DNA of 64,000 nucleotides. It comes from Bryobacterales bacterium. Lineage in GTDB: Bacteria; Acidobacteriota; Terriglobia; Bryobacterales; UBA6623. Every line of letters starts with the position of its first letter. Within the stretch, counting starts at the first letter, position 1. The notes under the pieces are model-generated. The model was not told the origin of the DNA. It ran no database searches and saw only the letters and a list, made by a program, of their open reading frames with translations. The DNA is taken from positions 62,001 to 126,000 of the forward strand of contig JAPPMC010000122.1 in NCBI GenBank assembly GCA_028819235.1, written 5' to 3'. The position numbers and the translations under genes were made by a program. Of the stretch, positions 1-64,000 are shown piece by piece.

Positions 1-923
1 CGAAGGAAGTGCTCAGCGAGCCTATCGAGAGCATCGTCGAGAACCTGAGCTTGCGGGAAGGGGCGCACTTGAAGAGGGCCGCAGTCCTTCTCTTCCATCC
101 GTCGCCCAGGCGCCTCATGCCAGATGCGTATGTCAAGATCGGCTACTTCCGAGGGGCAGAACTGCAGTTTCAGGACGAGATCGAGGGTGACCTGTTCGCA
201 CAAGTGGAGCGGGCCATGGATCTGCTGTACACGAAGTACACTCGCGGCCTCGTCTCCTACGACGGCGTCTACCGGGTCGAGACCTTCCCCGTGCCACGCG
301 GGGCGATGCGGGAGGCTCTGATCAACGCGGTCATCCACCGCGACTACGCAAGACCCACGACGATCCAGGTTCGGGTCCGCGACGACCGGATCGCGATCTG
401 GAACGCGGCCCACCTGAAGCCCGAATGGACGGCCGAACTGCAAGCGTCCGTAATGTCGTCGCAGCCGCACAACCCGCGCATTGCCTACACCTTCTTCCGG
501 GCGGGCATGATCGAGGCGTGGGGACGCGGTATACGTCAGATCGTGAACATCTGCCGTGAGGCGGGGAACCCGGCACCGACCTGGCGGCTCGACGTGGGCG
601 GGGACGGCCTGCGGATTCGGTTCCCGTTCTCGAGTGCCTATCAGGCTGCCGACTCCGCAGCGCGCGGGATCGCTGTGCCGAACACTCCCCCAGTTACTAC
701 CCAGAAGGGCAGCGCCATCTACCAGAAGACTACCCGGAAACCCACGCGCGACCGGATCGTGGATTGCCTCCGGGCCGAACCCGGCCTGACTCGGACGGCG
801 CTCGCCGTGCGGGTCGGGCTCTCGCCGGACGGCGTGAAGTATCACTTGCGGAACCTGAAGGCAGCCGGTGTTATCCGCCGAGTCGGCTCAGACCGGGCGG
901 GACATTGGGAGGTGATGCGGTGA
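1..923 (+). CDS. ATP-binding (HATPase-like) protein with C-terminal winged helix, 5' truncated by window edge
   Basis: The frame is open to the left edge; a GTG at position 9 is unlikely to be the true start, so the usual N-terminal AlbA_2-type (divergent AAA_4/Schlafen-like) DNA-binding domain probably lies outside the window. The visible part resembles the COG2865 family: a GHKL-like stretch with REALINAVIHRDY near residues 101-113 and EAWGRGIRQI near residue 168, then a C-terminal winged helix (about residues 245-304) with LSPDGVKYHLRNLKAAGVI. Members of this family are often encoded inside type I restriction-modification clusters, and the next gene is hsdR 28 bp downstream. The family role is probably regulatory; the function here is inferred from context only. 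Confidence 0.75.
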   Translation, partial: KEVLSEPIESIVENLSLREGAHLKRAAVLLFHPSPRRLMPDAYVKIGYFRGAELQFQDEIEGDLFAQVERAMDLLYTKYTRGLVSYDGVYRVETFPVPRGAMREALINAVIHRDYARPTTIQVRVRDDRIAIWNAAHLKPEWTAELQASVMSSQPHNPRIAYTFFRAGMIEAWGRGIRQIVNICREAGNPAPTWRLDVGGDGLRIRFPFSSAYQAADSAARGIAVPNTPPVTTQKGSAIYQKTTRKPTRDRIVDCLRAEPGLTRTALAVRVGLSPDGVKYHLRNLKAAGVIRRVGSDRAGHWEVMR

Positions 924-951
924 GATCGGCCGGGCAGGACGAGGCAGTGGA

Positions 952-3900
952 ATGACCGCTTTCGGCGAACGTGAGGTCAATGCCCAGCGGCGCGTCATCG
1001 CGCTATTCCAAGACCGGCTCGGCTACGAGTATCTTGGCGACTGGCGGGCCCGGGAGAACAACCAGAACATCGAGACCCACTGGCTTGAGAGGTTCCTTGC
1101 CCGCCAAGGCCATGCTGAGGTCTTGATAACCAAGGCGATCCACGAGTTCGAGAGGGCCGCCGCACTGGGCAGTGACAGAAACCTATACGAGGCCAACCGC
1201 GAGGCTTATCGTCTACTCCGCTACGGCGCGAGGGTTAAGCCCAGGGTGCAAGAGAACGCCCAGACCGTCCACCTGATCGACTGGGAGGATCCGGCCGCCA
1301 ACCACTTCGCCATCGCCGAGGAGGTGACCGTGGCGGGTAGGCATACCAAGCGGCCAGACCTAGTGCTATACATCAACGGGATCGCCATCGGCGTGATCGA
1401 ACTCAAGCGCTCGACGGTCTCAGTTGGCGAGGGAATCCGCCAGAACATCTCGAATCAGGAACCGCACTTCATTCGGCCTTTCTTCACCACCGTACAACTC
1501 GTAATGGCGGGCAACGACAGCCAGGGACTTCGCTACGGCGTGATCGGCACTCCCGAGAAGTACTGGCTCCGCTGGAAGGAGCCAGAGGGCAGCGGCGAGG
1601 CAAGCTTGCTGCTTCGCGAACTCGCCCACCTCTGCCAGCGCGAGCGCCTGCTTGAACTAATCCACGATTTCGTGGCGTACGACGCAGGCGTCAAGAAGAT
1701 CTGCCGTCATAACCAGTACTTTGGCGTGAAGGCGGGCCAGGCGCACGTGAAGAGGCGCGAGGGCGGGGTCATCTGGCACACACAGGGGAGCGGCAAGAGC
1801 CTCACGATGGTGTGGCTTGCGAGGTGGATTCGGGAGAACGTCCCGGGTGGCCGGGTCCTTGTGATCACCGATCGCACCGAACTCGACGAGCAGATCGAGA
1901 GAGTCTTCAAGGGGGTGGGGGAGGACATCCATAGGACCGCGAGCGGGGCGGATCTCGCCAAGGCGCTGGCCGATCCCGGAAAGTCGCTGGTCTGTTCGCT
2001 GGTGCAAAAGTTCGGCGCGTCCGGTGAAGGCGACATCGACCGATACGTGCGCGATCTCCGCTCCCAAGTGGCGGCCGACTTCCGCCCCAACGGCAACATC
2101 TACGTTTTCGTGGACGAGTGCCACCGAACGCAGTCCGGCAAGTTGCACCGTGCGATGAAGAAGCTCCTGCCCGAAGCCACTCTGATCGGATTCACGGGCA
2201 CGCCGCTCCTAAAGTCCAACAAGGCCCGGAGCATCGAGACGTTCGGCCCCTACATCCACACCTACAAGTACGACGAGGCGATACACGACAAGGTAGTGCT
2301 GGACCTGCGCTACGAGGCGCGCGACATCGACCAGCACCTGACGTCCGAGGCCAAGGTCGACCAGTGGTTTGATCTCAAGACCAAAGGACTCAGCGATCTC
2401 GCGCGGGCGCAACTCCGTCAACGCTGGGGCACGATGCGGAAGCTCACGAGCTCGCGGGACCGGATCAGCAAGATCGTGGATGACATCCTCATCGACATGG
2501 AGACGAAGGACCGGCTCAAAAGCGGACGGGGAAACGCCATGCTCGTCTCCGACAGCGTGTACGCAGCGTGCCGCTTCTTCCAAGCCTTCAGCGAGACGGA
2601 CCTGAAGGGGAAGTGCGCCATCGTCACCTCGTACCGTCCGGCCCCCGGCGACATCTCGGGGGAAGAGACGGGGGCGGGCGTGACCGAGGCGGTGCTCAAG
2701 CACAGCGTCTACCGGCGGATGCTCGCAGACCACTTCGGCGAGTCCGAAGATGAGGCCATGCACCGGGTCGAGGAGTTCGAGGAAAAGGTCAAGTGGCGGT
2801 TCGTGAACGATCCGGGGCAGATGAAGCTCTTGATCGTTGTGGACAAGTTGCTGACGGGCTTCGACGCGCCCCCGGCGACTTACCTGTACATCGACAAGAA
2901 AATGCGGGATCACGGTCTCTTCCAAGCGATCTGCCGCGTGAACCGCCTCGACGGTGAGGACAAGGAGTACGGCTGCGTTATTGACTACAAGGACCTGTTT
3001 CGCTCTTTGAAGGGCGCGATTAGCGACTACACCGGCGAAGCCTTCGACGGCTTCGACGAGGAGGATGTCAGGGGGCTCCTGAGCGACCGGCTCGAACGGG
3101 GTAGGGCGCGTCTGGAAGAGACCCGGGAGGCGGTCAAGGCGTTATGCGAACCCGTCGAGCCTGCCCGAGACCTTGCCGCATACCGCCATTACTTCTGCCA
3201 TGACGACCAGAGCGACAGCGCCGAGGCCGTCCGGCAGCTTGCCGCCAACGAACGCAAACGCCTCGACCTCTACCGCATGGTCGCGGCGTACGTGCGGGCC
3301 TACTCCAATCTGGCCAACGAGATGTTGGAAGCCGGATACACGGAGGCGGAGCGGCTCGTCATCCGGGACGAAGTCGCCGAATTCGAGAACATCCGGCGGG
3401 TGATCAAGCTGGCCAGCGGTGATGCCGTCGATCTCAAGGCCTTGGAGCCGGCGATGAGGCACCTGCTCGACAGCTACATCCGGGCCGACGAAAGCAGGGT
3501 CCTATCAAGTTTCGAGGACATGACGCTCATCGACCTGATCGTCGGGCGCGGCGAAGATGCGGTCGAGGCATTGCCCGACGGAATCAAGGGTGATCGCCGC
3601 GCCGTCGCCGAGACGATCGAGAACAACGTCCGCCGCCTGATCGTGGAAGAGATGGCGGTGAATCCGAAGTACTACGAGCGGATGTCGAAGCTCTTGGACG
3701 AGTTGATCCGCCAGCGGCGCGAAGAGGTCATCGCTTACGGGGAATACCTGAAGCAGGTGAGCGAACTGGCCAGAACTGTGAAGCAAGGCGACGGCGGCTC
3801 TTCGCGACCGCCGAGCATCGACACTGCGGCACTCAAGGCGTTATACGACAACCTGAACTTCGAGATCCTTGATGGGGCGGAGGGCGAACTTCAGTCCGAT

Positions 3901-4080
3901 TTCCCCGAATCTCTCGCGCTGGCCGTCGACCGGGCAGTCCGGCGCGCGAGGATGGCGGGGTGGCGCGACCACCCGATCAAAGAGCGACACATCAAGAGAG
4001 CGATCTCTCAAGCGCTCGACCGGTACAAGGGCCACACTGAGGAGGTCTTTGCCATTGTGAAGGCACAGCGTGAGTACTAA
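952..4080 (+). CDS. hsdR: Type I restriction endonuclease, HsdR (R) subunit
   Basis: A 1042-residue motor and nuclease subunit of a type I restriction enzyme, which translocates and cuts DNA lacking the host methylation pattern. Seen in order: an N-terminal PD-(D/E)xK nuclease with RPDLVLY (D136) and IELKR (E150, K152); Walker A TQGSGKS at 277-282; the DEAD-box variant DECH at 388-391; FTGTP near 414; and motif VI QAICRVNRLD near 661. The C-terminal third is helical, as expected for HsdM contact. Length is normal for HsdR. An ATG preceded by GAGGCAGTGGA supports the start. HsdM and HsdS are not in the window and would be expected upstream. The gene overlaps the start of the downstream metallopeptidase by 11 bp, implying co-translation. 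Confidence 0.95.
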   Translation: MTAFGEREVNAQRRVIALFQDRLGYEYLGDWRARENNQNIETHWLERFLARQGHAEVLITKAIHEFERAAALGSDRNLYEANREAYRLLRYGARVKPRVQENAQTVHLIDWEDPAANHFAIAEEVTVAGRHTKRPDLVLYINGIAIGVIELKRSTVSVGEGIRQNISNQEPHFIRPFFTTVQLVMAGNDSQGLRYGVIGTPEKYWLRWKEPEGSGEASLLLRELAHLCQRERLLELIHDFVAYDAGVKKICRHNQYFGVKAGQAHVKRREGGVIWHTQGSGKSLTMVWLARWIRENVPGGRVLVITDRTELDEQIERVFKGVGEDIHRTASGADLAKALADPGKSLVCSLVQKFGASGEGDIDRYVRDLRSQVAADFRPNGNIYVFVDECHRTQSGKLHRAMKKLLPEATLIGFTGTPLLKSNKARSIETFGPYIHTYKYDEAIHDKVVLDLRYEARDIDQHLTSEAKVDQWFDLKTKGLSDLARAQLRQRWGTMRKLTSSRDRISKIVDDILIDMETKDRLKSGRGNAMLVSDSVYAACRFFQAFSETDLKGKCAIVTSYRPAPGDISGEETGAGVTEAVLKHSVYRRMLADHFGESEDEAMHRVEEFEEKVKWRFVNDPGQMKLLIVVDKLLTGFDAPPATYLYIDKKMRDHGLFQAICRVNRLDGEDKEYGCVIDYKDLFRSLKGAISDYTGEAFDGFDEEDVRGLLSDRLERGRARLEETREAVKALCEPVEPARDLAAYRHYFCHDDQSDSAEAVRQLAANERKRLDLYRMVAAYVRAYSNLANEMLEAGYTEAERLVIRDEVAEFENIRRVIKLASGDAVDLKALEPAMRHLLDSYIRADESRVLSSFEDMTLIDLIVGRGEDAVEALPDGIKGDRRAVAETIENNVRRLIVEEMAVNPKYYERMSKLLDELIRQRREEVIAYGEYLKQVSELARTVKQGDGGSSRPPSIDTAALKALYDNLNFEILDGAEGELQSDFPESLALAVDRAVRRARMAGWRDHPIKERHIKRAISQALDRYKGHTEEVFAIVKAQREY

Positions 4081-4864
4081 CGCGGGCTTGGCTTCGCGGT
4101 CGACCAATGCGTCCTCCAAACGCGAAGCGACGAGCCGCCGCGTGACAGTAGGGGGCATCTCCGTCGAGGTCATCCGCAAGCGGATAAAGCATCTTCACTT
4201 AGGTGTTTATCCTCCCGAGGGGCGGGTCCGCGTGGCCGCGCCCATGCGTCTCGACGACGATGCGGTTCGGGCGGCGGTGATCTCGCGCTTGGCATGGATT
4301 CGGCGCAAGCGCGCCGAGTTCGCCGCGCAGCCCCGACAGTCGCGGCGCGAATTCGTCTCTGGCGAGAGCCACTACTTCGAGGGCCGACGTTACCGGATGG
4401 ACGTCGTCGAGTCAACCGGCCCGACCGGCGTTCGCCTGCGCAACAACGCTTGGATGGAGATGCGCGTGCGCCCCACGGCCGGGCGGGACGCCCGCGAGGC
4501 CATTCTGTACCGTTGGTACCGGGCTCGTCTCCGCGATCGCGTCCCCAAAATCCTCTCGGAGTGGGAACCCCGGATCGGCGTGCGGGTTGCCGACTGGCGC
4601 ATCCGCCGAATGAAGACGCGCTGGGGCACGTGCAACGTGGCGGCCCGCCGCATTTGGCTCAACGCCGAGCTAGCGAAGAAGCCCCTGCGGTGCCTCGAGT
4701 ACATTGTTGTCCACGAGATGGTCCACCTCGTCGAGCCGAGTCACAACGAGCGCTTCCGGGAGATCATGGACCGGGCGATGCCCGGCTGGCCGCTGCGCGC
4801 CGATGAGTTGAACAGCACGCACCTACCCGACGATGGCTGGGAGAAATCGCTGAACGGCGATTGA
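4070..4864 (+). CDS. YgjP/SprT-like zinc metallopeptidase (DUF45) of the restriction cluster
   Basis: A 264-residue protein of the M48-like YgjP family. The zinc site HEMVH is at 215-219 with a third histidine at 225 (VEPSHNERF), and the family hallmark RWGTCN...IWLN is at 184-198. The GTG start lies inside the last codons of hsdR, so the two genes are translationally coupled. YgjP-like peptidases are frequent passengers at the 3' end of type I restriction operons; whether they regulate or remove the endonuclease is not established. The first 23 residues are Ser/Thr-rich and may not be conserved; a later start near residue 24 is possible. Confidence 0.88.
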   Translation: MSTNAGLASRSTNASSKREATSRRVTVGGISVEVIRKRIKHLHLGVYPPEGRVRVAAPMRLDDDAVRAAVISRLAWIRRKRAEFAAQPRQSRREFVSGESHYFEGRRYRMDVVESTGPTGVRLRNNAWMEMRVRPTAGRDAREAILYRWYRARLRDRVPKILSEWEPRIGVRVADWRIRRMKTRWGTCNVAARRIWLNAELAKKPLRCLEYIVVHEMVHLVEPSHNERFREIMDRAMPGWPLRADELNSTHLPDDGWEKSLNGD

Positions 4865-4924
4865 GAGCTGCAGCTTTGTGGGCCAACCAGCGCCCTAGCT
4901 GGCTTGCGGCACAATTAGGCGTTT

Positions 4925-4959
4925 CTGGGTATGGGGACACAAATATCCCCGTAACCCAG
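4925..4959. repeat. Imperfect palindrome / hairpin downstream of the restriction operon
   Basis: CTGGGT...GGGG pairs with CCCC...ACCCAG across a loop of about 8-10 nt, with one bulge and one wobble pair. It begins 60 bp after the metallopeptidase stop. There is no U-tract, so it is either a factor-assisted terminator or an isolated REP-like element. I saw no second copy elsewhere in the window. Confidence 0.45.
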
Positions 4960-6067
4960 CGGCCCGCTACGGACTGCGGTTCTCCGACGGGGCTGCCGAG
5001 CAGCGCTGACGGCGGCGATTCCGGCCCGGGTTCGTGGCTGGCCCTTTATGTGGAGTCTGGCTTGGACGAGTGCTTCCGAGGCAACCTCGCTAGTGAACGA
5101 TCGCCGGCCCGGCCCCAAGCTGGAATTGCGGTAATGAAACTACCTAAGTCAATGCCGGGTATTACTCCCGGCACAATGATCCGGCCAGCGCCTAGGGGGC
5201 ACCCCTGATGTGAAACTCCTATCCCAGCGAGGTGCGGGGGGCTTGCGGAGTTGCGCGGATGACAGCCTTAGGGAGGACAGACGTAGCCGAACTGCGATGA
5301 ACAGGCGGCGGCGAGGAAATGGAGTGCTAAACCAAGTCCGCACAGAGCGCTGTCGGTAGGTGGCGACTGCGTTGGCCACCGGCCCCTCTTGAGGTCCCGC
5401 ATGAAGGCGATCGGATGGCCGAACAGCACCACGGTGGCCTCGGTGGAAGGGCACAGTTCGGTTTCACTCTCAGAGCGGATTCGCACAGCATGCAACATCC
5501 GGCCGCGCCAACTGCAGATGCATTGGAACAATCCGCACCTGCCTCTGTCACTGTCAGCGTCGAGGTGCGGGAATTAGCCATGCTGCATGGCAGTGCAAAT
5601 ACCCGGGGCGTGCTGGATGTGCAGCTGGCCCAGCAAGTGCAGGAAGCGGTCCCAGAGTGAGGAGAGCGAGGCGGCGGAGAGCGTGATCCTGCGCCGGGTG
5701 AAGTCCACACGGATCTCGGACCGCTGGGGCATGTGGAGGTGGCGCTGCAGGCGAACCCACACGATCAGGTTACAGCCAAAGCGCTGGCCAGGAGGGGCTA
5801 GGCTGCCAACTGCCAAGACACGCGCGTTCCGAGTTCGCGGACGGGGACGGCGCCCGGGGCCAAGGTGATCAGCGCGCGGGCCTTGGCCCTTGTGAAAGCG
5901 TGGGGCGGACCTGCAATCGTAGCGGCGACGGGCGCTGGGACGGAAGTGTACTAGGGCCAATCCTGCTGGTGGGCCTTGCTGTGCTTGGAGATCTCGCCCG
6001 GAACAGGACTGGAAAAGGCTGAAACCGGGCGAGGTCCACGTCTTGCCGGTGGAAGAATAGGTGAGTA

Positions 6068-6114
6068 ATGGGCGTTCACGCCCCAACACCTTGCACTTCC
6101 GGGCGAACGCCCAT
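6068..6114. repeat. Perfect 10-bp inverted repeat, 27-nt spacer
   Basis: ATGGGCGTTC at 6068-6077 is the exact reverse complement of GAACGCCCAT at 6105-6114. It lies about 330 bp beyond the 3' end of the NACHT gene, where composition changes. It could be a stem-loop or the edge of a lost insertion element. Confidence 0.4.
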
Positions 6115-6448
6115 CGTCAGCCAGAGTATCTAGTGGACTCGTAGAGTGATCTGAGGATCAGCTGAAGTCGATCACCCTGCGTTGGAATTCGACGCCAGCC
6201 TAGACCAGTCAGTGCCGGAAGAGGCCGTTCCTGCAGTGAACGACAGAGATTCGATAAGGAATGAAAGGAACAGTTCTGACCTAGCTCGTCCCTCCGGCCA
6301 ACCGACATCGAAATCCCAACGTGTGCCGAAAAATACGACCTATTATCTAGCCATACATGTAAACGAAATCAACCGCTCAATCAGCTCGACATTCAAGGGG
6401 AACTCTTGGTTCCGTATGCTGTTGCCTTGACCTAAGACACAGCCTAAC

Positions 6449-8842
6449 CTACTTGTTTCTCCGTGGTCTAACCTTCTCCTGTCGCTCCCGATTCTTCACC
6501 ATTTTCTCTTTCGACTCCCTCTCTCTCACTCTCTTTTGTGCTCTCAGAGACTGCTGAACCAATTCGTTTATCGGTCGGTCATAGAGGTTCCTAAAGAACA
6601 CTTTACGGTCACTGCTCCCCGCCAAGATACGACGCACATACCTATCCTGTTTTCGCATGAGTTTAGTACGTTCTTTGATCTTCTTGCCCTCGTGCCGAAT
6701 TGCCAATTGGAGGTCAATAGGCAAACTGCTCCCAACTCGTTTTAGCATAAAGTCAAACGTCTCCTCGTTGTCTTTGCCGCCAATATCGATATATGCCACG
6801 TTAAGAAAGAACAACGCATACGCTTTCGTTTCGTCATCCAGTGAAGAATAGTGGATTCGCAAGGCAGCATCTTCAATGGCTCTCGTGAAAAACGAATATG
6901 AGTAGCCCTGCCTTATGAACAATTGAAGGAGATAGAGGAGACGCATCTTCGATAGGTTGCCAAATGACAACTCTGATCCTTGTGTGACAATCTTTCGATA
7001 GAGCTCTGCCGCAGTCACGGCTACATTCAACACGCCTTCCTCAATCACTCGGTATGGCGTGGTATATGCCGCCAACAAGTAGTCGGATACGTTAATAATT
7101 TTCATCCAATCTTCCACTTCTGACCGGGTTGGAATCTGGAATATTGTTTGCAAATCGTTGGGACAGTCCTTGCGAAGGCCGAGATAAAAGAAGAACGTAC
7201 TCGCCCAATAGACACTGAATACGCGAGAATCAACGACCAATTGTTTGTCTGCAATGAAGGACTTAGCATAGAGGAATTCTGTAAAGCTTCTGTGCTTGAA
7301 GCCCAGCATCCCGGAATCGCTAGCCACAAACACGATTTCACACCGATTGACCATCTTTTCAATTAGTGAGGCCACTTCGATTTCAAGGTTACGCTGATTA
7401 AGGTATTCGGTAAACACATCCTTCACCTCAGTCATCGGCATGAACAGCCGTCCACTGTCAATCATCTGTCGAGCCAGCCTCATCAGGATATTGTCAAGTG
7501 CTTGATATTCCTTTTGTGATTGTAGACCCTTCTTTTCATCCCACCTGCCGAGCATAAGTTCCGAATACTTCGAATATAGTTCCGTCATATTGGACGGTAT
7601 ATCTTGCTGATTTTCGTTCAGGAGGCGTGCCAGCAGGATCGCCGACATCGGACTCTTGGGCATATTGCGAAAAAGTGCAGACTTCTTGAGATCTTCTAAG
7701 ATGCGATCTCTGATGTTGATTTTCGTGCACAACTTAGCGATAAAGTCGAATGTGCGTCGCAGTGAGAGAGGTGGCAGTTCGCATCGGGCTACGTTTGGTC
7801 GCAAGACACCGCCTTGATCTACTCCCTTAAGGTACCGACTTGTCACCACGACGCGAATTCCGTGCTCCTTTGATGCTTGCATGAACATAGAATTGAGTTC
7901 TTCTGGTTGACTGTCGACATCCATTGGCAACTCATCAAACGCGTCGATTAGAACTAGGTATTCGCTATCTGGGCATGCCGTTCTGACTTCTCGAGACACT
8001 CGAGATTCGATGAGATTTCTCACCTTTCCAGAGTGTTGTTTCATGACTTCCGTGTAAGTCGTGAGTAGCGGAAGTACTTTCGTCTTCCGAAATACTTCGG
8101 GAAGGCTGGCTTCGGTAGTGAGCCGTCTGAGCAACTTCGATTTCCCGGAGCCAACACCGCCTTCAATGAGTATGCAGCGGTATGAGTCAGTGATGTGGTC
8201 GACATCAACTCTTCGTGGCTGCCGATAGTGCTTCGGCTTATATCGGTATTCGATGTCAGGAATATGATATAGATCTTGCCTAATGTAGAATGCCTCGTCG
8301 GACATCTGCAGTAGGCTCACGCTCTTATCCTGCTCTTCCGTTCTGACTCGAAGGTCTTGTAAATACTCTCCGACGACTATCGGCAAGCGCGACCAAGCGA
8401 GAGGTGTGTACCGATCGACCAACTGCTCAAGCATGGGTCCAGTGATGAACTCAATCTTCCGATTCCTGTATTTCTCATGGATCTTTTCCTTGGCACCCTG
8501 TGTAATGTGTTTCGTAGCGATTACCCAAATTTCTGTAAGTCTGATTTTCTTCTTACCACCCTCAACTAGCCTAGGTAGGCTGCATTCATCTATTTGGCGT
8601 TCAATGCCCTTAAAGTTCTGTAAGATCCTGCCTACCTTTGCGATGACACCAATATACTCGACAGTGCCGAAGTCTTCATGAGTTCGGCTGACGACGAAAT
8701 CAGCCCCTTTCTCGCTAGGACCGTGGCAGTACATCACGTGTCGAACTCTCGGCAGTTTCCCGAGGAGCGAATTCAATAGTGGATGGAGGTGTTCAACCTC
8801 CGATTTGATTGAATCCAGTTTTTCGTTTGCAATTCGTGCCAT
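6449..8842 (-). CDS. Nuclease-NACHT STAND NTPase, likely anti-phage defence protein
   Basis: A 797-residue protein. Residues 1-160 look like a restriction-endonuclease (Mrr-like) fold: EKGADFVV with D48, GVIAKVG with K69 (the usual E/Q two residues before K is an Ile), then RQIDEC near 82-87. A NACHT/STAND NTPase follows: Walker A GGVGSGKS at 228-235, Walker B LVLIDAFDE at 296-304, sensor VVVTSRY at 331-337. The rest (about 400-797) is helical and ends in a very basic, probably coiled tail. Bacterial NACHT proteins and Avs-type STAND nucleases are established phage sensors; specificity here is unknown. The gene is visibly A+T-richer (about 45-50% G+C on lines counted) than its surroundings, stands alone and is flanked by scars, which supports transfer. 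Confidence 0.85.
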   Translation of the reverse strand: MARIANEKLDSIKSEVEHLHPLLNSLLGKLPRVRHVMYCHGPSEKGADFVVSRTHEDFGTVEYIGVIAKVGRILQNFKGIERQIDECSLPRLVEGGKKKIRLTEIWVIATKHITQGAKEKIHEKYRNRKIEFITGPMLEQLVDRYTPLAWSRLPIVVGEYLQDLRVRTEEQDKSVSLLQMSDEAFYIRQDLYHIPDIEYRYKPKHYRQPRRVDVDHITDSYRCILIEGGVGSGKSKLLRRLTTEASLPEVFRKTKVLPLLTTYTEVMKQHSGKVRNLIESRVSREVRTACPDSEYLVLIDAFDELPMDVDSQPEELNSMFMQASKEHGIRVVVTSRYLKGVDQGGVLRPNVARCELPPLSLRRTFDFIAKLCTKINIRDRILEDLKKSALFRNMPKSPMSAILLARLLNENQQDIPSNMTELYSKYSELMLGRWDEKKGLQSQKEYQALDNILMRLARQMIDSGRLFMPMTEVKDVFTEYLNQRNLEIEVASLIEKMVNRCEIVFVASDSGMLGFKHRSFTEFLYAKSFIADKQLVVDSRVFSVYWASTFFFYLGLRKDCPNDLQTIFQIPTRSEVEDWMKIINVSDYLLAAYTTPYRVIEEGVLNVAVTAAELYRKIVTQGSELSFGNLSKMRLLYLLQLFIRQGYSYSFFTRAIEDAALRIHYSSLDDETKAYALFFLNVAYIDIGGKDNEETFDFMLKRVGSSLPIDLQLAIRHEGKKIKERTKLMRKQDRYVRRILAGSSDRKVFFRNLYDRPINELVQQSLRAQKRVRERESKEKMVKNRERQEKVRPRRNK

Positions 8843-9346
8843 GACTACTTATTCTCAGCGACTGCGCTCGGTCAGCGCTGGGCGATGTACTGCTCTCTGT
8901 CGAGAGTCCATTCGATTAGTCCTTCGCTCCTTGCGGTGACGTATGGAGATGGAACCTTAGCAAGAACGTCACTCCAAGTCTGAGGCACCTATGTAAAGAG
9001 TCCCGCAAAGCAGGACCGACCATCACTGGTTCCCTCTACAACGTAGCATCGCTTGGATGCCTCAAGTACAGAGAGCGCGTGACAGATGACCCGCGAATCT
9101 CACAGATCGGGTCGATATGGGGAATGAGGTTGCGGTAACACCCCTGTATCCAAAGAGTCAAAGCTACCCAAGTACACTCCTCCACGGCCACACACTGTAT
9201 CAGAATCGATCTCGCCGAGGAGGGCTGGCCCAGAGTGTGCCCTGCATTGCTGCTGATCACCGCTATCGCCGCCGCTGCGAGGACCCCGTTGCGGTAGGCA
9301 CACCGTTTGCCTAGACGCTGCCGCTTGGAACGTGATTCTCTAGTGG
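8843..9346. other. Intergenic, no gene recognised
   Basis: About 500 bp between the NACHT gene start and the IS110 remnant. It keeps the lower G+C of the NACHT gene for the first 350 bp or so, so it is probably part of the same acquired segment and should hold the NACHT promoter. The N-terminal half of the IS110 transposase is not recognisable here. Confidence 0.5.
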
Positions 9347-9826
9347 ATGAATCCAAGGAGGCGGACAGAACTGACTGAGATCGGCGCGGACCTGTCGGCG
9401 TTCCCCAGCGAGAAGCACTTCGTGAGCTGTATGGGGCTGGCGCCACGCCACGCGGTTTCGGGAGGCAAGACGCTCGTGGGCAAGAAGCGTGGCCGCGGTA
9501 TGGGAGCGAAGCGCATCGCGAGTGTGCTGCGAATGGCGGCCACATCCCTGATCCGCTCCAGCAGTGCGCTCGGGGCGGCATCGCGACGCACGGCACGCCA
9601 CAAGGGAATGAAGGTGGCAACCTTCGCAACGGCACGCAAGCTCGCGATCCTCGTCTACCGCATGCTGATGTGCGGCCAGGACTGCGTTGACGAGGGCCAG
9701 GCGGCCTATGAAGAGCGCCACCTCCAGCGCACCTTGAGCTACGTCAACAGAACCGCCAAGAAGCTCGGCTATGTCGTCCTCCCAAAGGCCGCCTCTGCCG
9801 AAGCGATCCCCACATCGCCAGGCTGA
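9347..9826 (+). pseudogene. IS110-family transposase, C-terminal remnant
   Basis: Only the C-terminal Transposase_20 half remains (about 155 residues; complete IS110 transposases are about 300-450). Recognisable family features are EIGADLSAFPSEKHF, the GLAPRHAVSGGK helix-hairpin region, RMAATSLIRS, KLAILVYRML and DEGQAAYEERH. The DEDD catalytic N-terminal half is absent upstream, so the copy cannot transpose. It marks one edge of the low-G+C NACHT segment and may be a scar of the event that brought it in. Confidence 0.85.
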
Positions 9827-9841
9827 GGTGTCTCACATCAG

Positions 9842-9940
9842 TGCAGCCTGAGATCCTACGTCGGTTTGGAGATCTCTGCCGTTCGGGACGAGTTTGCCGG
9901 ACTGCGAGAGCGCATTGCTCGCTTCGAACGCCTCTTCTAG
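9842..9940 (+). pseudogene. Fragment of a small coiled-coil protein
   Basis: A short frame ending in TAG reads EISAVRDEFAGLRERIAR and then FERLF, a heptad-like coiled-coil tail of the sort found at the end of small hypothetical proteins. No credible start codon is close, so this is probably the end of a gene whose front was lost near the IS110 remnant. Confidence 0.35.
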
Positions 9941-10183
9941 GGACACAGCAGTTAGGGGAGAAGCGCAATTGAACCGATGCTTCATCCAAACCTGACTTGG
10001 CGGAAGCCTTGCTCTCGGGCCCTGTGACGATCACACTGCCGCCAGATATCCGCCAGTCGGACTGACCTAAGGCTAGAGGTCGACACACCCGTCGCCACTC
10101 CGGAGAAGGTTCGGCGGGCGTTCTTCAGCGCCGTCGTGGTGCAGCGCAAGAGGCGTGCTGGATTGCCACCCCCGGCCCTCGCG

Positions 10184-10558
10184 TCAGCCCTTGCGCTTCT
10201 TGAGGAGGGAGTCCACCGAGTACTCGCCAGATCCGTGCGCCCAAAGGTACAGGAAGACAAAGCAATATAGGGCCGCTAGCTCGCCCCTGTTCAGCAGGGG
10301 CCAGAAGCCGTCGCCCGCATGGCGCATGAAGTAGGCTGCGGCCATCAAACCTGAGGCCAGGAACGCTGCCCAGCGGGTCTGGAAGCCAACCAGCACGAAT
10401 GCGCCGCAGACCAGCTCGATCACCCCCGCGGTGGTCGGCAACGCCCCTTCCCTAGGGCCGACTCCTCCGAAGCCGAACAGCTTCTGGTAGCCGTGCGGCA
10501 TGATCATGAACCCGGTCACGATTCGAAGCAGTGCGTGCGTGCAAGATTGCCAGTTCAT
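10184..10558 (-). CDS. DoxX family integral membrane protein
   Basis: A 124-residue protein with four predicted membrane helices and the DoxX-family opening LLRIVTGFMIMPHGYQKLFG, followed by TTAGVIELVCGAFVLVG. The start has a good Shine-Dalgarno sequence (GGAGGAA, 5 nt upstream of ATG). DoxX-like proteins are small membrane proteins linked in some organisms to quinone or thiosulfate oxidation and redox stress; the exact role here is unknown. It lies 42 bp downstream of the TIM-barrel gene on the same strand and may share its transcript. Confidence 0.88.
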   Translation of the reverse strand: MNWQSCTHALLRIVTGFMIMPHGYQKLFGFGGVGPREGALPTTAGVIELVCGAFVLVGFQTRWAAFLASGLMAAAYFMRHAGDGFWPLLNRGELAALYCFVFLYLWAHGSGEYSVDSLLKKRKG

Positions 10559-10600
10559 AGCGATTCCTCCATAGGTTTGCTGACCCCGTCCGGACGCGCC

Positions 10601-11440
10601 CTACAGTCCCAGCAGGCGGTCCACTCTTTCGCCCAAGTCTGCGAGGTAGGCCCGATCCCCGCCCCGCAATTCGACGGTTGCCTCCGCAGTGTACCCGACA
10701 TCGCGCAGAGCGGCTTGGACGGCCGGCCAGTCGACATCGCCCTCGCCGAGGTTCACGAATCCCTGACGGCGCGAGTAGTCCTTCAGGTGGACCTTCACGA
10801 TCCGGCTGCCCAACTCCCTGACCCAGTGCTCGGGAACGCCGTAGTGAACGATGTTGCCGACATCGAAATAGGCCTGGACCAACGGATGGTTGAAGTCGTC
10901 GATGAACTGGCGGAAGTCTCGCGCCGTGAGAAGGAACTTATTCCAGACGTTCTCGATGGCCAGCATCACATCGTGTTGCTCGGCGAGCGGAATGAGCTTA
11001 CGGATCTCTGTTACGGAGCGTTCCCAAGCCTGCTCGTACGTCGTGTCAGAACGCACGACGGCCGGCACCAGCAGCACCGCGTCTGCCCCGTACAGGTCCG
11101 CTTGGCTCAGGGCCGCGCGAACGCCCCGCACGCAAGCCTCAACTTCACTGGGATCCGGGGATGAGAGCGGGGTTTGCCAGTGGGTCTGGTTCATCACAGA
11201 GTGGATCCGCAACCCGGCGGCTTGGGCCGCGTCGTGGATCAGTTGGGCCTCTGTCTCCGTCTCGACAGCTCGCACTTCCATCGACTCGAAGCCCACTTCG
11301 ACGGCAAGTTTGAAGCGGTCTATCAGGCTGAGGTCCTTGGGGAGCATACTGTCGAGGACGGCGCGCTCGATCCGCTCCCCCGCTGCCTTCAGGGGAAGCG
11401 CAGAGGCCAAGGCTGCCATGAGAAGTTCGCGACGTCGCAT
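10601..11440 (-). CDS. Sugar phosphate isomerase/epimerase-like TIM-barrel protein, exported
   Basis: A 279-residue AP_endonuc_2 (xylose isomerase-like) TIM barrel. Putative metal ligands typical of the family are seen: AIENVWN (E near 162), YFDVGN (D near 193), KVHLKDY (H near 219) and a C-terminal ATVEL (E near 259). The N-terminus MRRRELLMAALASALPL looks like a Tat-type or Sec signal, so the protein probably acts outside the cytoplasm, as many such proteins in Acidobacteriota and Planctomycetota do. It is divergent from a Tat-type Gfo/Idh/MocA oxidoreductase across 116 bp, a frequent pairing in polyol or sugar oxidation. The substrate cannot be read from sequence. Confidence 0.85.
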   Translation of the reverse strand: MRRRELLMAALASALPLKAAGERIERAVLDSMLPKDLSLIDRFKLAVEVGFESMEVRAVETETEAQLIHDAAQAAGLRIHSVMNQTHWQTPLSSPDPSEVEACVRGVRAALSQADLYGADAVLLVPAVVRSDTTYEQAWERSVTEIRKLIPLAEQHDVMLAIENVWNKFLLTARDFRQFIDDFNHPLVQAYFDVGNIVHYGVPEHWVRELGSRIVKVHLKDYSRRQGFVNLGEGDVDWPAVQAALRDVGYTAEATVELRGGDRAYLADLGERVDRLLGL

Positions 11441-11556
11441 TTGTCGTAGGGTCGGGCATCGGGCTCCTGAATGTCAAGCCGTCCTCGTGTGGGCCCGGCC
11501 GAAAGCAGGCCTGCCCCGGGGATTGCGACAATGGGGTCCGTCGAGGAACTGCAACC

Positions 11557-12669
11557 ATGCCTGCGCTCTCGAGACGATCCTTGGTTACGGGGGGGCTGGT
11601 AACGGCCGCCGCCCTCGCGCAGGAACGGGCCGGTGCGCCGCGTATTGGCCTTGTCGGATTGGGGAATCGCGGCCGTCGGCATCTGGATGCCCTGTCGGAG
11701 GTGGGTGGCGCTGAAGTCGCCGCCCTGAGCGACATTCAAGGCGACCGCATGCGGGCGGCGGCACGCGGACCGGCCAGCGAGGCGGAACTCTACACCGATT
11801 ACCGGGAGCTGATCGCGGATCGCCGCGTACAGGCAGTAGTCGTGGCCGTTCCGAACTATCTGCACGCCGAGGTAGCCATCGCGGCCATGCGGGCGGGCAA
11901 GCACGTGCTCGTTGAGAAGCCCATCGGGATCACCTACGAGGAGGCCCGGAGAGTGGCCGAGACTGCCCGCGAGACCGGCATGGTGCTGTCCGTCGGTATG
12001 CAGCGTTACTTCAACAACAACTACCGCGCAATCATCGATGCGGTGCGGTCGGGCGTCATTGGGGCACCGCACATGTTCGTGCTTGACGAGTATCGCGGGG
12101 ACTGGAATCCGCGGACATGGCAATGGACTGACCCCGATTCGGGCCGGTCTGTGCCTTGGCGCCACCGCAGGTCCTTGGCGGGGTCCAGTTTGCTGGAGTT
12201 CTCGATTCACTCCTATGCCTTCCTGTACGAGATGATCGATACGCCGCTGACCTACTGCGCTGCCACCGGCGGGGCGGTGCAATGGCCCGAGAGGACGACC
12301 GAGGACAATATCGCCGTCATTGCAGAGTTCGGGGACATTCGGCTTCAGCATGCCTTTTCGTGCTCAGCTCCGGGGGCGCGGTGGAATCTAACCATCACCG
12401 GTGCCTCCGGTTCGCTGCAGTACGACTTTCGCGGTATGGCAATTGTTCGCGCGCAGGGTGCTGCCGAAACGAACCTCCTCTCGGAGCCGACGCCAGCAGG
12501 GCAGGGAAGTCTGGAGGCACAGATGTACCAAGACTTCTTCCGCGCCGTCCGGGAGCGGGACAAGCCCTTGCTGAATGCGGAATTCTCGATAGAGGCCAGC
12601 AAGATCGCCTATGGCGCCTGGCTGAGCATCGACGAGCGGCGAATCGTCACCGACCGGGACTTCCTGTGA
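11557..12669 (+). CDS. Gfo/Idh/MocA family oxidoreductase with Tat-type signal
   Basis: A 370-residue NAD(P)-dependent dehydrogenase. The N-terminus carries SRRSLVTGGLVTAAALA (twin-arginine signal), then the Rossmann dinucleotide motif GLVGLGNRGRRH, the VAVPNYLHAEVA segment and the signature EKPIG near residue 126. The C-terminal alpha/beta domain binds the sugar or polyol substrate in this family. Export with a bound cofactor is typical of Tat substrates. It is divergent from a TIM-barrel isomerase and ends 12 bp from the convergent sulfatase gene. The ATG is preceded by GAGG 12 nt upstream. Confidence 0.9.
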   Translation: MPALSRRSLVTGGLVTAAALAQERAGAPRIGLVGLGNRGRRHLDALSEVGGAEVAALSDIQGDRMRAAARGPASEAELYTDYRELIADRRVQAVVVAVPNYLHAEVAIAAMRAGKHVLVEKPIGITYEEARRVAETARETGMVLSVGMQRYFNNNYRAIIDAVRSGVIGAPHMFVLDEYRGDWNPRTWQWTDPDSGRSVPWRHRRSLAGSSLLEFSIHSYAFLYEMIDTPLTYCAATGGAVQWPERTTEDNIAVIAEFGDIRLQHAFSCSAPGARWNLTITGASGSLQYDFRGMAIVRAQGAAETNLLSEPTPAGQGSLEAQMYQDFFRAVRERDKPLLNAEFSIEASKIAYGAWLSIDERRIVTDRDFL

Positions 12670-12681
12670 TGGGCCGCCCGG

Positions 12682-14007
12682 TCACGGGCTAACGACGGCG
12701 CTCCACGCCGCCAGTTCCCCCGCCAGTTCCGCCAGCACGTCCGGAAATTCCTCGGCCACATTGCTCGTCTCCCCGAGGTCGGCGCTGAGATCGTACAGTT
12801 CTGGCTGTTGCCCGGCGTGTCTCACTAGCTTCCATGGGCCCCGTCGCGCGGCGGACGAGGAGCGCATGCGCCAGAAAAGCGTGCGCGGAGCGAGGGGCTG
12901 GCGCAGGAACAGAGCTGGGGACAGGTCCGTCCCATCGAGGTGGGAGCTTGACCCGACTCCCGCCAGTGCGGAGAGTGTCGGGTAGATGTCGAATGTTGCT
13001 GCCAACTCATCTGTGACGCCAGGCTCGATTCTGCCCGGCCACCACGCGATTGCCGGCACTCGGTGTCCACCCTCGTACATGTCGGTCTTCTGGCCGCGTA
13101 GCGGTCCGTTCTCGGAGATGTTGTGGTAGCCGCCCTGATAGGTCCGATACCCCCCGTTGTCGGACGTGAAGAGCACTAGCGTCTGCCCTGAGAGCCCGTT
13201 TGAATCAATGGCTTCAAGGATGCCTCCGACGCTGCCGTCGACAGCTTCGACCATGCTGTTCACGTAGCCCGAGACGTCGAGCCCCGCGACCTGCCCGAGC
13301 TTGGACAGATTGTGGTAGTCGCCGCCCTCGACGCGGTACGCGGGATCCTCCGGGCCTTGCCACGGGAAGTGAATTGCCAGATGGGCAACGTAAAGGAAGA
13401 ACGGCTTTTGCTGATTGGCCTCGATGAAGTCCACGCTGTGCGCTGTGATCAGATCAACGCTATAGCCGGATTCCATCTCAATCTCGGAGTTGTGCCACCA
13501 ATCCCGGCGCCCCGAACGGTCGATGTGTGAGTGGTGGTCGCCATCTCCGCTGCCAAGCCCCCGGAATTCTGAGAATCCTTGGTCTGGCGGCATGTACGGA
13601 GGGTGATATCCGAGGTGCCATTTGCCGAACATGCCCGTGACATAGCCCGCCTCGCCGAGCGCTTCGGCGATGGTGCGGGCCGAGTGGGGCAGGCCAATGT
13701 CGTAGTCATCGACACCCGACAGCGCGCTCTCGAATTGCTCGCCGAACCTCTGCGGATAATGCCCCGTCAGCAGCGCCGCACGGGTCGGTGTGCACATGGG
13801 GCCGTTTGAGTGGAAGTCGGTGAAGCGCAATCCCTCGGCCGCCATTCGGTCCAGGTGCGGTGTCCGATTCCGCTCGCTGCCGTATGCGGCGATGTCCGCG
13901 TATCCGAGGTCATCGGCGAGGATGACGACAAAGTTCGGAAGGCGGTCGTTGTCGGGGGCACACGCCGTCGCGAGGAAGGCCACGGCCAGGGCACAGCAGA
14001 GGCGCAT
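12682..14007 (-). CDS. Sulfatase (arylsulfatase-like), lipoprotein
   Basis: A formylglycine-dependent sulfatase of about 441 residues. The nucleophile motif is CTPTRAALLTG (Cys to be oxidised to formylglycine), preceded by the metal-site DDLGYADIAAYG; GKWHLG and TSDNGGY follow, as in family S1. The N-terminus MRLCCALAVAFLATACAP has a lipobox (LATAC), so it is probably anchored in a membrane facing the periplasm or cell surface. The start at 14007 is preferred over an upstream ATG at 14034 because of this signal and a TACACT -10 hexamer 7 nt upstream. No formylglycine-generating enzyme gene is in the window. Confidence 0.92.
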   Translation of the reverse strand: MRLCCALAVAFLATACAPDNDRLPNFVVILADDLGYADIAAYGSERNRTPHLDRMAAEGLRFTDFHSNGPMCTPTRAALLTGHYPQRFGEQFESALSGVDDYDIGLPHSARTIAEALGEAGYVTGMFGKWHLGYHPPYMPPDQGFSEFRGLGSGDGDHHSHIDRSGRRDWWHNSEIEMESGYSVDLITAHSVDFIEANQQKPFFLYVAHLAIHFPWQGPEDPAYRVEGGDYHNLSKLGQVAGLDVSGYVNSMVEAVDGSVGGILEAIDSNGLSGQTLVLFTSDNGGYRTYQGGYHNISENGPLRGQKTDMYEGGHRVPAIAWWPGRIEPGVTDELAATFDIYPTLSALAGVGSSSHLDGTDLSPALFLRQPLAPRTLFWRMRSSSAARRGPWKLVRHAGQQPELYDLSADLGETSNVAEEFPDVLAELAGELAAWSAVVSP

Positions 14008-14014
14008 GTTGGGC

Positions 14015-14020
14015 AGTGTA
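14015..14020 (-). promoter_or_regulatory. -10 hexamer TACACT, leaderless start for the sulfatase
   Basis: TACACT on the minus strand lies 7 nt before the ATG at 14007, with no Shine-Dalgarno sequence between. A transcript would begin at or next to the start codon. Confidence 0.5.
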
Positions 14021-14114
14021 TACCGGGCCGCCACGCTCTTGCCTCCGGACTGCAGTGTCGGTAACGGAAACTGAACGCTGGAATCGAGAGGGAACAGGGC
14101 TCCCTGCGTTTCTG

Positions 14115-14120
14115 TATACT
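14115..14120 (+). promoter_or_regulatory. Candidate -10 (TATACT) for the AtoE-like transporter
   Basis: TGTATACT resembles a good -10 box; it lies 36 nt before the preferred ATG. No clear -35 element is seen. Confidence 0.35.
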
Positions 14121-14156
14121 CTCGCAGTATTCTCGCTAGCGAGACATCCGGCCGGG

Positions 14157-15557
14157 ATGAAGACCCAAGAACAGCCTGCGAAGGGCCCGCCTGAGGCCTT
14201 CGCGGAAGACCGCCTGTACCGCATCGCCCGCACGATCGGGGACTTTATCCCCGACGCCATGACCATGGCCATCCTCCTGATGGTCCTGCTGGCTTGCGCG
14301 GCACTGTTGATGGGAAACACCGTCCTCGAGGTGATGGACGCCTACTACGTCGGGCTCTGGATGCTGCTGCCCTTCACGATGCAGATGACCCTGATCCTCG
14401 TGCTCGGGTCTGCGCTAGCGTCGACGCGGTTTTTTGGGCGCATGATCCATGTGCTCTCCCGGCTCCCCCGAAGCGAGGGCCAGACCATTGCCCTGTCGAT
14501 GGCGACAACCTGCTGCCTGGCCTACTGCTTTTGGGGACTGAGCCTCGCCCTGGCCCCGCTGGTTGCAGTCAGCTACGCCCGCCAGTCCGAGCGCAAGGGC
14601 TTCCCGGTCGATTTCCCATTCCTGCTGTCGTGCAACGCCGCTGCGGGGGCGATTTGGCAGTTCGGTTTTTCGGCCAGCGCTCCGCTGCTCATGAACACGC
14701 CTGGACATTTCCTAGAGGAAGAAACCGGGCTGATGCCGCTGTCCACGACGATCTGGGCACCCGCCACGATCGTCTTCTTGGGAATCTACCTCACGAGTGT
14801 CTTCATCCTTGCCAGGCTGTTGATGCCCAAGACCGCTCGTCCGATATCCCTATTTCCCGAGTCTAGGAAGCTCGCAGACGCGACGCTCGACGCGGCTGCC
14901 AAGCCGCCGGCCGTCCCGATGCGGTCTGACCGGTTTGCCGAGCGTCTCGAAGCCAGCAAGTGGCCCTGCGCCGTGCTGACCGCCAGCCTCATTGGCTGGC
15001 TCGCCTACCACTTCGGGGTAAAGGGTGGGGGATTGCAGCTCAATTCGCTGATCACTATCCTGCTTACCCTCGGATTGCTCCTCCATGGGAGCGTGCTCAG
15101 TTTCACGCGGGCGCTTCCCAGAGCGGTGGTCACCGCTTGGCCGGTCATCGTCCTGTACCACCTTTACGCGGGTGTTGCCGGTCTCCTGCAGCACACCTCG
15201 ATCGGGTCTGACTTCGCCGAGTACTTCGCGTCGATTTCCACTGAACACACGTTCCCGTTGCTTACACTCCTCGCCGCTGCCGTCGTGTCCGTCTTCGTGC
15301 CGTCCAGCGGTGGGCAGTGGGTGATTCAGGGCTTCATCACGACCAAGGCCTCCGTGGCTGTGGGAGTTACTGCCCAGCGGGGGCTGCTGGCGCTCAGCGT
15401 CGGCGACCATGTCGGCAACTTGGTCTCACCGTTTTGGGCGGTGATCGCTGCCGGCATTGCCCGCATGGACTTCCGGACCTACATCGGATACAACTACGTC
15501 TGGGTCCTATTCTGGGTCGGGCTCGGAGCATTGTGCTTCACCTTTCTAGCTGCCTGA
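14157..15557 (+). CDS. atoE: Short-chain fatty acid transporter, AtoE family
   Basis: About 466 residues from the ATG at 14157, with 11-12 hydrophobic helices. The sequence matches the AtoE/TIGR00366 (SCFA_trans) family: PDAMTMAILLM near the start, FGFSASAPLLMNTPGHF in the middle, and VFVPSSGGQWVIQGF toward the end. Members import acetoacetate, butyrate and similar short acids. An upstream ATG at 14016 would add 47 residues that look non-coding and overlap the divergent sulfatase promoter, so 14157 is preferred. The gene has no obvious catabolic partner next to it; it is divergent from a sulfatase. Confidence 0.88.
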   Translation: MKTQEQPAKGPPEAFAEDRLYRIARTIGDFIPDAMTMAILLMVLLACAALLMGNTVLEVMDAYYVGLWMLLPFTMQMTLILVLGSALASTRFFGRMIHVLSRLPRSEGQTIALSMATTCCLAYCFWGLSLALAPLVAVSYARQSERKGFPVDFPFLLSCNAAAGAIWQFGFSASAPLLMNTPGHFLEEETGLMPLSTTIWAPATIVFLGIYLTSVFILARLLMPKTARPISLFPESRKLADATLDAAAKPPAVPMRSDRFAERLEASKWPCAVLTASLIGWLAYHFGVKGGGLQLNSLITILLTLGLLLHGSVLSFTRALPRAVVTAWPVIVLYHLYAGVAGLLQHTSIGSDFAEYFASISTEHTFPLLTLLAAAVVSVFVPSSGGQWVIQGFITTKASVAVGVTAQRGLLALSVGDHVGNLVSPFWAVIAAGIARMDFRTYIGYNYVWVLFWVGLGALCFTFLAA

Positions 15558-16034
15558 CCGTTCGCCTCTGCCCGAGCCGCAAGTTGGGCCCGGCTGCCTC
15601 CGCCCTCTCGCGCCAGTAGAACGGCGGCCGAATCAGGCCCGGTCCGCCTCGTGACGAGACTCCTGCTAGCCCACCTCCGGGGAGTGGACCTCTGGCAGAG
15701 TTGGCCGGTGTCCAGTCCCGAAGTCTGAGCCCTAATCCCATTGGCAGCCCGACTGCCCGTTACGGGGGCCGGCGGGCGACGGAACAGGAAAGGGAAGCGA
15801 AGGGCGTCAGCGGGTCCGCACTCCGGGGAGGGGCAGACGTCGGTCCCGCGCCCAATCGGCCGGGCATGTTGACAATTTTCAAGCGGTCGCGGATCGATCC
15901 ACCCGAAGCCCCCGCGAACCTGGGGCACAGCCTTGGCAGGGCTCGAGTTGGGAGCACGACCGGCAAAGTGGCGGAATTCGCCCCCACTGTCGTACAGTTT
16001 TGGTGCAAACGCATAAATATGCCATAATGGTGCT
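15558..16034. other. Intergenic, promoter of toxin-antitoxin pair at its end
   Basis: No coding sequence recognised in the first 430 bp. The last 45 bp hold the vapBC-like promoter described separately. Confidence 0.5.
16000..16028 (+). promoter_or_regulatory. Promoter of the vapBC-like operon with operator in the spacer
   Basis: A -35-like TTGGTG (16000-16005) and a -10 CATAAT (16023-16028) are separated by 17 nt. The spacer contains the short palindrome GCATAAATATGC (16011-16022), a likely site for the ribbon-helix-helix antitoxin. The ATG follows only 6 nt after the -10, so the mRNA should be leaderless. Confidence 0.55.
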
Positions 16035-16304
16035 ATGAGGACCACTCTTGACTTGCCCCAGGAACTCATGCTTGCCGTCAGGGTCCGCGCGGCCGAGAAG
16101 AACCGAAAACTCAAGGACGTGGTCGCCGAACTGCTGTGGCTAGGCCTAGCCTCGGCATCGGCAGCCAGGCCAGCCGTCCGCAACCGGGTTCGGCTGCCGC
16201 TAGTGGAATGCGCGCAACCTGTCGTGCCCGATCAGGAACTCACTCCGGATCGCGTCGCGATCGTCTTGGCGGATAGGGAGGCCTCGGACCTTGCTGCTTT
16301 GTGA
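16035..16304 (+). CDS. VapB-like antitoxin, ribbon-helix-helix
   Basis: An 89-residue protein starting MRTTLDLPQELMLAVRVRAA, a classic ribbon-helix-helix DNA-binding segment that should both bind the promoter and neutralise the toxin through its C-terminal tail. It overlaps the downstream PIN-domain toxin by 14 bp, the usual antitoxin-toxin arrangement. Autoregulation is likely through the palindrome between the -35 and -10 elements. Confidence 0.8.
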   Translation: MRTTLDLPQELMLAVRVRAAEKNRKLKDVVAELLWLGLASASAARPAVRNRVRLPLVECAQPVVPDQELTPDRVAIVLADREASDLAAL

Positions 16305-16740
16305 TACCAATGTCTGGCTCGCCATGGTTCTCTCAGGCCACCAGAGCCATAGCGTGGCCGCTGATTGGCTCGACACTGTCGACTCGCCAAACGCGGTCTG
16401 CTTCTGCAGAGCGACCCAGCGGTCCCTGCTTCGGCTCCTCACCACTGCCACCGTCATGGGGCGATTCGGCAGCCCTCCTCTCACGTGCAGGCAGGCGTGG
16501 CGAGTCTACGCGCACCTCCTCACCGATGACCGAATCGCCCTGCAAGCCGAGGAACCGCCCCGGCTGCAGGCTCGCTGGAAGGCGCTCACCGCGAACGACA
16601 CGGCCTCACCCAAAGCGTTGATGGATGCCTACTTGGCCGCCTTCGCACTTGCGGGAGGCCACACCCTCGTGACGACAGACAAGGCCTTCCGGGCCTTCGC
16701 CGGGCTGGACTACATCCTGCTCGGGAGCGAAGGAAAGTGA
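16291..16740 (+). CDS. VapC-like PIN-domain ribonuclease toxin
   Basis: A 149-residue PIN domain. Acidic residues seen are D5 (CDTNVWLA), an Asp in LMDAYLAAFA near 112 and another in VTTDKAF near 129. The second conserved acid, often Glu in the R-x-L-L-R region, reads RSLLRLLTT, as in the subfamily with an LGFVRV-like helix, so the active site may be three-carboxylate. The start is a TTG inside the antitoxin gene, which couples translation and keeps toxin output low. PIN toxins of this type cleave tRNA or rRNA; the target here is not predictable. Confidence 0.82.
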   Translation: MLLCDTNVWLAMVLSGHQSHSVAADWLDTVDSPNAVCFCRATQRSLLRLLTTATVMGRFGSPPLTCRQAWRVYAHLLTDDRIALQAEEPPRLQARWKALTANDTASPKALMDAYLAAFALAGGHTLVTTDKAFRAFAGLDYILLGSEGK

Positions 16741-17055
16741 CGGGCATCGGGACGAGAGCGAGCTATGCGGAAGGCAGGCGTCACGATCTGCTTCCGCGAC
16801 TGTTGCACGACCCCTTGCTTCGATACCCCGTGCGGTCGGCGGCTCGCAGCTGCCCCATCCGAAGTTAAAGTCATGCCTTCGTTTCTGTCGGAGCATACCT
16901 GCGCAATGGCGCACAGCCCCGAGCTGGCATGGGAGCTCGGATCGCCGGGGAAACTGTGCCTGGCCACCTCGACCTAGGCGTGCCCAACGACGTGTCGACG
17001 AGGCTCTCGTCGCGCGTCGGGCGACGTCCTCGCCCTGTGGTAGCCTTGCCAACGT
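16741..17055. other. Intergenic, nothing recognised
   Basis: About 315 bp with no motif-bearing frame. A TAGCCT hexamer at 17041-17046, 9 nt before the next ATG, is a weak -10 candidate for the following sulfatase gene. Confidence 0.4.
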
Positions 17056-18648
17056 ATGGGAGCTGAGAAAAAGGGCAAGTTCTCCCGGAGAGGCTTTCTC
17101 GCCGGGTCGTCGTCGGCCGCAGCGGCGGGCGCGGCGGCTGGTCTGGGGGGCTGCTCGGCGGCGGTTGCACCAGCCGTCTCGGGAGGCATTTGGGAACGCC
17201 CACCCAATCAGCGAGGCAAGGGCAACCGGCTCAACCTGATCTTCCTCAACACGGACACCTTCCGAGCCGACAACCTTCAGGCCTACGGCGGCAACGGGCT
17301 CGTCCGCTGCCCTCGGCTCGACACGTTCTCGGAAGATTGCGTCATCTTTGAGGATTGCTATCCCGAGGGCATGCCGACCATTCCCATACGCCGTGTCCTC
17401 ATGACCGGCCGGAGGATCGTTCCCTACCACTACTTCCACCAGCACGAGCCAGTGCAGACCCCGGGCTGGCACGAGCTCTACTACGAGGACCAGACCGTGT
17501 CCGAGACCCTCTTGGAGGCCGGCTACCAGACAGCGCTGTTCGCCGACATCCCGCACCTTCAGAGGCCCGGCAAAAACTTTCACCGCGGGTACAACTACTA
17601 CGAGTGGTCGCGGGGCCACGAGGTCGACTACTACGAGCAGGCCCCCGCAACGATCAGCGACGACGACATAGTGCCCATGCACTATCCCCGGGAGTACTGG
17701 GACCGGTGGTGCGAAATGGACCCCGGCCGCCCCGACTTCATGAGGCAGTTCTTGGCCAACCGGTCGCGCTATGAGAACGAGTGCGAGGCAATCATAGAGG
17801 TGACCGCCAAGAACGTGATCAACTGGCTGCGCCGCAACCACGACAAGACCCCATTCTTCCTGCACTTGGAGGCGTTCGACCCTCACGAGCCCTGGGATCC
17901 GCCGAAGCGATTCCTCGACGAGTACATGCCGAACGCCACCGGCCCGACTTGGTGGGAGCCGCCCTACTCGGATATCGAGGTGCCGCAGTCGGGCATCGAC
18001 CGGCTCCGCGCAAACTACGCCGGCGAGTCCATGTGCGTGGACTATTGGATCGGCGAAATCCTCGCTGCAATCGAGGAACTCGGGCTCTACGACAACTCCG
18101 TGGTTGTGTTCTTCTCCGACCACGGGTCTCTTCTCGGCGAACAGGGAGAGTTCCTCAAGGGAAACCGCCGCATACGCCGCCAGGTGACCCACAACCCCTT
18201 CCTCGTGAGGCTGCCAGATAAAGAGAAGGCCGGTACACGAGCATCCGGGTTCATCCACCACCCCGACGTCATGCCTACTCTGTTCAGCCTTCTCGAGCTG
18301 GACCCGCCGCCGCGCGCGACCGGAAAGAATCTTTGGGGACTGGCGAGCGGCGAACCGAGCCCGCATGACGGTCTGGTCCAGGCCTACGGCTGGATCGGCG
18401 CCATCCGCACCAAAGAGTGGCAGTTCTCGAAGGTCATCGATCGCGGTCGCCTCGGATTCGACTACGCTCCCCAGCTCTACAACCGGGCCGACGATCCGGA
18501 CGAGCTCGACAACGTAGCGGCGGACCACCCGGATGTGGTGGCGGATCTGGGAAGGCAGATCGATGCTTACCTGGAGTCTGGTGCGGATCTGACAACGGGG
18601 CACTTCCACGCCCGCGAGGATTCCAGGCCGGCCCCTGCAGTGTCGTGA
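17056..18648 (+). CDS. Tat-exported sulfatase-like hydrolase with Thr at the nucleophile position
   Basis: A 530-residue alkaline-phosphatase-superfamily protein. A twin-arginine signal (SRRGFLAGSSSAAAAG) ends near a Cys in GLGGCSA, so it may be a Tat lipoprotein. Metal-site residues are present: NTDTFRADNL in place of DDxxxxD, and FFSDHGSLLGEQGEF near 355. The motif normally CxPSR or SxPxR reads PTIPIRRVLMTGR, so the catalytic formylglycine precursor is a threonine. A Thr nucleophile is known in nucleotide pyrophosphatase/phosphodiesterases of the same superfamily; this protein may therefore hydrolyse a phosphodiester or another ester rather than a sulfate. It is followed 42 bp later by a dienelactone hydrolase-like gene on the same strand. 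Confidence 0.85.
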   Translation: MGAEKKGKFSRRGFLAGSSSAAAAGAAAGLGGCSAAVAPAVSGGIWERPPNQRGKGNRLNLIFLNTDTFRADNLQAYGGNGLVRCPRLDTFSEDCVIFEDCYPEGMPTIPIRRVLMTGRRIVPYHYFHQHEPVQTPGWHELYYEDQTVSETLLEAGYQTALFADIPHLQRPGKNFHRGYNYYEWSRGHEVDYYEQAPATISDDDIVPMHYPREYWDRWCEMDPGRPDFMRQFLANRSRYENECEAIIEVTAKNVINWLRRNHDKTPFFLHLEAFDPHEPWDPPKRFLDEYMPNATGPTWWEPPYSDIEVPQSGIDRLRANYAGESMCVDYWIGEILAAIEELGLYDNSVVVFFSDHGSLLGEQGEFLKGNRRIRRQVTHNPFLVRLPDKEKAGTRASGFIHHPDVMPTLFSLLELDPPPRATGKNLWGLASGEPSPHDGLVQAYGWIGAIRTKEWQFSKVIDRGRLGFDYAPQLYNRADDPDELDNVAADHPDVVADLGRQIDAYLESGADLTTGHFHAREDSRPAPAVS

Positions 18649-18690
18649 CAGATAGCGGCGCTGCGTCGCCGAAGGAATGGAGGCCAACAA

Positions 18691-19575
18691 GTGATACGAA
18701 ACGATGCTTCGCACTACCATCCGGAGGTTCTGCGCCTCTTCGATGCCTACGTGCACGGTGCCCTGAGCCGACGGGCTTTCATGGACAAGGCCGCGCCGTT
18801 CACGGCCGGAGCAAGCACGGCGGTCGTGCTGGCCAGCCTCAGTCCGGACTACGCGCTCGCGGAGCAGGTGTCCCCCGACGATGCGCGGATCCGAACGGAA
18901 CGGGTCGAATACGAGTCCCCGGATGGACACGGCACAATCAAGGCCTACATGGCGCGTCCGGCGTCCGGCTCGGCGAAGCTGCCTGGCGTGGTAGTGGTCC
19001 ACGAGAACCGAGGGCTAAACCCGTACATTGAGGATGTCGTCAGAAGGCTTGGCGTGGCTGGATACCTCGCCCTAGGCCCTGACGGGCTAACGCCGAAGGG
19101 AGGCTACCCGGGCAACGACGACGATGGGCGACGGCTGCAGGCGGAGCTCGACCGCGACAAGCTGGTCAACGACTTTGCGGCAGCTGTTGCTCACCTTCAG
19201 GGCCACTCGGCGTGCACGGGCAAGGTCGGCGTGGTGGGCTTCTGCTTCGGAGGATTCGTCGTGAACGCGCTCGCCGTGCGGATACCAGACTTGGCGGCTG
19301 GGGTCGCGTTCTACGGAAGGCAGCCGCCGGGGGACGCAGTGCCCAGCATCCAGGCCCCCCTGCTTTTGCACTATGCCGAGATGGACCGCCGCATTAATGC
19401 TGGCTGGCCTCCGTTCGAGGAGGCGCTGCGCGCGAATAGCAAGAGCTATGAGGCGCACATGTATCCGGGCGTGAACCACGGTTTCCACAACGACACCACG
19501 CCGCGCTTCGACGAAGCTGCGGCTACGCTAGCTTGGCAGCGGTCTTTGGACTTCTTCGCAGCCAACCTGCGCTGA
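18691..19575 (+). CDS. Dienelactone hydrolase family protein with N-terminal Tat-like region
   Basis: A 294-residue alpha/beta hydrolase. GFCFGGF contains the nucleophilic Cys near residue 190, MDRRINAGWP supplies the Asp region near 231, and NHGFHND carries the catalytic His near 264. Before the domain is HGALSRRAFMDKAAPF, a twin-arginine-like motif after an unusually long n-region of about 25 residues. The GTG start has a strong Shine-Dalgarno sequence (GGAGG, 7 nt away). In this family the enzymes open cyclic esters or cleave short ester bonds; the substrate here is unknown. It is probably co-transcribed with the preceding sulfatase-like gene. Confidence 0.88.
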   Translation: MIRNDASHYHPEVLRLFDAYVHGALSRRAFMDKAAPFTAGASTAVVLASLSPDYALAEQVSPDDARIRTERVEYESPDGHGTIKAYMARPASGSAKLPGVVVVHENRGLNPYIEDVVRRLGVAGYLALGPDGLTPKGGYPGNDDDGRRLQAELDRDKLVNDFAAAVAHLQGHSACTGKVGVVGFCFGGFVVNALAVRIPDLAAGVAFYGRQPPGDAVPSIQAPLLLHYAEMDRRINAGWPPFEEALRANSKSYEAHMYPGVNHGFHNDTTPRFDEAAATLAWQRSLDFFAANLR

Positions 19576-19683
19576 TTCCGGGAGACTTCGCACAGGTCTG
19601 CAGAGGACGCATCGCGAGAGTCCCGCGACCCCCTTGTGGACCCCGGCTGGTAGGGCCGCTGGTACACTGGGCCTCGGCTGGGA

Positions 19684-22600
19684 ATGCGAATCCAGAACCG
19701 TCCTGCCCGCTGCTGCGCTTCCGCCCTTCTCGGCGCCGGCGCGTTGCTAGGTGCCGACTCCGAGGGGGTCGACTACTTTGAAAGGTACGTGCGCCCGCTG
19801 CTGGTCGAGAATTGCTTCGTCTGCCACGGGGCGGGCACTGCCGAGCCCCAAGGCGGGCTGCGACTGGATTCGCGGGAAGCGATCCTTGAGGGCGGGAAGA
19901 CAGGCCCCGCGGTCGTTCCAGGGCGACCGGGCGAAAGCCGCCTACTGCAGGTCCTGACAGCGGACTCGGGCGTCCGGATGCCTCCCACCGGGAGGCTGCC
20001 AGACGAGCGGGTGGCCCGCATTGCAGAGTGGATACGGATGGGGATCCCGTTCCCCGAAGCTCTTGCATCCGAAGAGGCTCCAGCCGCCCTTGATGCTGAG
20101 GGGCTTTGGTCGCTCCGTCCCCCTGTGAGCGCAGTGCCACCGTCATCCGAGGGCGGGTGGGCGCGCACGGCCATTGATCGTTTCATCGAAGCCCGCTTAG
20201 TTGCGCACGGCCTAGAGCCCTCGCCTGAGGCCTCCCCGGCCACTCTCCTGCGCCGGCTGCATCTCGACCTCACGGGCATCCCGCCCAGCCGGTCGCAGAT
20301 CGAGGGATTCGCGGCGGATTCGGGCGAATCGGCCTACGAAGCCCGGGTCGACGCGCTCTTGGAGTCGAAGCGGTTCGGGGAACGCTGGGCGCGTCACTGG
20401 CTCGACGTGGCCCGCTATTCGGACGACGGGTCTCAGGCGCATCCCTTCCCAATCGCGTGGACGTACCGCGACTGGGTGATCAGCGCCTTCAACGACGACA
20501 TGCCCTACGACAGGTTCGTGCTGCTGCAACTCGCGGCGGACCTGCTCGGCGCGGACCGCCGGCACCTCGCGGCGCTCGGCTTGCTTGCAGTCGGGCTCAA
20601 CGGACCGCGGCCCACGGACGTGCCCGAAAACGTAGACGACCGGATCGACGTGATCACTAGAGGCTTTCTTGGGCTGAGCGTGTCTTGCGCCCGCTGCCAC
20701 GACCACAAGTTCGATCCGATCCCCCAGGTGGACTACTACTCGCTCTACGGTGTCCTGCTCAACGCGCCGGTCTCAGTCGATCCCGTGCCCATCGATGCTG
20801 CGGGGGAACGGCCCGACAGCTCCTTCTTCGAGGCCAAGCTCGCCATGAGGCGCGAGTGGCTTGACACGTACCGCCGCGAGCGGCTCGAGGACCACGTGCG
20901 CGAGTTCCGCAAGCCTGAAGTGCTCGCCCGGTACCTTGATGCCGCTTGGCAGGGGCACGGCATGTCGAATCCGGAGCTTGAGCAGCTGTCCAAGGAGCGA
21001 AGCTTGAACCTCTACCTGCTTGAGCGCTGGCGTGCCTACCTGTCGGGTCTCGTCGGCCCGTCGGTGGCCGCATTCCGCGGGCTGGACGACCCCGGAGGCG
21101 CCGGGCGCATCGGCCGCCGCATGGCCGAGGCGGACAGCCCGTACCGCTGGCCGGATCCCGAGCGCGAGGCACTGCGCCTCGCCCTGCGCGGCACTGGCTC
21201 GCCGACCGACATTCCGCTGGAGGACTTCTGGTGGGTGCAAAACGAGGGTGACAGCAATGTGATGAAGGCCCTCAGGTGGCAATACCACGAAGTCATGTTC
21301 GACTGGAGCCTGCGCGGCGGGCCGAGGCATGCGAGCGTCGTCCGCGAGCCCGCCAACCTGCTGCCGGCACATGTCTTCGTGCGGGGCAACCAGCACAACA
21401 AGGGTCCCGAGGTACCTAGGCAGTTCCTGTCGGCGCTTCCGGGCCACGAGCCCTTCCGGTCCGGAAGCGGGAGATTGGAGCTGGCTCAGGCAATCGCCTC
21501 GCCCCAGAACCCGCTCACAGCGAGAGTCATGGTCAACCGCGTGTGGGGCCGCTTGTTCGGCGAGGGGATCGTGCGCACGCCCAGCGACTTTGGTCGGCAG
21601 GGCGACCGTCCTTCGCATCCGGAGCTGCTGGACTACCTCACCGACGAGTTCATTTCGGGCGGATGGTCGATCAAGGGGCTCGTCAAGCGGATCGTAATGT
21701 CGAGGGCCTACCGGCAGGAAAGTCGCGCAAATGCGGCCGGCACGGCGGAGGATCCCGCCAATCGGCTCTTGTGGAGGCAGAACCGGTTCCGTCTGGACTT
21801 CGAGGCGCTGCGCGACTCGATGCTGTTCGTCGCGGGAAGGCTTGATTCCACCAGCGGGGGCCCTCCGTTCGACCTCCGCGCCGTTCCGTCCTCGGGCCGC
21901 AGGACAGTGTATGCGTACGTCTCCAGAGAGCGGCCGTCGGCGCTGATGCGTACCTTTGACTTCTCCAACCCAGAGGAGCACACGCCGCGCAGGCAAGTCA
22001 CCACCGTCCCGCAGCAGGCCCTCTTCCTCATGAACGGGGGCTTTGTCGCCGAGCAGGCCAGGGCTGTGGCGGACTCTTGCGACTCCACCCCTAGGTGCGC
22101 AGAGCGGATCCACTGGCAGGTCTTGGGGCGACAGCCCACTGCCGCAGAGAGGCGCACTGCCTTGGAGTTTCTCGCGGGTGCCGCAGCGGATCCGACCCCG
22201 GACCCGGCGCCGCCGAAGTCGGCGTGGTCGCATGGCACGGCGCGGATCGATCCCGCCACCGGCGCCGCGACCAGCTTTCGCGAATTCCGGTACAAGGTGG
22301 GCGATCGCCTCCAAGCGTCCCAGATGCGCGCCATTGCTGGGTTTGGGGGTGCGAGCGTGACGGCCGAAGGCGGCTATCCTGGCGACGGCCTCGATGCTGC
22401 CACGGTCCGGCGCTGGACCGCGCCGGCGGCGATGCGCGTGTCCGTGAAGGGCACATTGAGCCACGTGCTCGGCTCTCAGGGGCGGCGGTTCAACTATTCC
22501 AACGGAGTTCGCGGCTGGCTGATCTCGAGCCGCCAGGGCCTGCTGGGCAGTTGGACCGTCCGTGGCGTGAAAGCCGAAACATCTTTCGAAGACCTGCACA

Positions 22601-22842
22601 TCGCGGATGGCGAATGGCTCGACTTCGCAGTAGACTCTAGAGGGGACTACGAGTCGGACGCATTCAGTTGGGCTCCCATTGTTGAGGAGCTTGGGGAGTC
22701 GGCGCCGGGCGGATCAGGTGCCCAGCTCAGGGTATGGAGTGCGAAGGGCGGCTTTCCCGAGCCTCGGGAGTCGTCCCTCAACGCGCTTCAGCAGTATGCG
22801 CAGACTCTGCTGATGACAAATGAATTCGCATTCAGGGAATAG
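19684..22842 (+). CDS. PSD1 / planctomycete cytochrome c domain protein (DUF1549-DUF1553)
   Basis: A 1052-residue exported protein. Seen in order: a signal-like N-terminus; a planctomycete-type cytochrome domain with haem site CFVCH at 44-48; DUF1549 (about 160-370) with a second CARCHDHKFDP at 335-345; DUF1553 (about 590-830) with NPLTARVMVNRVWGRLFGEG and VPQQALFLMN; and a C-terminal region of about 200 residues (850-1052) that looks like an added beta-rich module. The stop abuts the GTG of the next cytochrome gene. Such proteins are abundant in Planctomycetota, Verrucomicrobiota and Solibacter-like Acidobacteriota; their reaction is not established, though carbohydrate oxidation is often suggested. 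The usual DUF1501 partner is 5.3 kb downstream. Confidence 0.9.
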   Translation: MRIQNRPARCCASALLGAGALLGADSEGVDYFERYVRPLLVENCFVCHGAGTAEPQGGLRLDSREAILEGGKTGPAVVPGRPGESRLLQVLTADSGVRMPPTGRLPDERVARIAEWIRMGIPFPEALASEEAPAALDAEGLWSLRPPVSAVPPSSEGGWARTAIDRFIEARLVAHGLEPSPEASPATLLRRLHLDLTGIPPSRSQIEGFAADSGESAYEARVDALLESKRFGERWARHWLDVARYSDDGSQAHPFPIAWTYRDWVISAFNDDMPYDRFVLLQLAADLLGADRRHLAALGLLAVGLNGPRPTDVPENVDDRIDVITRGFLGLSVSCARCHDHKFDPIPQVDYYSLYGVLLNAPVSVDPVPIDAAGERPDSSFFEAKLAMRREWLDTYRRERLEDHVREFRKPEVLARYLDAAWQGHGMSNPELEQLSKERSLNLYLLERWRAYLSGLVGPSVAAFRGLDDPGGAGRIGRRMAEADSPYRWPDPEREALRLALRGTGSPTDIPLEDFWWVQNEGDSNVMKALRWQYHEVMFDWSLRGGPRHASVVREPANLLPAHVFVRGNQHNKGPEVPRQFLSALPGHEPFRSGSGRLELAQAIASPQNPLTARVMVNRVWGRLFGEGIVRTPSDFGRQGDRPSHPELLDYLTDEFISGGWSIKGLVKRIVMSRAYRQESRANAAGTAEDPANRLLWRQNRFRLDFEALRDSMLFVAGRLDSTSGGPPFDLRAVPSSGRRTVYAYVSRERPSALMRTFDFSNPEEHTPRRQVTTVPQQALFLMNGGFVAEQARAVADSCDSTPRCAERIHWQVLGRQPTAAERRTALEFLAGAAADPTPDPAPPKSAWSHGTARIDPATGAATSFREFRYKVGDRLQASQMRAIAGFGGASVTAEGGYPGDGLDAATVRRWTAPAAMRVSVKGTLSHVLGSQGRRFNYSNGVRGWLISSRQGLLGSWTVRGVKAETSFEDLHIADGEWLDFAVDSRGDYESDAFSWAPIVEELGESAPGGSGAQLRVWSAKGGFPEPRESSLNALQQYAQTLLMTNEFAFRE

Positions 22843-25251
22843 GTGACGGCCGTGGCCGAACCGGTGACGCGAGAACCCCATCGGGCCAGCGTTTGGTTCC
22901 GAATCCGGTCACCGTGGTCGCCAGCGATGCTCGCCTGCTTGCTGTGCCTTTCGCCACCGGCGGCGCGGGGCACCGCGCAGGACAGCGACGTCAGGGCCGA
23001 CTTCAGCAGCGTTGCCGAGCGCTACTGCACAGCCTGCCACGGTCCCGGAGCCGCAACTGCAGGTCTTGACCTGACCGACCTCGCGACATCGCCGATTCCT
23101 TCGAACTCCGAACGTTGGGAGCAGGTCGTCAAGAAGCTGCGAGGGCGGCAGATGCCACCCAAGGGGATTCCCCGGCCCGACGATACTACGTACCGCGGAC
23201 TTGTGGCGGGCCTGTCGGGCGCTTTGGACGAGGCAGCCGCGCAGGATCCGAAACCGGGCCGGACGGATGCCTTCCGGAGGCTGAACCGCACCGAGTACCG
23301 GAACGCCATAAGGGACCTGCTGGCCATGGACGTGCGGGTGGAGTCGCTCTTGCCCGCCGACGAAGCAAGTCACGGCTTTGACAACATCACTGTGGCGGAC
23401 CTGCCCCCGCTCCTGTTGGAACGCTATGTCTCCGCAGCCGAGAGGATTAGCAGGATCGCCGTGGGCCGCGCCGGAGCCGTGCCGGATGCCACGACAGTTC
23501 GAGTGCCGCCTGACCTGACGCAGGAAGGGCACATCCCCGGGCTGCCGATCGGCACGCGCGGAGGAACAGTCGTCCGGCATACGTTCGCTGCAACGGGCGA
23601 GTACGAGATCAGCGCACGACTGGCACGAGACCGCGATGAGGATGTCGAAGGGCTGACCCGTCCCCACGAGATGGAGTTCTTGATCGATGGTCGACGCGTA
23701 GCCCAATTCGATGTCAAGCCCGCGCCGAGAGGGGACGACGAGCGCAATGTTGACAAGCACCTGCGCGCGCGCCTGTCCGTGGCTGCAGGTGAGCGTGACG
23801 TTGCAGTGACCTTCCTGAAGGACTCTTCCGCTCTATTGGAGACGCAGCGGCAGCCCTATCTCGCGCGCTTCAACTACTACCGCCATCCGCGCACGCAGCC
23901 GGCCGTCTACTCGCTGACGATTGTCGGGCCCTATTCGGCGCAGCGCCCGGGCCGCACCGCCAGCCGCGATCGGATCTTCACCTGCCGACCGGAGTCGCCG
24001 TCGCTTGAGGAGCCGTGCGCGCGCGAGATCGTCACCCGCCTTGCGCGGCGGGCCTACCGCAGGCCAGTGAAGCCGGCTGACCTCGCCGGGCCGCTGCGAT
24101 TCTTCAGTGCGGGGAGGGAAGAGGATGGTTTCGAGGCCGGGATCGAGCGTGCGCTCGCCGCAATCCTGGTTAGCCCGCATTTCCTGTTCCGAGTCGAACG
24201 CCAGCCCGAGGGCGCGGCATCTGGCGAAGCCTATCGGTTGGATGCTTTGGAGCTCGCATCAAGACTGTCGTTCTTCATATGGAGCAGTCTCCCCGACGAG
24301 GAACTGCTGTCGGCCGCAGAGGCCGGACACCTTTATGAGGACGGGGAGCTCGAGCGGCAGGTTGGCAGGATGCTGCAGGATTCGCGGTCCGAATCTTTGG
24401 TCACCAATTTCGCGGCCCAGTGGCTGCACATACGCAATCTGGACTCGATTCGGCCCGACATGCGCCGCTTCCCCGACTTCGACCACAACCTCCGCCTGGC
24501 CTTCCGCGAAGAGACGGAGCGGCTGTTGGGGAGCGTCATCCGGGAAGACCGCAGCATTATGGACTTGCTTCGGCCCAGGTACACTTACCTGAACGAGCGG
24601 CTCGCCAAGCACTACGGGTTCCGCGACGTTTACGGCAGCCACTTCCGCCGCGTTGCGCTTGCGAGCGACAGCGTCCGAGGCGGACTCCTGCGACACGGGA
24701 GCGTGCTGACCGTCACTTCGTACGCGACGCGCACCTCGCCCGTCATCCGCGGGAAGTGGATCTTGGAGAACATCCTTGGGATGCCTCCGCCACCCCCGCC
24801 CGAGAATGTGCCGGAGCTCAAGGAGACCACCGCCAGCGGCAAGCTCTCTGTCCGCGAGAGGCTGGCCGAGCACCGCGCGGATCCGGCTTGCGCCGGCTGC
24901 CACGCACCGATGGACCCGTTGGGCTTCGCGCTTGAGAACTACGACGCGGTCGGCCGCTGGCGGGACTTCGACGGCGACGGTCCGATCGATCCCAGCGCAG
25001 AACTCGTCGACGGCACTACGATCGACGGGGCCGAGGGCTTGGAGCGCGCGCTCCTCGAGCGGCCCGACCTGTTCGCCACGGCGTTGACCGAAAAGCTCCT
25101 CACCTTTGCCTTGGGTAGGGGAGTGGAGCCCGACGACGCACCGGCGGTCCGTCGCATCGTTGCGGATGCGGCCGCTGGCGGTTACCGCTTTTCTTCGCTT
25201 ATCCTAGGCATAGCCCGAAGCGTTCCGTTGCGAATGAGGGAGGCACGATGA
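22843..25251 (+). CDS. Planctomycete-type cytochrome protein (DUF1587/1592/1588/1585/1595)
   Basis: An 802-residue exported protein. The signal-like segment SPAMLACLLCLSPPAARG precedes an N-terminal c-type haem motif CTACH at 62-66. The body carries DUF1587 (FRRLNRTEYRNAIRDLL), DUF1595/1592 (RLARRAYRRPV, ASRLSFFIWSSLPDEELL), then DUF1588 with a second CAGCH at 683-687 (followed by APMDPLGFALENYDAVG), and DUF1585 at the end (FALGRGVEPDD). The GTG start follows directly on the previous stop, and its last codons overlap the DUF1552 gene by 4 bp (ATGA), so the three genes are one operon. DUF1592-type proteins normally pair with DUF1552, as here. Biochemical role unknown. Confidence 0.9.
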   Translation: MTAVAEPVTREPHRASVWFRIRSPWSPAMLACLLCLSPPAARGTAQDSDVRADFSSVAERYCTACHGPGAATAGLDLTDLATSPIPSNSERWEQVVKKLRGRQMPPKGIPRPDDTTYRGLVAGLSGALDEAAAQDPKPGRTDAFRRLNRTEYRNAIRDLLAMDVRVESLLPADEASHGFDNITVADLPPLLLERYVSAAERISRIAVGRAGAVPDATTVRVPPDLTQEGHIPGLPIGTRGGTVVRHTFAATGEYEISARLARDRDEDVEGLTRPHEMEFLIDGRRVAQFDVKPAPRGDDERNVDKHLRARLSVAAGERDVAVTFLKDSSALLETQRQPYLARFNYYRHPRTQPAVYSLTIVGPYSAQRPGRTASRDRIFTCRPESPSLEEPCAREIVTRLARRAYRRPVKPADLAGPLRFFSAGREEDGFEAGIERALAAILVSPHFLFRVERQPEGAASGEAYRLDALELASRLSFFIWSSLPDEELLSAAEAGHLYEDGELERQVGRMLQDSRSESLVTNFAAQWLHIRNLDSIRPDMRRFPDFDHNLRLAFREETERLLGSVIREDRSIMDLLRPRYTYLNERLAKHYGFRDVYGSHFRRVALASDSVRGGLLRHGSVLTVTSYATRTSPVIRGKWILENILGMPPPPPPENVPELKETTASGKLSVRERLAEHRADPACAGCHAPMDPLGFALENYDAVGRWRDFDGDGPIDPSAELVDGTTIDGAEGLERALLERPDLFATALTEKLLTFALGRGVEPDDAPAVRRIVADAAAGGYRFSSLILGIARSVPLRMREAR

Positions 25252-26591
25252 TCATCCGAAAGCTCGCACTGCCACGACGAACCTTCCTGAAGGGCGGTGG
25301 GGCCAGCTTGGCGCTGCCACTTCTTGATGCGATGGTTCCCTCCATGACGGCGCAGGCACGGACGCCCGCCAGCGCTCCGCGCCGCTTGGGGTTCGTTTAC
25401 ATCCCGATGGGGTGCGACCACAGCCGCTGGACGCCGCCAGGCGATGGCGACCTTCGGGAGCTGTCGCCGATCCTGTCTTCCTTGGAGCCCGTCGTCGACT
25501 ACGTCACCGTGCTCACAAACATGGAGTTGAAGAACTCGTACCCCGGAACGCATGCCACGTCGAACGCAGGATTCCTAAGTGCCGCGAAAGCGAAGTGGAC
25601 GGAGAGCACGGACTACTATCTGGGGACGACAGCGGATCAGATAGCGGCCAAGGGCATTGGGCAGCAGACACGCCTCCCGTCCCTTGAGCTGGCTATGGAC
25701 TTGATGTCCATGGTTGGGCAGTGCGACAACGGCTTCGCTTGCGTGTACCAGAACAACCTCTCTTGGTCCTCGCCCAACACGCCGCTCCCTTCTGAGGCCC
25801 ATCCGCGGATCGTCTTCGAACGGCTCTTCGGAGAGGGGGGCACGCCTGAGCAGCGGGCAGAGGCTCTGCGTCGCAAGGCGAGCCTGCTGGATTTGGTGAT
25901 GGAGGACGCCAGCCGCTTGGACGCGGGGCTGGGAGCGGTTGACCGCACCCGCCTGTCGCAGTATCTGGACTCGATCCGGGAGGTAGAGCGTCGCATCCAG
26001 AAGGCCGAGTCCGAGACGCAAGACCGCGAGTTGCCGGATCTGGACCGGCCGGTGGGCGTTCCAGAGAACTATGCCGACCACGCGCGCCTGATGTTCGACC
26101 TGCAAGCGTTGGCCCTGCAGGCTGACATCACCCGCGTCATCACATTCCAGCTGGCTCGCGAGACCAGCACTCGCACGTATCCAGAAGCGGGCGTGTCGGA
26201 GCCGCATCATCCGCTGACGCACCACGGCAATAATCCTGAGAAGATCGCCAAGGTAGCGAAGATCAACACGTTCCACGTCTCGCTCTTCGCAGGTTTTCTC
26301 CAGAAGCTGGCGGCGACGCCCGACGGCGACGGGTCGCTCTTGGACCACACTACCTGCCTGTACGGCAGCGGAATGGGCAATCCGAATGTCCACGACCACA
26401 CGAACCTTCCGATCGTCGTGGCCGGCGGCCCCGGGTCTCGCAGGTCCCACGGCCGGCACATCCGATACACCGAGCCCACGCCGCTGGCGAACCTGCATCT
26501 CACGCTGCTGGACCGGGTCGGCGTGCACTTGGACCAGTTCGGGGACAGCAGCGGGCGCATCGGGGAGTTGGCGGAGCCACTGACACTCTAG
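25248..26591 (+). CDS. DUF1552 protein, Tat-exported
   Basis: A 447-residue DUF1552 protein with twin-arginine signal LPRRTFLKGGGASLALPLLD. Family features are RRLGFVYIPMGCDHSRWTP, the TNMELKN...GTHATSNAGFLS segment and LYGSGMGNPNVHDHTNLP toward the end; it is distantly related to the DUF1501/alkaline-phosphatase-like fold. Translation is coupled to the upstream DUF1592 cytochrome by an ATGA overlap. The two are a standard pair in Planctomycetota and Acidobacteriota, which suggests a common periplasmic complex. Function unknown; export with a folded cofactor or metal is likely from the Tat signal. Confidence 0.9.
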   Translation: MIIRKLALPRRTFLKGGGASLALPLLDAMVPSMTAQARTPASAPRRLGFVYIPMGCDHSRWTPPGDGDLRELSPILSSLEPVVDYVTVLTNMELKNSYPGTHATSNAGFLSAAKAKWTESTDYYLGTTADQIAAKGIGQQTRLPSLELAMDLMSMVGQCDNGFACVYQNNLSWSSPNTPLPSEAHPRIVFERLFGEGGTPEQRAEALRRKASLLDLVMEDASRLDAGLGAVDRTRLSQYLDSIREVERRIQKAESETQDRELPDLDRPVGVPENYADHARLMFDLQALALQADITRVITFQLARETSTRTYPEAGVSEPHHPLTHHGNNPEKIAKVAKINTFHVSLFAGFLQKLAATPDGDGSLLDHTTCLYGSGMGNPNVHDHTNLPIVVAGGPGSRRSHGRHIRYTEPTPLANLHLTLLDRVGVHLDQFGDSSGRIGELAEPLTL

Positions 26592-26603
26592 GAGGCCGAA
26601 GAC

Positions 26604-28088
26604 GTGCTGCGCAGGATTGTTTTCGCCCTGTGCCTTTCGGCGGTGGGCTGGCCCTGTGTGGCCGCCGCCTCCCTTCCGGAAATGGCAATGCAGGGCAGCG
26701 GCGTTGCTGTCCGGTCACTGCTCGGGAGCGGCGCGGATCCCGACGCCGCCGGGCCTGACGGAATGACAGCCTTGCATTGGGCCGCTCGAAACGGCGATCT
26801 CGGAATGGTGGAGGACTTGTTGGCTGCGGGAGCCGCAGTCGACGTGCAGAGCCGCTACGGCGTCACGCCCATGTCGTTGGCGTGCACAAGCCGGTCCGGT
26901 CCGATTGTCCGATTGCTGCTGGCCGGGGGGGCAGATCCCAACCGCGCGCTTCGGGGAGGCGAAACACCTCTGATGACGGCTGCGAGGGCTGGAGCGCTCG
27001 AAGCGGTGGATGCGTTGCTCGCGAGTCGGGCCGACGTCAACCAGCGCGAGGAGACGAGCGGGCAGACGGCGCTGATGTGGGCCTCGGCCGAGGGCCACGC
27101 GGACGTCGCCCTAGCACTGATCACGGCCGGGGCAGAGGTCGACACGCGCTTGGCCACGGGCTTCACCCCCCTCCTGTTCGCCTCACGGGAAGGAAGGCTT
27201 GACGTGCTGCCAGTCCTGCTGCGGGCCGGGGCTGACCCGAACGACACGATCCGGCCGCCGCCCGTCATGCCGAGCAAGGCGCGGGGGTACCGAGGAGCAC
27301 CACCCTTCGGGGCGAGCGCGCTGCTGATTGCGGTGGAAAACGCGCATTTCGAGTTCGCCGTCGCACTGCTGGATGCCGGCGCCGATCCCAATACGGCCGT
27401 GCCCGGCTACACGCCCCTGCATGCGATAGCTCGAGTGCGCAATCCCGGAGTCGGGGATAACGATCCCCCCCCGGGCGGGTCCGGTGCAGTATCGAGCTTG
27501 GAGTTTGTGAGGGAGATGGCGGCACGCGGCGCGGACTTGGAAGCTCGCATGCCCAAGCACATTAATCTCGGCAACACGAGGCTGAACAAGCGTGGTGCCA
27601 CCCCGTTCTTTCTCGCGGCACAGAGCGCGGACGCAGATTTGATGCGGGTCTACGCGGAACTCGGGGCGGACGTCAAGGCCACGAACGCCGATGGCAGCAC
27701 TGCGCTCATGGCCGCGGCCGGCCTAGGCACGCGGTCCCCGGGCGAGGATGCCGGCACGGAGGACGAAGTGCTTGAGGCCGTGGATCTGGCCTTGGATCTC
27801 GGGCACGACATCAACGCCGTCGACGACAACGGGGAAACCGTGATGCATGGCGCCGCCTACAAGAATCTTCCGCGGGTTGTGGAGTTCTTGGCCGAGAAGG
27901 GAGCGGACATCTCGATCTGGAACAGGTCCAACAAGTTCGGGTGGACGCCGCTGGCGATTGCTACGGGGTATCGCTTCGGAAACTTCAAGCCATCCGATGT
28001 GACCGTGGCCGCGATCAAGCGCGTGATGCTGGCGGCGGGTGTTCCGCCGCCTGAGAAGGTCTTGGCGACGACCCAGCAGATCTATTAG
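26604..28088 (+). CDS. Exported ankyrin-repeat protein
   Basis: A 494-residue protein with a signal peptide (RRIVFALCLSAVGWPCVAAA) and roughly nine to ten ankyrin repeats from residue 48 to the end. Typical units read GMTALHWAARNGDLGMVEDLLAAGA and GQTALMWASAEGHADVALALITAG (shortened by their loops). The GTG start is 12 bp after the DUF1552 stop, with GGAGG in front. Ankyrin proteins of this type often sit beside PSD1 or DUF1552 genes, suggesting a scaffold role in the periplasm or at the surface. In host-associated bacteria ankyrin proteins can also act on host cells, but nothing here proves that. Confidence 0.9.
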   Translation: MLRRIVFALCLSAVGWPCVAAASLPEMAMQGSGVAVRSLLGSGADPDAAGPDGMTALHWAARNGDLGMVEDLLAAGAAVDVQSRYGVTPMSLACTSRSGPIVRLLLAGGADPNRALRGGETPLMTAARAGALEAVDALLASRADVNQREETSGQTALMWASAEGHADVALALITAGAEVDTRLATGFTPLLFASREGRLDVLPVLLRAGADPNDTIRPPPVMPSKARGYRGAPPFGASALLIAVENAHFEFAVALLDAGADPNTAVPGYTPLHAIARVRNPGVGDNDPPPGGSGAVSSLEFVREMAARGADLEARMPKHINLGNTRLNKRGATPFFLAAQSADADLMRVYAELGADVKATNADGSTALMAAAGLGTRSPGEDAGTEDEVLEAVDLALDLGHDINAVDDNGETVMHGAAYKNLPRVVEFLAEKGADISIWNRSNKFGWTPLAIATGYRFGNFKPSDVTVAAIKRVMLAAGVPPPEKVLATTQQIY

Positions 28089-28102
28089 CCGTCCTCCGGC
28101 GC

Positions 28103-28108
28103 TATGAT
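28103..28108 (+). promoter_or_regulatory. -10-like hexamer TATGAT before the DUF1501 gene
   Basis: TATGAT lies 6 nt before GTG at 28115 and no Shine-Dalgarno sequence is present, matching the leaderless pattern seen at other starts in the window. Confidence 0.4.
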
Positions 28109-28114
28109 GTGGCC

Positions 28115-29578
28115 GTGCGCCCTGATGCATTCCGAGCGATGGCCGACACGATGAAGGTTCGGCAAGGGTCCCTGTCACGTCGGCGAGTCCTTCGGGACGC
28201 GACGATGGGCTTCGGATCGTGCGCCTTGGCGGCCCTGCTGGCCGAGGACCTCGAGGGCTCAACGGGCAGCTACGATCCGGCGAATCCGCTCGCGCCGCGG
28301 GAGCCGCCCCAATCGGCGAAAGCGAAGCGGGTGGTGCACATCTTCATGAACGGTGGCCCCTCTCAGGTGGACACCTTCGACCCGAAGCCAGCGCTTGCCA
28401 GGTTCGCAGGAAAGCCGCTCCCGATCCACCTCAGGACCGAGCGCCGCACCGGCGCAGCGTTCCCGTCTCCCTTCCAGTTCCAGCGGCACGGCCGGAGCGG
28501 CATCGAAGTCAGCGAGATCTTCCCCGAGGTTGGCAAGCATGCTGACGACCTTTGCGTGATCCGATCAATGCACACAGAGGTCCCCAATCACGGTCCTTCC
28601 CTGATGATGATGAACACGGGTACCACCCAGCTGTCCCGACCCAGCTTTGGATCTTGGCTGACGTATGGACTGGGCAGCGAGAATCGCAACCTTCCCGGGT
28701 TTGTCGTCCTCTGCCCCGGTGGCTACCCGGTGTGGGGTGCCAAGAACTGGCGCTCGGCTTTTCTCCCCGGTGCCTACCAAGGGACCCATATCGACACCAG
28801 CAAGGAGACGGCCGAACAGCTGGTCGAGAACGTAAGGAGCAGGTTCGCGAGCCGAGCGACGCAGCGGCGCCAGCTCGATCTGCTCGCAAGGCTCAACAGA
28901 GCCCATGCGGAGAGGCGCGAAGAAGACTCGTTGCTGGAAGCCCGGGCGCAGTCCTTTGAGCTCGCGTACCGGATGCAGGCCGAAGCCACCGACGTCTTCG
29001 ATGTTGCCTCCGAGCCGGTGGCAACACGCGAGATGTACGGTGACACGGTGCATGGGCGCCAAATGCTGATGGCCCGCAGGCTGCTTGAGCGGGGGGTGCG
29101 CTTCGTGCAGGTCTGGCACGGTGCGGGCCAGCCGTGGGATTCCCACGCCGAAGTGGAGGCCAACCATCGCCGCTTGGCGGGCGAGTGCGACAGGCCTATC
29201 GCCGCACTGCTGACCGACCTAAAGCGGCTGGGCATGCTCGACGACACGCTTGTCTTATGGGGCGGGGAATTCGGGCGGACGCCCGTAGTGGAGTTGACCT
29301 CGTTCGGCTCCAATCACGGCAAGAACGGCAGGGATCACAACTCCTACGGCTTCTCGATGTGGCTCGCCGGGGGCGGTGTTAAGGGCGGGTACGTGCACGG
29401 AGCGACGGACGAGTTCGGCTTCCGGGCGGAGCGCGATCCCGTTCATGCACACGATCTGCACGCCACGCTGCTGCACCTGCTGGGCTTCGACCACGAGCGT
29501 TTCACCTTCCGCTATGCCGGGCGCGACTTCCGCTTGACAGACGTGCACGGGAGGGTCGTGACCGACCTGATCGCTTGA
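28115..29578 (+). CDS. DUF1501 protein, Tat-exported
   Basis: About 487 residues of the DUF1501 family (alkaline-phosphatase-like fold). The twin-arginine signal is LSRRRVLRDATMGFG. Family motifs: HIFMNGGPSQVDTFDPKP, VPNHGPSLMMMNTG, GRQMLMARRLLERGVRFVQVW, WGGEFGRTPVVE and HGKNGRDHNSYGFSMWLAGGG. The start is uncertain: GTG at 28109 or 28115 or ATG at 28139 are all possible; 28115 is chosen for its position 6 nt after TATGAT. It is the usual partner of PSD1/DUF1549/DUF1553 proteins, of which one is 5.3 kb upstream, separated by the DUF1592/DUF1552/ankyrin genes. Function unknown. Confidence 0.88.
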   Translation: MRPDAFRAMADTMKVRQGSLSRRRVLRDATMGFGSCALAALLAEDLEGSTGSYDPANPLAPREPPQSAKAKRVVHIFMNGGPSQVDTFDPKPALARFAGKPLPIHLRTERRTGAAFPSPFQFQRHGRSGIEVSEIFPEVGKHADDLCVIRSMHTEVPNHGPSLMMMNTGTTQLSRPSFGSWLTYGLGSENRNLPGFVVLCPGGYPVWGAKNWRSAFLPGAYQGTHIDTSKETAEQLVENVRSRFASRATQRRQLDLLARLNRAHAERREEDSLLEARAQSFELAYRMQAEATDVFDVASEPVATREMYGDTVHGRQMLMARRLLERGVRFVQVWHGAGQPWDSHAEVEANHRRLAGECDRPIAALLTDLKRLGMLDDTLVLWGGEFGRTPVVELTSFGSNHGKNGRDHNSYGFSMWLAGGGVKGGYVHGATDEFGFRAERDPVHAHDLHATLLHLLGFDHERFTFRYAGRDFRLTDVHGRVVTDLIA

Positions 29579-29825
29579 GAGCGCCCCCGCGTGGGCCAGT
29601 TGCCTCGTCGCGCGCCTCGTCGGCGAATCCCTTCGGTCGCTTGTGATGTCTTGTGGGCACGGCTTCGGGCACTCGTGCTGCAGCCCAAGCGGCCGGCTGT
29701 GCGATGCACGCGATCGTTCAATGCTTGGCTGCTCGGGCGAGGGCTGGTCGGCGGTTGAAGGATGTGGACAAGGAGGCCTCGGTCCTTCTAGCAGGGAGAG
29801 ATTAAAGTACAGGCCGATTCTACTG
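29579..29825. other. Intergenic scar preceding transposase remnant
   Basis: No gene recognised. The stretch leads in frame into the DUF4338 remnant, but its translation does not resemble the family. Confidence 0.4.
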
Positions 29826-30113
29826 CGCGAGGTTCAGGTGCGATCCGTGCGACCCGAGGAAGAGCCGTACTTCGACGGCTTGATAGGCACCCACAATTGC
29901 CTCGGAATCCGCAAGTTCTGCGGCAAGCGCCGGCGAAGGGTCGCTGTGGGCGGCGAGCGCTGGGTGGCCCTGATCGGCTGGCATAGAGTTATCCTGCACT
30001 GCGGCGCCCGTATTCGCTGGATCGGCTGGACCAGCCTCCAGCGTTGCCAGCGACTGTTCCTCGTCTGCAACCTGCCCGCTACATCATCCACCACTGCATT
30101 ACCTAACTTCTGA
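29826..30113 (+). pseudogene. DUF4338 (DruA-like) domain remnant of a transposon protein
   Basis: The translation VQVRSVRPEEEPYFDGLIG then CLGIRKFCG, RWVALIGWHRVILHCGARIRW and QRCQRLFLVCN matches the first 80 residues of DUF4338, the family that includes the Druantia protein DruA and transposase-linked relatives. The frame ends at TGA 30111-30113, yet continues in the same phase into a transposase C-terminus, so the original product was probably one fused protein with an internal deletion and a nonsense codon. It is not a functional Druantia system. Confidence 0.65.
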
Positions 30114-30640
30114 CCGAAAAAGGACAACCAGCCTAAGCTGCTCGGGCAGCTGCGGGAGTATTTCGTCCCGTTCTCGGATGAGCTGGTGCATTCGGACCTA
30201 AGCGACGGGCGGATCGAGCAGCGGAGGATTGCGCGCTCGGGCGACGTCGCGAACTGCCCATCGTCGGTCCAGTCCGCCGGGGCGCGGTTTGTAGTGCGCA
30301 TCACGCGCGACGCGCAGTTCAAGAAGACCGGCAAGCGACGCAAGACTGAGAGGGTGTACCACGTCACGAACCAGTCGCCGGAACAGGCGTCCTGCGAGCG
30401 GCTGCTGGCGCTGAACCGCGGTTACTGGGGGGCGAACGGCCTGAATTACGATCGAGACGTGTCGCCGCGTGAAGACGACTCAAGAGTCCGCATGGGTTCG
30501 ATGCCGCGGGTGATGGCGACCGTCGCGAACCAAGCTATCTCGATCCTGCGGCTGGTGGGCACGCAGAACATCACGCGTCGAACGAACCACCTCCACCTTG
30601 CGCCGGTCGAGTGTTCGCGCTGCTGTGCGCAACCACCTGA
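30114..30640 (+). pseudogene. ISAs1-family transposase, C-terminal remnant
   Basis: In the same frame as the DUF4338 remnant and directly after its stop codon: KKDNQPKLLGQLREYF, DGRIEQRRI, RKTERVYHVTNQSPEQA, LLALNRGYWGANGLNYDRD and ISILRLVGTQNI are clear C-terminal ISAs1 (H-repeat) features. The upstream catalytic part of the transposase is missing. Several conserved residues have drifted (for example WAIEN reads WGANG). The frame stays open for another 180 codons past 30640, but those do not look like the family. Confidence 0.75.
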
Positions 30641-31488
30641 GTCGCACCGAGAGCCTCGCAGTAGGGAGTCGCAAGGGTCTGCCGGGACCCCCCAGCACCG
30701 AATTGTGCCTGTAGAATCCCACAAGCGGAGGACAGCGAACCCAACGCCCGTGCCGCGTTTCAGCGCTCGGACCGAGCTGTCCGAACAGGACACCGCAGGA
30801 GACCCCAGACGCCTCCACAGTGCGTGCGGAAGCCGCGTCTCGTCTGATCGCCCCAAACCTGAGTCTTCACCCCACCAGCGTGCACCGCTAAACCGAACAT
30901 TGGATTCGTCTGACCCGATTCGGCGACGATTAGCTCCGATGTGCGCGACGTGTCGTGCGCGTTGTGGGAACTCCGCCAGATACCGGCGGGCGAGCATTCG
31001 GATCGATTCCCGAAAGTCGGGCCGCGAGCCTGCCCCTCTGTCTGGCCCTTGGGGCGCTGGCCGTCGCCTGCATCTTCGCACTGTCGACCGACATGCGGGT
31101 CGCCCGCCGCTTGCTTCCTCCCCGCCGTCAGTAGCCCGCGAATCTTCGCCAAGCATAAGCGAGCGAAGCGTTACGCTGGCGGCGTAGCGGCCGACTGAAG
31201 AACACGTAGTTTGACTACTCTCGTGAAGTTGAAAGGGACACTGGTATTCACGACGGCGACCTGAGCGACGACCACGGTGATGATTCTGACCGATTCTCCA
31301 CCGGCCGCGGACTGCATGCAAGATGCCCCGCCTCGGGGGGCGGGTCTATTCTGGGCTTCATACTCCATCGGCGCAGTCGAACAACAACGGTGCCAGCCTC
31401 GACGCTCCTTTCTACTTCGCCGAGGCGCGGCTAGGAACGGAGCCTTGCCGATGAAGATCAAGGGAGAGAGTGGGAGGAGGAGCGTGGA
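30641..31488. other. About 850 bp without recognisable genes
   Basis: Long frames exist on both strands (up to about 290 codons), but they are arginine-rich and motif-free, as expected from random G+C-rich sequence. A GC-rich stem CCCGCC/GGCGGG lies at 31327-31344. The region belongs to the decayed insertion area. Confidence 0.45.
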
Positions 31489-32358
31489 ATGATTGGACGG
31501 AGACCATTCAAGATCGAGATCTTCGTTGCCGATGGGCTTCCGGAAGGACTGCGCTTGGTCGAGAAGTCAAACTGGATCGGCCAAGGCATCGTGTGTCCAC
31601 GAGGTCGGTACTTGGCGGCTAAGAAGGAGCGAGACGAGTTTTCTCGCAGTGGTGTCTACCTGTTGGTTGGACACGATGGCGATCCGTTACCGAAGCTGTA
31701 TGTGGGTGAGGCAGAAAAGGTCAAGACTCGTCTCGACCAGCATTACATCAAGAAGGACTTCTGGCAGCAGGCCATCGTCTTTACCACGAAGGGAACGGCC
31801 CTGAACAAGGCGCAGGTCAAGTACCTTGAGGCACGCCTCTTGGAATTGGCGAAAAAGTATGGGCGGTCCAAGCTTCAGAACAGCGTCGAGTCCAATCGTC
31901 CGAGGCTCTCCGAAGCGGACGAAGCCGTGATGGAGGGGTACCTAGACGAGCTATTGTCCCTCCTTCCCGTTCTGGGTGTACCGCTATTCGAAGGCGGCGA
32001 AACGCCCCCTCAAGAAGAAGTCTATCGCGCGGAGGGCCCGGGGTGTAAGGCAACAGGCTTGGAAACGAATACGGGATTCACCGTCCTCAAAGGATCGCTC
32101 GCGCGGGCAAAGACGGTCTCAGGCATGAAGCGGGGTGTACCAGGGTACTACCGTCTGCGGCAGGAACTCATCAGTGAAGGCGTGCTAGAGAAGCTAGAGA
32201 AGACAGCCGAGAGCTATCGCTTTACTGCCGACTGGCCCGCCAGTTCACCATCCGCCGCCGCAGCGGTGTGCCTCGGTCGCAGCGCCAGCGGTCTTATCGA
32301 ATGGAAGGACGAGTCCGGTACCACCCTAGGGGACAACCGTCAGAAAGCCACTGCTTAG
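31489..32358 (+). CDS. GIY-YIG nuclease family protein with C-terminal DUF4357
   Basis: A 289-residue protein. The GIY-YIG-like core is SGVYLLVG (near 53-60) followed by LYVGEAEKVKTRLDQHY (near 69-86), and E114 in KYLEARLLE could be the catalytic Glu. The C-terminal DUF4357 module carries AAAVCLGRSASGLIEWKDE and TLGD near 259-283. A strong Shine-Dalgarno sequence GGGAGGAGG lies 8 nt before the ATG. Proteins with this architecture occur next to restriction systems and mobile elements and are thought to act on DNA, but none is well characterised. It sits between two decayed stretches, so it is likely accessory. Confidence 0.85.
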   Translation: MIGRRPFKIEIFVADGLPEGLRLVEKSNWIGQGIVCPRGRYLAAKKERDEFSRSGVYLLVGHDGDPLPKLYVGEAEKVKTRLDQHYIKKDFWQQAIVFTTKGTALNKAQVKYLEARLLELAKKYGRSKLQNSVESNRPRLSEADEAVMEGYLDELLSLLPVLGVPLFEGGETPPQEEVYRAEGPGCKATGLETNTGFTVLKGSLARAKTVSGMKRGVPGYYRLRQELISEGVLEKLEKTAESYRFTADWPASSPSAAAAVCLGRSASGLIEWKDESGTTLGDNRQKATA

Positions 32359-33597
32359 AACAGCGGAGGTTACGGTGGGGAGTCTGGAGCACCCCTGAAT
32401 CCCGCTAGCCCAGACGCGGTGGTAGGTGGCTTGGAGGCCATCCGGGTGCCGCCACAGGAAGGGGGGCGCGTCCGTTCACTATGAGTTCTGCTAGATCGCA
32501 GGCATTTTGGGGTTCTAGGGGCCGGAGCGGCCCTTAGCCGGTGGACACGCCGAAGCGGTCGCTGAGAACACCCTGAGGCCGGTCTTCGAAGGCGAGGTCA
32601 GCGACGGCGGAGTCGGTCGCTTGCGGTTCACCGAGGATTAGAGGCAGAGGCGGGAACTTCCAGGCGGTGCCTCGCGCTCCCAAGTGTCGTAGAGTTCCCC
32701 GGAACCGTTCCGCACATAGCAGATCCCATGCAACGACGCCGATCTCCCCGACGGGCCCCTCGCAGCCGTCCTACCAAGGGATGAGGGCCCCGGTGAGACG
32801 CCCCCGGGCGGCTAGTCGCGCTCGGGGCCGAGCCCTCCCAAGGGTTCATCGAAGGCTTCACTGATATCGTCGTTGGCACGGCTCTAATGAGCGCCGAAAG
32901 CGCGTTCCGGTGCCGGCCCGTGCGTGTTCGGTTCAGTTTGAGGGTCGCGGAACACGGAATTGTTTTTGGCTTGGACAGTGTCCAGACCGTCCATGTTGCT
33001 GGAGCAATTTGGGTTGCGCCGCGGACAGCGGAGCATCGATGCCGATACGCGCTCCTGGGAAATGGATGGGGGTCGGACAGGACAGATCCGGCAGCCCCAT
33101 CCTCGCTCCGCCCAGATGCGGCATCAGGCATCAGAACCGGGCGGGCGGTCCTGTCATAGGCCTCAAGGCCCGCACAGCAGTCGGTGCTCCGGCGAACACC
33201 TCGCAACCGCGATGCCGCCAGCAACGTGCTGTGTACGTCCGAAACGCATTCTCGTGCACATCGACCTTCGCGTCACATGGAAGGCACTGGATCGGCGTCG
33301 GGCGTGCCAAGAACCGCCCTTCACTGTCGGTGGGGGTTGTCGCCAGCTTCGGAGCACACACCAATCGTTGGCGACTCAGGACTGAAGGGGCATCAAGCCA
33401 CTGATCAGCCGCCTAGCCAGCCATTCGCAGCGACCAATCCTCTCTCCGCTTGGTGGTCCCTCGCGATTGCGGTACTCCATCTCAGTGGGATCCGGGCGGG
33501 CACACCGAGCATCGAAGTTGCCTGGTGCAGTGCAAGCGTGGTCCGGCTCTACCGGCGGGGTCGGATAAGATGGACCTAGGCTCCCTCTTGGGGCTGG
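32359..33597. other. 1.2 kb without recognisable genes
   Basis: Open frames of up to 200 codons occur in several phases on both strands with no motif, signal or repeat that I could recognise. Probably degraded accessory DNA between the GIY-YIG gene and the conserved TPR-dgt segment. Confidence 0.45.
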
Positions 33598-34314
33598 GTG
33601 GCAGTAGCAGTGGCTCGGTTTCGTCGCAAGGATCTGAAGCGGGATCGCTTTGTCGAGGAGGTCACCGAAGGCGTAGGCTTCGTCGCGAGGCACCGGACCA
33701 AGTTCGTCGCCGGAGGTCTGACGGCGGTCGTGGCGGTTGTCGGCGGCGTGGGCTATTGGACATATGCCCGCCAGAGGGGGATCGACTCCACGGCCGCGCT
33801 TCTCAAGGCCACCGCGCTGTACGGCGGAGTGGTGAGCGAGGAGGACTTCCCGGGAATCCCCACATTCCGCACGGCCGCGGAGCGGGTTGACAGCGTGACG
33901 AGGGCACTGGACCAGGTCAGCCTAGACTTCCCTGGAAGCGCCGCGGCCGCTGGCGCGGCCTACTATTCCGGTCTCCTTGACAGGGAGGAGGGCAACCTGA
34001 TCGAGGCGCGATCGCACTTCGAGCAGGCAATGCGCGGCAAGGGCAGGGAATACCCGGCGCTCGCGAGGCTGGCGCTTGGCCAGATGCTGCTCGACGAGGG
34101 CGACTCTGAGGCCGCTAGGGAGCACTTCCAAGCGGTCGCAGAGAGTCCGACGCGCACGGTCTCGCGAGAGCGTGCCGAGGTCGAGGTTGCGCGGACGTGG
34201 ATGTCGAGCGATCCGGCCAAGGCTCGAGAGATTCTCACGGCGATACGCGAGCGCAATGCGGCAGCGGGACCGCTAGTTGCCGAACTCCTCGACGCGCTGG
34301 AGGAGGGAGGCTGA
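33598..34314 (+). CDS. Membrane-anchored TPR protein (YfgM/BamD-like)
   Basis: A 238-residue protein: a short basic cytoplasmic N-terminus with RFRRKDLKRDRFVEEV, one membrane helix (about 37-57) and a periplasmic region with TPR-like helices (LDREEGNLIEARSHFEQAM; LGQMLLDEGDSEAAREHFQA). The overall plan matches a TPR protein common in Acidobacteriota, used here as one clue to the phylum. The start may instead be the GTG at 33610, which gives MARFRRKDL. It is 12 bp upstream of the dNTPase gene. A role in envelope protein assembly is inferred from YfgM and BamD relatives only. Confidence 0.82.
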   Translation: MAVAVARFRRKDLKRDRFVEEVTEGVGFVARHRTKFVAGGLTAVVAVVGGVGYWTYARQRGIDSTAALLKATALYGGVVSEEDFPGIPTFRTAAERVDSVTRALDQVSLDFPGSAAAAGAAYYSGLLDREEGNLIEARSHFEQAMRGKGREYPALARLALGQMLLDEGDSEAAREHFQAVAESPTRTVSRERAEVEVARTWMSSDPAKAREILTAIRERNAAAGPLVAELLDALEEGG

Positions 34315-34326
34315 GCGTTCCGCTCG

Positions 34327-35478
34327 ATGCTCGCCCGTCTCCGCTTTCCTGAGGACCAATCGCTTCTTCGTCGCCACCCGGAGCGAGAGGCTTCGGATGG
34401 CTACCGGGGCCCGTTCCAGCGGGACCGCGACCGCATCGTGCACTCGCGGGCGTTTCGCAGACTTGCCGGCAAGACTCAGGTCACCGCCTTGCCGGGATCG
34501 AACCACCTGCGGACCCGCCTGACGCACACGATCGAGGTTGCTCAGGTCTCGCGGACGATCGCGGGCGTCCTCGGCCTTGACGTCGACTTGGTCGAGGTGC
34601 TGGCCCTGGCCCACGACCTCGGTCATCCGGCATTCGGACATCAGGGCGAGGCCACGCTGGACCAGGAGATGCAGCGGTTCGGAGAGCGGTTCGACCACAA
34701 CTCCCACGCCCTGCGGATCGTAGAGTACTTCGAGCAGCGCTACGCAGCATTCCCTGGTCTGAATCTAACCTTCGAAGTGCGGGAAGGGCTGCTGAAGCAC
34801 TCCCGCGAACTGGATCCGGAGGAGCCGGCGCATCGGGAGTACTTCCCGAATTCTCGGCCGACATTGGAGGCCCAGCTCATCGATCCCGCTGACGAAATCG
34901 CGTATCTCAGCTCCGACCTCGAGGACGCGGTGCGCTGCGGCTTCCTCGAAGTCGGCGCGATCTGCCACGCCGTGCCGGCGTTCGGGGCCATCTATGAGCG
35001 GTTGCGGACGGAGTATCCACGGGCCGCACCGGGCCGCATATTGAGCGACGCGCAGAGCCGACTCTTCGGCCTGCTGGCGCGAGGGCTGATCCATGGCACG
35101 CTCGAGCGGGCAACCGCGGTCGGCGTTCGTGACTGGCGGGACGTCCGGGAGTGCCGGCGGCGGGTCGCCGGCTGCACGGAGCATGCGCAGGCCACCGTAG
35201 CAAGCCTCCGAGAGCTGCTGTTCGCTTCCTACTACATGCCCGCCGCGGAGGAATCCCACAGGCAGGGCCACTGCGCTAGGCTGAGCGAGCTATTTCGGTT
35301 CTACGTGCGCTGCCCGGAGGCTCTGCCGGCGCACTACGCGGCCCAAGTCGGGCACCGGTCGGCCCATCAGGTCGCTTGCGATTACGTGGCCGGAATGGCG
35401 GACGAGTTCCTGTTGCGCACCCACGCTGAAGTGCTCGGGAGCGGAGGTAACGATGCGACGCGGATTGAGGCGGCCTGA
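34327..35478 (+). CDS. Deoxyguanosinetriphosphate triphosphohydrolase-like protein (HD domain)
   Basis: A 383-residue dNTPase of the Dgt family, which cuts dNTPs to deoxynucleoside and triphosphate and so balances the nucleotide pool. The HD-domain metal ligands are visible: H67 in RTRLTHTIEVAQ, H96-D97 in LAHDLGHPAFGH, and an Asp in DPADEIAYLSSDLEDA near 182-195. RDRDRIVHSRAFRRLAGKTQV near 32-52 is the family signature. Dgt relatives can also limit phage DNA synthesis, but this is the ordinary housekeeping form. It is in a run with the TPR gene upstream and a HIT-like gene overlapping its end by 26 bp. Confidence 0.93.
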   Translation: MLARLRFPEDQSLLRRHPEREASDGYRGPFQRDRDRIVHSRAFRRLAGKTQVTALPGSNHLRTRLTHTIEVAQVSRTIAGVLGLDVDLVEVLALAHDLGHPAFGHQGEATLDQEMQRFGERFDHNSHALRIVEYFEQRYAAFPGLNLTFEVREGLLKHSRELDPEEPAHREYFPNSRPTLEAQLIDPADEIAYLSSDLEDAVRCGFLEVGAICHAVPAFGAIYERLRTEYPRAAPGRILSDAQSRLFGLLARGLIHGTLERATAVGVRDWRDVRECRRRVAGCTEHAQATVASLRELLFASYYMPAAEESHRQGHCARLSELFRFYVRCPEALPAHYAAQVGHRSAHQVACDYVAGMADEFLLRTHAEVLGSGGNDATRIEAA

Positions 35479-36034
35479 GTTTTCTTGGCCGCGGGCGGTC
35501 CACTTAGCACTGCTGACGGTCTTTGCCCTGATCCCGTCCGTGCCGATGCCCGTGGTCGATTGCCCGTGCGACCACACTCGCCCCGAGTCCATGCGCGAGC
35601 GCGTCTGCAGCCTGTGCGGGACTGCGGAGCGCGCACAAAGCCGGGTCTATTTCCTCAAGGACATCAACCCGCACAAGCCGAGCCGCCACTTGGCCCTGCC
35701 GAAGGCGCACGATGCCGGATTCCAGTCTACGGCCCACCTCCCGCCGGATCTGCGCTCCGATCTCTGGAGAGGGGCGGCCGAGCGGGCCGAGCAACTCTAC
35801 CCGGGGGCTTGGGGTGTTGCGCAGAACAGCCACTACTTCCGGACTCAGTGCCATGCCCACCTGCACATTGGTCCACTGAGCCCGGAGGTGGACGACACGG
35901 GCGGCCAACTGTACTACCGCTTCGAGGACTTTCCCAACGTTGGTCCCGAAAGGGGAGTGTGGATGCACCCTAAGCAGGCTGGGTACTGTGTGCACCTCGA
36001 CCGCGACCTGGCCGAGATCGTGCTGGTTCGCTGA
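35453..36034 (+). CDS. Exported HIT-like protein with CxxC motif
   Basis: A 193-residue protein. An N-terminal hydrophobic stretch (RAVHLALLTVFALIP) looks like a signal peptide; then CSLC at 52-55 and the histidine-triad motif HAHLHIG at 134-140, as in nucleotide hydrolases and transferases. NPHKPSRHLALPKAHDAGF resembles the beta-strand that binds the nucleotide base and phosphate in HIT proteins. Export of a HIT protein is unusual; a CDP-diacylglycerol pyrophosphatase-like role is one possibility. The start overlaps dgt by 26 bp; an internal start such as MPVVD near residue 32 would remove the signal. Confidence 0.7.
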   Translation: MRRGLRRPEFSWPRAVHLALLTVFALIPSVPMPVVDCPCDHTRPESMRERVCSLCGTAERAQSRVYFLKDINPHKPSRHLALPKAHDAGFQSTAHLPPDLRSDLWRGAAERAEQLYPGAWGVAQNSHYFRTQCHAHLHIGPLSPEVDDTGGQLYYRFEDFPNVGPERGVWMHPKQAGYCVHLDRDLAEIVLVR

Positions 36035-36649
36035 TCACCACAGGCCGGCACAGAAACGCGTGCTAAGGGGTTAGGGCCGCTCCGGCCTTACCCAGCCCCA
36101 GACAACCCGAAACATCGCCTCACCACGGCTCCGGACATCCGGACAGCACACAGGGCGCACCAAGCACTGGTGCCGCCGAGAGAAGGCGGTGCTCGTCTTG
36201 CATCAGCGTTACCGGTCTCAGCGGGAAGTCCTGAAAAGGGCTGGCCCAGCGGAAGACACCTCCGGCAGAACAACCGATCGGTCCGTCGAGGCTGCGACCG
36301 ACTGGTCATAGTTCCCGACGGGACCCGGACTCTACCCCTTTCGCTGCTCGGGTGTTCAGCGACTCCACCAGCAGCGCGTACTGCCGTCTAGGAAGGACTC
36401 ATAGTGCTGACCACCCTGCAGTCGCCTCCCCGACCGATCCCTGCCGCACGCCTGCGGTGGACAACTTGGCCCGGTTGGCTCGTCGTGGCCCGCACTCGCT
36501 ATCCATGGTTGCTAGTCAATCCCGGTCGGGACGCACGGCCGGATCGATTCGGAAGCCCCACGCAAGGCCGTCGGAGATGGCGATCGCCCTGGTCGCGTGG
36601 CCAGCCCGCGGCCCGGTCGAGCTTCGCGGTGTCCACGCCGCCGCCAGGC
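36035..36649. other. Intergenic, no gene recognised
   Basis: About 600 bp between the HIT gene and the convergent sulfatase. Apart from the hairpin listed separately, no motif-bearing frame or RNA gene was found. Confidence 0.45.
36068..36093 (+). terminator. Possible terminator hairpin after the TPR-dgt-HIT genes
   Basis: GGGTTAGGGCCG pairs with CGGCCTTACCC across a 3-nt loop with one unpaired base, 33 nt after the HIT gene stop. No T-tract follows, so termination strength is uncertain. Confidence 0.35.
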
Positions 36650-38365
36650 TCACCGGACCAGTCTCACGTCAACGAACGACGCACCTCTCACAAGTCCGCC
36701 GTATTCCACTAGGCCTTCTAGCCGCGCTGGCCCCGCCTTCAGGTCGATGTCGGCAAAGCTGCACGAAGCACTGCCCGCGTCAACATCCTTGACCGCCTTG
36801 ATGTCCCCCACGGCCAGTCGTGCTCGCCCTGAAGACGGGAGCGGTCCGGCGAAGCGGAGCACGAAGTCGTATTGGCCGGCTTCTTCGATCACGACCGGCC
36901 AGTAGCCCAGCGCGTCCTTTCGGGCCCGATCATCGTACTCTCCGCGCCAGTCGAAGCGGGAGAGGGTGGATCGCGGCTCGTGGGGCGATCCGAGGTGGAT
37001 CCGGATCGGTTCGAATCCGCCCGAAGTGACGTTGCGAAACCAATCGTGGTAGCCCCGGCGCATCTCTTCCACGAGCTCCGGGTGCTCCCGCGTAAGATCG
37101 TTTGTCTCCCCCGGGTCGACGGACATGTCGTATAGCTGGAACGTGGCCCCCGGCGGCATCGGATCGGTGGCCTGGCCTTGTGGCTGCACGATCTTCCAAC
37201 GCTGCGTCCGCGCCGAAGCGTTACGGTTCAGCTCCGGTATGTCGCCGCGGTGATTCTGGAGATAGATCGTCCGGTCCGGCCACTCCTCCTCCGCCGTCGA
37301 TCCAGACAGCAGGGGCCAAAGGCTGACGCCATCAAAGGGTTCGTCGGGACCCGGGACGCCGGCGGCCTCGAGCAGCGTAGGCACGACGTCAATGTGCGCC
37401 GCGATCCGATCAACCTTCCTTCCTGCCTCGACCCTCCCCGGCCAGCGGAACACGAACGGAACACGAGTGCCGCCGTCATGGGTGCTACCCTTACGTCCCC
37501 GCAAGCCAGCGGTGAACGTTTGCTGCGTCGGACCGTTGTCCGTAAGGAAGACGACGATCGTGCTCTCGGTAAGCCCGAGGTCGTCCAACTCATTGAGCAA
37601 ACGGTTGAGATTCTGGTCGAATTCCTCGATCATGCCGTAGACCCTGGCTGTGCGTTCGGGAAGGCCCATTTCTCGGTATGGCTCGATCCACTCTTCGTCG
37701 ACGTCGAACGGTCCATGGGGCACATTGGTCGCCAGATAGCCGAAGAAGGGCCGGTTACGGTTGGCCCGCACGAATCCGATCAGCGCCTCCGTGAAGATCC
37801 CTGTGCAGTAGCCCCCATACTTCTGTGACACTCCGTTGAGCTCAAGGACGGGGTCCCAGTAGGTGTTTCCGGGCGGTCCCGCAGGCTGCCCTAAGCCGCC
37901 GCCACGGTGGACCAGGGATTCTTGGAAACCTTGGTCTAGGGCTCGGAGGGGGTAATTGTCGCCGAGGTGCCACTTCCCGAAGATGCCAGTTGCATAGCCG
38001 CCGTCCGCCAGCAGTTCGGCGAGAGTCACGGCCGCGGGGTCGAGCAGCGTTCGCCCGAGGTAGGTGTCAACCACGCGGGAGCGATACCCGTAGCGCCCCG
38101 TCAGAAGCGCCGCACGGGTGGGCGCGCACTTCGGCTCGACATAGAACTGCGTGAACTCCGTGCTCTCTGCGGCTAGCCTGTCGAGCGTTGGCGTGCGAAT
38201 GTACGGGTTGCCGTGGAAGCCTACCTGTGCCCATCCTTGGTCGTCCGTCATGATCAGGATGATGTTGGGCATTTGGGGCCCCGAGTCCGCGCAACCGGCC
38301 GACGCCATCGCTCCCGCAAGCAGACCAACAAGTGCCCATCCGACCTCGATTCTCTTCGCCGTCAC
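36650..38365 (-). CDS. Sulfatase, lipoprotein, with C-terminal beta-sandwich-like domain
   Basis: About 571 residues from the GTG at 38365. The nucleophile motif is CAPTRAALLTGRYG; metal-site and fold motifs are MTDDQGWAQVGFHG, GKWHLGDNYPL and LTDNGPTQQTF. The N-terminus ends in the lipobox ASAGC, so it is a lipoprotein. The last 90 residues (from about GYWPVVIEEAGQYDFVLRF) form an added beta-rich module typical of polysaccharide sulfatases. A longer frame begins at 38554, but its first 63 residues look non-coding; the GTG has a TAGAAT -10 hexamer 7 nt upstream and gives a proper lipoprotein signal. No maturation enzyme is nearby. Confidence 0.9.
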   Translation of the reverse strand: MTAKRIEVGWALVGLLAGAMASAGCADSGPQMPNIILIMTDDQGWAQVGFHGNPYIRTPTLDRLAAESTEFTQFYVEPKCAPTRAALLTGRYGYRSRVVDTYLGRTLLDPAAVTLAELLADGGYATGIFGKWHLGDNYPLRALDQGFQESLVHRGGGLGQPAGPPGNTYWDPVLELNGVSQKYGGYCTGIFTEALIGFVRANRNRPFFGYLATNVPHGPFDVDEEWIEPYREMGLPERTARVYGMIEEFDQNLNRLLNELDDLGLTESTIVVFLTDNGPTQQTFTAGLRGRKGSTHDGGTRVPFVFRWPGRVEAGRKVDRIAAHIDVVPTLLEAAGVPGPDEPFDGVSLWPLLSGSTAEEEWPDRTIYLQNHRGDIPELNRNASARTQRWKIVQPQGQATDPMPPGATFQLYDMSVDPGETNDLTREHPELVEEMRRGYHDWFRNVTSGGFEPIRIHLGSPHEPRSTLSRFDWRGEYDDRARKDALGYWPVVIEEAGQYDFVLRFAGPLPSSGRARLAVGDIKAVKDVDAGSASCSFADIDLKAGPARLEGLVEYGGLVRGASFVDVRLVR

Positions 38366-38372
38366 TGCGGGG

Positions 38373-38378
38373 ATTCTA
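38373..38378 (-). promoter_or_regulatory. -10 hexamer TAGAAT, leaderless start for the sulfatase
   Basis: TAGAAT on the minus strand ends 7 nt before GTG at 38365 with no Shine-Dalgarno sequence. It is the main reason for choosing this start. Confidence 0.5.
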
Positions 38379-38821
38379 GCGAATCCGAAACCGTCTAGCG
38401 CCAATGGCGCCTGCGGTTCGCGACGGCGTGCCAGCGGGGCTCCTAGCGAGCCAAGAGGTAGCTGGCCCCCGGCTACCGGAGAGTCATCGAAGTGGTCCAA
38501 GCCCGAATCCCGTGGGAGGGCACTCCCGAGGGAAGTGCGTGATCTGCCCGACACCCAAACGTCGGCCCGCGGTGGCCCGACTGTCGAGCACCGTCAAGGA
38601 TTGCCCGACCACTCCGGACCTCTACGTCGCTCCATCTGTCCGAGGGCACTGCCGATTCGGTCGCCGAGATGCGCCCGGCTAGGGAAGACCGTCGCACGGG
38701 AGGTGTGCGCGGCGTCACTTGACCATTGAGTTCGGCCGGGCGCGCGACCGGCGTGGGGCGGTCTTGCGTTGGGGCACTGAGGCGCGGTATCGACTGGCCG
38801 TGCGGGCCAGCAAGAACGGGT
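38379..38821. other. Intergenic, no gene recognised
   Basis: About 440 bp between the Gfo/Idh gene end and the sulfatase promoter, both on the minus strand. Nothing beyond shadow frames. Confidence 0.4.
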
Positions 38822-39868
38822 TCAGGGGTGTTCCCACTGGCCAGAATCCGCCGACCGGAACATGGCGTCGATGACTCGCATGCCCATGATCGAATCCTCC
38901 AGCGGAAACTCCAGTGCCTCGCCCCGGCGGATCGCCCGAGAGACGACCTCTCCTTGGGCGGTGTATTGATCGGTGGTCGGCAGCTCCTCGACAATGCGAC
39001 CGGCGTCGCCCAGCATCTTGCCGTCGTCTACGAACAGCCTGCAAGGCCGGTCCACTGGGGCGTTGAAGGGGATTTCAATCTCGATCCTCTTGCGGGTCCC
39101 GAATGCGTGGATGCGCTGGTAGGGCGTCAGTTGCGTGGAGCAGGTGAACGTTGCATGGCCGGCCGGGAATTCCATGACTCCGGATGTGAGGCGATCAATC
39201 CGCCACCGCGGGTCCCAGTCGATCAACCCGGCGACCCGAACGGGCTCGGCCCCGAACAGGAACCTAGCGGCGGTGATCGGGTAACACCCGATGTCATACA
39301 AGCCCCCACCTCCGAGTTCGGCAATGTTGCGAATGTTCTCGGGATCGAGGTTCATGTAGCTAAAGAACCCTTGAACGGCCCGCAGTTCGCCGATCTCACC
39401 GCTCTGCACCAGATCCCGCGCCCGCAGCCACTGTGGGTGGTAGCGCACCATGAAGGCTTCCTGAATTAGGACTCCCGCGCGGTCTCTGGCTCGGACCAGC
39501 TGCACCACCTCGGACGCGTTCAGCGAAACCGGCTTCTCGCAGAGCACGTGCTTGCCCGCATCCGCGGCCCTCGCCGAGAGCGGGACATGAAGGTGGTTCG
39601 GCAGGGGGTTGTAGACCGCTTCAATCTCCGGATCTGCCAACAACTCGTCGTATGAGCCGTAGGCCCGCGGAATCCCCAGCGTCGCTGCGGCCTCTTGGGC
39701 GCGAGCAAGGCTGCGCGAGGCGATTGCAAGAATTCTGCAAGAGGGCCCGCGCTGCATCGCCGGTATGACCTTCTCCAGGCCAATCTTCGCCGTGCTGAGC
39801 ACACCCCATCGCACCGGCGCTGGGGTGTCGACGTGCGCGCTGCTGTCCTTAGAATCCGCGCCGGTCAC
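38822..39868 (-). CDS. Gfo/Idh/MocA family oxidoreductase
   Basis: A 348-residue cytoplasmic dehydrogenase without a signal. The Rossmann start is VRWGVLSTAKIG; YNPLPNHLHVPLS and the signature CEKPVSLNA (near 115) follow, and the C-terminal domain contains GGGGLYDIGCYPITAARFLFG (catalytic Asp and His/Tyr-type region). The sequence is closest in style to dihydrodiol and 1,5-anhydro-sugar dehydrogenases. The GTG start is 5 nt after the aldolase stop, so the two genes form an operon: the aldolase could cleave, and the dehydrogenase oxidise, a sugar acid. The substrate is not predictable. Confidence 0.9.
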   Translation of the reverse strand: MTGADSKDSSAHVDTPAPVRWGVLSTAKIGLEKVIPAMQRGPSCRILAIASRSLARAQEAAATLGIPRAYGSYDELLADPEIEAVYNPLPNHLHVPLSARAADAGKHVLCEKPVSLNASEVVQLVRARDRAGVLIQEAFMVRYHPQWLRARDLVQSGEIGELRAVQGFFSYMNLDPENIRNIAELGGGGLYDIGCYPITAARFLFGAEPVRVAGLIDWDPRWRIDRLTSGVMEFPAGHATFTCSTQLTPYQRIHAFGTRKRIEIEIPFNAPVDRPCRLFVDDGKMLGDAGRIVEELPTTDQYTAQGEVVSRAIRRGEALEFPLEDSIMGMRVIDAMFRSADSGQWEHP

Positions 39869-39873
39869 GCTGC

Positions 39874-40680
39874 CTACATGTATCCGCCGGTCTTGGCTTC
39901 GGCTGCCGGAACATCGGCTTGCATGTCACTCCGGATTGCGCGGAACCCGCTGAGCAAGACTGACATGTCCGTACCGCACACTAGGAACCGGGCACCGTGG
40001 TCCCGGGCTCGCTTGAGCATTCCTGTGCTCCCGAAGTGGACACCCGGAGCCACCCCTGTCTGGTTGCATGCCTCGACCATGCGGTCAAAGGCGTCCCAGA
40101 ACTTGGGGTGCTCAAAGTCGCCCGGAATGCCGAGAGAAACCGAGAGGTCGAACGGTCCCACCATCGTGGCGTCCACGCCTGGCACGGCCACGATCTCCTC
40201 GATGGCGTCAACGCAAGACTGCGTCTCCATCTGTATGACAACCATCGATTCCCGGTTGGCCGACTCCATTTCGGCGGCAGCGCCTTGGAAATCAAGGTCC
40301 GTCACGATGCTGCGCAGCCCGTAACCGCGGCGACCGAGCGGGGGAAACTTCATTGCCGCGACGATTTTGCGGGCTTCCGCGACCGACTCAGTCCGGGGAT
40401 TGATGATGCCCATGGCCCCCACGTCCAGCATGCGGGCCAGAAAGAAGTACTCTGATTGCGGAACGCGAACCAGCGGGACAACATCGGAGGATTTGGCGAC
40501 ACGCACGAACGACTGTACGTCGTCGAATCCTGTCCGGGAATGCTCGCTGTCGATGAAGAAGAAGTCGAGGCCGGCGGCCTTGATTGCAACGACGATCTCC
40601 GGATTGAAGCAGTCCGTCACGCAGGTGCCCAACACGGACCCGCCTGCCTGCAGGGTCGCCTTGATCGTGTTCTGCTTCAC
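39874..40680 (-). CDS. HpcH/HpaI family aldolase (2-oxo-acid aldolase)
   Basis: A 268-residue class II pyruvate aldolase-like TIM barrel. Signatures are FFIDSEHSRTGFDDVQ (near 41-56, catalytic His), PLVRVPQ, IINPRTESVAEA, MVVIQMET (metal Glu near 152) and VDATMVGPFDLSVSLG (metal Asp near 178). Such enzymes split 4-hydroxy-2-oxo acids into pyruvate and an aldehyde, or 2-keto-3-deoxy sugar acids. The GTG start is preceded by AGAGGTGA. It is the first gene of an operon with a Gfo/Idh oxidoreductase and is downstream of tRNA-Asp on the same strand. Confidence 0.9.
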   Translation of the reverse strand: MKQNTIKATLQAGGSVLGTCVTDCFNPEIVVAIKAAGLDFFFIDSEHSRTGFDDVQSFVRVAKSSDVVPLVRVPQSEYFFLARMLDVGAMGIINPRTESVAEARKIVAAMKFPPLGRRGYGLRSIVTDLDFQGAAAEMESANRESMVVIQMETQSCVDAIEEIVAVPGVDATMVGPFDLSVSLGIPGDFEHPKFWDAFDRMVEACNQTGVAPGVHFGSTGMLKRARDHGARFLVCGTDMSVLLSGFRAIRSDMQADVPAAEAKTGGYM

Positions 40681-40742
40681 GGGATCACCTCTGGGCCATT
40701 CCTAGCTGGCCTGCCGACACCAAGGCGGCTCGGATTGTTGCG

Positions 40743-40820
40743 TGGCGGGAGCGACGAGACTCGAACTCGCGACCTCCGGCGTGACAGGCCGGCGTTCTAA
40801 CCAAACTGAACTACGCCCCC
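40743..40820 (-). tRNA. tRNA-Asp (anticodon GUC)
   Basis: The minus strand folds into a full cloverleaf: acceptor stem GGGGGCG/CGCTCCC with one G-T pair, D-stem GTTC/GAAC, anticodon stem CCGGC/GCCGG around loop CTGTCAC (anticodon GTC), T-arm GCGAG with loop TTCGAGT, discriminator G and an encoded CCA end. It is 78 nt long including CCA. Confidence 0.95.
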
Positions 40821-41182
40821 GGGGCTCAGGTGGGCACTCTTGCGGACGCAAGGCACCCCAACTGGTCCGAGGATAACACACGCGGACCGCGACCATCGCC
40901 GACGGCCGGGCGCGGGAATGGGCCGGACCGCTGCCCTGCGGGCTGGGTACGCCGGAACGTCTGGAACATCCCTTCCAGAGCCCACGGCCCGCGCGTTCCG
41001 GCTGAACGGAGTGGACCATTGTTCGTCCGTTGCGCGGCTTGCCAAGACATCCAAGCGTGTGCTCTGCTCGCTTTCCATGGCTTGCCCCATTCTCAATGCC
41101 CCACCGGTTCTGCTTGCCCTCGGCTGCTCCCCGCTGATCTGCAACGACCTGCTATTCAGGCTTTACACGATTCACCAGCAGG
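40821..41182. other. Intergenic upstream of tRNA-Asp
   Basis: About 360 bp. The minus strand contains TATCCT near 40871-40876 as a possible -10 for the tRNA, without a clear -35. No coding sequence recognised. Confidence 0.4.
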
Positions 41183-42289
41183 TCAGGAGCGACCGCTCAG
41201 ATCGCGAGGTGCAAGGAACTCCAGCAGTATCGTCTTCGTTGAGGCCGCCCCGCGGTACGTTCGCGCTACGCTGTCGCCAACCACAATGTCCACTCTCCAA
41301 TCGGCGATGAGGCGCTCGAGATCCGGAGGCGGCGCGTCAGCCGGATAGTCCTCGACCGGATACTCCCCGAACAGCCTCTGCAGGAAGGGAAGGATAACCG
41401 CCCTATAGCGCTCGAGGTCTGACTGATGCCTGTACCATACGTCTCCCAGTAGGACAGTTGGCGCGGGGTACGGGCTCTTGTCACCAGTTCCCCAGATGTC
41501 CGCCATCCATATCGCCTCGGGGGGAAAGACATAGTGCAGCGAGTCCTGCCTCCCGGCACGGAGCAGCGTTTGCAGCGTCATCTGCACGTTCCTGAGCGTG
41601 CAGAACATGAAGTCGCCTCCGGTGAAGACGACCCGATCGGCCTCGACCAAGATCGTGTGCTCCTGCCCCTCGCTCACAATGGCAATGTCGGGCTGGCGAT
41701 CTGCTCCGTACCAATTGGGGTACTCGTCGCTCACCCAAAAGACCACGGTTCGCCCGCTGGCCTTTGACTTGCGGACCCAATCATCGATTCCGGCCTTCGC
41801 GACCGCCGTGTGGTCGAAGCCGTCGCGATTCGCGTGGCCGACGAAGAGCAAGTCCTCCCCGTCGATCGTTTGGACTTCGCTGTGATGAACGGCTTTGATC
41901 GGCGCTAGCTTTGTCCCGCGAATCGTAACTTTGAAACGTCTCTCCGCCGCACCAGCCCGGACCAGAAGCTCCGCCGCGCCCTCGGCGATCGCCCGAACGA
42001 GGCCCGTCCGGGGCTCCACCACCAGGATGCTCGGGTCGTCAGACTCGAACTCGAACGCTTCGGCAGATTCCAATGCGCCGCTCGGTTCGCGCAACATCGG
42101 AGCGTACCGAACCGTCTCGCCGGGCCGCAGATCGAAGTACTTCGGGATCAACTCGATTTGCGTGGCCCTGTCGGACGAGCACCCGATTGCCCCCGCAATC
42201 GCGAGCGCCGAGCAGATGACTCCGGCCAATGGCCCATCGAGCATGAAGCCCGAGAGTCGATTGCCGGTCCGCACCGAAGTGTGGCGCAT
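41183..42289 (-). CDS. Lipoprotein with Ig-like (Big_2-type) segment, function unknown
   Basis: About 368 residues from the ATG at 42289. The signal ends with lipobox AGAIGC. Residues about 45-130 (ELIPKYFDLRPGETVRY, then VRAIAEGAAELLVRAG) resemble a bacterial Ig-like domain. The rest is a globular region with APIKAVHHSEVQTIDGEDL and VVFTGGDFMFCTLRN, LLGDVWYRH and VDIVVGDSVARTYRG, which I do not recognise. The start overlaps the stop of the POT transporter (TGATG), so it is translated as the second gene of that operon. A role in handling a peptide or other transported ligand at the membrane is a guess from context. Confidence 0.7.
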   Translation of the reverse strand: MRHTSVRTGNRLSGFMLDGPLAGVICSALAIAGAIGCSSDRATQIELIPKYFDLRPGETVRYAPMLREPSGALESAEAFEFESDDPSILVVEPRTGLVRAIAEGAAELLVRAGAAERRFKVTIRGTKLAPIKAVHHSEVQTIDGEDLLFVGHANRDGFDHTAVAKAGIDDWVRKSKASGRTVVFWVSDEYPNWYGADRQPDIAIVSEGQEHTILVEADRVVFTGGDFMFCTLRNVQMTLQTLLRAGRQDSLHYVFPPEAIWMADIWGTGDKSPYPAPTVLLGDVWYRHQSDLERYRAVILPFLQRLFGEYPVEDYPADAPPPDLERLIADWRVDIVVGDSVARTYRGAASTKTILLEFLAPRDLSGRS

Positions 42290-43596
42290 CACACGCCGGG
42301 CATGGCCCGCTTGAGCGGCTTGAGCAGTCCCGCCAAGATGGCTGCCACGGCGACGCACATCAGACCCAGCAGAGCGAAAAACTGCGAGTGTGGCCAACGT
42401 GTCCAGTACACTCCGATCGCAGTCAGCTTGTTACCGACCGCCGTGGCAACAAACCAGCCCCCCATCATCATCCCGCGTAGGCGAAAGGGTGCCACTTTCG
42501 ACACAAGGGAGAGACCCATCGGGGACAACAACAGTTCGCCCAGCGTTACGATTCCGTACGAAGAAATCAGCCACGCGGGCGAGACCTTGTAGGCGTATGG
42601 GTCCGCAGGGGTCACGGACGCCTCTCCGATGCTTGCGGCCCAGTACAGGACGAAGAACGACAGGCCGGTCAGAAGCATCCCGATCGTCATCTTGGCCGGC
42701 GTGGAGGGTTCCATGCCGCGTCGCCCCAGCCAGCCCCAAAGATTCACGAGAGGGAATGCGAGTATCAGGATCCATCCGGGATTGATCGCGTTGGAAATGA
42801 TTCCCGACACGTCCCAATCAACGTTGTCGTTTGCAAAGTAAGTCAGCGTCGACCCATTCTGGTGGAAGGCCATCCAGAAGACAGCCGAGATCGCGAAGAC
42901 AACCAGCAGCGCCCCGACGCGACGCCCCTCCGAGACCGAGGCCAGTTCTGCACTCTCAGCCGCGGCGCCATGTGGGGCCACCTGTGGCTCGTCCGCGACG
43001 CGCACTTGCTCTCGCCACCGGTAGAGCGTCACAAGCGAGATCACCATTCCGACGCCCGCGACGGCGAACGCCGGGTGGAAGCCGACCGATTTCTTGACGA
43101 ACTCCATGGTGACCGGTGCAACGAAGGCCCCGACGTTGATCCCGAAGTAGAAGATCACGAAGGCGCGGTCCTTTAGAGGGCTGCCGTCCGGATACAGGTT
43201 CCCGACCATGGTGGAGACGTTTGGCTTGAATAGGCCGTTTCCCACGACGAGGCAGGCGAGCGCTGCATACACGATGTTGATCGAGTGGAACGAGAGCAGG
43301 AAGTGTCCCGCGACGAAGAAGACGGCCCCAATGAGCGTCGTGCGCAGATAGCCGAAATAGCGATCGGCCAGAAGGCCGCCAATGAACGGGCTGGCGTAGA
43401 CGAATGTCAGGTACCACGAGTACAGGCTCGTGGCCTCCGCTTCCGTCCAACCGAAGCCTTGGGCGGTGTCCCGGAGGTACAACGTGAACATCGAGAGCAT
43501 CGAGTAGAAGCTGAACCGCTCCCAAGCCTCGGACGCGAATAGGACATAGAGCCCCTTGGGGTGTCTCAGTGGTTGCTGGGTTTCCGTCCTGTCCAT
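42289..43596 (-). CDS. POT/PTR2 family proton-dependent peptide transporter
   Basis: About 435 residues and 12 or so membrane helices. POT-family signatures are EAWERFSFYSML (the ExxER motif on helix 1), GGLLADRYFGYLRT and FYFGINVGAFVAP (the FYxxINxG motif). These transporters import di- and tripeptides with protons. The ATG at 43596 is preferred over a GTG at 43611 because AGGAG lies just upstream of it. A lipoprotein gene is translationally coupled to its 3' end. It is divergent from an MFS exporter across about 300 bp. Confidence 0.92.
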   Translation of the reverse strand: MDRTETQQPLRHPKGLYVLFASEAWERFSFYSMLSMFTLYLRDTAQGFGWTEAEATSLYSWYLTFVYASPFIGGLLADRYFGYLRTTLIGAVFFVAGHFLLSFHSINIVYAALACLVVGNGLFKPNVSTMVGNLYPDGSPLKDRAFVIFYFGINVGAFVAPVTMEFVKKSVGFHPAFAVAGVGMVISLVTLYRWREQVRVADEPQVAPHGAAAESAELASVSEGRRVGALLVVFAISAVFWMAFHQNGSTLTYFANDNVDWDVSGIISNAINPGWILILAFPLVNLWGWLGRRGMEPSTPAKMTIGMLLTGLSFFVLYWAASIGEASVTPADPYAYKVSPAWLISSYGIVTLGELLLSPMGLSLVSKVAPFRLRGMMMGGWFVATAVGNKLTAIGVYWTRWPHSQFFALLGLMCVAVAAILAGLLKPLKRAMPGV

Positions 43597-43905
43597 ATCA
43601 CTCCTGTTCACAGCCGTGCGGTTGCCGGATCCGCGCTGCGGCAGCCTCGGCCCTTCAGCGCAGCCATTGAATTGTACTTGCCGCGAGCTGGCCTTCCTTT
43701 TCGCGGAAGGCGGGCGCGCTATCGCATGGAGGCCAACCGGTCCCGAGAGGATTCAAGGCGCTACTCATGATCTTGGCTCCGCTCCCTACGAATCCTTCGG
43801 ATGCCGGGATTGGCCTAGACTCACCAGACTCGCCCCGGCTGTGGGAAGATAATCTGTCGGCGGCCGGCGGCCGTGCCCGTCCGGGGCGGGCCGCCGCAGA
43901 GATAG

Positions 43906-45144
43906 ATGCCCGCCAGTCACAATCGTACCGAGGCCGGGTTGCTGGCCCGGACCTTCAGGTCGTTTCGGTACAGGAACTTCCGCTGGCTGTGGTTTGGGGC
44001 CTTTACTTCGACCACGGGCTTCTTCGTAGCGCAGATTGCCGAGAGCTGGTACATCTACGAGCGCACTTCCTCTGAAGGCCTTCTGGGGCTCACCGCCTTC
44101 CTTAACGGCCTTCCGATCCTCCTGTTCTCCGTAGTTGGAGGGGTCTTGGCCGACCGCATGGACCGGCGCTACCTGCTGATCGGCTCTCAAGTGCTGCAGA
44201 TGACCGCTTCGCTGGGTCTCGCAATCGCCTTCTGGTCTGAACGCATCGAAGTCTGGCACATTCTCGCCGCAGCGTTCTTGGCAGGTCTAGGTCAGGCCTT
44301 CGGGGGCCCGGCATATCAGGCACTCACGCCCTCGCTGGTGCCAAAACGCCACTTGTCGAACGCCATCGCCCTGCTGTCGATCCAGTTCAACCTTGCCGGC
44401 ACGTTGGGCCGGCCCATCGGCGGCGTCGTCTTCAAGTTCCTCGGACCTGCAATGTGCTTCTTGGTGAATGCGGCGAGCTTTCTCGCCGTCATCGTGTCCC
44501 TGCTGCTGCTGCGGGTTTCGCAGGCAACCGGCGGCACACATCCGAACATGCTCCGCAGCTTTCTGGAGGGTCTCAGGGCCATTCGGGTGAGTATTGTCCT
44601 GAAGTCTCTGATGGCGCTGGCGGTGGTGACGGCCTTTTGCGGCGTGCCGATTAACCTGTTGCTGCCGGTGTTCGCCAGCGACGTGTATGGCATGGACGCG
44701 AGCGGCTACGGTAGCGTTGGATCCGTATTGGGCGCGGGCGCGGTGGTTGGGGCGCTGTGGGTCGCCAGCACGGGCAATGCGCCCCGCAAAGGGCGCCGGG
44801 CGCTTGTCATGCAGTCGCTGCTTGGGCTGTCCGTGGCAGGCTTCGCCATGACTGGAACGCTCTGGCTGGCAATGCCGCTGCTGCTCTTCGCGGGCGGCGC
44901 GATCCTAGCGGTGTTCACGATGGTCACGACGCTGGTCCAGCTCAACCTCGAAGAGGAGATGCGCGGGCGCATCATGAGCGTCCACAATACCGCCTTCCGC
45001 GGCGTGATGCCGCTCAGCAACCTCAGCTGCGGCCTGGCAGCCGAGAAGTTCGGCGCGCGAACAGTGCTCGTCTTGAACGGTGCGATCTTGGTCGCCGTGT
45101 CGATACTCTATACGCTCACGGGAAACGCCGTCACAGGCCTCTGA
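43906..45144 (+). CDS. MFS transporter (MFS_3/EntS-like)
   Basis: A 412-residue twelve-helix major facilitator. RSFRYRNFRWLWFGAFTSTTGFFVAQIAESW is the typical opening of the EntS-like MFS_3 group (here split: RNFRWLWFG then FVAQIAESWYIYE), with GGVLADRMDRRYLL between helices 2 and 3 and MRGRIMSVHNTAFRGVMPL in the C-terminal half. Relatives export siderophores or drugs. No biosynthetic genes are adjacent. The ATG follows GCAGAGATAG; the start is reasonable but not well marked. Confidence 0.88.
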   Translation: MPASHNRTEAGLLARTFRSFRYRNFRWLWFGAFTSTTGFFVAQIAESWYIYERTSSEGLLGLTAFLNGLPILLFSVVGGVLADRMDRRYLLIGSQVLQMTASLGLAIAFWSERIEVWHILAAAFLAGLGQAFGGPAYQALTPSLVPKRHLSNAIALLSIQFNLAGTLGRPIGGVVFKFLGPAMCFLVNAASFLAVIVSLLLLRVSQATGGTHPNMLRSFLEGLRAIRVSIVLKSLMALAVVTAFCGVPINLLLPVFASDVYGMDASGYGSVGSVLGAGAVVGALWVASTGNAPRKGRRALVMQSLLGLSVAGFAMTGTLWLAMPLLLFAGGAILAVFTMVTTLVQLNLEEEMRGRIMSVHNTAFRGVMPLSNLSCGLAAEKFGARTVLVLNGAILVAVSILYTLTGNAVTGL

Positions 45145-45181
45145 AGCCTTAGCGGACCCGGTACGGGACGCACGTGTCCGC

Positions 45182-45187
45182 TACAAT
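45182..45187 (+). promoter_or_regulatory. -10 hexamer TACAAT, leaderless start of MaoC gene
   Basis: TACAAT ends 7 nt before the ATG at 45195; no Shine-Dalgarno sequence is present. Confidence 0.55.
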
Positions 45188-45194
45188 TTGCCCC

Positions 45195-45656
45195 ATGGCA
45201 GCGCGAGCAGTACCTGTGGACGAGCTTAGGGCCAGCCTCGGCAGCGAGATTGCCGTCAGCGAATGGTTCGAGATCGGCCAAGACCGCATCGACAGCTTCG
45301 CCGACACCACCGAGGATCACCAGTGGATCCACGTGGACACTGAGCGCGCCGCTGCCGAGTCTCCCTTCAAGACCACCATAGGGCACGGGTTCCTGAGCTT
45401 GTCGATGCTGGCGCCCATCATGATGCGGACGGTCCGTGTGGCGGGCGACTTCAGGCACGGCATCAACTACGGCCTCAACCGGGTGCGATTTCCGACGCCG
45501 GTTCCGGCCGGCAGCCGCATTCGCGGCCACATCTCCCTTAAGGAGCTCGACGAGCACGCTTGGGGAGTCCAGACCGTGTGGGGCGTATTAGTAGAGGTTG
45601 AGGGCAATCCCAAGCCTTGCGTTGTCGCCGAGTGGGTGACCCGTTCCTATCGCTAG
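45195..45656 (+). CDS. MaoC-like (R)-specific enoyl-CoA hydratase
   Basis: A 153-residue hot-dog-fold protein. The hydratase-2 signature is complete: DRIDSFADTTEDHQWIHVD (catalytic Asp and His) and GHGFLSLSM (Gly motif). These enzymes hydrate trans-2-enoyl-CoA or similar thioesters in fatty acid or polyhydroxyalkanoate metabolism. The ATG at 45195 is preferred to a GTG at 45174, which would place coding sequence over the -10 box. The gene stands alone, convergent with polA, so no pathway can be assigned. Confidence 0.92.
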   Translation: MAARAVPVDELRASLGSEIAVSEWFEIGQDRIDSFADTTEDHQWIHVDTERAAAESPFKTTIGHGFLSLSMLAPIMMRTVRVAGDFRHGINYGLNRVRFPTPVPAGSRIRGHISLKELDEHAWGVQTVWGVLVEVEGNPKPCVVAEWVTRSYR

Positions 45657-45690
45657 GGTAGGGGACTGGGCCGCGGCCGCTTCCAGTGCT

Positions 45691-48273
45691 CTAGACAGGG
45701 CTCAGGTCGCGCATGTTCGGGCCAGCCTTGACATCGACCACCAGCGGCACGGCCAGTTCGGCCACCGACTCCATTTCGTTCCTCAGCAGTTCCGACACTG
45801 TCGGGACCTCCTCGGACGGGGCCTCGACCAACAGCGAATCGTGGATCTGCAGCACGATCCTAGAGCGTAGCCCCGCCGTTGTCAGAGCGGCGCTGGTCGC
45901 CAGCATCGCCGCCTTGATGAGGTCTGCCGCACTGCCCTGAATGGGAGAGTTGACCGCGATACGCTGGGCGAAGCTTCTGGCGGTGTGGTTTCGGCTGTTC
46001 AGGTTCGGTACGGGCCTACGCCGCCCGAACAGCGTTTCGCTGAAGCCGGTCTTCCGCGTCCGCTCGACCACAGACTTCGTGAATTCCCGAACGCCGGTGT
46101 AGCGCGCAAAGTATCGTGCTATGTAGTCCTTGGCGGCCTTTTGCGGTATATGGAGCTGGCGCGCAAGCCCGAACGCGCTCAGCCCATAGATGATCCCGAA
46201 GTTCACCGCTTTCGCCCGGGACCGCTCGTCCCGACCGACTTCCGAAGGCGAGATTCCGAGCACTTCCGACGCCGTGCGGCGGTGCAGGTCATCCCCGTTT
46301 CGGAACGCTTCCACCAGCGTCGGGTCCCGCGACAGGTGGGCCAGCACTCGCAGCTCGACTTGTGAGTAGTCCGCGGAGACGAAGGCCCAGCCTGGGGCCG
46401 CGACGAAGGCGCGTCGGATCTCGCGCCCTAGGGCCGTCCTCGTCGGGAGGTTCTGCAGGTTGGGGTTCTTCGAGGACAGGCGGCCCGTGGCGGATCCTGT
46501 CTGGTCGAATGTGGTGTGCAGGCGGTTGTCGGCGTCGGCCATGGCAGGAAGGGCGTCGACATAGGTGTTCTTCAGCTTCGTTTGTTTCCGCCACTCGAGC
46601 ACGAGCCCGGGGATCGGGTGCTTTGTCTTCAGCCCCTCTAGGACGTCGGACGCTGTGGATGGGGCCTTGGACTTTCCCCGCTTCCGCGGCGTAGGAAGCC
46701 CCAACTCCTGATACAGTACTTCTCCCAGCTGCTTCGGCGACCCGATCTTGAATTCCCGGCCGGCCAAGTCGAACACTTCCGACTGCACTTGCTCGATGCC
46801 GTCGGCCAGTCGAGCGGACAGGTTCGCGAGGGCCGCCGGATCGATCTGGATCCCGGCGGCTTCCATAGACGCCAGTACTGGGGCAAGCGGCAATTCGATG
46901 TCTTCGTAGACCGTTCGGAGCCCTAGGCGGTCCATCTCGCCGTGCAAGGAGTCTCGGAGCGTCCTCGTGACGGCGGCCGCATCTCCAGCCCCCTCGGGTG
47001 GGGCCGTGCCCAGCCTCCTGCGCACAGCCTTGGGGAGCGAATAGTTCGTGCGGCTGGAATCGGCGAGGAAGGCCATCAGCATCGTGTCGTCAGCAGCCCG
47101 GCGGAGGGAGATGCCTTCCTTGGCCAACGCATGTATTGCGGCCTTGCAGTCGTGCACCCAAACTTGTCTCTCCCCGGCTTCGAACAGCTCCCTGCATTCC
47201 TCCGAGAGCATCGGGGGAACTCGCACTGCCGTGTCCTTCGAAGCGGAGAGGCCGACCTCGATTCCTCCACTGTCGCTGCCGCTCGGCTCAACGGAACGCA
47301 CGGCGACTGCCAGCGGCCCTGCACTAGATGCGAGCCACTCCCGGACTTGGTCCGCGGAAGTCAATTCCGCCACGGTCGCGGCCGGGCTGGCGGACGGGGT
47401 CGGCCGCAGCTTGTTCGCTAGGCTGACGAACTCAAGCTCCCGGTAGCATTCCAGGAGGGCGTCCCGGTCAAGAGGCCGTCGCTTCGCGGCCTGCAGGTCG
47501 AGGGTGGCCTTGCCCGAAGTGTCGAGCGTTGCTAGCCGCTTGCTGAGGCGGATTTGGTCGGCGTGGTTGAGCAGGCTCTCGCGATAGGACTTCCGTCGGA
47601 CTTCGACCGCATGGTCGATGATCTCCTCCACCGTCCCGTACCTGGCGATGAGCTTCTTCGCGCCTATCTTGCCGATCCCGGGCGCGCCCGGGATGTTGTC
47701 GACTGGATCTCCCATCAGCGCGAGGAAGTCTGCGACGTGTTCGGGCTCTACCCCCAATCGTCGTTCCACGCCGGACGCGTCGTACTCGACTCGCTTGCGA
47801 TCGTCCAGCAAGGACACCTCGTCTCCAACGATTTGCATGAGGTCCTTGTCCATGCTCACCACGCAGACAGCTATCCCGCTCTTCACTGCTTGGCGCGCCA
47901 GCAGCGCGATCGTGTCGTCCGCTTCGAAGCCGTCCTCGGAGACGATTGCAATGTTGCACGCTCTCAGCAGGCGCCTGATGTAGGGAAGCTGGGTCCGCAG
48001 GTCTTCTGGGAACTCGTCCCTGTTGGCCTTGTACTCGGGAAACTCGCGCTCGCGGAACGTGGGACCGGCCCCTTCCCAGACCGCGATGATGTGTGTCGGG
48101 TCGTAGTCCTTGAGCATCCTCTGGAGCGACGTGTGGAAGACATAAGCGGCCTCCGTAGGAATGCCGCTAGATGTCCGCATTCCCGACACGGCGGTCCGGG
48201 CGCGACCGTGGTAGGCCCGGAAGATCAGGCCAAATGTATCCAGCAGGAACAGTCGAGGCTTGGCAGCGCCCAT
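45691..48273 (-). CDS. polA: DNA polymerase I
   Basis: About 860 residues from the ATG at 48273. The N-terminal 5'-3' exonuclease (about 1-290) has LFLLDTFGLIFRAYHG, FEADDTIA, SMDKDLMQ and VDNIPGAPGIGKIGAKKL. The polymerase part has motif A VSADYSQVELRVLAHLSRD, motif B RAKAVNFGIIYGLSAFGL and motif C LQIHDSLLVEAP. The 3'-5' exonuclease domain lacks the DxE signature: the expected site reads LAVAVRSVEPSG, so proofreading is probably lost, as in several Gram-positive and Thermus enzymes. It serves repair and Okazaki-fragment processing. A longer frame from 48345 is rejected because its first 24 residues look non-coding. Confidence 0.97.
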   Translation of the reverse strand: MGAAKPRLFLLDTFGLIFRAYHGRARTAVSGMRTSSGIPTEAAYVFHTSLQRMLKDYDPTHIIAVWEGAGPTFREREFPEYKANRDEFPEDLRTQLPYIRRLLRACNIAIVSEDGFEADDTIALLARQAVKSGIAVCVVSMDKDLMQIVGDEVSLLDDRKRVEYDASGVERRLGVEPEHVADFLALMGDPVDNIPGAPGIGKIGAKKLIARYGTVEEIIDHAVEVRRKSYRESLLNHADQIRLSKRLATLDTSGKATLDLQAAKRRPLDRDALLECYRELEFVSLANKLRPTPSASPAATVAELTSADQVREWLASSAGPLAVAVRSVEPSGSDSGGIEVGLSASKDTAVRVPPMLSEECRELFEAGERQVWVHDCKAAIHALAKEGISLRRAADDTMLMAFLADSSRTNYSLPKAVRRRLGTAPPEGAGDAAAVTRTLRDSLHGEMDRLGLRTVYEDIELPLAPVLASMEAAGIQIDPAALANLSARLADGIEQVQSEVFDLAGREFKIGSPKQLGEVLYQELGLPTPRKRGKSKAPSTASDVLEGLKTKHPIPGLVLEWRKQTKLKNTYVDALPAMADADNRLHTTFDQTGSATGRLSSKNPNLQNLPTRTALGREIRRAFVAAPGWAFVSADYSQVELRVLAHLSRDPTLVEAFRNGDDLHRRTASEVLGISPSEVGRDERSRAKAVNFGIIYGLSAFGLARQLHIPQKAAKDYIARYFARYTGVREFTKSVVERTRKTGFSETLFGRRRPVPNLNSRNHTARSFAQRIAVNSPIQGSAADLIKAAMLATSAALTTAGLRSRIVLQIHDSLLVEAPSEEVPTVSELLRNEMESVAELAVPLVVDVKAGPNMRDLSPV

Positions 48274-48282
48274 GAGCGATTC

Positions 48283-48288
48283 AGTGTA
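48283..48288 (-). promoter_or_regulatory. -10-like TACACT for polA
   Basis: TACACT on the minus strand ends 9 nt before the polA ATG at 48273; no Shine-Dalgarno sequence is evident. It fits the short- or no-leader pattern of the window. Confidence 0.4.
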
Positions 48289-48395
48289 AGCGATGGCGGA
48301 TCCGGCCGGGCGGGAGTGCGGTTTGGAACGTCGCGCGCGCACCACTTCGCCCGATCAGTGCCATACTAGGAAAAACCGCCGCTTGGGGGGCGCGC

Positions 48396-49340
48396 ATGAT
48401 CAAGCCGACCGAGAAAATCTGGCACAACGGAAGGTTCATTCCTTGGGATGAGGCCAAGGTGCACGTGCTCACCCACGCGCTGCACTACGGCACCAGTGTG
48501 TTCGAGGGCATCCGCTGCTACGACACCAGGAACGGACCCGCGATGTTTCGGCTGCGGGAGCATGTCCGCCGGATGTTTGAGTCCGCCAAGATCTACAGGT
48601 TCGGGGATATCGGGTTTACGCAGGAGGAGTTTGCACAGGCCTGCGTCGACGTCTCTGTGGTCAACGGGATGTCCTCCTGTTATGTGAGGCCGATCGTGTT
48701 TCGCGGCTATGGCGACGTGGGCGTGCGTTCCCTGAATAACCCTATCGAGTGCTACATCGCTTGCTGGGAGTGGGGCCGCTACCTCGGCGCGGAGGCGCTC
48801 GAGCAGGGCGTGGACGTCTGTGTGTCGTCGTGGACGAGGATCGCTCCGAACACGCTTCCGGCCATCGCAAAGGTTGCTGCGAACTACATGAATTCGCAGC
48901 TGATCCTGATGGAGGCCAACCAGCACGGCTATACCGAGGGCATCGCGCTCGACACGCAGGGCTATGTGTCCGAGGGCAGCGGGGAAAACGTCTTCCTGAT
49001 CCGGGACGGGATAATCTACACGCCCCCGCTGGGGACCTCCGTGCTCCCAGGCATCACGCGCGACGCCATCATTTGCATTGCGGGGGAACTGGGCTATCCG
49101 CTGAGGGAGCAGGCGATCCCTCGCGAGTGGCTGTACATAGCCGACGAGCTGTTCTTCACTGGCACGGCGGCCGAAGTGACCCCGATCCGTTCGGTGGACA
49201 GGATTCCGGTCGGAGCGGGTCGCCGAGGCCCGATCACCGAGCACCTGCAGTCGGAGTTTCTGGCAATTACATCCGGGGACGCTGCTGATCGCTTCGGGTG
49301 GCTGTCCTACCTGCCCACCCCGGCCGCGGCTGTCGCCTAA
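48396..49340 (+). CDS. ilvE: Branched-chain amino acid aminotransferase
   Basis: A 314-residue class IV PLP-dependent aminotransferase for the last step of leucine, isoleucine and valine synthesis. Motifs: [36 protein letters not shown], split here as the N-terminal region with [14 protein letters not shown] (30-43), [11 protein letters not shown] near 95, the PLP lysine in [14 protein letters not shown] near 158, [10 protein letters not shown] near 192 and [13 protein letters not shown] near 254. Length is normal for IlvE. A CATACT at 48361-48366 may be its -10 box. No other ilv genes are adjacent. Confidence 0.95.
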
Positions 49341-49356
49341 CAAGCGGGATCGCCAA

Positions 49357-50301
49357 TTGCTCGCAAACCTCGTTTACACTCGACCGCTGTCCGACGATCC
49401 TGACGGCGGCCCAACTTCTGGGGAAGCGCCGGGCGGCGTACAGCGACCCGCCAACGAGACGCGGCTGCCACGCATCGAAGACGGTCCGGTCCAAGGCCCG
49501 CCGAAGCCCCTGACACCCGCCCAGCGGCCATTGCTCAACCTCTTGCTGTTTGTGGCCACAGTGGCCACGACGAGCCTGTTCGTCTCGCCCGTCTACTCGG
49601 TGTGTCTGATGGCGATTCTCACGGCGCACGAGTTCGGGCACTACTTGGCCGCCCGGTACCACCGCGTTCCCGCCTCGCTTCCATACTTCATCCCGGCACC
49701 GTTCCTTTTCGGCACCATGGGGGCCGTGATTCGCATGTCCCCGTTGATCCCCAACCGTAGGGCGCTGTTCGACATCGGGGCCGCAGGCCCGCTCGCAGGC
49801 GTTGTGCTGGCAATCCCGATCACCTTCGTGGGCGTGATGCTCTCGGAGCGCGTCCCTCAGGATCCCGACATGCCCGGCATCCTGCTGGGGGATCCGCTGC
49901 TGTTCAAGTTCTTTGAGCGACTGGTGTTTGGTGCCGGAGAGGAAGGCATGGTCCTGATGCTTCACGACGTGGGCTTCGCGGGCTGGGTTGGACTGTTCGT
50001 CACGGCGCTGAACCTGATTCCGATCGGGCAGCTGGACGGCGGCCACGTGGCATACGCCGTATTCGGTCGGCATAGCGTCCGAGTGGCATGGGTCGCCTTC
50101 GCCTCGCTGCTCGCCTTCAGCATCGCCAACGGGGCCCAGTATGCGCTGCTCCTCGTGCTGCTGTTCCTGACGGGGATCCGCCACCGCCCCACACTGCGCG
50201 ACTCGCTGCCGATCGGGATAGCCCGAGTCCGGGCGGCAATCGTGCTTCTGGTCGTGTTCTTGATCTGCTTCATCCCGATTCCGGTGGTTATGCCGGGATG
50301 A
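49357..50301 (+). CDS. Site-2 protease family (M50) membrane metalloprotease
   Basis: About 314 residues. A Pro-rich N-terminal 55 residues precede several membrane helices. The zinc motif is HEFGH at 91-95, and the C-terminal ligand motif is LNLIPIGQLDGGH with Asp near 228. This architecture is like EGY/S2P proteases that cleave within the membrane; the PDZ domain of RseP is absent. Targets are unknown. The TTG start at 49357 is weakly supported; it follows ilvE by 16 bp and may share its transcript. It is convergent with the quinone oxidoreductase gene. Confidence 0.88.
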   Translation: MLANLVYTRPLSDDPDGGPTSGEAPGGVQRPANETRLPRIEDGPVQGPPKPLTPAQRPLLNLLLFVATVATTSLFVSPVYSVCLMAILTAHEFGHYLAARYHRVPASLPYFIPAPFLFGTMGAVIRMSPLIPNRRALFDIGAAGPLAGVVLAIPITFVGVMLSERVPQDPDMPGILLGDPLLFKFFERLVFGAGEEGMVLMLHDVGFAGWVGLFVTALNLIPIGQLDGGHVAYAVFGRHSVRVAWVAFASLLAFSIANGAQYALLLVLLFLTGIRHRPTLRDSLPIGIARVRAAIVLLVVFLICFIPIPVVMPG

Positions 50302-50319
50302 GAGACCAGCGTTGCGCGG

Positions 50320-51297
50320 TCAGCGCATAGTGGCGACCGCCTTGCCGCAGACCTCGCGGTTCGCAAGGGCGCGGATCCCCTCGGGGACCGCTTCGAACGG
50401 AAAGGTTGCCCCGACCGGAGGATCGATCGCGCCCGTCGCGAACAACTCCATCAGCCTGGAGTGCAGGGACTCCATGTAGCCGGGATTCTCGTCGCAGTGG
50501 CGCCCCCAGAACACTCCGACCAGCGCCATGTTCTTCAGCAGGGCGCGGTTTGCCGGCAGCGAAGGAATTCGGCCGCTAGCAAAACCCACCACTAGGAGTC
50601 GTCCCTCCGGCGCGATGACCTTGGTCGACAGGTCGAAGACGTCTCCGCCGACTGGATCGTAGATCACGTCGGCGCCGAACTTGCCAGCGATCCGTTTCAC
50701 TTCGTCGATCCAGCCCGGATCGCCGTAGCCGAGAACGTGGTCGGCGCCCTGCTGACGGCAGAACTCAAGCTTCGCCATGCTGCCAGCTGTCGCGATGATG
50801 CGGGCTCCCATGGCCTTGCCAAGCTGGATGGCTGCTGTTCCCACGCCACTGGCGCCGGCGTGCACCAGAAGCCACTCGTCCCGCTGCAGTTTCGCGCGGT
50901 GCTCGAGCGCGAACAGGGAGGTCTGGAAGACCACTTCCATCGCTGCTGCCGTCTCGAACGACATTTCCTCCGGAATCGCGAACACCCGCGAGGCATCAAC
51001 CTTTGTGATCTCCGCGAATCCCCCTCCCCGCGTAAGCGAGGCCACACGCTGGCCCTCCTGAAGGCCCTGGACTCCAGGCCCGATCCGCTCGATCCTGCCT
51101 GCAACTTCGGCGCCGATTGTGAATGGGAACGCTGGTCGGGCCTGATACTTGCCCTGGCACTGCAGTAGGTCGAAGAAGTTCAGCCCCCAGGCCCGATTGC
51201 GGACCAAGACCTCTCCCTCGGCCGGGACGGGAGTCTCCAGTTCGACGAGCCGCATCTCCTCCGGCTCGCCGTAGTGCGTAACCTGCCAAGCCCTCAT
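50320..51297 (-). CDS. NADPH:quinone oxidoreductase family protein (zinc-free MDR)
   Basis: A 325-residue medium-chain dehydrogenase/reductase. MRAWQVTHYGEPEEMRL begins the GroES-like domain, GLNFFDLLQCQGKYQ shows the zinc-free quinone reductase pattern, and the NADPH-binding fold reads LVHAGASGVGTAAIQLGKAMG. These enzymes reduce quinones or enals. The frame extends upstream to 51648, but that part overlaps clpP on the same strand and is not coding; the ATG at 51297 lies 7 nt from a TAGGCT hexamer. Confidence 0.92.
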   Translation of the reverse strand: MRAWQVTHYGEPEEMRLVELETPVPAEGEVLVRNRAWGLNFFDLLQCQGKYQARPAFPFTIGAEVAGRIERIGPGVQGLQEGQRVASLTRGGGFAEITKVDASRVFAIPEEMSFETAAAMEVVFQTSLFALEHRAKLQRDEWLLVHAGASGVGTAAIQLGKAMGARIIATAGSMAKLEFCRQQGADHVLGYGDPGWIDEVKRIAGKFGADVIYDPVGGDVFDLSTKVIAPEGRLLVVGFASGRIPSLPANRALLKNMALVGVFWGRHCDENPGYMESLHSRLMELFATGAIDPPVGATFPFEAVPEGIRALANREVCGKAVATMR

Positions 51298-51304
51298 CGG
51301 CTGT

Positions 51305-51310
51305 AGCCTA
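51305..51310 (-). promoter_or_regulatory. -10 hexamer TAGGCT, leaderless start of the quinone oxidoreductase
   Basis: TAGGCT on the minus strand ends 7 nt before the ATG at 51297. It lies within the 38-bp gap after clpP, so the gene may be transcribed both from here and with clpP. Confidence 0.45.
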
Positions 51311-51335
51311 GCAAAGGGACCCGACCTTGGCGCCG

Positions 51336-51941
51336 CTACTTGTTCGTGATGATCTGGTCGATCAAGCCGTATTCCTTGGCTTGTCCGGCGTCCAGGATAA
51401 AGTCCCGCTCGATATCCTGCTCGATCCGCTTCACGTCCTGGCCGGTGTGGACAGCCAGCAGCCCGTTGAGGCTCTCGCGCATGCGCAGGATCTCCCTTGC
51501 ATGGATGTCGATGTCGGTCGCCTGCCCGGCCAAGCCCGTCAGCGACGGCTGATGAAGGAGGAACCGCGAGTTCGGTAGGGCGAAGCGCTTTCCTTTGGCC
51601 CCGGCAGACATGATTACCGCGGCCATCGAGGCGGCTTGCCCGATACACACGGTGGTAATGTCCGGCTTGACGAATTGCATGGTGTCGTATATCGCCATCC
51701 CGGCCGTAATGGAGCCCCCGGGCGAGTTGATGTAGAGCCAGATGTCGCGGTCCGGAGATTCAGCCTCCAGGAACAGGAGCTGAGCCGTGACTAGGTTCGC
51801 GACCGCGTCGTCGATCGGGAAGCCTACGAATATGATGTTGTCCTTGAGTAGGCGCGAGAAGATGTCGTAGGCGCGCTCCCCCCTAACGGTCTGCTCGACC
51901 ACCATGGGTACCAAGTTCGCACTGGGCTGGCCTGCGACCAT
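51336..51941 (-). CDS. clpP: ATP-dependent Clp protease proteolytic subunit
   Basis: A 201-residue serine protease. The catalytic triad is visible: S105 in [12 protein letters not shown]130 in LLHQPS and D180 in [28 protein letters not shown] supplies the oxyanion region. With ClpX or ClpA it degrades damaged and regulatory proteins. It lies 12 bp downstream of tig, the common tig-clpP order; clpX is not adjacent, the next gene on this strand being the quinone oxidoreductase. The ATG start is internal to the operon. Confidence 0.97.
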
Positions 51942-51953
51942 GACCGGTCCTCC

Positions 51954-53363
51954 TCACTCCCCGGCCTCGCTCTGGCCGGCCCTTTCTGCTGGAGACCCAT
52001 CGGCACTCGCGTTGCTCTCCGGCGGCCCGGTTCCGTCCGAATCCGCCTCCTCGTCGTCGTTCGCGTCCACGCCCGGGAGGCCCTCGGCGACGACGAAGGC
52101 CATCGCCTTCTCTCGGCGCAGCAGGGTCTGAGCCCGGAAACGCTCGCCGGAACGCTCGAACGCCTCGGCGGCTTCGCGGAGCTCCATGTCATTCTCTTCC
52201 GCGTATTCGGCCAGCACCTCTTGCAGTTCCGAGGCCGACACCGAGATGTCCTCGACACTGGCGATCCGGTCCAGCACCTGATCGCTGGCCAACCGCCTGT
52301 GCAGGCGTTGCAGGTGGAGCTGGATCATCTCGCGGGGCGGGTCTCCAGAGCGCTCTCTGGCCCAGTCCTTCGAGAAGGCCTCCACTGCGCGCCGCATCTG
52401 CTCCGCAAAGAACCTCTCGGGGAGTTGCAGGGTAATTGGGTGACCCGAAACCAATGCCGTCTCTACCGCCGCTCGCGTCTTCATTTCGGCAACGGAGTCA
52501 GCCTGAGCCTGCATCCCCTCTCGGACGCGCTCTTTCAGATCATCAAGCGTCTTGAGGTTCTCGTCAACGTCCCGCGCCAGTTCGTCGTCTAAGTCTGGCA
52601 ATTCGCGCCGGACCAGGCGCTCGAGGGTGATTTCGACCCGGCTGGGCCGGTCGGCCAGCCCCGCGGCACCAAAATCCTGAGGTCGGGAAGTCTCGGCGGA
52701 GACTGTCTCTCCGGGCTCCGCGCCGACGAGCAGCTCGTCGATTGCGGGCGTTGACATGTCCGGGTTGCCCAATTCGAAACCAATCTCCGACTGCTCGGAC
52801 TTCTCCGACTTGTCGTCCAGCGGAGTTATTGCCATCGATACGACTACCAAGTCGCCGACGGCTGCGGGCCTCGGATCGATGTTGTGGAAGGAGGCCTGCC
52901 GCTCTCGGAGGGCCGACAGCCCGCGCTCCACGTCGTCGTCGGTGACCTTGTCAGGCTCGAACCGCACCTTGAGGTTGAGGTACTCTCCCAGTTCAAAGTC
53001 GGGGAACACCTCGAACTCGGCCCGCACGACGAGCGGTTTGCCCGGCCTGTACCGGCACTCCTTCACGTTCGGGCCCCACGCTACGCGTAGGTCTCTGCGT
53101 CCGAGGTAGATGGCCGCGTGCGTATGTGCGAAGGTCCCCGACAGCGCCTCTTCGATCTCCCGGCGAAGATGGGCGTTCAGCACCGCCAACGGCGCCTTGC
53201 CTCTGCGAAACCCTGGGAGCTTTATTCTCCTCGCCTCGCTGGAGACAAGGCGGTCCCGCTCGGCCTCGACGAGTTCCCACGGGACTTCGATCGTCGCTGA
53301 CCGGAGTGTTCCGTTAGGACTCTCAGGCGACGTCGCCCCTTCAACTGGCACGGCCCCGGCCAA
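51954..53363 (-). CDS. tig: Trigger factor, ribosome-associated chaperone/prolyl isomerase
   Basis: A 469-residue chaperone that binds ribosomal protein L23 and nascent chains. The ribosome-binding signature is KLPGFRRGKAPLAVL near 48-62; a weak FKBP-like PPIase region follows (GDLVVVSMAITPLDD near 170 to LERLVRRELP near 255), then the long helical C-terminal arms. The end is acidic and low-complexity (DANDDEEADSDGTG). A TTG start at 53363 lies 6 nt after TAAAAT; another start a few codons inside is possible. Divergent from rsmA, with an 88-bp shared promoter region. Confidence 0.93.
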   Translation of the reverse strand: MAGAVPVEGATSPESPNGTLRSATIEVPWELVEAERDRLVSSEARRIKLPGFRRGKAPLAVLNAHLRREIEEALSGTFAHTHAAIYLGRRDLRVAWGPNVKECRYRPGKPLVVRAEFEVFPDFELGEYLNLKVRFEPDKVTDDDVERGLSALRERQASFHNIDPRPAAVGDLVVVSMAITPLDDKSEKSEQSEIGFELGNPDMSTPAIDELLVGAEPGETVSAETSRPQDFGAAGLADRPSRVEITLERLVRRELPDLDDELARDVDENLKTLDDLKERVREGMQAQADSVAEMKTRAAVETALVSGHPITLQLPERFFAEQMRRAVEAFSKDWARERSGDPPREMIQLHLQRLHRRLASDQVLDRIASVEDISVSASELQEVLAEYAEENDMELREAAEAFERSGERFRAQTLLRREKAMAFVVAEGLPGVDANDDEEADSDGTGPPESNASADGSPAERAGQSEAGE

Positions 53364-53369
53364 ACCGCC

Positions 53370-53375
53370 ATTTTA
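53370..53375 (-). promoter_or_regulatory. -10 hexamer TAAAAT of the tig-clpP operon
   Basis: TAAAAT on the minus strand ends 6 nt before the TTG at 53363, consistent with a leaderless mRNA. Confidence 0.5.
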
Positions 53376-53439
53376 CTCCAGCGCCCGCACGCTCTTGACT
53401 TCCTCGGCACCGCGTTCCTGGAGTGTCGGGCAGCGCTGG

Positions 53440-53445
53440 TAGACT
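53440..53445 (+). promoter_or_regulatory. -10 hexamer TAGACT of rsmA
   Basis: TAGACT ends 6 nt before the GTG at 53452 and no Shine-Dalgarno sequence is present; leaderless start likely. Confidence 0.5.
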
Positions 53446-53451
53446 CGCCGT

Positions 53452-54249
53452 GTGGGCAGGCGCCCGAAGCTGGGCCAGCACTTCCTGCGGGACCGTGCCG
53501 TTCGGGCGCGGATCGCTGAGGCTGCCGTAGAGAGCGGCGACACGGCACTCGAGATCGGTCCGGGGCAGGGAGCCCTCACCAAGCACCTGGTGCGACGTGC
53601 CAACAGGGTCGTCGCCCTTGAAATAGACCCAGTCTTGGCGGCGGCCCTGCGAAGCGCCTGCGGCGCTCCGCCCAACCTGCTTGTCGTGAGAGGGGACGTC
53701 ATCGAAGCCGACCTCGCGGGGCTTGTGGCTCCTGCCCACCGCTCCCGTGCCGTTCTCGTGGGAAACCTCCCGTACTACATCACCTCGCCCATCTTGCGGG
53801 CGGCGTTCGCAGCCAAGAAAGCCTTTCGCCGGGCGACCTTCCTGATGCAGAGAGAGGTGGCCGAGCGTGCCGTGGCATGCGGCGGCAAGCGATTCGGCCT
53901 GCTGAGCTGCCTATGCCAGCTTCACAGCGAGCCGCGCCTGCTTTTCCGGGTGCCTTCCCGGGCATTCTCGCCGCCGCCGGCCGTGGAGTCGGCCCTTGTG
54001 CGGTTCGAGTTGCGTTCCGGCTGCCCGCCCACAGGGCTGCTTGCCTTTCTGCGGGCTTGCCTCGCCGCGCCCCGGAAGACGCTTCGCAACAATCTTGCCG
54101 GTCGCTACCCTTCCGGTCTGGTCGCCATGCACGCAAATGCCGGCAAGCGTGCCCAGCAGATCGGCCTCGACGGTCTGATGAGGATGTGGGAATCCCTCGA
54201 GAAGGCCGAACCGTCCGGTCCGGCAGCGGTCGGGGCCGACCGGGAATAG
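53452..54249 (+). CDS. rsmA: 16S rRNA (adenine1518/1519-N6)-dimethyltransferase
   Basis: A 265-residue KsgA/RsmA enzyme that dimethylates two adjacent adenines in helix 45 of 16S rRNA during 30S maturation. KLGQHFLRD is the N-terminal signature; the SAM site is ALEIGPGQGALT near 32-43, the catalytic motif NLPYYITS near 105-112, and FSPPPAVESALVRF near 176-189. Length is normal. The GTG start follows a TAGACT box directly. It is divergent from tig. Confidence 0.96.
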   Translation: MGRRPKLGQHFLRDRAVRARIAEAAVESGDTALEIGPGQGALTKHLVRRANRVVALEIDPVLAAALRSACGAPPNLLVVRGDVIEADLAGLVAPAHRSRAVLVGNLPYYITSPILRAAFAAKKAFRRATFLMQREVAERAVACGGKRFGLLSCLCQLHSEPRLLFRVPSRAFSPPPAVESALVRFELRSGCPPTGLLAFLRACLAAPRKTLRNNLAGRYPSGLVAMHANAGKRAQQIGLDGLMRMWESLEKAEPSGPAAVGADRE

Positions 54250-54577
54250 GTTGCGGGATTGGGCGGATCCGTCGTTCCCGAGGAACTGGCCGTCCGGGCC
54301 GAGAGGCTCACGGCAACGCATCCGCGTGCGTTCGAGGCTGTAGTCTTTCACCGTAACGTGGCTAAGCCAGCTCAACCTTCGGGGCCACACGTCGCATGCA
54401 CTCCGCATAGGCTGACACGGGGCCCCGCCCGCCGACGCGCCGACACTGGCGCAGAAGCCCCGGGATCCTAGGGGGGGCGGAGCATCCCCTTGCCAGCCGC
54501 GATGTTAGACATTGCCCGTGCTGGCTTACACACTTTGGGGGCCCTTGGGGCTGCTTGCCTGTACGGAGCGGGCTCCG
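54250..54577. other. Intergenic, nothing recognised
   Basis: About 330 bp between the convergent rsmA and nucleoside deaminase genes. G-runs and short GC stems occur, but no gene or clear terminator was recognised. Confidence 0.4.
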
Positions 54578-55045
54578 CTAGTAAAGCGTCTTGTCCGGCA
54601 GTCGCCTCCAGCGTTCGAAGACGGCGCGCGCCCTGTCGGAGGGAATCCGCACCAGCGAGACGATCCTGCGCTCGCTCAGGGGTCTGGCCATTTCGTCATA
54701 GATGTCTTCGTCGCTGAAGCGGATGGTCGCCGCGTCTTCCCGGGTGTTGGAGTAGTACACACGCCGCATCCGGCTCCAGTAGATCGCTCCCAGGCACATT
54801 GGACACGGTTCGCAGCTGGTATAGATCTCGCAGCCGGCGAGATTGAAGGTGTTCATGCGGCTGCAGGCCTTTCGGATCGCCTCTACTTCGGCGTGGGCCG
54901 TAGGGTCATTATCTAGCGACACCCGGTTGGTCCCCTCCGCGATGATTTCATCGCCGTTCACGATAACGGCGCCGAACGGCCCGCCACCCTCTGCCATGCC
55001 GCGCTCGGACAGGTCAATGGCCCGCTTCATGAATTCGTCATTCAT
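54578..55045 (-). CDS. Nucleoside deaminase (guanine deaminase-like CMP/dCMP deaminase family)
   Basis: A 155-residue zinc-dependent deaminase. The zinc and proton-shuttle motifs are HAEVEAI near 52-58 and PCPMCLGAIYW near 80-90. The sequence MKRAIDLSERGMAEGGGPFGAVIV and the C-terminal RIPSDRARAVFERW are like guanine deaminase GuaD rather than the tRNA deaminase TadA, so hydrolysis of guanine to xanthine in purine salvage is the likely role. The ATG start has no strong Shine-Dalgarno sequence. Confidence 0.9.
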   Translation of the reverse strand: MNDEFMKRAIDLSERGMAEGGGPFGAVIVNGDEIIAEGTNRVSLDNDPTAHAEVEAIRKACSRMNTFNLAGCEIYTSCEPCPMCLGAIYWSRMRRVYYSNTREDAATIRFSDEDIYDEMARPLSERRIVSLVRIPSDRARAVFERWRRLPDKTLY

Positions 55046-55573
55046 CAGGACGCCCGTTTCGCCGGGGCATGCAGTTCTGACTCCCGTCGCCGGACTTTCC
55101 GCGTTCGACTGCCAGAGTACTCCCGGAACATGCTCAGTCCGTCCCGTACCCGGGGTTTCGGGCGGGGCCTCTCGTCCCGATCCCCACAGTAGTCGCGATT
55201 GAAGAACTCCGAGAGCCGGTGGACGCGATCCTCTTCACGTAGCCGGACTTCATGCGGGCGAGCAACCAGTACCGAGAACTCCCGACGCTCAGGTCCACCT
55301 GAACGAGTTCGACACGCGGCGCCCGGTCGCGCGCGGTCAACACATCGACCGCACGATCCAAGGGGACTACACCCACGAGCCCTCGAAGCGTACCACTTGG
55401 GCAGCTTCACGATGTTCATCCACGACGACGTGCTGTTCGCCGCGGCTGCGTCTTCCCAGGACGCGGCAGTATGAGTATGACGCCGTTCGGCAGCGCCAAC
55501 GCCCTCAAGGAGGGTGCTCTCCGCATGGTCGAGGTCAGCGGGGACTAGGATCTCAAGACGGTGTTGGGCCGGT
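55046..55573. other. Intergenic / decayed DNA upstream of the TnpB remnant
   Basis: No recognisable gene. Given the TnpB fragment that follows, this is probably the degraded front of the same IS200/IS605-type element plus other scar sequence. Confidence 0.4.
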
Positions 55574-55807
55574 CGGGAGTACTTGCAGGTGGACCCCAGG
55601 TACGCGTCGCAACAGTGCAGTCGGTGCCGGTCCCGGAACCATCCGGGCCGGTCGGAGACCTATCGCGGCCGGTCCTGCGGACTGGTCGCGGATAGGGATG
55701 CCAACGCCGCGATGAACATCTTGCCGGCCGGGGTGATCGCCGCCGGAGCGCAAACGTGGGCCGCCGGGCCGTCCGTCGCTCCAGAACTGTATGCGAATGC
55801 GGCCTGA
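55574..55807 (+). pseudogene. TnpB (IS200/IS605/IS607 OrfB) C-terminal zinc-ribbon remnant
   Basis: About 77 residues: LQVDPRYASQQCSRCRSRN is the first half of the TnpB zinc ribbon (PxYTSQxCSxCG), followed by YRGRSCGLVADRDANAAMNIL, which contains the final catalytic Asp region (ADRDANAAxNIL). One of the four zinc cysteines is replaced by Arg (RGRSC), and the RuvC body is missing upstream, so the gene is dead. Confidence 0.8.
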
Positions 55808-55934
55808 CTGGGCACTCTTGTATATGAGCCCCAACAGAAAGCCTGCCTGCCTGTTCGGATCTGGAGCCGGATCCGGTGGCAAACTCCCACCCGGTGTGTT
55901 TCAATGAGAGCAGGCGCATAGGAAGGAGGAAGTG

Positions 55935-56738
55935 GTGCTGGGAAACCTTAGGTGGACGGTCGTTTTGCTCGGTTGCGCGGCTGGCACCGTAGGGTTAGAC
56001 GCGCAGCTCATAGATCGAACTGCGCGGCGCGGCAGAGCGGCAGTGCCCGCCGGAGAGTTGTCGCTTGAGAAGCGCGGCGACATTTTCATGGCCCGCAAGA
56101 TGTACCGCGAGGCCGGAGACACGTACAGGGATGCGATCCTCCAAGAACCTGATTCGGCGCGTTTGGTCAATAAGCTCGGAATCTCGTACCACCAGCTCAT
56201 GCTGCTGGGCAGTGCGCGCAAGCAGTACGAACGCGCCTGGAAGATCGACAGCACCTACAGCCAGGCCCTCAATAACCTCGGCACCGTGCACCACGCCCAG
56301 GGGAATTACAGGAAGGCCATCCGAACCTACAAGCGTGCCCTGAAGGTCTCCCCCTACTCGGCCTCCATCCACAGCAATCTGGGCACGTCCTATTTTGCGA
56401 AGCGTCGCTACAAGGATGCGTCGCAGGCCTATCTGCGCGCGCTGGAGCTCGATCCCGAGGTATTCGAGACACGCGGAACTTTCGGGACGCTGCTGCAGGA
56501 GCGCTCCGTGGCGAATCTCGGAAAGTACTACTATTTCATGGCCAAGGCATACGCGGGCGTCGAGGCTTGGGAGCGCGCGATCCTCTATCTGCGCAAGGCG
56601 ATGGAAGAAGGTTACGGCAACAGGCGCAAGGTAGCCTCCGATCCCGCGTTCGTAGGCATGCATGAGCTGCCCGACTTCCAGCGGATCGCATTCCCCGAGA
56701 CCTTGGCGGCGGCCGGGCAGGGCCAAGTGCAGCGCTGA
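55935..56738 (+). CDS. Exported TPR protein
   Basis: About 267 residues with an N-terminal signal (LRWTVVLLGCAAGTVGLDAQ) and four to five TPR units, clearest at ARKMYREAGDTYRDAILQEPDSA, SYHQLMLLGSARKQYERAWKID, LGTVHHAQGNYRKAIRTYKRAL and YFAKRRYKDASQAYLRALELDP (each shortened here). GGAAGGAGGA lies just upstream; the GTG at 55935 gives better spacing than the GTG at 55932. Similar small exported TPR proteins are common in Acidobacteriota. Its partner is unknown; it precedes the symporter operon by about 70 bp on the same strand. Confidence 0.85.
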   Translation: MLGNLRWTVVLLGCAAGTVGLDAQLIDRTARRGRAAVPAGELSLEKRGDIFMARKMYREAGDTYRDAILQEPDSARLVNKLGISYHQLMLLGSARKQYERAWKIDSTYSQALNNLGTVHHAQGNYRKAIRTYKRALKVSPYSASIHSNLGTSYFAKRRYKDASQAYLRALELDPEVFETRGTFGTLLQERSVANLGKYYYFMAKAYAGVEAWERAILYLRKAMEEGYGNRRKVASDPAFVGMHELPDFQRIAFPETLAAAGQGQVQR

Positions 56739-56794
56739 TTGTCGGCCAGTCTGGCCGCTGACCGCCTTGGTGGGGCCCGCGCTTCGGGCGCGGT

Positions 56795-56800
56795 TACGAT
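56795..56800 (+). promoter_or_regulatory. -10 hexamer TACGAT of the small protein-symporter-sulfatase operon
   Basis: TACGAT ends 6 nt before the TTG at 56807, the same spacing as at other inferred leaderless starts. No convincing -35 was seen. Confidence 0.45.
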
Positions 56801-56806
56801 AGCGAA

Positions 56807-56962
56807 TTGCACCCCCGCATCGAGTCCGTCCCCGAGATCGACACCGGTGACGGCGATTCCCCCGGCGCTTGGCGGTGGGCCTACGCCGCGGTGCTGGCGC
56901 ACTTGGCCGCCTGGATCGCGGGCCTCTGGCTCTTGACGGGAGCCTTCGGTGACGGCCAATGA
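56807..56962 (+). CDS. 51-residue single-pass membrane protein preceding the SSS symporter
   Basis: A short frame with a TTG start, an acidic N-terminal region (RIESVPEIDTGDGD) and one membrane helix (AYAAVLAHLAAWIAGLWLL). It ends in TGA that overlaps the ATG of the symporter gene (ATGA), a hallmark of translational coupling. It starts 6 nt after a -10-like hexamer. Small membrane partners are known for several sodium:solute symporters (for example YhdT with PanF and DUF4212 proteins), so an accessory subunit is a reasonable inference. I do not recognise a named family. Confidence 0.65.
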   Translation: MHPRIESVPEIDTGDGDSPGAWRWAYAAVLAHLAAWIAGLWLLTGAFGDGQ

Positions 56963-58662
56963 GCGGCTTGGACTGGCTCGTGCTCGTGGCCTCGCTGGTC
57001 CTCATCGTCACCTACAGCCTCCGCCGTTCCGGGAAGGACCGATCCGTCCACGCCTACGTGGCCGCGGGCAAGCGGATGCGGTGGTGGGTCATCGGTCTCT
57101 CGATCATGGCCACGCAGGCCAGCGCGATAACCTTCATCGGCACGACCAGTCAAGGCTACTCGGACGGCATGCGTTTCGTACAGTTTTACTTCGGGCTTCC
57201 GATCGCAATGGTCCTCATCGCTGCGGTGGCTGCCCCGGCGTTCCACCGCACGGGTGTCCGAACTGCATACGAGTACTTGGAGCAGCGCTTTGACGCCAGG
57301 ACGCGGACCCTGGCCAGCGCCGTGTTCCTTGTGCAGCGAGGTCTAGGGGTGGGCCTCGCCCTCTACGCCCCCGCCGTGGCACTGGCCGTGATCCTAGGCC
57401 TGCCTGAACGCGTCACGATCTTGGTGATGGTTGCACTCGTGAGTGCCTACACAGTCCTGGGGGGCATCCGCTCGGTGATGCGTGCCGACGCCGTCCAAAT
57501 GGGTGTGATGTTCGCGGGGATCGCCGTCGCATTCGTCTGCGCTATACGCGGGTTGCCAGACGGGGTGTCAATGCGTGACGCGCTGTCGTTGGCCGGCATG
57601 GCGGGCAAGCTGGAAGCGGTGGATCCCGGATTCGACTGGAACAGCCGGTACACGCTTTGGTCGGGCTTGGTCGGAGCCACGTTCCTCTCGCTCGCCTACT
57701 TCGGAACGGACCAGTCGCAAGTTCAGCGCTACCTAACGGCGCGATCGCTGTACCACAGCCGCGTCAGCCTGATGTTCAATGCTGTCCTGAAGGTCCCCTT
57801 GCAGGCTTTCATCCTGCTTGCAGGCGTGGCCGTGTTTGCGTTCTTCCTGTTCGAGCCGCCGCCACCGCTATTCCATCCCGCAGAGCGGGAGCGCGTGGAG
57901 CGGGAGCATCCGGAGGATGCCGCCCGAATTGGCTCGACATTCGCAGAGGCCTTCGAAGAGCGTCGTGCAGCTGCGGAGAGATTCGTGGCCTCGCGGGGGT
58001 CTCCGGCGTCCCGAGGCGACTTCATCGCCGCGGACGGTCGCTTGGCTACGGCGCGGGACGAAGCAATCTCGCTCGCCGAGAGAGGCTCGGGGCAGGGCAC
58101 CTACAGTGACACGAATTATGTCTTCTTGACTTTCGTCTTGGGCCACCTGCCCCTGGGGCTGGTCGGCCTAATGATGGCGGGCGTGTTCGCAGCGGCGATG
58201 TCGACTATTTCCTCGGAGCTCAACTCCCTGGCAACATCCACTGTTGTGGACCATTACGCCCGCTACGTACGGCCGGGCATAGGCGAAGCCGGAACGGTTG
58301 CCGCTCTTCGGTGGGCAACGCTTGGATGGGCCGTCTACGCCGGTGTGTTCGCCACTTTCGGCGGCCGCCTCGGCTCGCTGATCGAGGCCGTGAACTTCGT
58401 CGGGTCGCTGTTCTACGGTCCAATGCTCGGTGTCTTCGCGGCTGCTTTCCTGTTCCCGCGAATTTCGGCGGTCGGGGCGTTCTGGGGCACCATTGTGGGA
58501 CTGGCCACAGTCTGGGTCACCAAGATTGCCATACCCGGGCTTGCCTTCCTTTGGCTGAACCCCCTCGGCTGTCTCGCTACACTGCTGGCTGCATGGTTCT
58601 TCTCGCTGGGATCCGGAGTAGGGTCTCAGCCCGGGAGACCGAAAAGGGGGGTGGCTACATGA
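56959..58662 (+). CDS. Sodium:solute symporter (SSS family)
   Basis: A 567-residue transporter with about 13 helices. SSS features: AAGKRMRWWVIGLSIMATQASAITFIG near the start (split as YVAAGKRMRWW and SIMATQASAITFIGT), YEYLEQRFD, TVLGGIRSVMRADAVQM, FGTDQSQVQRYLTA and AAAMSTISSELNSLAT. A soluble loop of about 90 residues (about 298-385, rich in E/R/A) is inserted between helices, longer than usual. It is coupled to the small membrane gene upstream and to a sulfatase downstream by ATGA overlaps at both ends, which ties the transported solute to the sulfatase product, probably a sugar or other organic acid. Confidence 0.92.
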   Translation: MSGLDWLVLVASLVLIVTYSLRRSGKDRSVHAYVAAGKRMRWWVIGLSIMATQASAITFIGTTSQGYSDGMRFVQFYFGLPIAMVLIAAVAAPAFHRTGVRTAYEYLEQRFDARTRTLASAVFLVQRGLGVGLALYAPAVALAVILGLPERVTILVMVALVSAYTVLGGIRSVMRADAVQMGVMFAGIAVAFVCAIRGLPDGVSMRDALSLAGMAGKLEAVDPGFDWNSRYTLWSGLVGATFLSLAYFGTDQSQVQRYLTARSLYHSRVSLMFNAVLKVPLQAFILLAGVAVFAFFLFEPPPPLFHPAERERVEREHPEDAARIGSTFAEAFEERRAAAERFVASRGSPASRGDFIAADGRLATARDEAISLAERGSGQGTYSDTNYVFLTFVLGHLPLGLVGLMMAGVFAAAMSTISSELNSLATSTVVDHYARYVRPGIGEAGTVAALRWATLGWAVYAGVFATFGGRLGSLIEAVNFVGSLFYGPMLGVFAAAFLFPRISAVGAFWGTIVGLATVWVTKIAIPGLAFLWLNPLGCLATLLAAWFFSLGSGVGSQPGRPKRGVAT

Positions 58663-60083
58663 GGAAGCTAGCTCTGCTGGTGTGCTTGGGCGCAGCGGCG
58701 ACGGCTGTTGCGGCTGACAGGCCAAACGTGCTGTTTATCGCGGTCGATGATCTTAATGACTGGATCGAGCCGCTGGGAGGTCACCCACAGGCAAAGACCC
58801 CGAACTTCGCGCGCTTGGCGCGCCAGTCGACCCTGTTCGCGCGGGCCTACACCGCCTCGCCGTCGTGCAACCCCTCAAGGGCAGCGCTGATGACCGGGGT
58901 CGCTCCGTACCGTTCCGGCGTTTACAGCAATAACCAGGCTTGGCGGCCGGCAATGCCGGATGCGGTCACGATCCCGCAGGCATTCCGGCGAAACGGCTAT
59001 TGGGCAGGCGGCTCCGGGAAGATCTACCACGGTGTCTACCCGGACCCGCAATCATGGGATGAATACTGGCCGTCGAAACGGGTGCAGCGCGAGCAGGACC
59101 CAGTTCCCGCGGTCAGGCCGGCCAACGGGATCCAAGGCACGGGGAATTTCGACTGGGGCCCGCTCAGCGTCGCATCAGAGGAAATGTCGGACGCCAAGGT
59201 CGTCGACTGGGTCATCGAGCGTCTGCATGATCCGCACGACAAGCCCTTCTTCTTGGCCTGCGGGATCTTTCGCCCCCACCTTCCGTGGTACGTACCCGAG
59301 CGCTACTTTCTCCGATTTCCGATTGACTCCGTCCAGTTGCCGCCGATGTTCGACGGCGATCTGGCCGACGTCCCGCAGGCGGGTGTGCGAATGGCGCGCC
59401 CGGAGCGCGACCATGCAAGGGTCGTCGAGCACGGCCAATGGAAGCGGGCTGTGCAGGCGTATTTGGCGTCCATCTCGTTCGTAGACGGATTGCTCGGGCG
59501 CGTGCTGGACGCCATCGATGAGAGCGGCCATGCTGCCAACACCATCATCGTCCTGTGGGGGGACCACGGCTGGCACTTAGGCGAGAAGCGCCACTGGCGT
59601 AAGTTCGCGCTGTGGGAAGAGGCCACGCGGGTGCCCTTGTTCTTTGCCGCTCCACCCGGCACGCCCGGTCTGCCCGAGGGGACCAAGCCCGGCGTCGTTT
59701 CGCACCGCCCTGTCAGCCTGATGGACGTTTACCCGACGCTCCTGGACTTGGCGGGGCTCGGCTCCGGCGAGGGCTTGGACGGGCGCAGCCTTGTGCCTTT
59801 GCTGAGAGATCCCGAAGCGGCCTGGACTCCCGCCGTGATCACCTACCGGCGGATGAATCATGCGGTCCGCTCGGACGATTACCGGTACATCCGCTATGCC
59901 GACGGCAGTGAGGAGCTGTACGACCACCGGGTTGACCCCATGGAATGGACCAATCTGGCGGGTGACGAGAAGTACGCCGGAGCGAAGGAGAGCTTGGCCC
60001 GTTGGCTGCCGGACGTGAACGCACCCGAGGCACCGGAACAGCCGTCGGACCGTCGCACGAATGAAGTGGCCGTCCCTGAGTGA
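58659..60083 (+). CDS. Sulfatase, iduronate-2-sulfatase-like
   Basis: A 474-residue exported sulfatase with signal MRKLALLVCLGAAATAVA. Metal site DDLNDWIEPLGGHPQAKTPN, the nucleophile motif CNPSRAALMTG (formylglycine Cys), SGKIYHG and LWGDHGWHLGEKRHW are those of the iduronate-2-sulfatase-like group (S1_7), which acts on sulfated uronates or related sugars. The ATG overlaps the symporter stop (ATGA). A longer frame from 58311 is rejected since it lies inside the symporter gene. The gene overlaps no other coding sequence at its end and is followed 43 bp later by a sorbosone dehydrogenase-like gene. Confidence 0.94.
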   Translation: MRKLALLVCLGAAATAVAADRPNVLFIAVDDLNDWIEPLGGHPQAKTPNFARLARQSTLFARAYTASPSCNPSRAALMTGVAPYRSGVYSNNQAWRPAMPDAVTIPQAFRRNGYWAGGSGKIYHGVYPDPQSWDEYWPSKRVQREQDPVPAVRPANGIQGTGNFDWGPLSVASEEMSDAKVVDWVIERLHDPHDKPFFLACGIFRPHLPWYVPERYFLRFPIDSVQLPPMFDGDLADVPQAGVRMARPERDHARVVEHGQWKRAVQAYLASISFVDGLLGRVLDAIDESGHAANTIIVLWGDHGWHLGEKRHWRKFALWEEATRVPLFFAAPPGTPGLPEGTKPGVVSHRPVSLMDVYPTLLDLAGLGSGEGLDGRSLVPLLRDPEAAWTPAVITYRRMNHAVRSDDYRYIRYADGSEELYDHRVDPMEWTNLAGDEKYAGAKESLARWLPDVNAPEAPEQPSDRRTNEVAVPE

Positions 60084-60113
60084 CGCGGCCCGCCGGCGTG
60101 CCCGCCGATCCGC

Positions 60114-60119
60114 TAATCT
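60114..60119 (+). promoter_or_regulatory. -10 hexamer TAATCT, leaderless start
   Basis: TAATCT ends 7 nt before the ATG at 60127. It gives the sorbosone dehydrogenase-like gene its own promoter inside the sulfatase-dehydrogenase gap. Confidence 0.5.
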
Positions 60120-60126
60120 AGAGCCT

Positions 60127-61329
60127 ATGCGCACCAATTCGATTCTCACAGTTGCGTTTCTGCTGGCCGTGCTGCCCGCCACGGCGGCCGAATCGGAGAA
60201 GCCCGTCAACTGGGGCGACGGGCTGCCAGAGCCCTTCCACACCGAATCGGCGACCAATCGGCCGAACGTGGTTGAACGGCCGGACGGGGCAAACCTGTCG
60301 CTGCCTGAAGGCTTCAAGGTGGAGGAGTACCTGACCGGGGACTTCGTCCGGCCGCGCTACATGCTATTGGGGCCTAGCGAAGAACTCGTTTTCTCCGATT
60401 CCGGTTCGCGGAATCAGCCCGACGGCGCGGTCTACGTCAGCCAAGGGCAGGGTAAGACCAAGAAGCTGATCGAGGGCCTGGACCGGCCATACGGCCTGGC
60501 CCTCCATGACGGCTGGCTCTATGTCGCCGAGCCCACGTCCGTCAAGCGCTACCGGTACGACGCAGAGCAGATGGCCGCAGGGAAAGGCGAGGAGATAATC
60601 TCGTATGCCGGGCACGGTCGGGGGCACTGGACCCGCTCGCTGCTCTTCAACGAAGACCACAGCAAGCTCTACGTCACTGTTGGTTCGGGCTCGAACATCG
60701 ACCTTGGGGAGGATCCGGTGCGTGCTGCGCTGCACCGTTACAACCCGGATGGCAGCGGTCATGAGGTTGTTGCCACCGGCCTCCGCAACATCATCGGCCT
60801 GACCTGGCGGCCGGGCTCCGAAGATCTCTGGGCCGCCGTACAGGAGCGGGACGGCTTGGGCGACGATCTGGCCAGCGACTTCTTGGTCAAGATTAAGGAA
60901 GGCGGCTTCTACGGCTGGCCGATTGCGTACAACGGTCCTCACGAGGAGCCCCGCCACAAGGGAGAGGACCCTGACAAGGTCCAAACCTCGATCTATCCCG
61001 ATGTTCTGCTGGGGGCACATGTAGCCGTGTTGGACATCCGCTTCTACACCGGCACGCAGTTTCCTGAGCGGTACCGCGGTGGAATGTTCTTGGCATTCCA
61101 CGGTTCGTGGAACCGTTCCGAGCGCGTGGGGTACAGCGTCACGTTCATCCCGTTCAAGGACGGCCGCCCCCAGTCTGGCCCGCAAGACTTTCTGGGCGGC
61201 TGGATGGTGGGTCCGGATGTGAGGGAGGTGTGGGGGCGCCCCGTGGGCCTGCTGCAGCTCAAGGACGGCTCGATGCTTGTCAGCGAGGACGGCGGCCGCA
61301 AGATCTGGCGCGTCAGCTACGGCGACTAG
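60127..61329 (+). CDS. Exported sorbosone dehydrogenase-like beta-propeller protein
   Basis: About 400 residues with signal peptide RTNSILTVAFLLAVLPATAA. The glucose/sorbosone dehydrogenase-type beta propeller has LSLPEGFKVEEYLTG, FVRPRYMLLGPSEELVFSD, GLDRPYGLALHDGWLYVAE, GHWTRSLLFNEDHSKLYVTVG, TGLRNIIGLTWRPGSEDLWA and HGSWNRSERVGY (each shown in part). Relatives use PQQ to oxidise aldoses or sorbosone in the periplasm. A longer frame from 60061 is rejected; the ATG at 60127 has a TAATCT box 7 nt upstream. It probably acts on a sugar released by the upstream sulfatase, though that is inference. Confidence 0.9.
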   Translation: MRTNSILTVAFLLAVLPATAAESEKPVNWGDGLPEPFHTESATNRPNVVERPDGANLSLPEGFKVEEYLTGDFVRPRYMLLGPSEELVFSDSGSRNQPDGAVYVSQGQGKTKKLIEGLDRPYGLALHDGWLYVAEPTSVKRYRYDAEQMAAGKGEEIISYAGHGRGHWTRSLLFNEDHSKLYVTVGSGSNIDLGEDPVRAALHRYNPDGSGHEVVATGLRNIIGLTWRPGSEDLWAAVQERDGLGDDLASDFLVKIKEGGFYGWPIAYNGPHEEPRHKGEDPDKVQTSIYPDVLLGAHVAVLDIRFYTGTQFPERYRGGMFLAFHGSWNRSERVGYSVTFIPFKDGRPQSGPQDFLGGWMVGPDVREVWGRPVGLLQLKDGSMLVSEDGGRKIWRVSYGD

Positions 61330-61367
61330 CGCTGGGGCAGGGCAGCGGGCCTGGCGAATCGGTCAAG

Positions 61368-61733
61368 ATGGGACTCTTGGACAGGTTCCGCCCCCAGTGG
61401 CGGCATTCGGACCCAGATGTAAGGGTCGCTGCAATCGCGTCGATTGACGATCCGGCGACGCTGACCGAGATCGCCATTCGGGACCCCGAGTGGTTTGTGC
61501 GGCACGAGGCGTTCGCGGCCCTGCGTGCAATGGTCCCGGATGATTCTCACTATGCTCGCTTGCTGCGGTCCTCTCAGGACGAGGAGATTCGGCGAAAGGC
61601 GGTCAAGGTTGTCACGGACGAGGAGGAGCTCCGGCGGGTGGCCGCCGAGGACCAGTACCGCTACGTGCGAGACGCGGCACAGCACAGGCTGGAGGAGATT
61701 CAGTCCGGAGCTTGGGCTAAGCCGCCGACTTGA
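61368..61733 (+). CDS. Small HEAT-repeat-like protein
   Basis: A 121-residue protein, MGLLDRFRPQWRHSDPDVRVAAIASIDDP at the start (only the first 10 residues are distinctive), with three HEAT/PBS-lyase-like helical pairs: DPDVRVAAIASI, DPEWFVRHEAFAAL and EEIRRKAVKVV, plus YRYVRDAAQHRLEEI. Such repeats serve protein-protein contacts. The frame stays open upstream to 61107 but overlaps the previous gene; the internal ATG is chosen because it begins the folded unit. Function unknown. Confidence 0.7.
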   Translation: MGLLDRFRPQWRHSDPDVRVAAIASIDDPATLTEIAIRDPEWFVRHEAFAALRAMVPDDSHYARLLRSSQDEEIRRKAVKVVTDEEELRRVAAEDQYRYVRDAAQHRLEEIQSGAWAKPPT

Positions 61734-61826
61734 GGTCCCGGCTAGCGTTTCCCGTCCGGCCTTTGTCGGGCAGTGGCTCCTCGTCAGGACGTGCTTCGCT
61801 CGCGCCAGCGCCCCGGTCTTGAACCG

Positions 61827-63095
61827 ATGAATCGGTCGCCCTCCGAGCGGCTGGTCGACAGTGCCACAGGCGGGGCCGCAGTCGACCGAGGGTCAACAGC
61901 TCTGGACTTGGTGCCCGCTCGCGCGAAGGAAGCATTCGCGATCCTGCTGGTGACGCACTTTGCGGTCGACTGCTTCTCTTCCACTCTGCCGACCATTCAG
62001 CCGATTCTTGTGGACCGGCACGGCCTCAGCCTGGCTCAGGCCGGGATGCTTGGGGCCTGCTGGCTCCTTGCTTCGGCAGTCCTGCAACTCCCGTTCGGGC
62101 TGCTGAGCGACCGAATCCGCAGTCGTCACTTCACGACTCTGTCGCCATTGGTTGCGGCTGTGTGCCTCGGCACGGTCTCTCTGGCTCCGACGCTCGTCGG
62201 TGTTGCCTGCCTCCTAGTCGCCGGCGGGGTCGGCGTGTCGGCATTCCATCCCCACAGCACAAGTCGGGCAGGGCACATCGGCGGTGAACGCCGTGGTCTA
62301 GCCACGGCGGTGTTCATCACGGCTGGCACGGCCGGCTTGGGTGTCGGGCCGCTCTACTTGGCGTCCGCGATCGAGCGGTTCGGCTTCGAGCGGCTCTGGG
62401 TCTCGGCGCTGCCTGTGGTCGCATTGACTCCTCTGTTGCTTTGGCGCATGCCGCCTGACCGCGTCAGCGAGCAGGCCGGGACCCGGGCAGTGGACTGGCC
62501 CCTGCTTCGGTCCCGCTGGCGTCCGTTGCTAATGCACTACGCGCTGGTCGTTCTTCGTTCAATCGCTCAGGTTGGTATGGCCCAATACCTCTCGCTGTAC
62601 ATGGTCCAAGTGCGGGGGGCGGACTTCCGCTCGGCGAGCGTCGCTCTGGCCGTGTACTTTCTCAGCACATCCAGCGGCGCCTTCTTGGGAGGTGCCGCCG
62701 CCGATCGGATCGGCGGGAGAAGAGTCATCATCACATCGTGCGCGGTCTCAGGGCCGCTGATGGCCGCATTCCTGGCAACCGATGGGTGGATGTCGGTAGC
62801 TGTACTCTTCATAGCTGGCACGTGCCTGCTCGCTCCCATACCCGTGAATGTCGTGATGGCCGGGGAACTCGTGCCGTCGCAGGCAGGCACTGCGGCCGCG
62901 CTCATGATGGGATTCGGCTGGGGGCTGGCCGGCATCGCTTTCGTCCCGCTTGCCGGCGTCTTGGCCGACTGGATAGGTCTTGCGCCCGTGCTGTGGGCCT
63001 TCACGCTGCTCCCGGCCGCGGGTCTGCCGATCGCCTTTGCGCTTCCGCGGAGCCGATCCGCCAAGTCTGCGCTGCGGAAGGATCGCGGGAGGTGA
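61827..63095 (+). CDS. MFS transporter, fosmidomycin-resistance (Fsr)-like
   Basis: About 422 residues and 12 helices. AILLVTHFAVDCFSSTLPTIQPIL and GVSAFHPHSTSRAGHIGGERRGLA are characteristic of the Fsr-like group, which exports fosmidomycin and related compounds in Escherichia coli. The ATG at 61827 is preferred to one at 61773, which lies 18 codons upstream in poor context. No linked regulator was found; substrate unknown. Confidence 0.88.
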   Translation: MNRSPSERLVDSATGGAAVDRGSTALDLVPARAKEAFAILLVTHFAVDCFSSTLPTIQPILVDRHGLSLAQAGMLGACWLLASAVLQLPFGLLSDRIRSRHFTTLSPLVAAVCLGTVSLAPTLVGVACLLVAGGVGVSAFHPHSTSRAGHIGGERRGLATAVFITAGTAGLGVGPLYLASAIERFGFERLWVSALPVVALTPLLLWRMPPDRVSEQAGTRAVDWPLLRSRWRPLLMHYALVVLRSIAQVGMAQYLSLYMVQVRGADFRSASVALAVYFLSTSSGAFLGGAAADRIGGRRVIITSCAVSGPLMAAFLATDGWMSVAVLFIAGTCLLAPIPVNVVMAGELVPSQAGTAAALMMGFGWGLAGIAFVPLAGVLADWIGLAPVLWAFTLLPAAGLPIAFALPRSRSAKSALRKDRGR

Positions 63096-63423
63096 TCTCG
63101 GCATGTGCCGGATGGCTTGGTCAGCGCCAAGCGCCGTTTCCGCGAACACTCCTGCGGCTGGAGGTCGCCCGAATCGGTCCCGCCGGTGCCATTGGCCCTG
63201 GCATCAGGATGCAGGTCGCGCCTGTGTGTCCGGGCCAGTGCCGTTTTGCCCTTCTCGGCGCGGATCGCCCGTGCCGCGCCACCTCGGGTTCGTCCAAGGC
63301 TGACCCGCGCGAAGCGGCGTTTCGACCGCATGCTATCCTTCGGATTGCGGGCGCGGGACCCGCGCAATTGGGTCCGAGGAGGGCGTGATCTGCTCGCCGC
63401 CGTGACCTCAAGGAGCAAGTTTC
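63096..63423. other. Intergenic, rpmB leader
   Basis: About 330 bp. It carries a possible -10 (TATCCT, 63334-63339), the palindrome at 63351-63365 and a good Shine-Dalgarno sequence (AAGGAG at 63410-63415). No further gene recognised. Confidence 0.45.
63351..63365. repeat. Perfect 7-bp palindrome upstream of rpmB
   Basis: GCGCGGG and CCCGCGC are separated by one base, about 60 bp before the rpmB start. It could be a regulatory stem in the rpmB leader or the tail of a terminator for the preceding MFS gene; no T-tract follows. Confidence 0.35.
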
Positions 63424-63660
63424 ATGGCCAGAGTGTGCGTTGTGACCGGCAAGCGTCCCATGACGGGAAACAATGTTTCCCACGCAAATAACAAGACTCG
63501 CCGCCGCTTCCTCCCAAACCTTCAGCGCAAGCGCTTCTGGTCGCCGCGAAGGAAGCGTTGGGTTAGGCTCCGCGTTAGCACCAAGGCGATCAAGATCATG
63601 AATCGACGCGGCGTTGACCGCGTATTGGACGACCTCGAAAAGAAGGGCGTCAAGTTCTGA
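63424..63660 (+). CDS. rpmB: 50S ribosomal protein L28
   Basis: A 78-residue ribosomal protein. [32 protein letters not shown] (the first 12 residues and NVSHANNKT are diagnostic), [18 protein letters not shown] and [11 protein letters not shown] match the bacterial L28 family; the zinc-binding CxxC pair of some L28 forms is absent. The strong Shine-Dalgarno sequence 8 nt upstream contrasts with the leaderless genes nearby. Confidence 0.97.
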
Positions 63661-63702
63661 CGCGGCCGAACCTGCCGCGCCGATCAGCGCTGCCTTCGTT
63701 CT

Positions 63703-64000
63703 TCACAGGTTGATTGCCTTTGCGAAAATCACGGCCTTTACGGCGAACAGCCTCTGCAGGATCGAGGGCGTCAGTGGCTGGTCTGTGCGAATCAGGGCCA
63801 CGGCCTCGGCAGGCCCGCCTGCCTTGGGCAGGGGCCCCCTGCCAAGCGCAAAGTCCGAAATGTTGATCTCCCGCTCGCCGAGTGCCGTTCCGATTCGCCC
63901 GATCACACCCGGAACGTCCCTGTTGCGGGTGTACAGCAAATGGCCGCTCAGCAGAGCCTCGACATAGATTCCGTCGATCCTAAGCAGCCGGGGCGACTCG
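63703..64000 (-). CDS. serA: D-3-phosphoglycerate dehydrogenase, C-terminal (ACT) end, cut by window edge
   Basis: The last 99 residues of a SerA-type protein, reading from the right edge: PRLLRIDGIYVEA, GHLLYTRNRDVPGVIGRIGT and REINISDFALGRG are typical of the C-terminal ACT domain that binds serine for feedback inhibition. The catalytic part lies outside the window. It is convergent with rpmB and separated from it by 42 bp. Confidence 0.88.
   Translation of the reverse strand, partial: ESPRLLRIDGIYVEALLSGHLLYTRNRDVPGVIGRIGTALGEREINISDFALGRGPLPKAGGPAEAVALIRTDQPLTPSILQRLFAVKAVIFAKAINL

Follow-up and report, generated by a model that had tools for sequence, protein, structure and literature searches.

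The closest described systems to the gene analyzed here are bNACHT25 and bNACHT32, which provide phage defense and degrade DNA in a manner that needs residue D48 (PMC12169576). In the case of bNACHT25, whose accession is WP_001702659.1, the mutant D48A is nuclease-dead and H506L is hyperactive, while the trigger is indirect and the host chaperone DnaJ is required (PMC12169576). Receptors of this kind are carried on prophages and plasmids. Two other groups are relevant for comparison, namely Avs4 and the remaining Avs (AVAST) STAND receptors, in which an Mrr-like nuclease also sits at the N-terminus of a STAND switch, and the Mrr-type restriction nucleases (Pfam Mrr_cat), which have the nuclease fold in common with the protein under study.

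The gene lies at positions 6449-8842 of a 64,000-nucleotide stretch of Bryobacterales DNA (the window, meaning this whole stretch) and is an intact minus-strand ORF of 797 codons, running from ATG to TAG with no internal stops. We read it, with a probability of roughly 0.85, as an antiphage receptor of the same kind as bNACHT25 and bNACHT32 that was gained by horizontal transfer, and whose activity, trigger and oligomerization we infer by analogy; we label it bNACHT clade 6 on the basis of PMC12169576 and of the small tree made here. The coordinates of the gene, its domains and its neighbors are given in Table 1.

Table 1. Features of the bNACHT25-type gene and its surroundings, in window coordinates.
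Feature	Position	Strand	Evidence or remark
ATP-binding (HTH) gene	9-923	+	Pfam/PADLOC
HsdR	952-4080	+	Pfam/PADLOC
YgjP-like peptidase	4070-4864	+	Pfam/PADLOC
bNACHT25-type gene, 797 aa	6449-8842	-	intact ORF; 33% identity to bNACHT25
Basic tail, residues 755-797	6452-6580	-	16 K/R and 7 D/E in 43 residues
NCH1 helical domain, residues 587-760	6563-7084	-	Pfam PF22728, E 3.6e-36, 124.9 bits against a cut-off of 27
NACHT NTPase with helical and winged-helix parts, about residues 210-535	7238-8215	-	outer limits approximate
PD-(D/E)XK nuclease domain, residues 1-150	8393-8842	-	domain model pLDDT 82, fold matches
D48 codon; K69 codon	8699-8701; 8636-8638	-	both invariant in nine homologues
IS110-type transposase remnant, right of the bNACHT25-type gene	9347-9826	+	Pfam Transposase_20, E 5.8e-8
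DoxX gene (right boundary of the variable island)	10184-10558	-	adjoins the CCA-adding enzyme gene in G204

Relationship to bNACHT25

BLASTP aligned the protein with E. coli bNACHT25 over 717 residues (33% identity, E 6e-138), in agreement with the suggestion of an earlier note on this DNA that the gene is related to known phage sensors. Full-length relatives with 34% and 31% identity came from conjugative plasmids, in Pseudomonas putida and Enterobacter kobei respectively, and E. coli genes followed; the homologues show 29-44% identity to our protein. Two loci carry the same protein: the E. coli gene at L008 is annotated WP_001702659.1 and L011 encodes the identical 752 residues. When the NACHT regions were used to build a tree, with eight other NACHT proteins as the contrast set, the eight NCH1 proteins including bNACHT25 formed one group (support 96/99), within which the protein studied here was placed beside an Anaerolineae homologue (99/96).

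The likeness to bNACHT25 and bNACHT32 extends to the one-gene arrangement and to the domain order, PD-(D/E)XK, NACHT and NCH1. In bNACHT25 the residues E44, D48, I67 and K69 are found under the same numbers as here, and K234 and the switch histidine H517 of our protein align with its K226 and H506. We therefore assign the gene with high confidence to the bNACHT25-type receptors, an already characterized kind; the view of the earlier note that this architecture might be little studied did not stand, as bNACHT25, with the same domain order, is a published antiphage protein. Several points speak against the assignment, namely the identity of only 33%, a host of a different lineage, the additional basic residues at the C-terminus (about 36 more than in bNACHT25) and a weak Pfam match of the N-terminal part to a family named inactive, which is considered below. 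A further difference from bNACHT25 and bNACHT32 is the location of the gene on a chromosomal island adjoining a type I restriction-modification (R-M) operon.

Domain organization and predicted fold

For the full-length protein, the AlphaFold2 model had a mean pLDDT of 77 and matched the structures of NLRP14, NOD2, NLRP3 and NLRC4, with Avs3 lower down, which bears out the proposed NACHT/STAND switch. Both nucleotide-binding motifs, Walker A (GGVGSGKS, 228-235) and Walker B (LVLIDAFDE, 296-304), are intact and aligned with those of bNACHT25, and K234, D300, D303, E304 and H517 are invariant among nine homologues, although the Pfam NACHT match (24.5 bits) falls slightly below its cut-off of 26.7. 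These motifs, as well as D48, K69 and the isoleucine two residues before K69, occupy exactly the positions previously reported for them. The very basic C-terminal end was likewise found as described (Table 1); homologues stop near residue 762, so that most of this tail has no counterpart in them.

Modeled separately, the N-terminal domain reached a pLDDT of 82 and a pTM of 0.79 and displayed a PD-(D/E)XK layout, with D48 immediately ahead of one strand and K69 closing the next. Its fold matched AF1548 (Z 10.7), the N-terminal domain of Avs4 (Z 10.1, rmsd 2.7 over 126 residues) and FokI (Z 9.3), in addition to AspBHI and MspJI; this layout, together with these matches, supports the nuclease fold that had been claimed for the region. 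Sequence searches of the PDB returned only NACHT/AAA matches, with no convincing relative for the nuclease or NCH1 parts. Two candidate names were discarded: DS8_antiphage, the sole NCBIfam match, scored 32 bits, far below its cut-off of 790, and the PADLOC match to mad8 corresponds to a local P-loop.

The nuclease active site

The weak match mentioned above is to PF22722 (NACHT-associated inactive Restriction Endonuclease 1, NA-iREase1) and covers residues 79-136. Together with the lack of E/Q two residues before K69, it could indicate that the N-terminal domain has a restriction-endonuclease fold without catalytic activity and serves only for DNA binding or as a decoy. We consider this highly improbable, given that the match scores 14.8 bits against a cut-off of 27, that D48 and K69 are invariant in the nine homologues, and that D48-dependent DNA degradation is known for bNACHT25, in which D48, I67 and K69 are identical.

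The comparison with Mrr-type nucleases concerns the same site: the Mrr_cat profile weakly matches several of the homologues, but the motif here is I/V-x-K instead of the usual E/Q-x-K, and the nuclease is fused to a NACHT switch. All nine NCH1 proteins compared, among them bNACHT25 (I67) and a viral-contig homologue, have Ile or Val at position 67; in a more distant Deinococcus relative this residue is Gln. Because the nine agree and DNA degradation by bNACHT25 depends on D48, Ile67 is a family trait compatible with activity, and not the modified nuclease site for which the earlier note had taken it. More generally, neither the Pfam label "inactive" nor an unusual residue in the ExK motif should be taken as a sign of lost activity among NCH1 nucleases.

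Two other residues, E44 and Q83, are invariant in 9/9 of the NCH1 homologues, and from the alignment they are candidates for the missing active-site ligand. A wider proposal would combine a rearranged active site in NCH1 nucleases, having Ile/Val for the E/Q of ExK and a different invariant residue, for instance E44 or Q83, as the substitute, with a non-DnaJ trigger conferred on the present protein by its basic tail; as a whole this appears improbable to us.

Proposed mode of action

By analogy with its relatives, the most likely function of the gene would be abortive infection, in which phage infection triggers an ATP-dependent oligomerization that switches on DNA degradation. The NACHT module would be closed in the resting state; upon infection, a change sensed via the C-terminal helical part would lead to ATP binding and oligomerization, the N-terminal PD-(D/E)XK domains would thereby be clustered, and the clustered domains would degrade DNA, stopping the infection at the cost of the cell. 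The putative oligomerization step is taken over from general knowledge of STAND proteins.

Regarding the trigger, we suppose with moderate confidence that it may be bNACHT25-like, that is DnaJ-linked; DnaJ is encoded in the host genome. A different and rather doubtful possibility, which concerns the trigger only and fits the family assignment too, is that this nuclease-armed NACHT receptor, in the manner of Avs proteins, recognizes a phage protein by direct contact and does not guard a host process linked to DnaJ. The resemblance of the N-terminal domain to that of Avs4, which senses the phage portal directly, would agree with direct binding, and so would the diverged C-terminal part with its extra basic tail; on the other hand, that C-terminal part is NCH1 and not of Avs type (the Avs4 chain has 1534 residues), and the nearest tested relative, bNACHT25, senses indirectly through DnaJ. 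The PADLOC scan gave no Avs-named rows for our protein, and equally none for bNACHT25. With 33% identity and the same catalytic and switch residues, the protein is a diverged natural variant that is suited to finding out which regions of bNACHT25 determine its trigger.

Composition and genomic context

The bNACHT25-type gene has a G+C content of 47.0%, compared with a mean of 64.3% (s.d. 1.3, minimum 61.2%) in the remaining 2.4-kb segments; the GC3 of the gene amounts to 54%, the neighboring genes having 76-82%. A deviation of about 13 s.d. excludes a chance fluctuation, and the foreign, A+T-richer composition noticed earlier is thus confirmed. The description of the gene as alone and bordered by scars held in part: the gene forms a unit by itself, but about 1.6 kb from it, in the same variable island, there is a complete type I R-M operon, and of the two borders the right one contains an IS110-type transposase remnant, with further partial copies elsewhere in the same genome, while the left one is a low-coding stretch (5200-6180).

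Such IS-derived and low-coding flanks, and the lack of a clear ribosome-binding site just upstream, would suit a decaying, unexpressed passenger stranded in the island by insertion-sequence traffic. We give very little credence to this explanation, since the frame is uninterrupted and full-length and all catalytic and switch motifs are intact at 29-44% identity to the homologues.

To place the island we compared the site in the ten other genomes of the same genus. The genes for the CCA-adding enzyme and a TIM-barrel protein are 420-480 bp apart in six of them (G199, G201, G202, G204, G205 and G206), and in G204, which was read in detail, DoxX occupies the gap. The two genes are separated by 2.1 kb in G203 and by about 4.2-4.4 kb, holding sulfatase and TPR-protein genes, in G207 and G208; in G200 the site is broken by contig ends. 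In the genome of the window the distance is approximately 19-19.7 kb, and the added stretch contains, in order, a HEPN-type gene, HsdM, HsdS, the ATP-binding gene, HsdR, the YgjP-like peptidase, the bNACHT25-type gene and the IS110 remnant. The R-M operon is completed by HsdM and HsdS just left of the window (window 9-4864 plus L014:11780-16101). The variable insertion site of the genus lies between the genes for the CCA-adding enzyme (L014:6920) and DoxX (window 10184) and is empty in at least six genomes. No tRNA genes that might serve as insertion sites were found in the region. In addition, a full-length close HsdR was not found among the ten other genomes.

Part of the island lies outside the window, on its left. 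The HEPN-type gene (L014:8759-9568, equivalent to G000:C161:54758-55567), about 6.4 kb from the window, is the second A+T-rich gene of the island and encodes 269 residues with no Pfam or PADLOC matches; the C-terminal part of its product is similar (35%) to HEPN-domain proteins encoded on Acinetobacter plasmids, and a Paraburkholderia phymatum replicon carries a relative with 50% identity. The interval L014:10300-11560 is non-coding and by eye looks like the remains of a group II intron; in the DNA left of the window, this interval included, Rfam detected no RNA family at its gathering thresholds.

Distribution of the family

Among the 396 genomes of the phylum searched, NCH1 was found only in that of the window, and it is missing from all ten other genomes of the genus. 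This absence and the variable site indicate that the gene is accessory and not an invariant core gene, in line with the presence/absence variation that had been predicted. The finding extends a characterized bacterial NLR type to a lineage in which it is rare; otherwise it is an ordinary case, another imported defense gene adjoining a restriction system.

Single-protein scans of genome contigs and viral contigs gave nothing, as the family is sparse, and alignment queries recovered five loci in genome contigs and eight in viral contigs. Outside the present genome, conjugative plasmids carry members of the family, an E. coli prophage harbors another, and in a viral contig one neighbors an integrase. 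Two of the viral-contig copies look interrupted: the long frame of L064 comprises the last part only, and that of L065 starts late.
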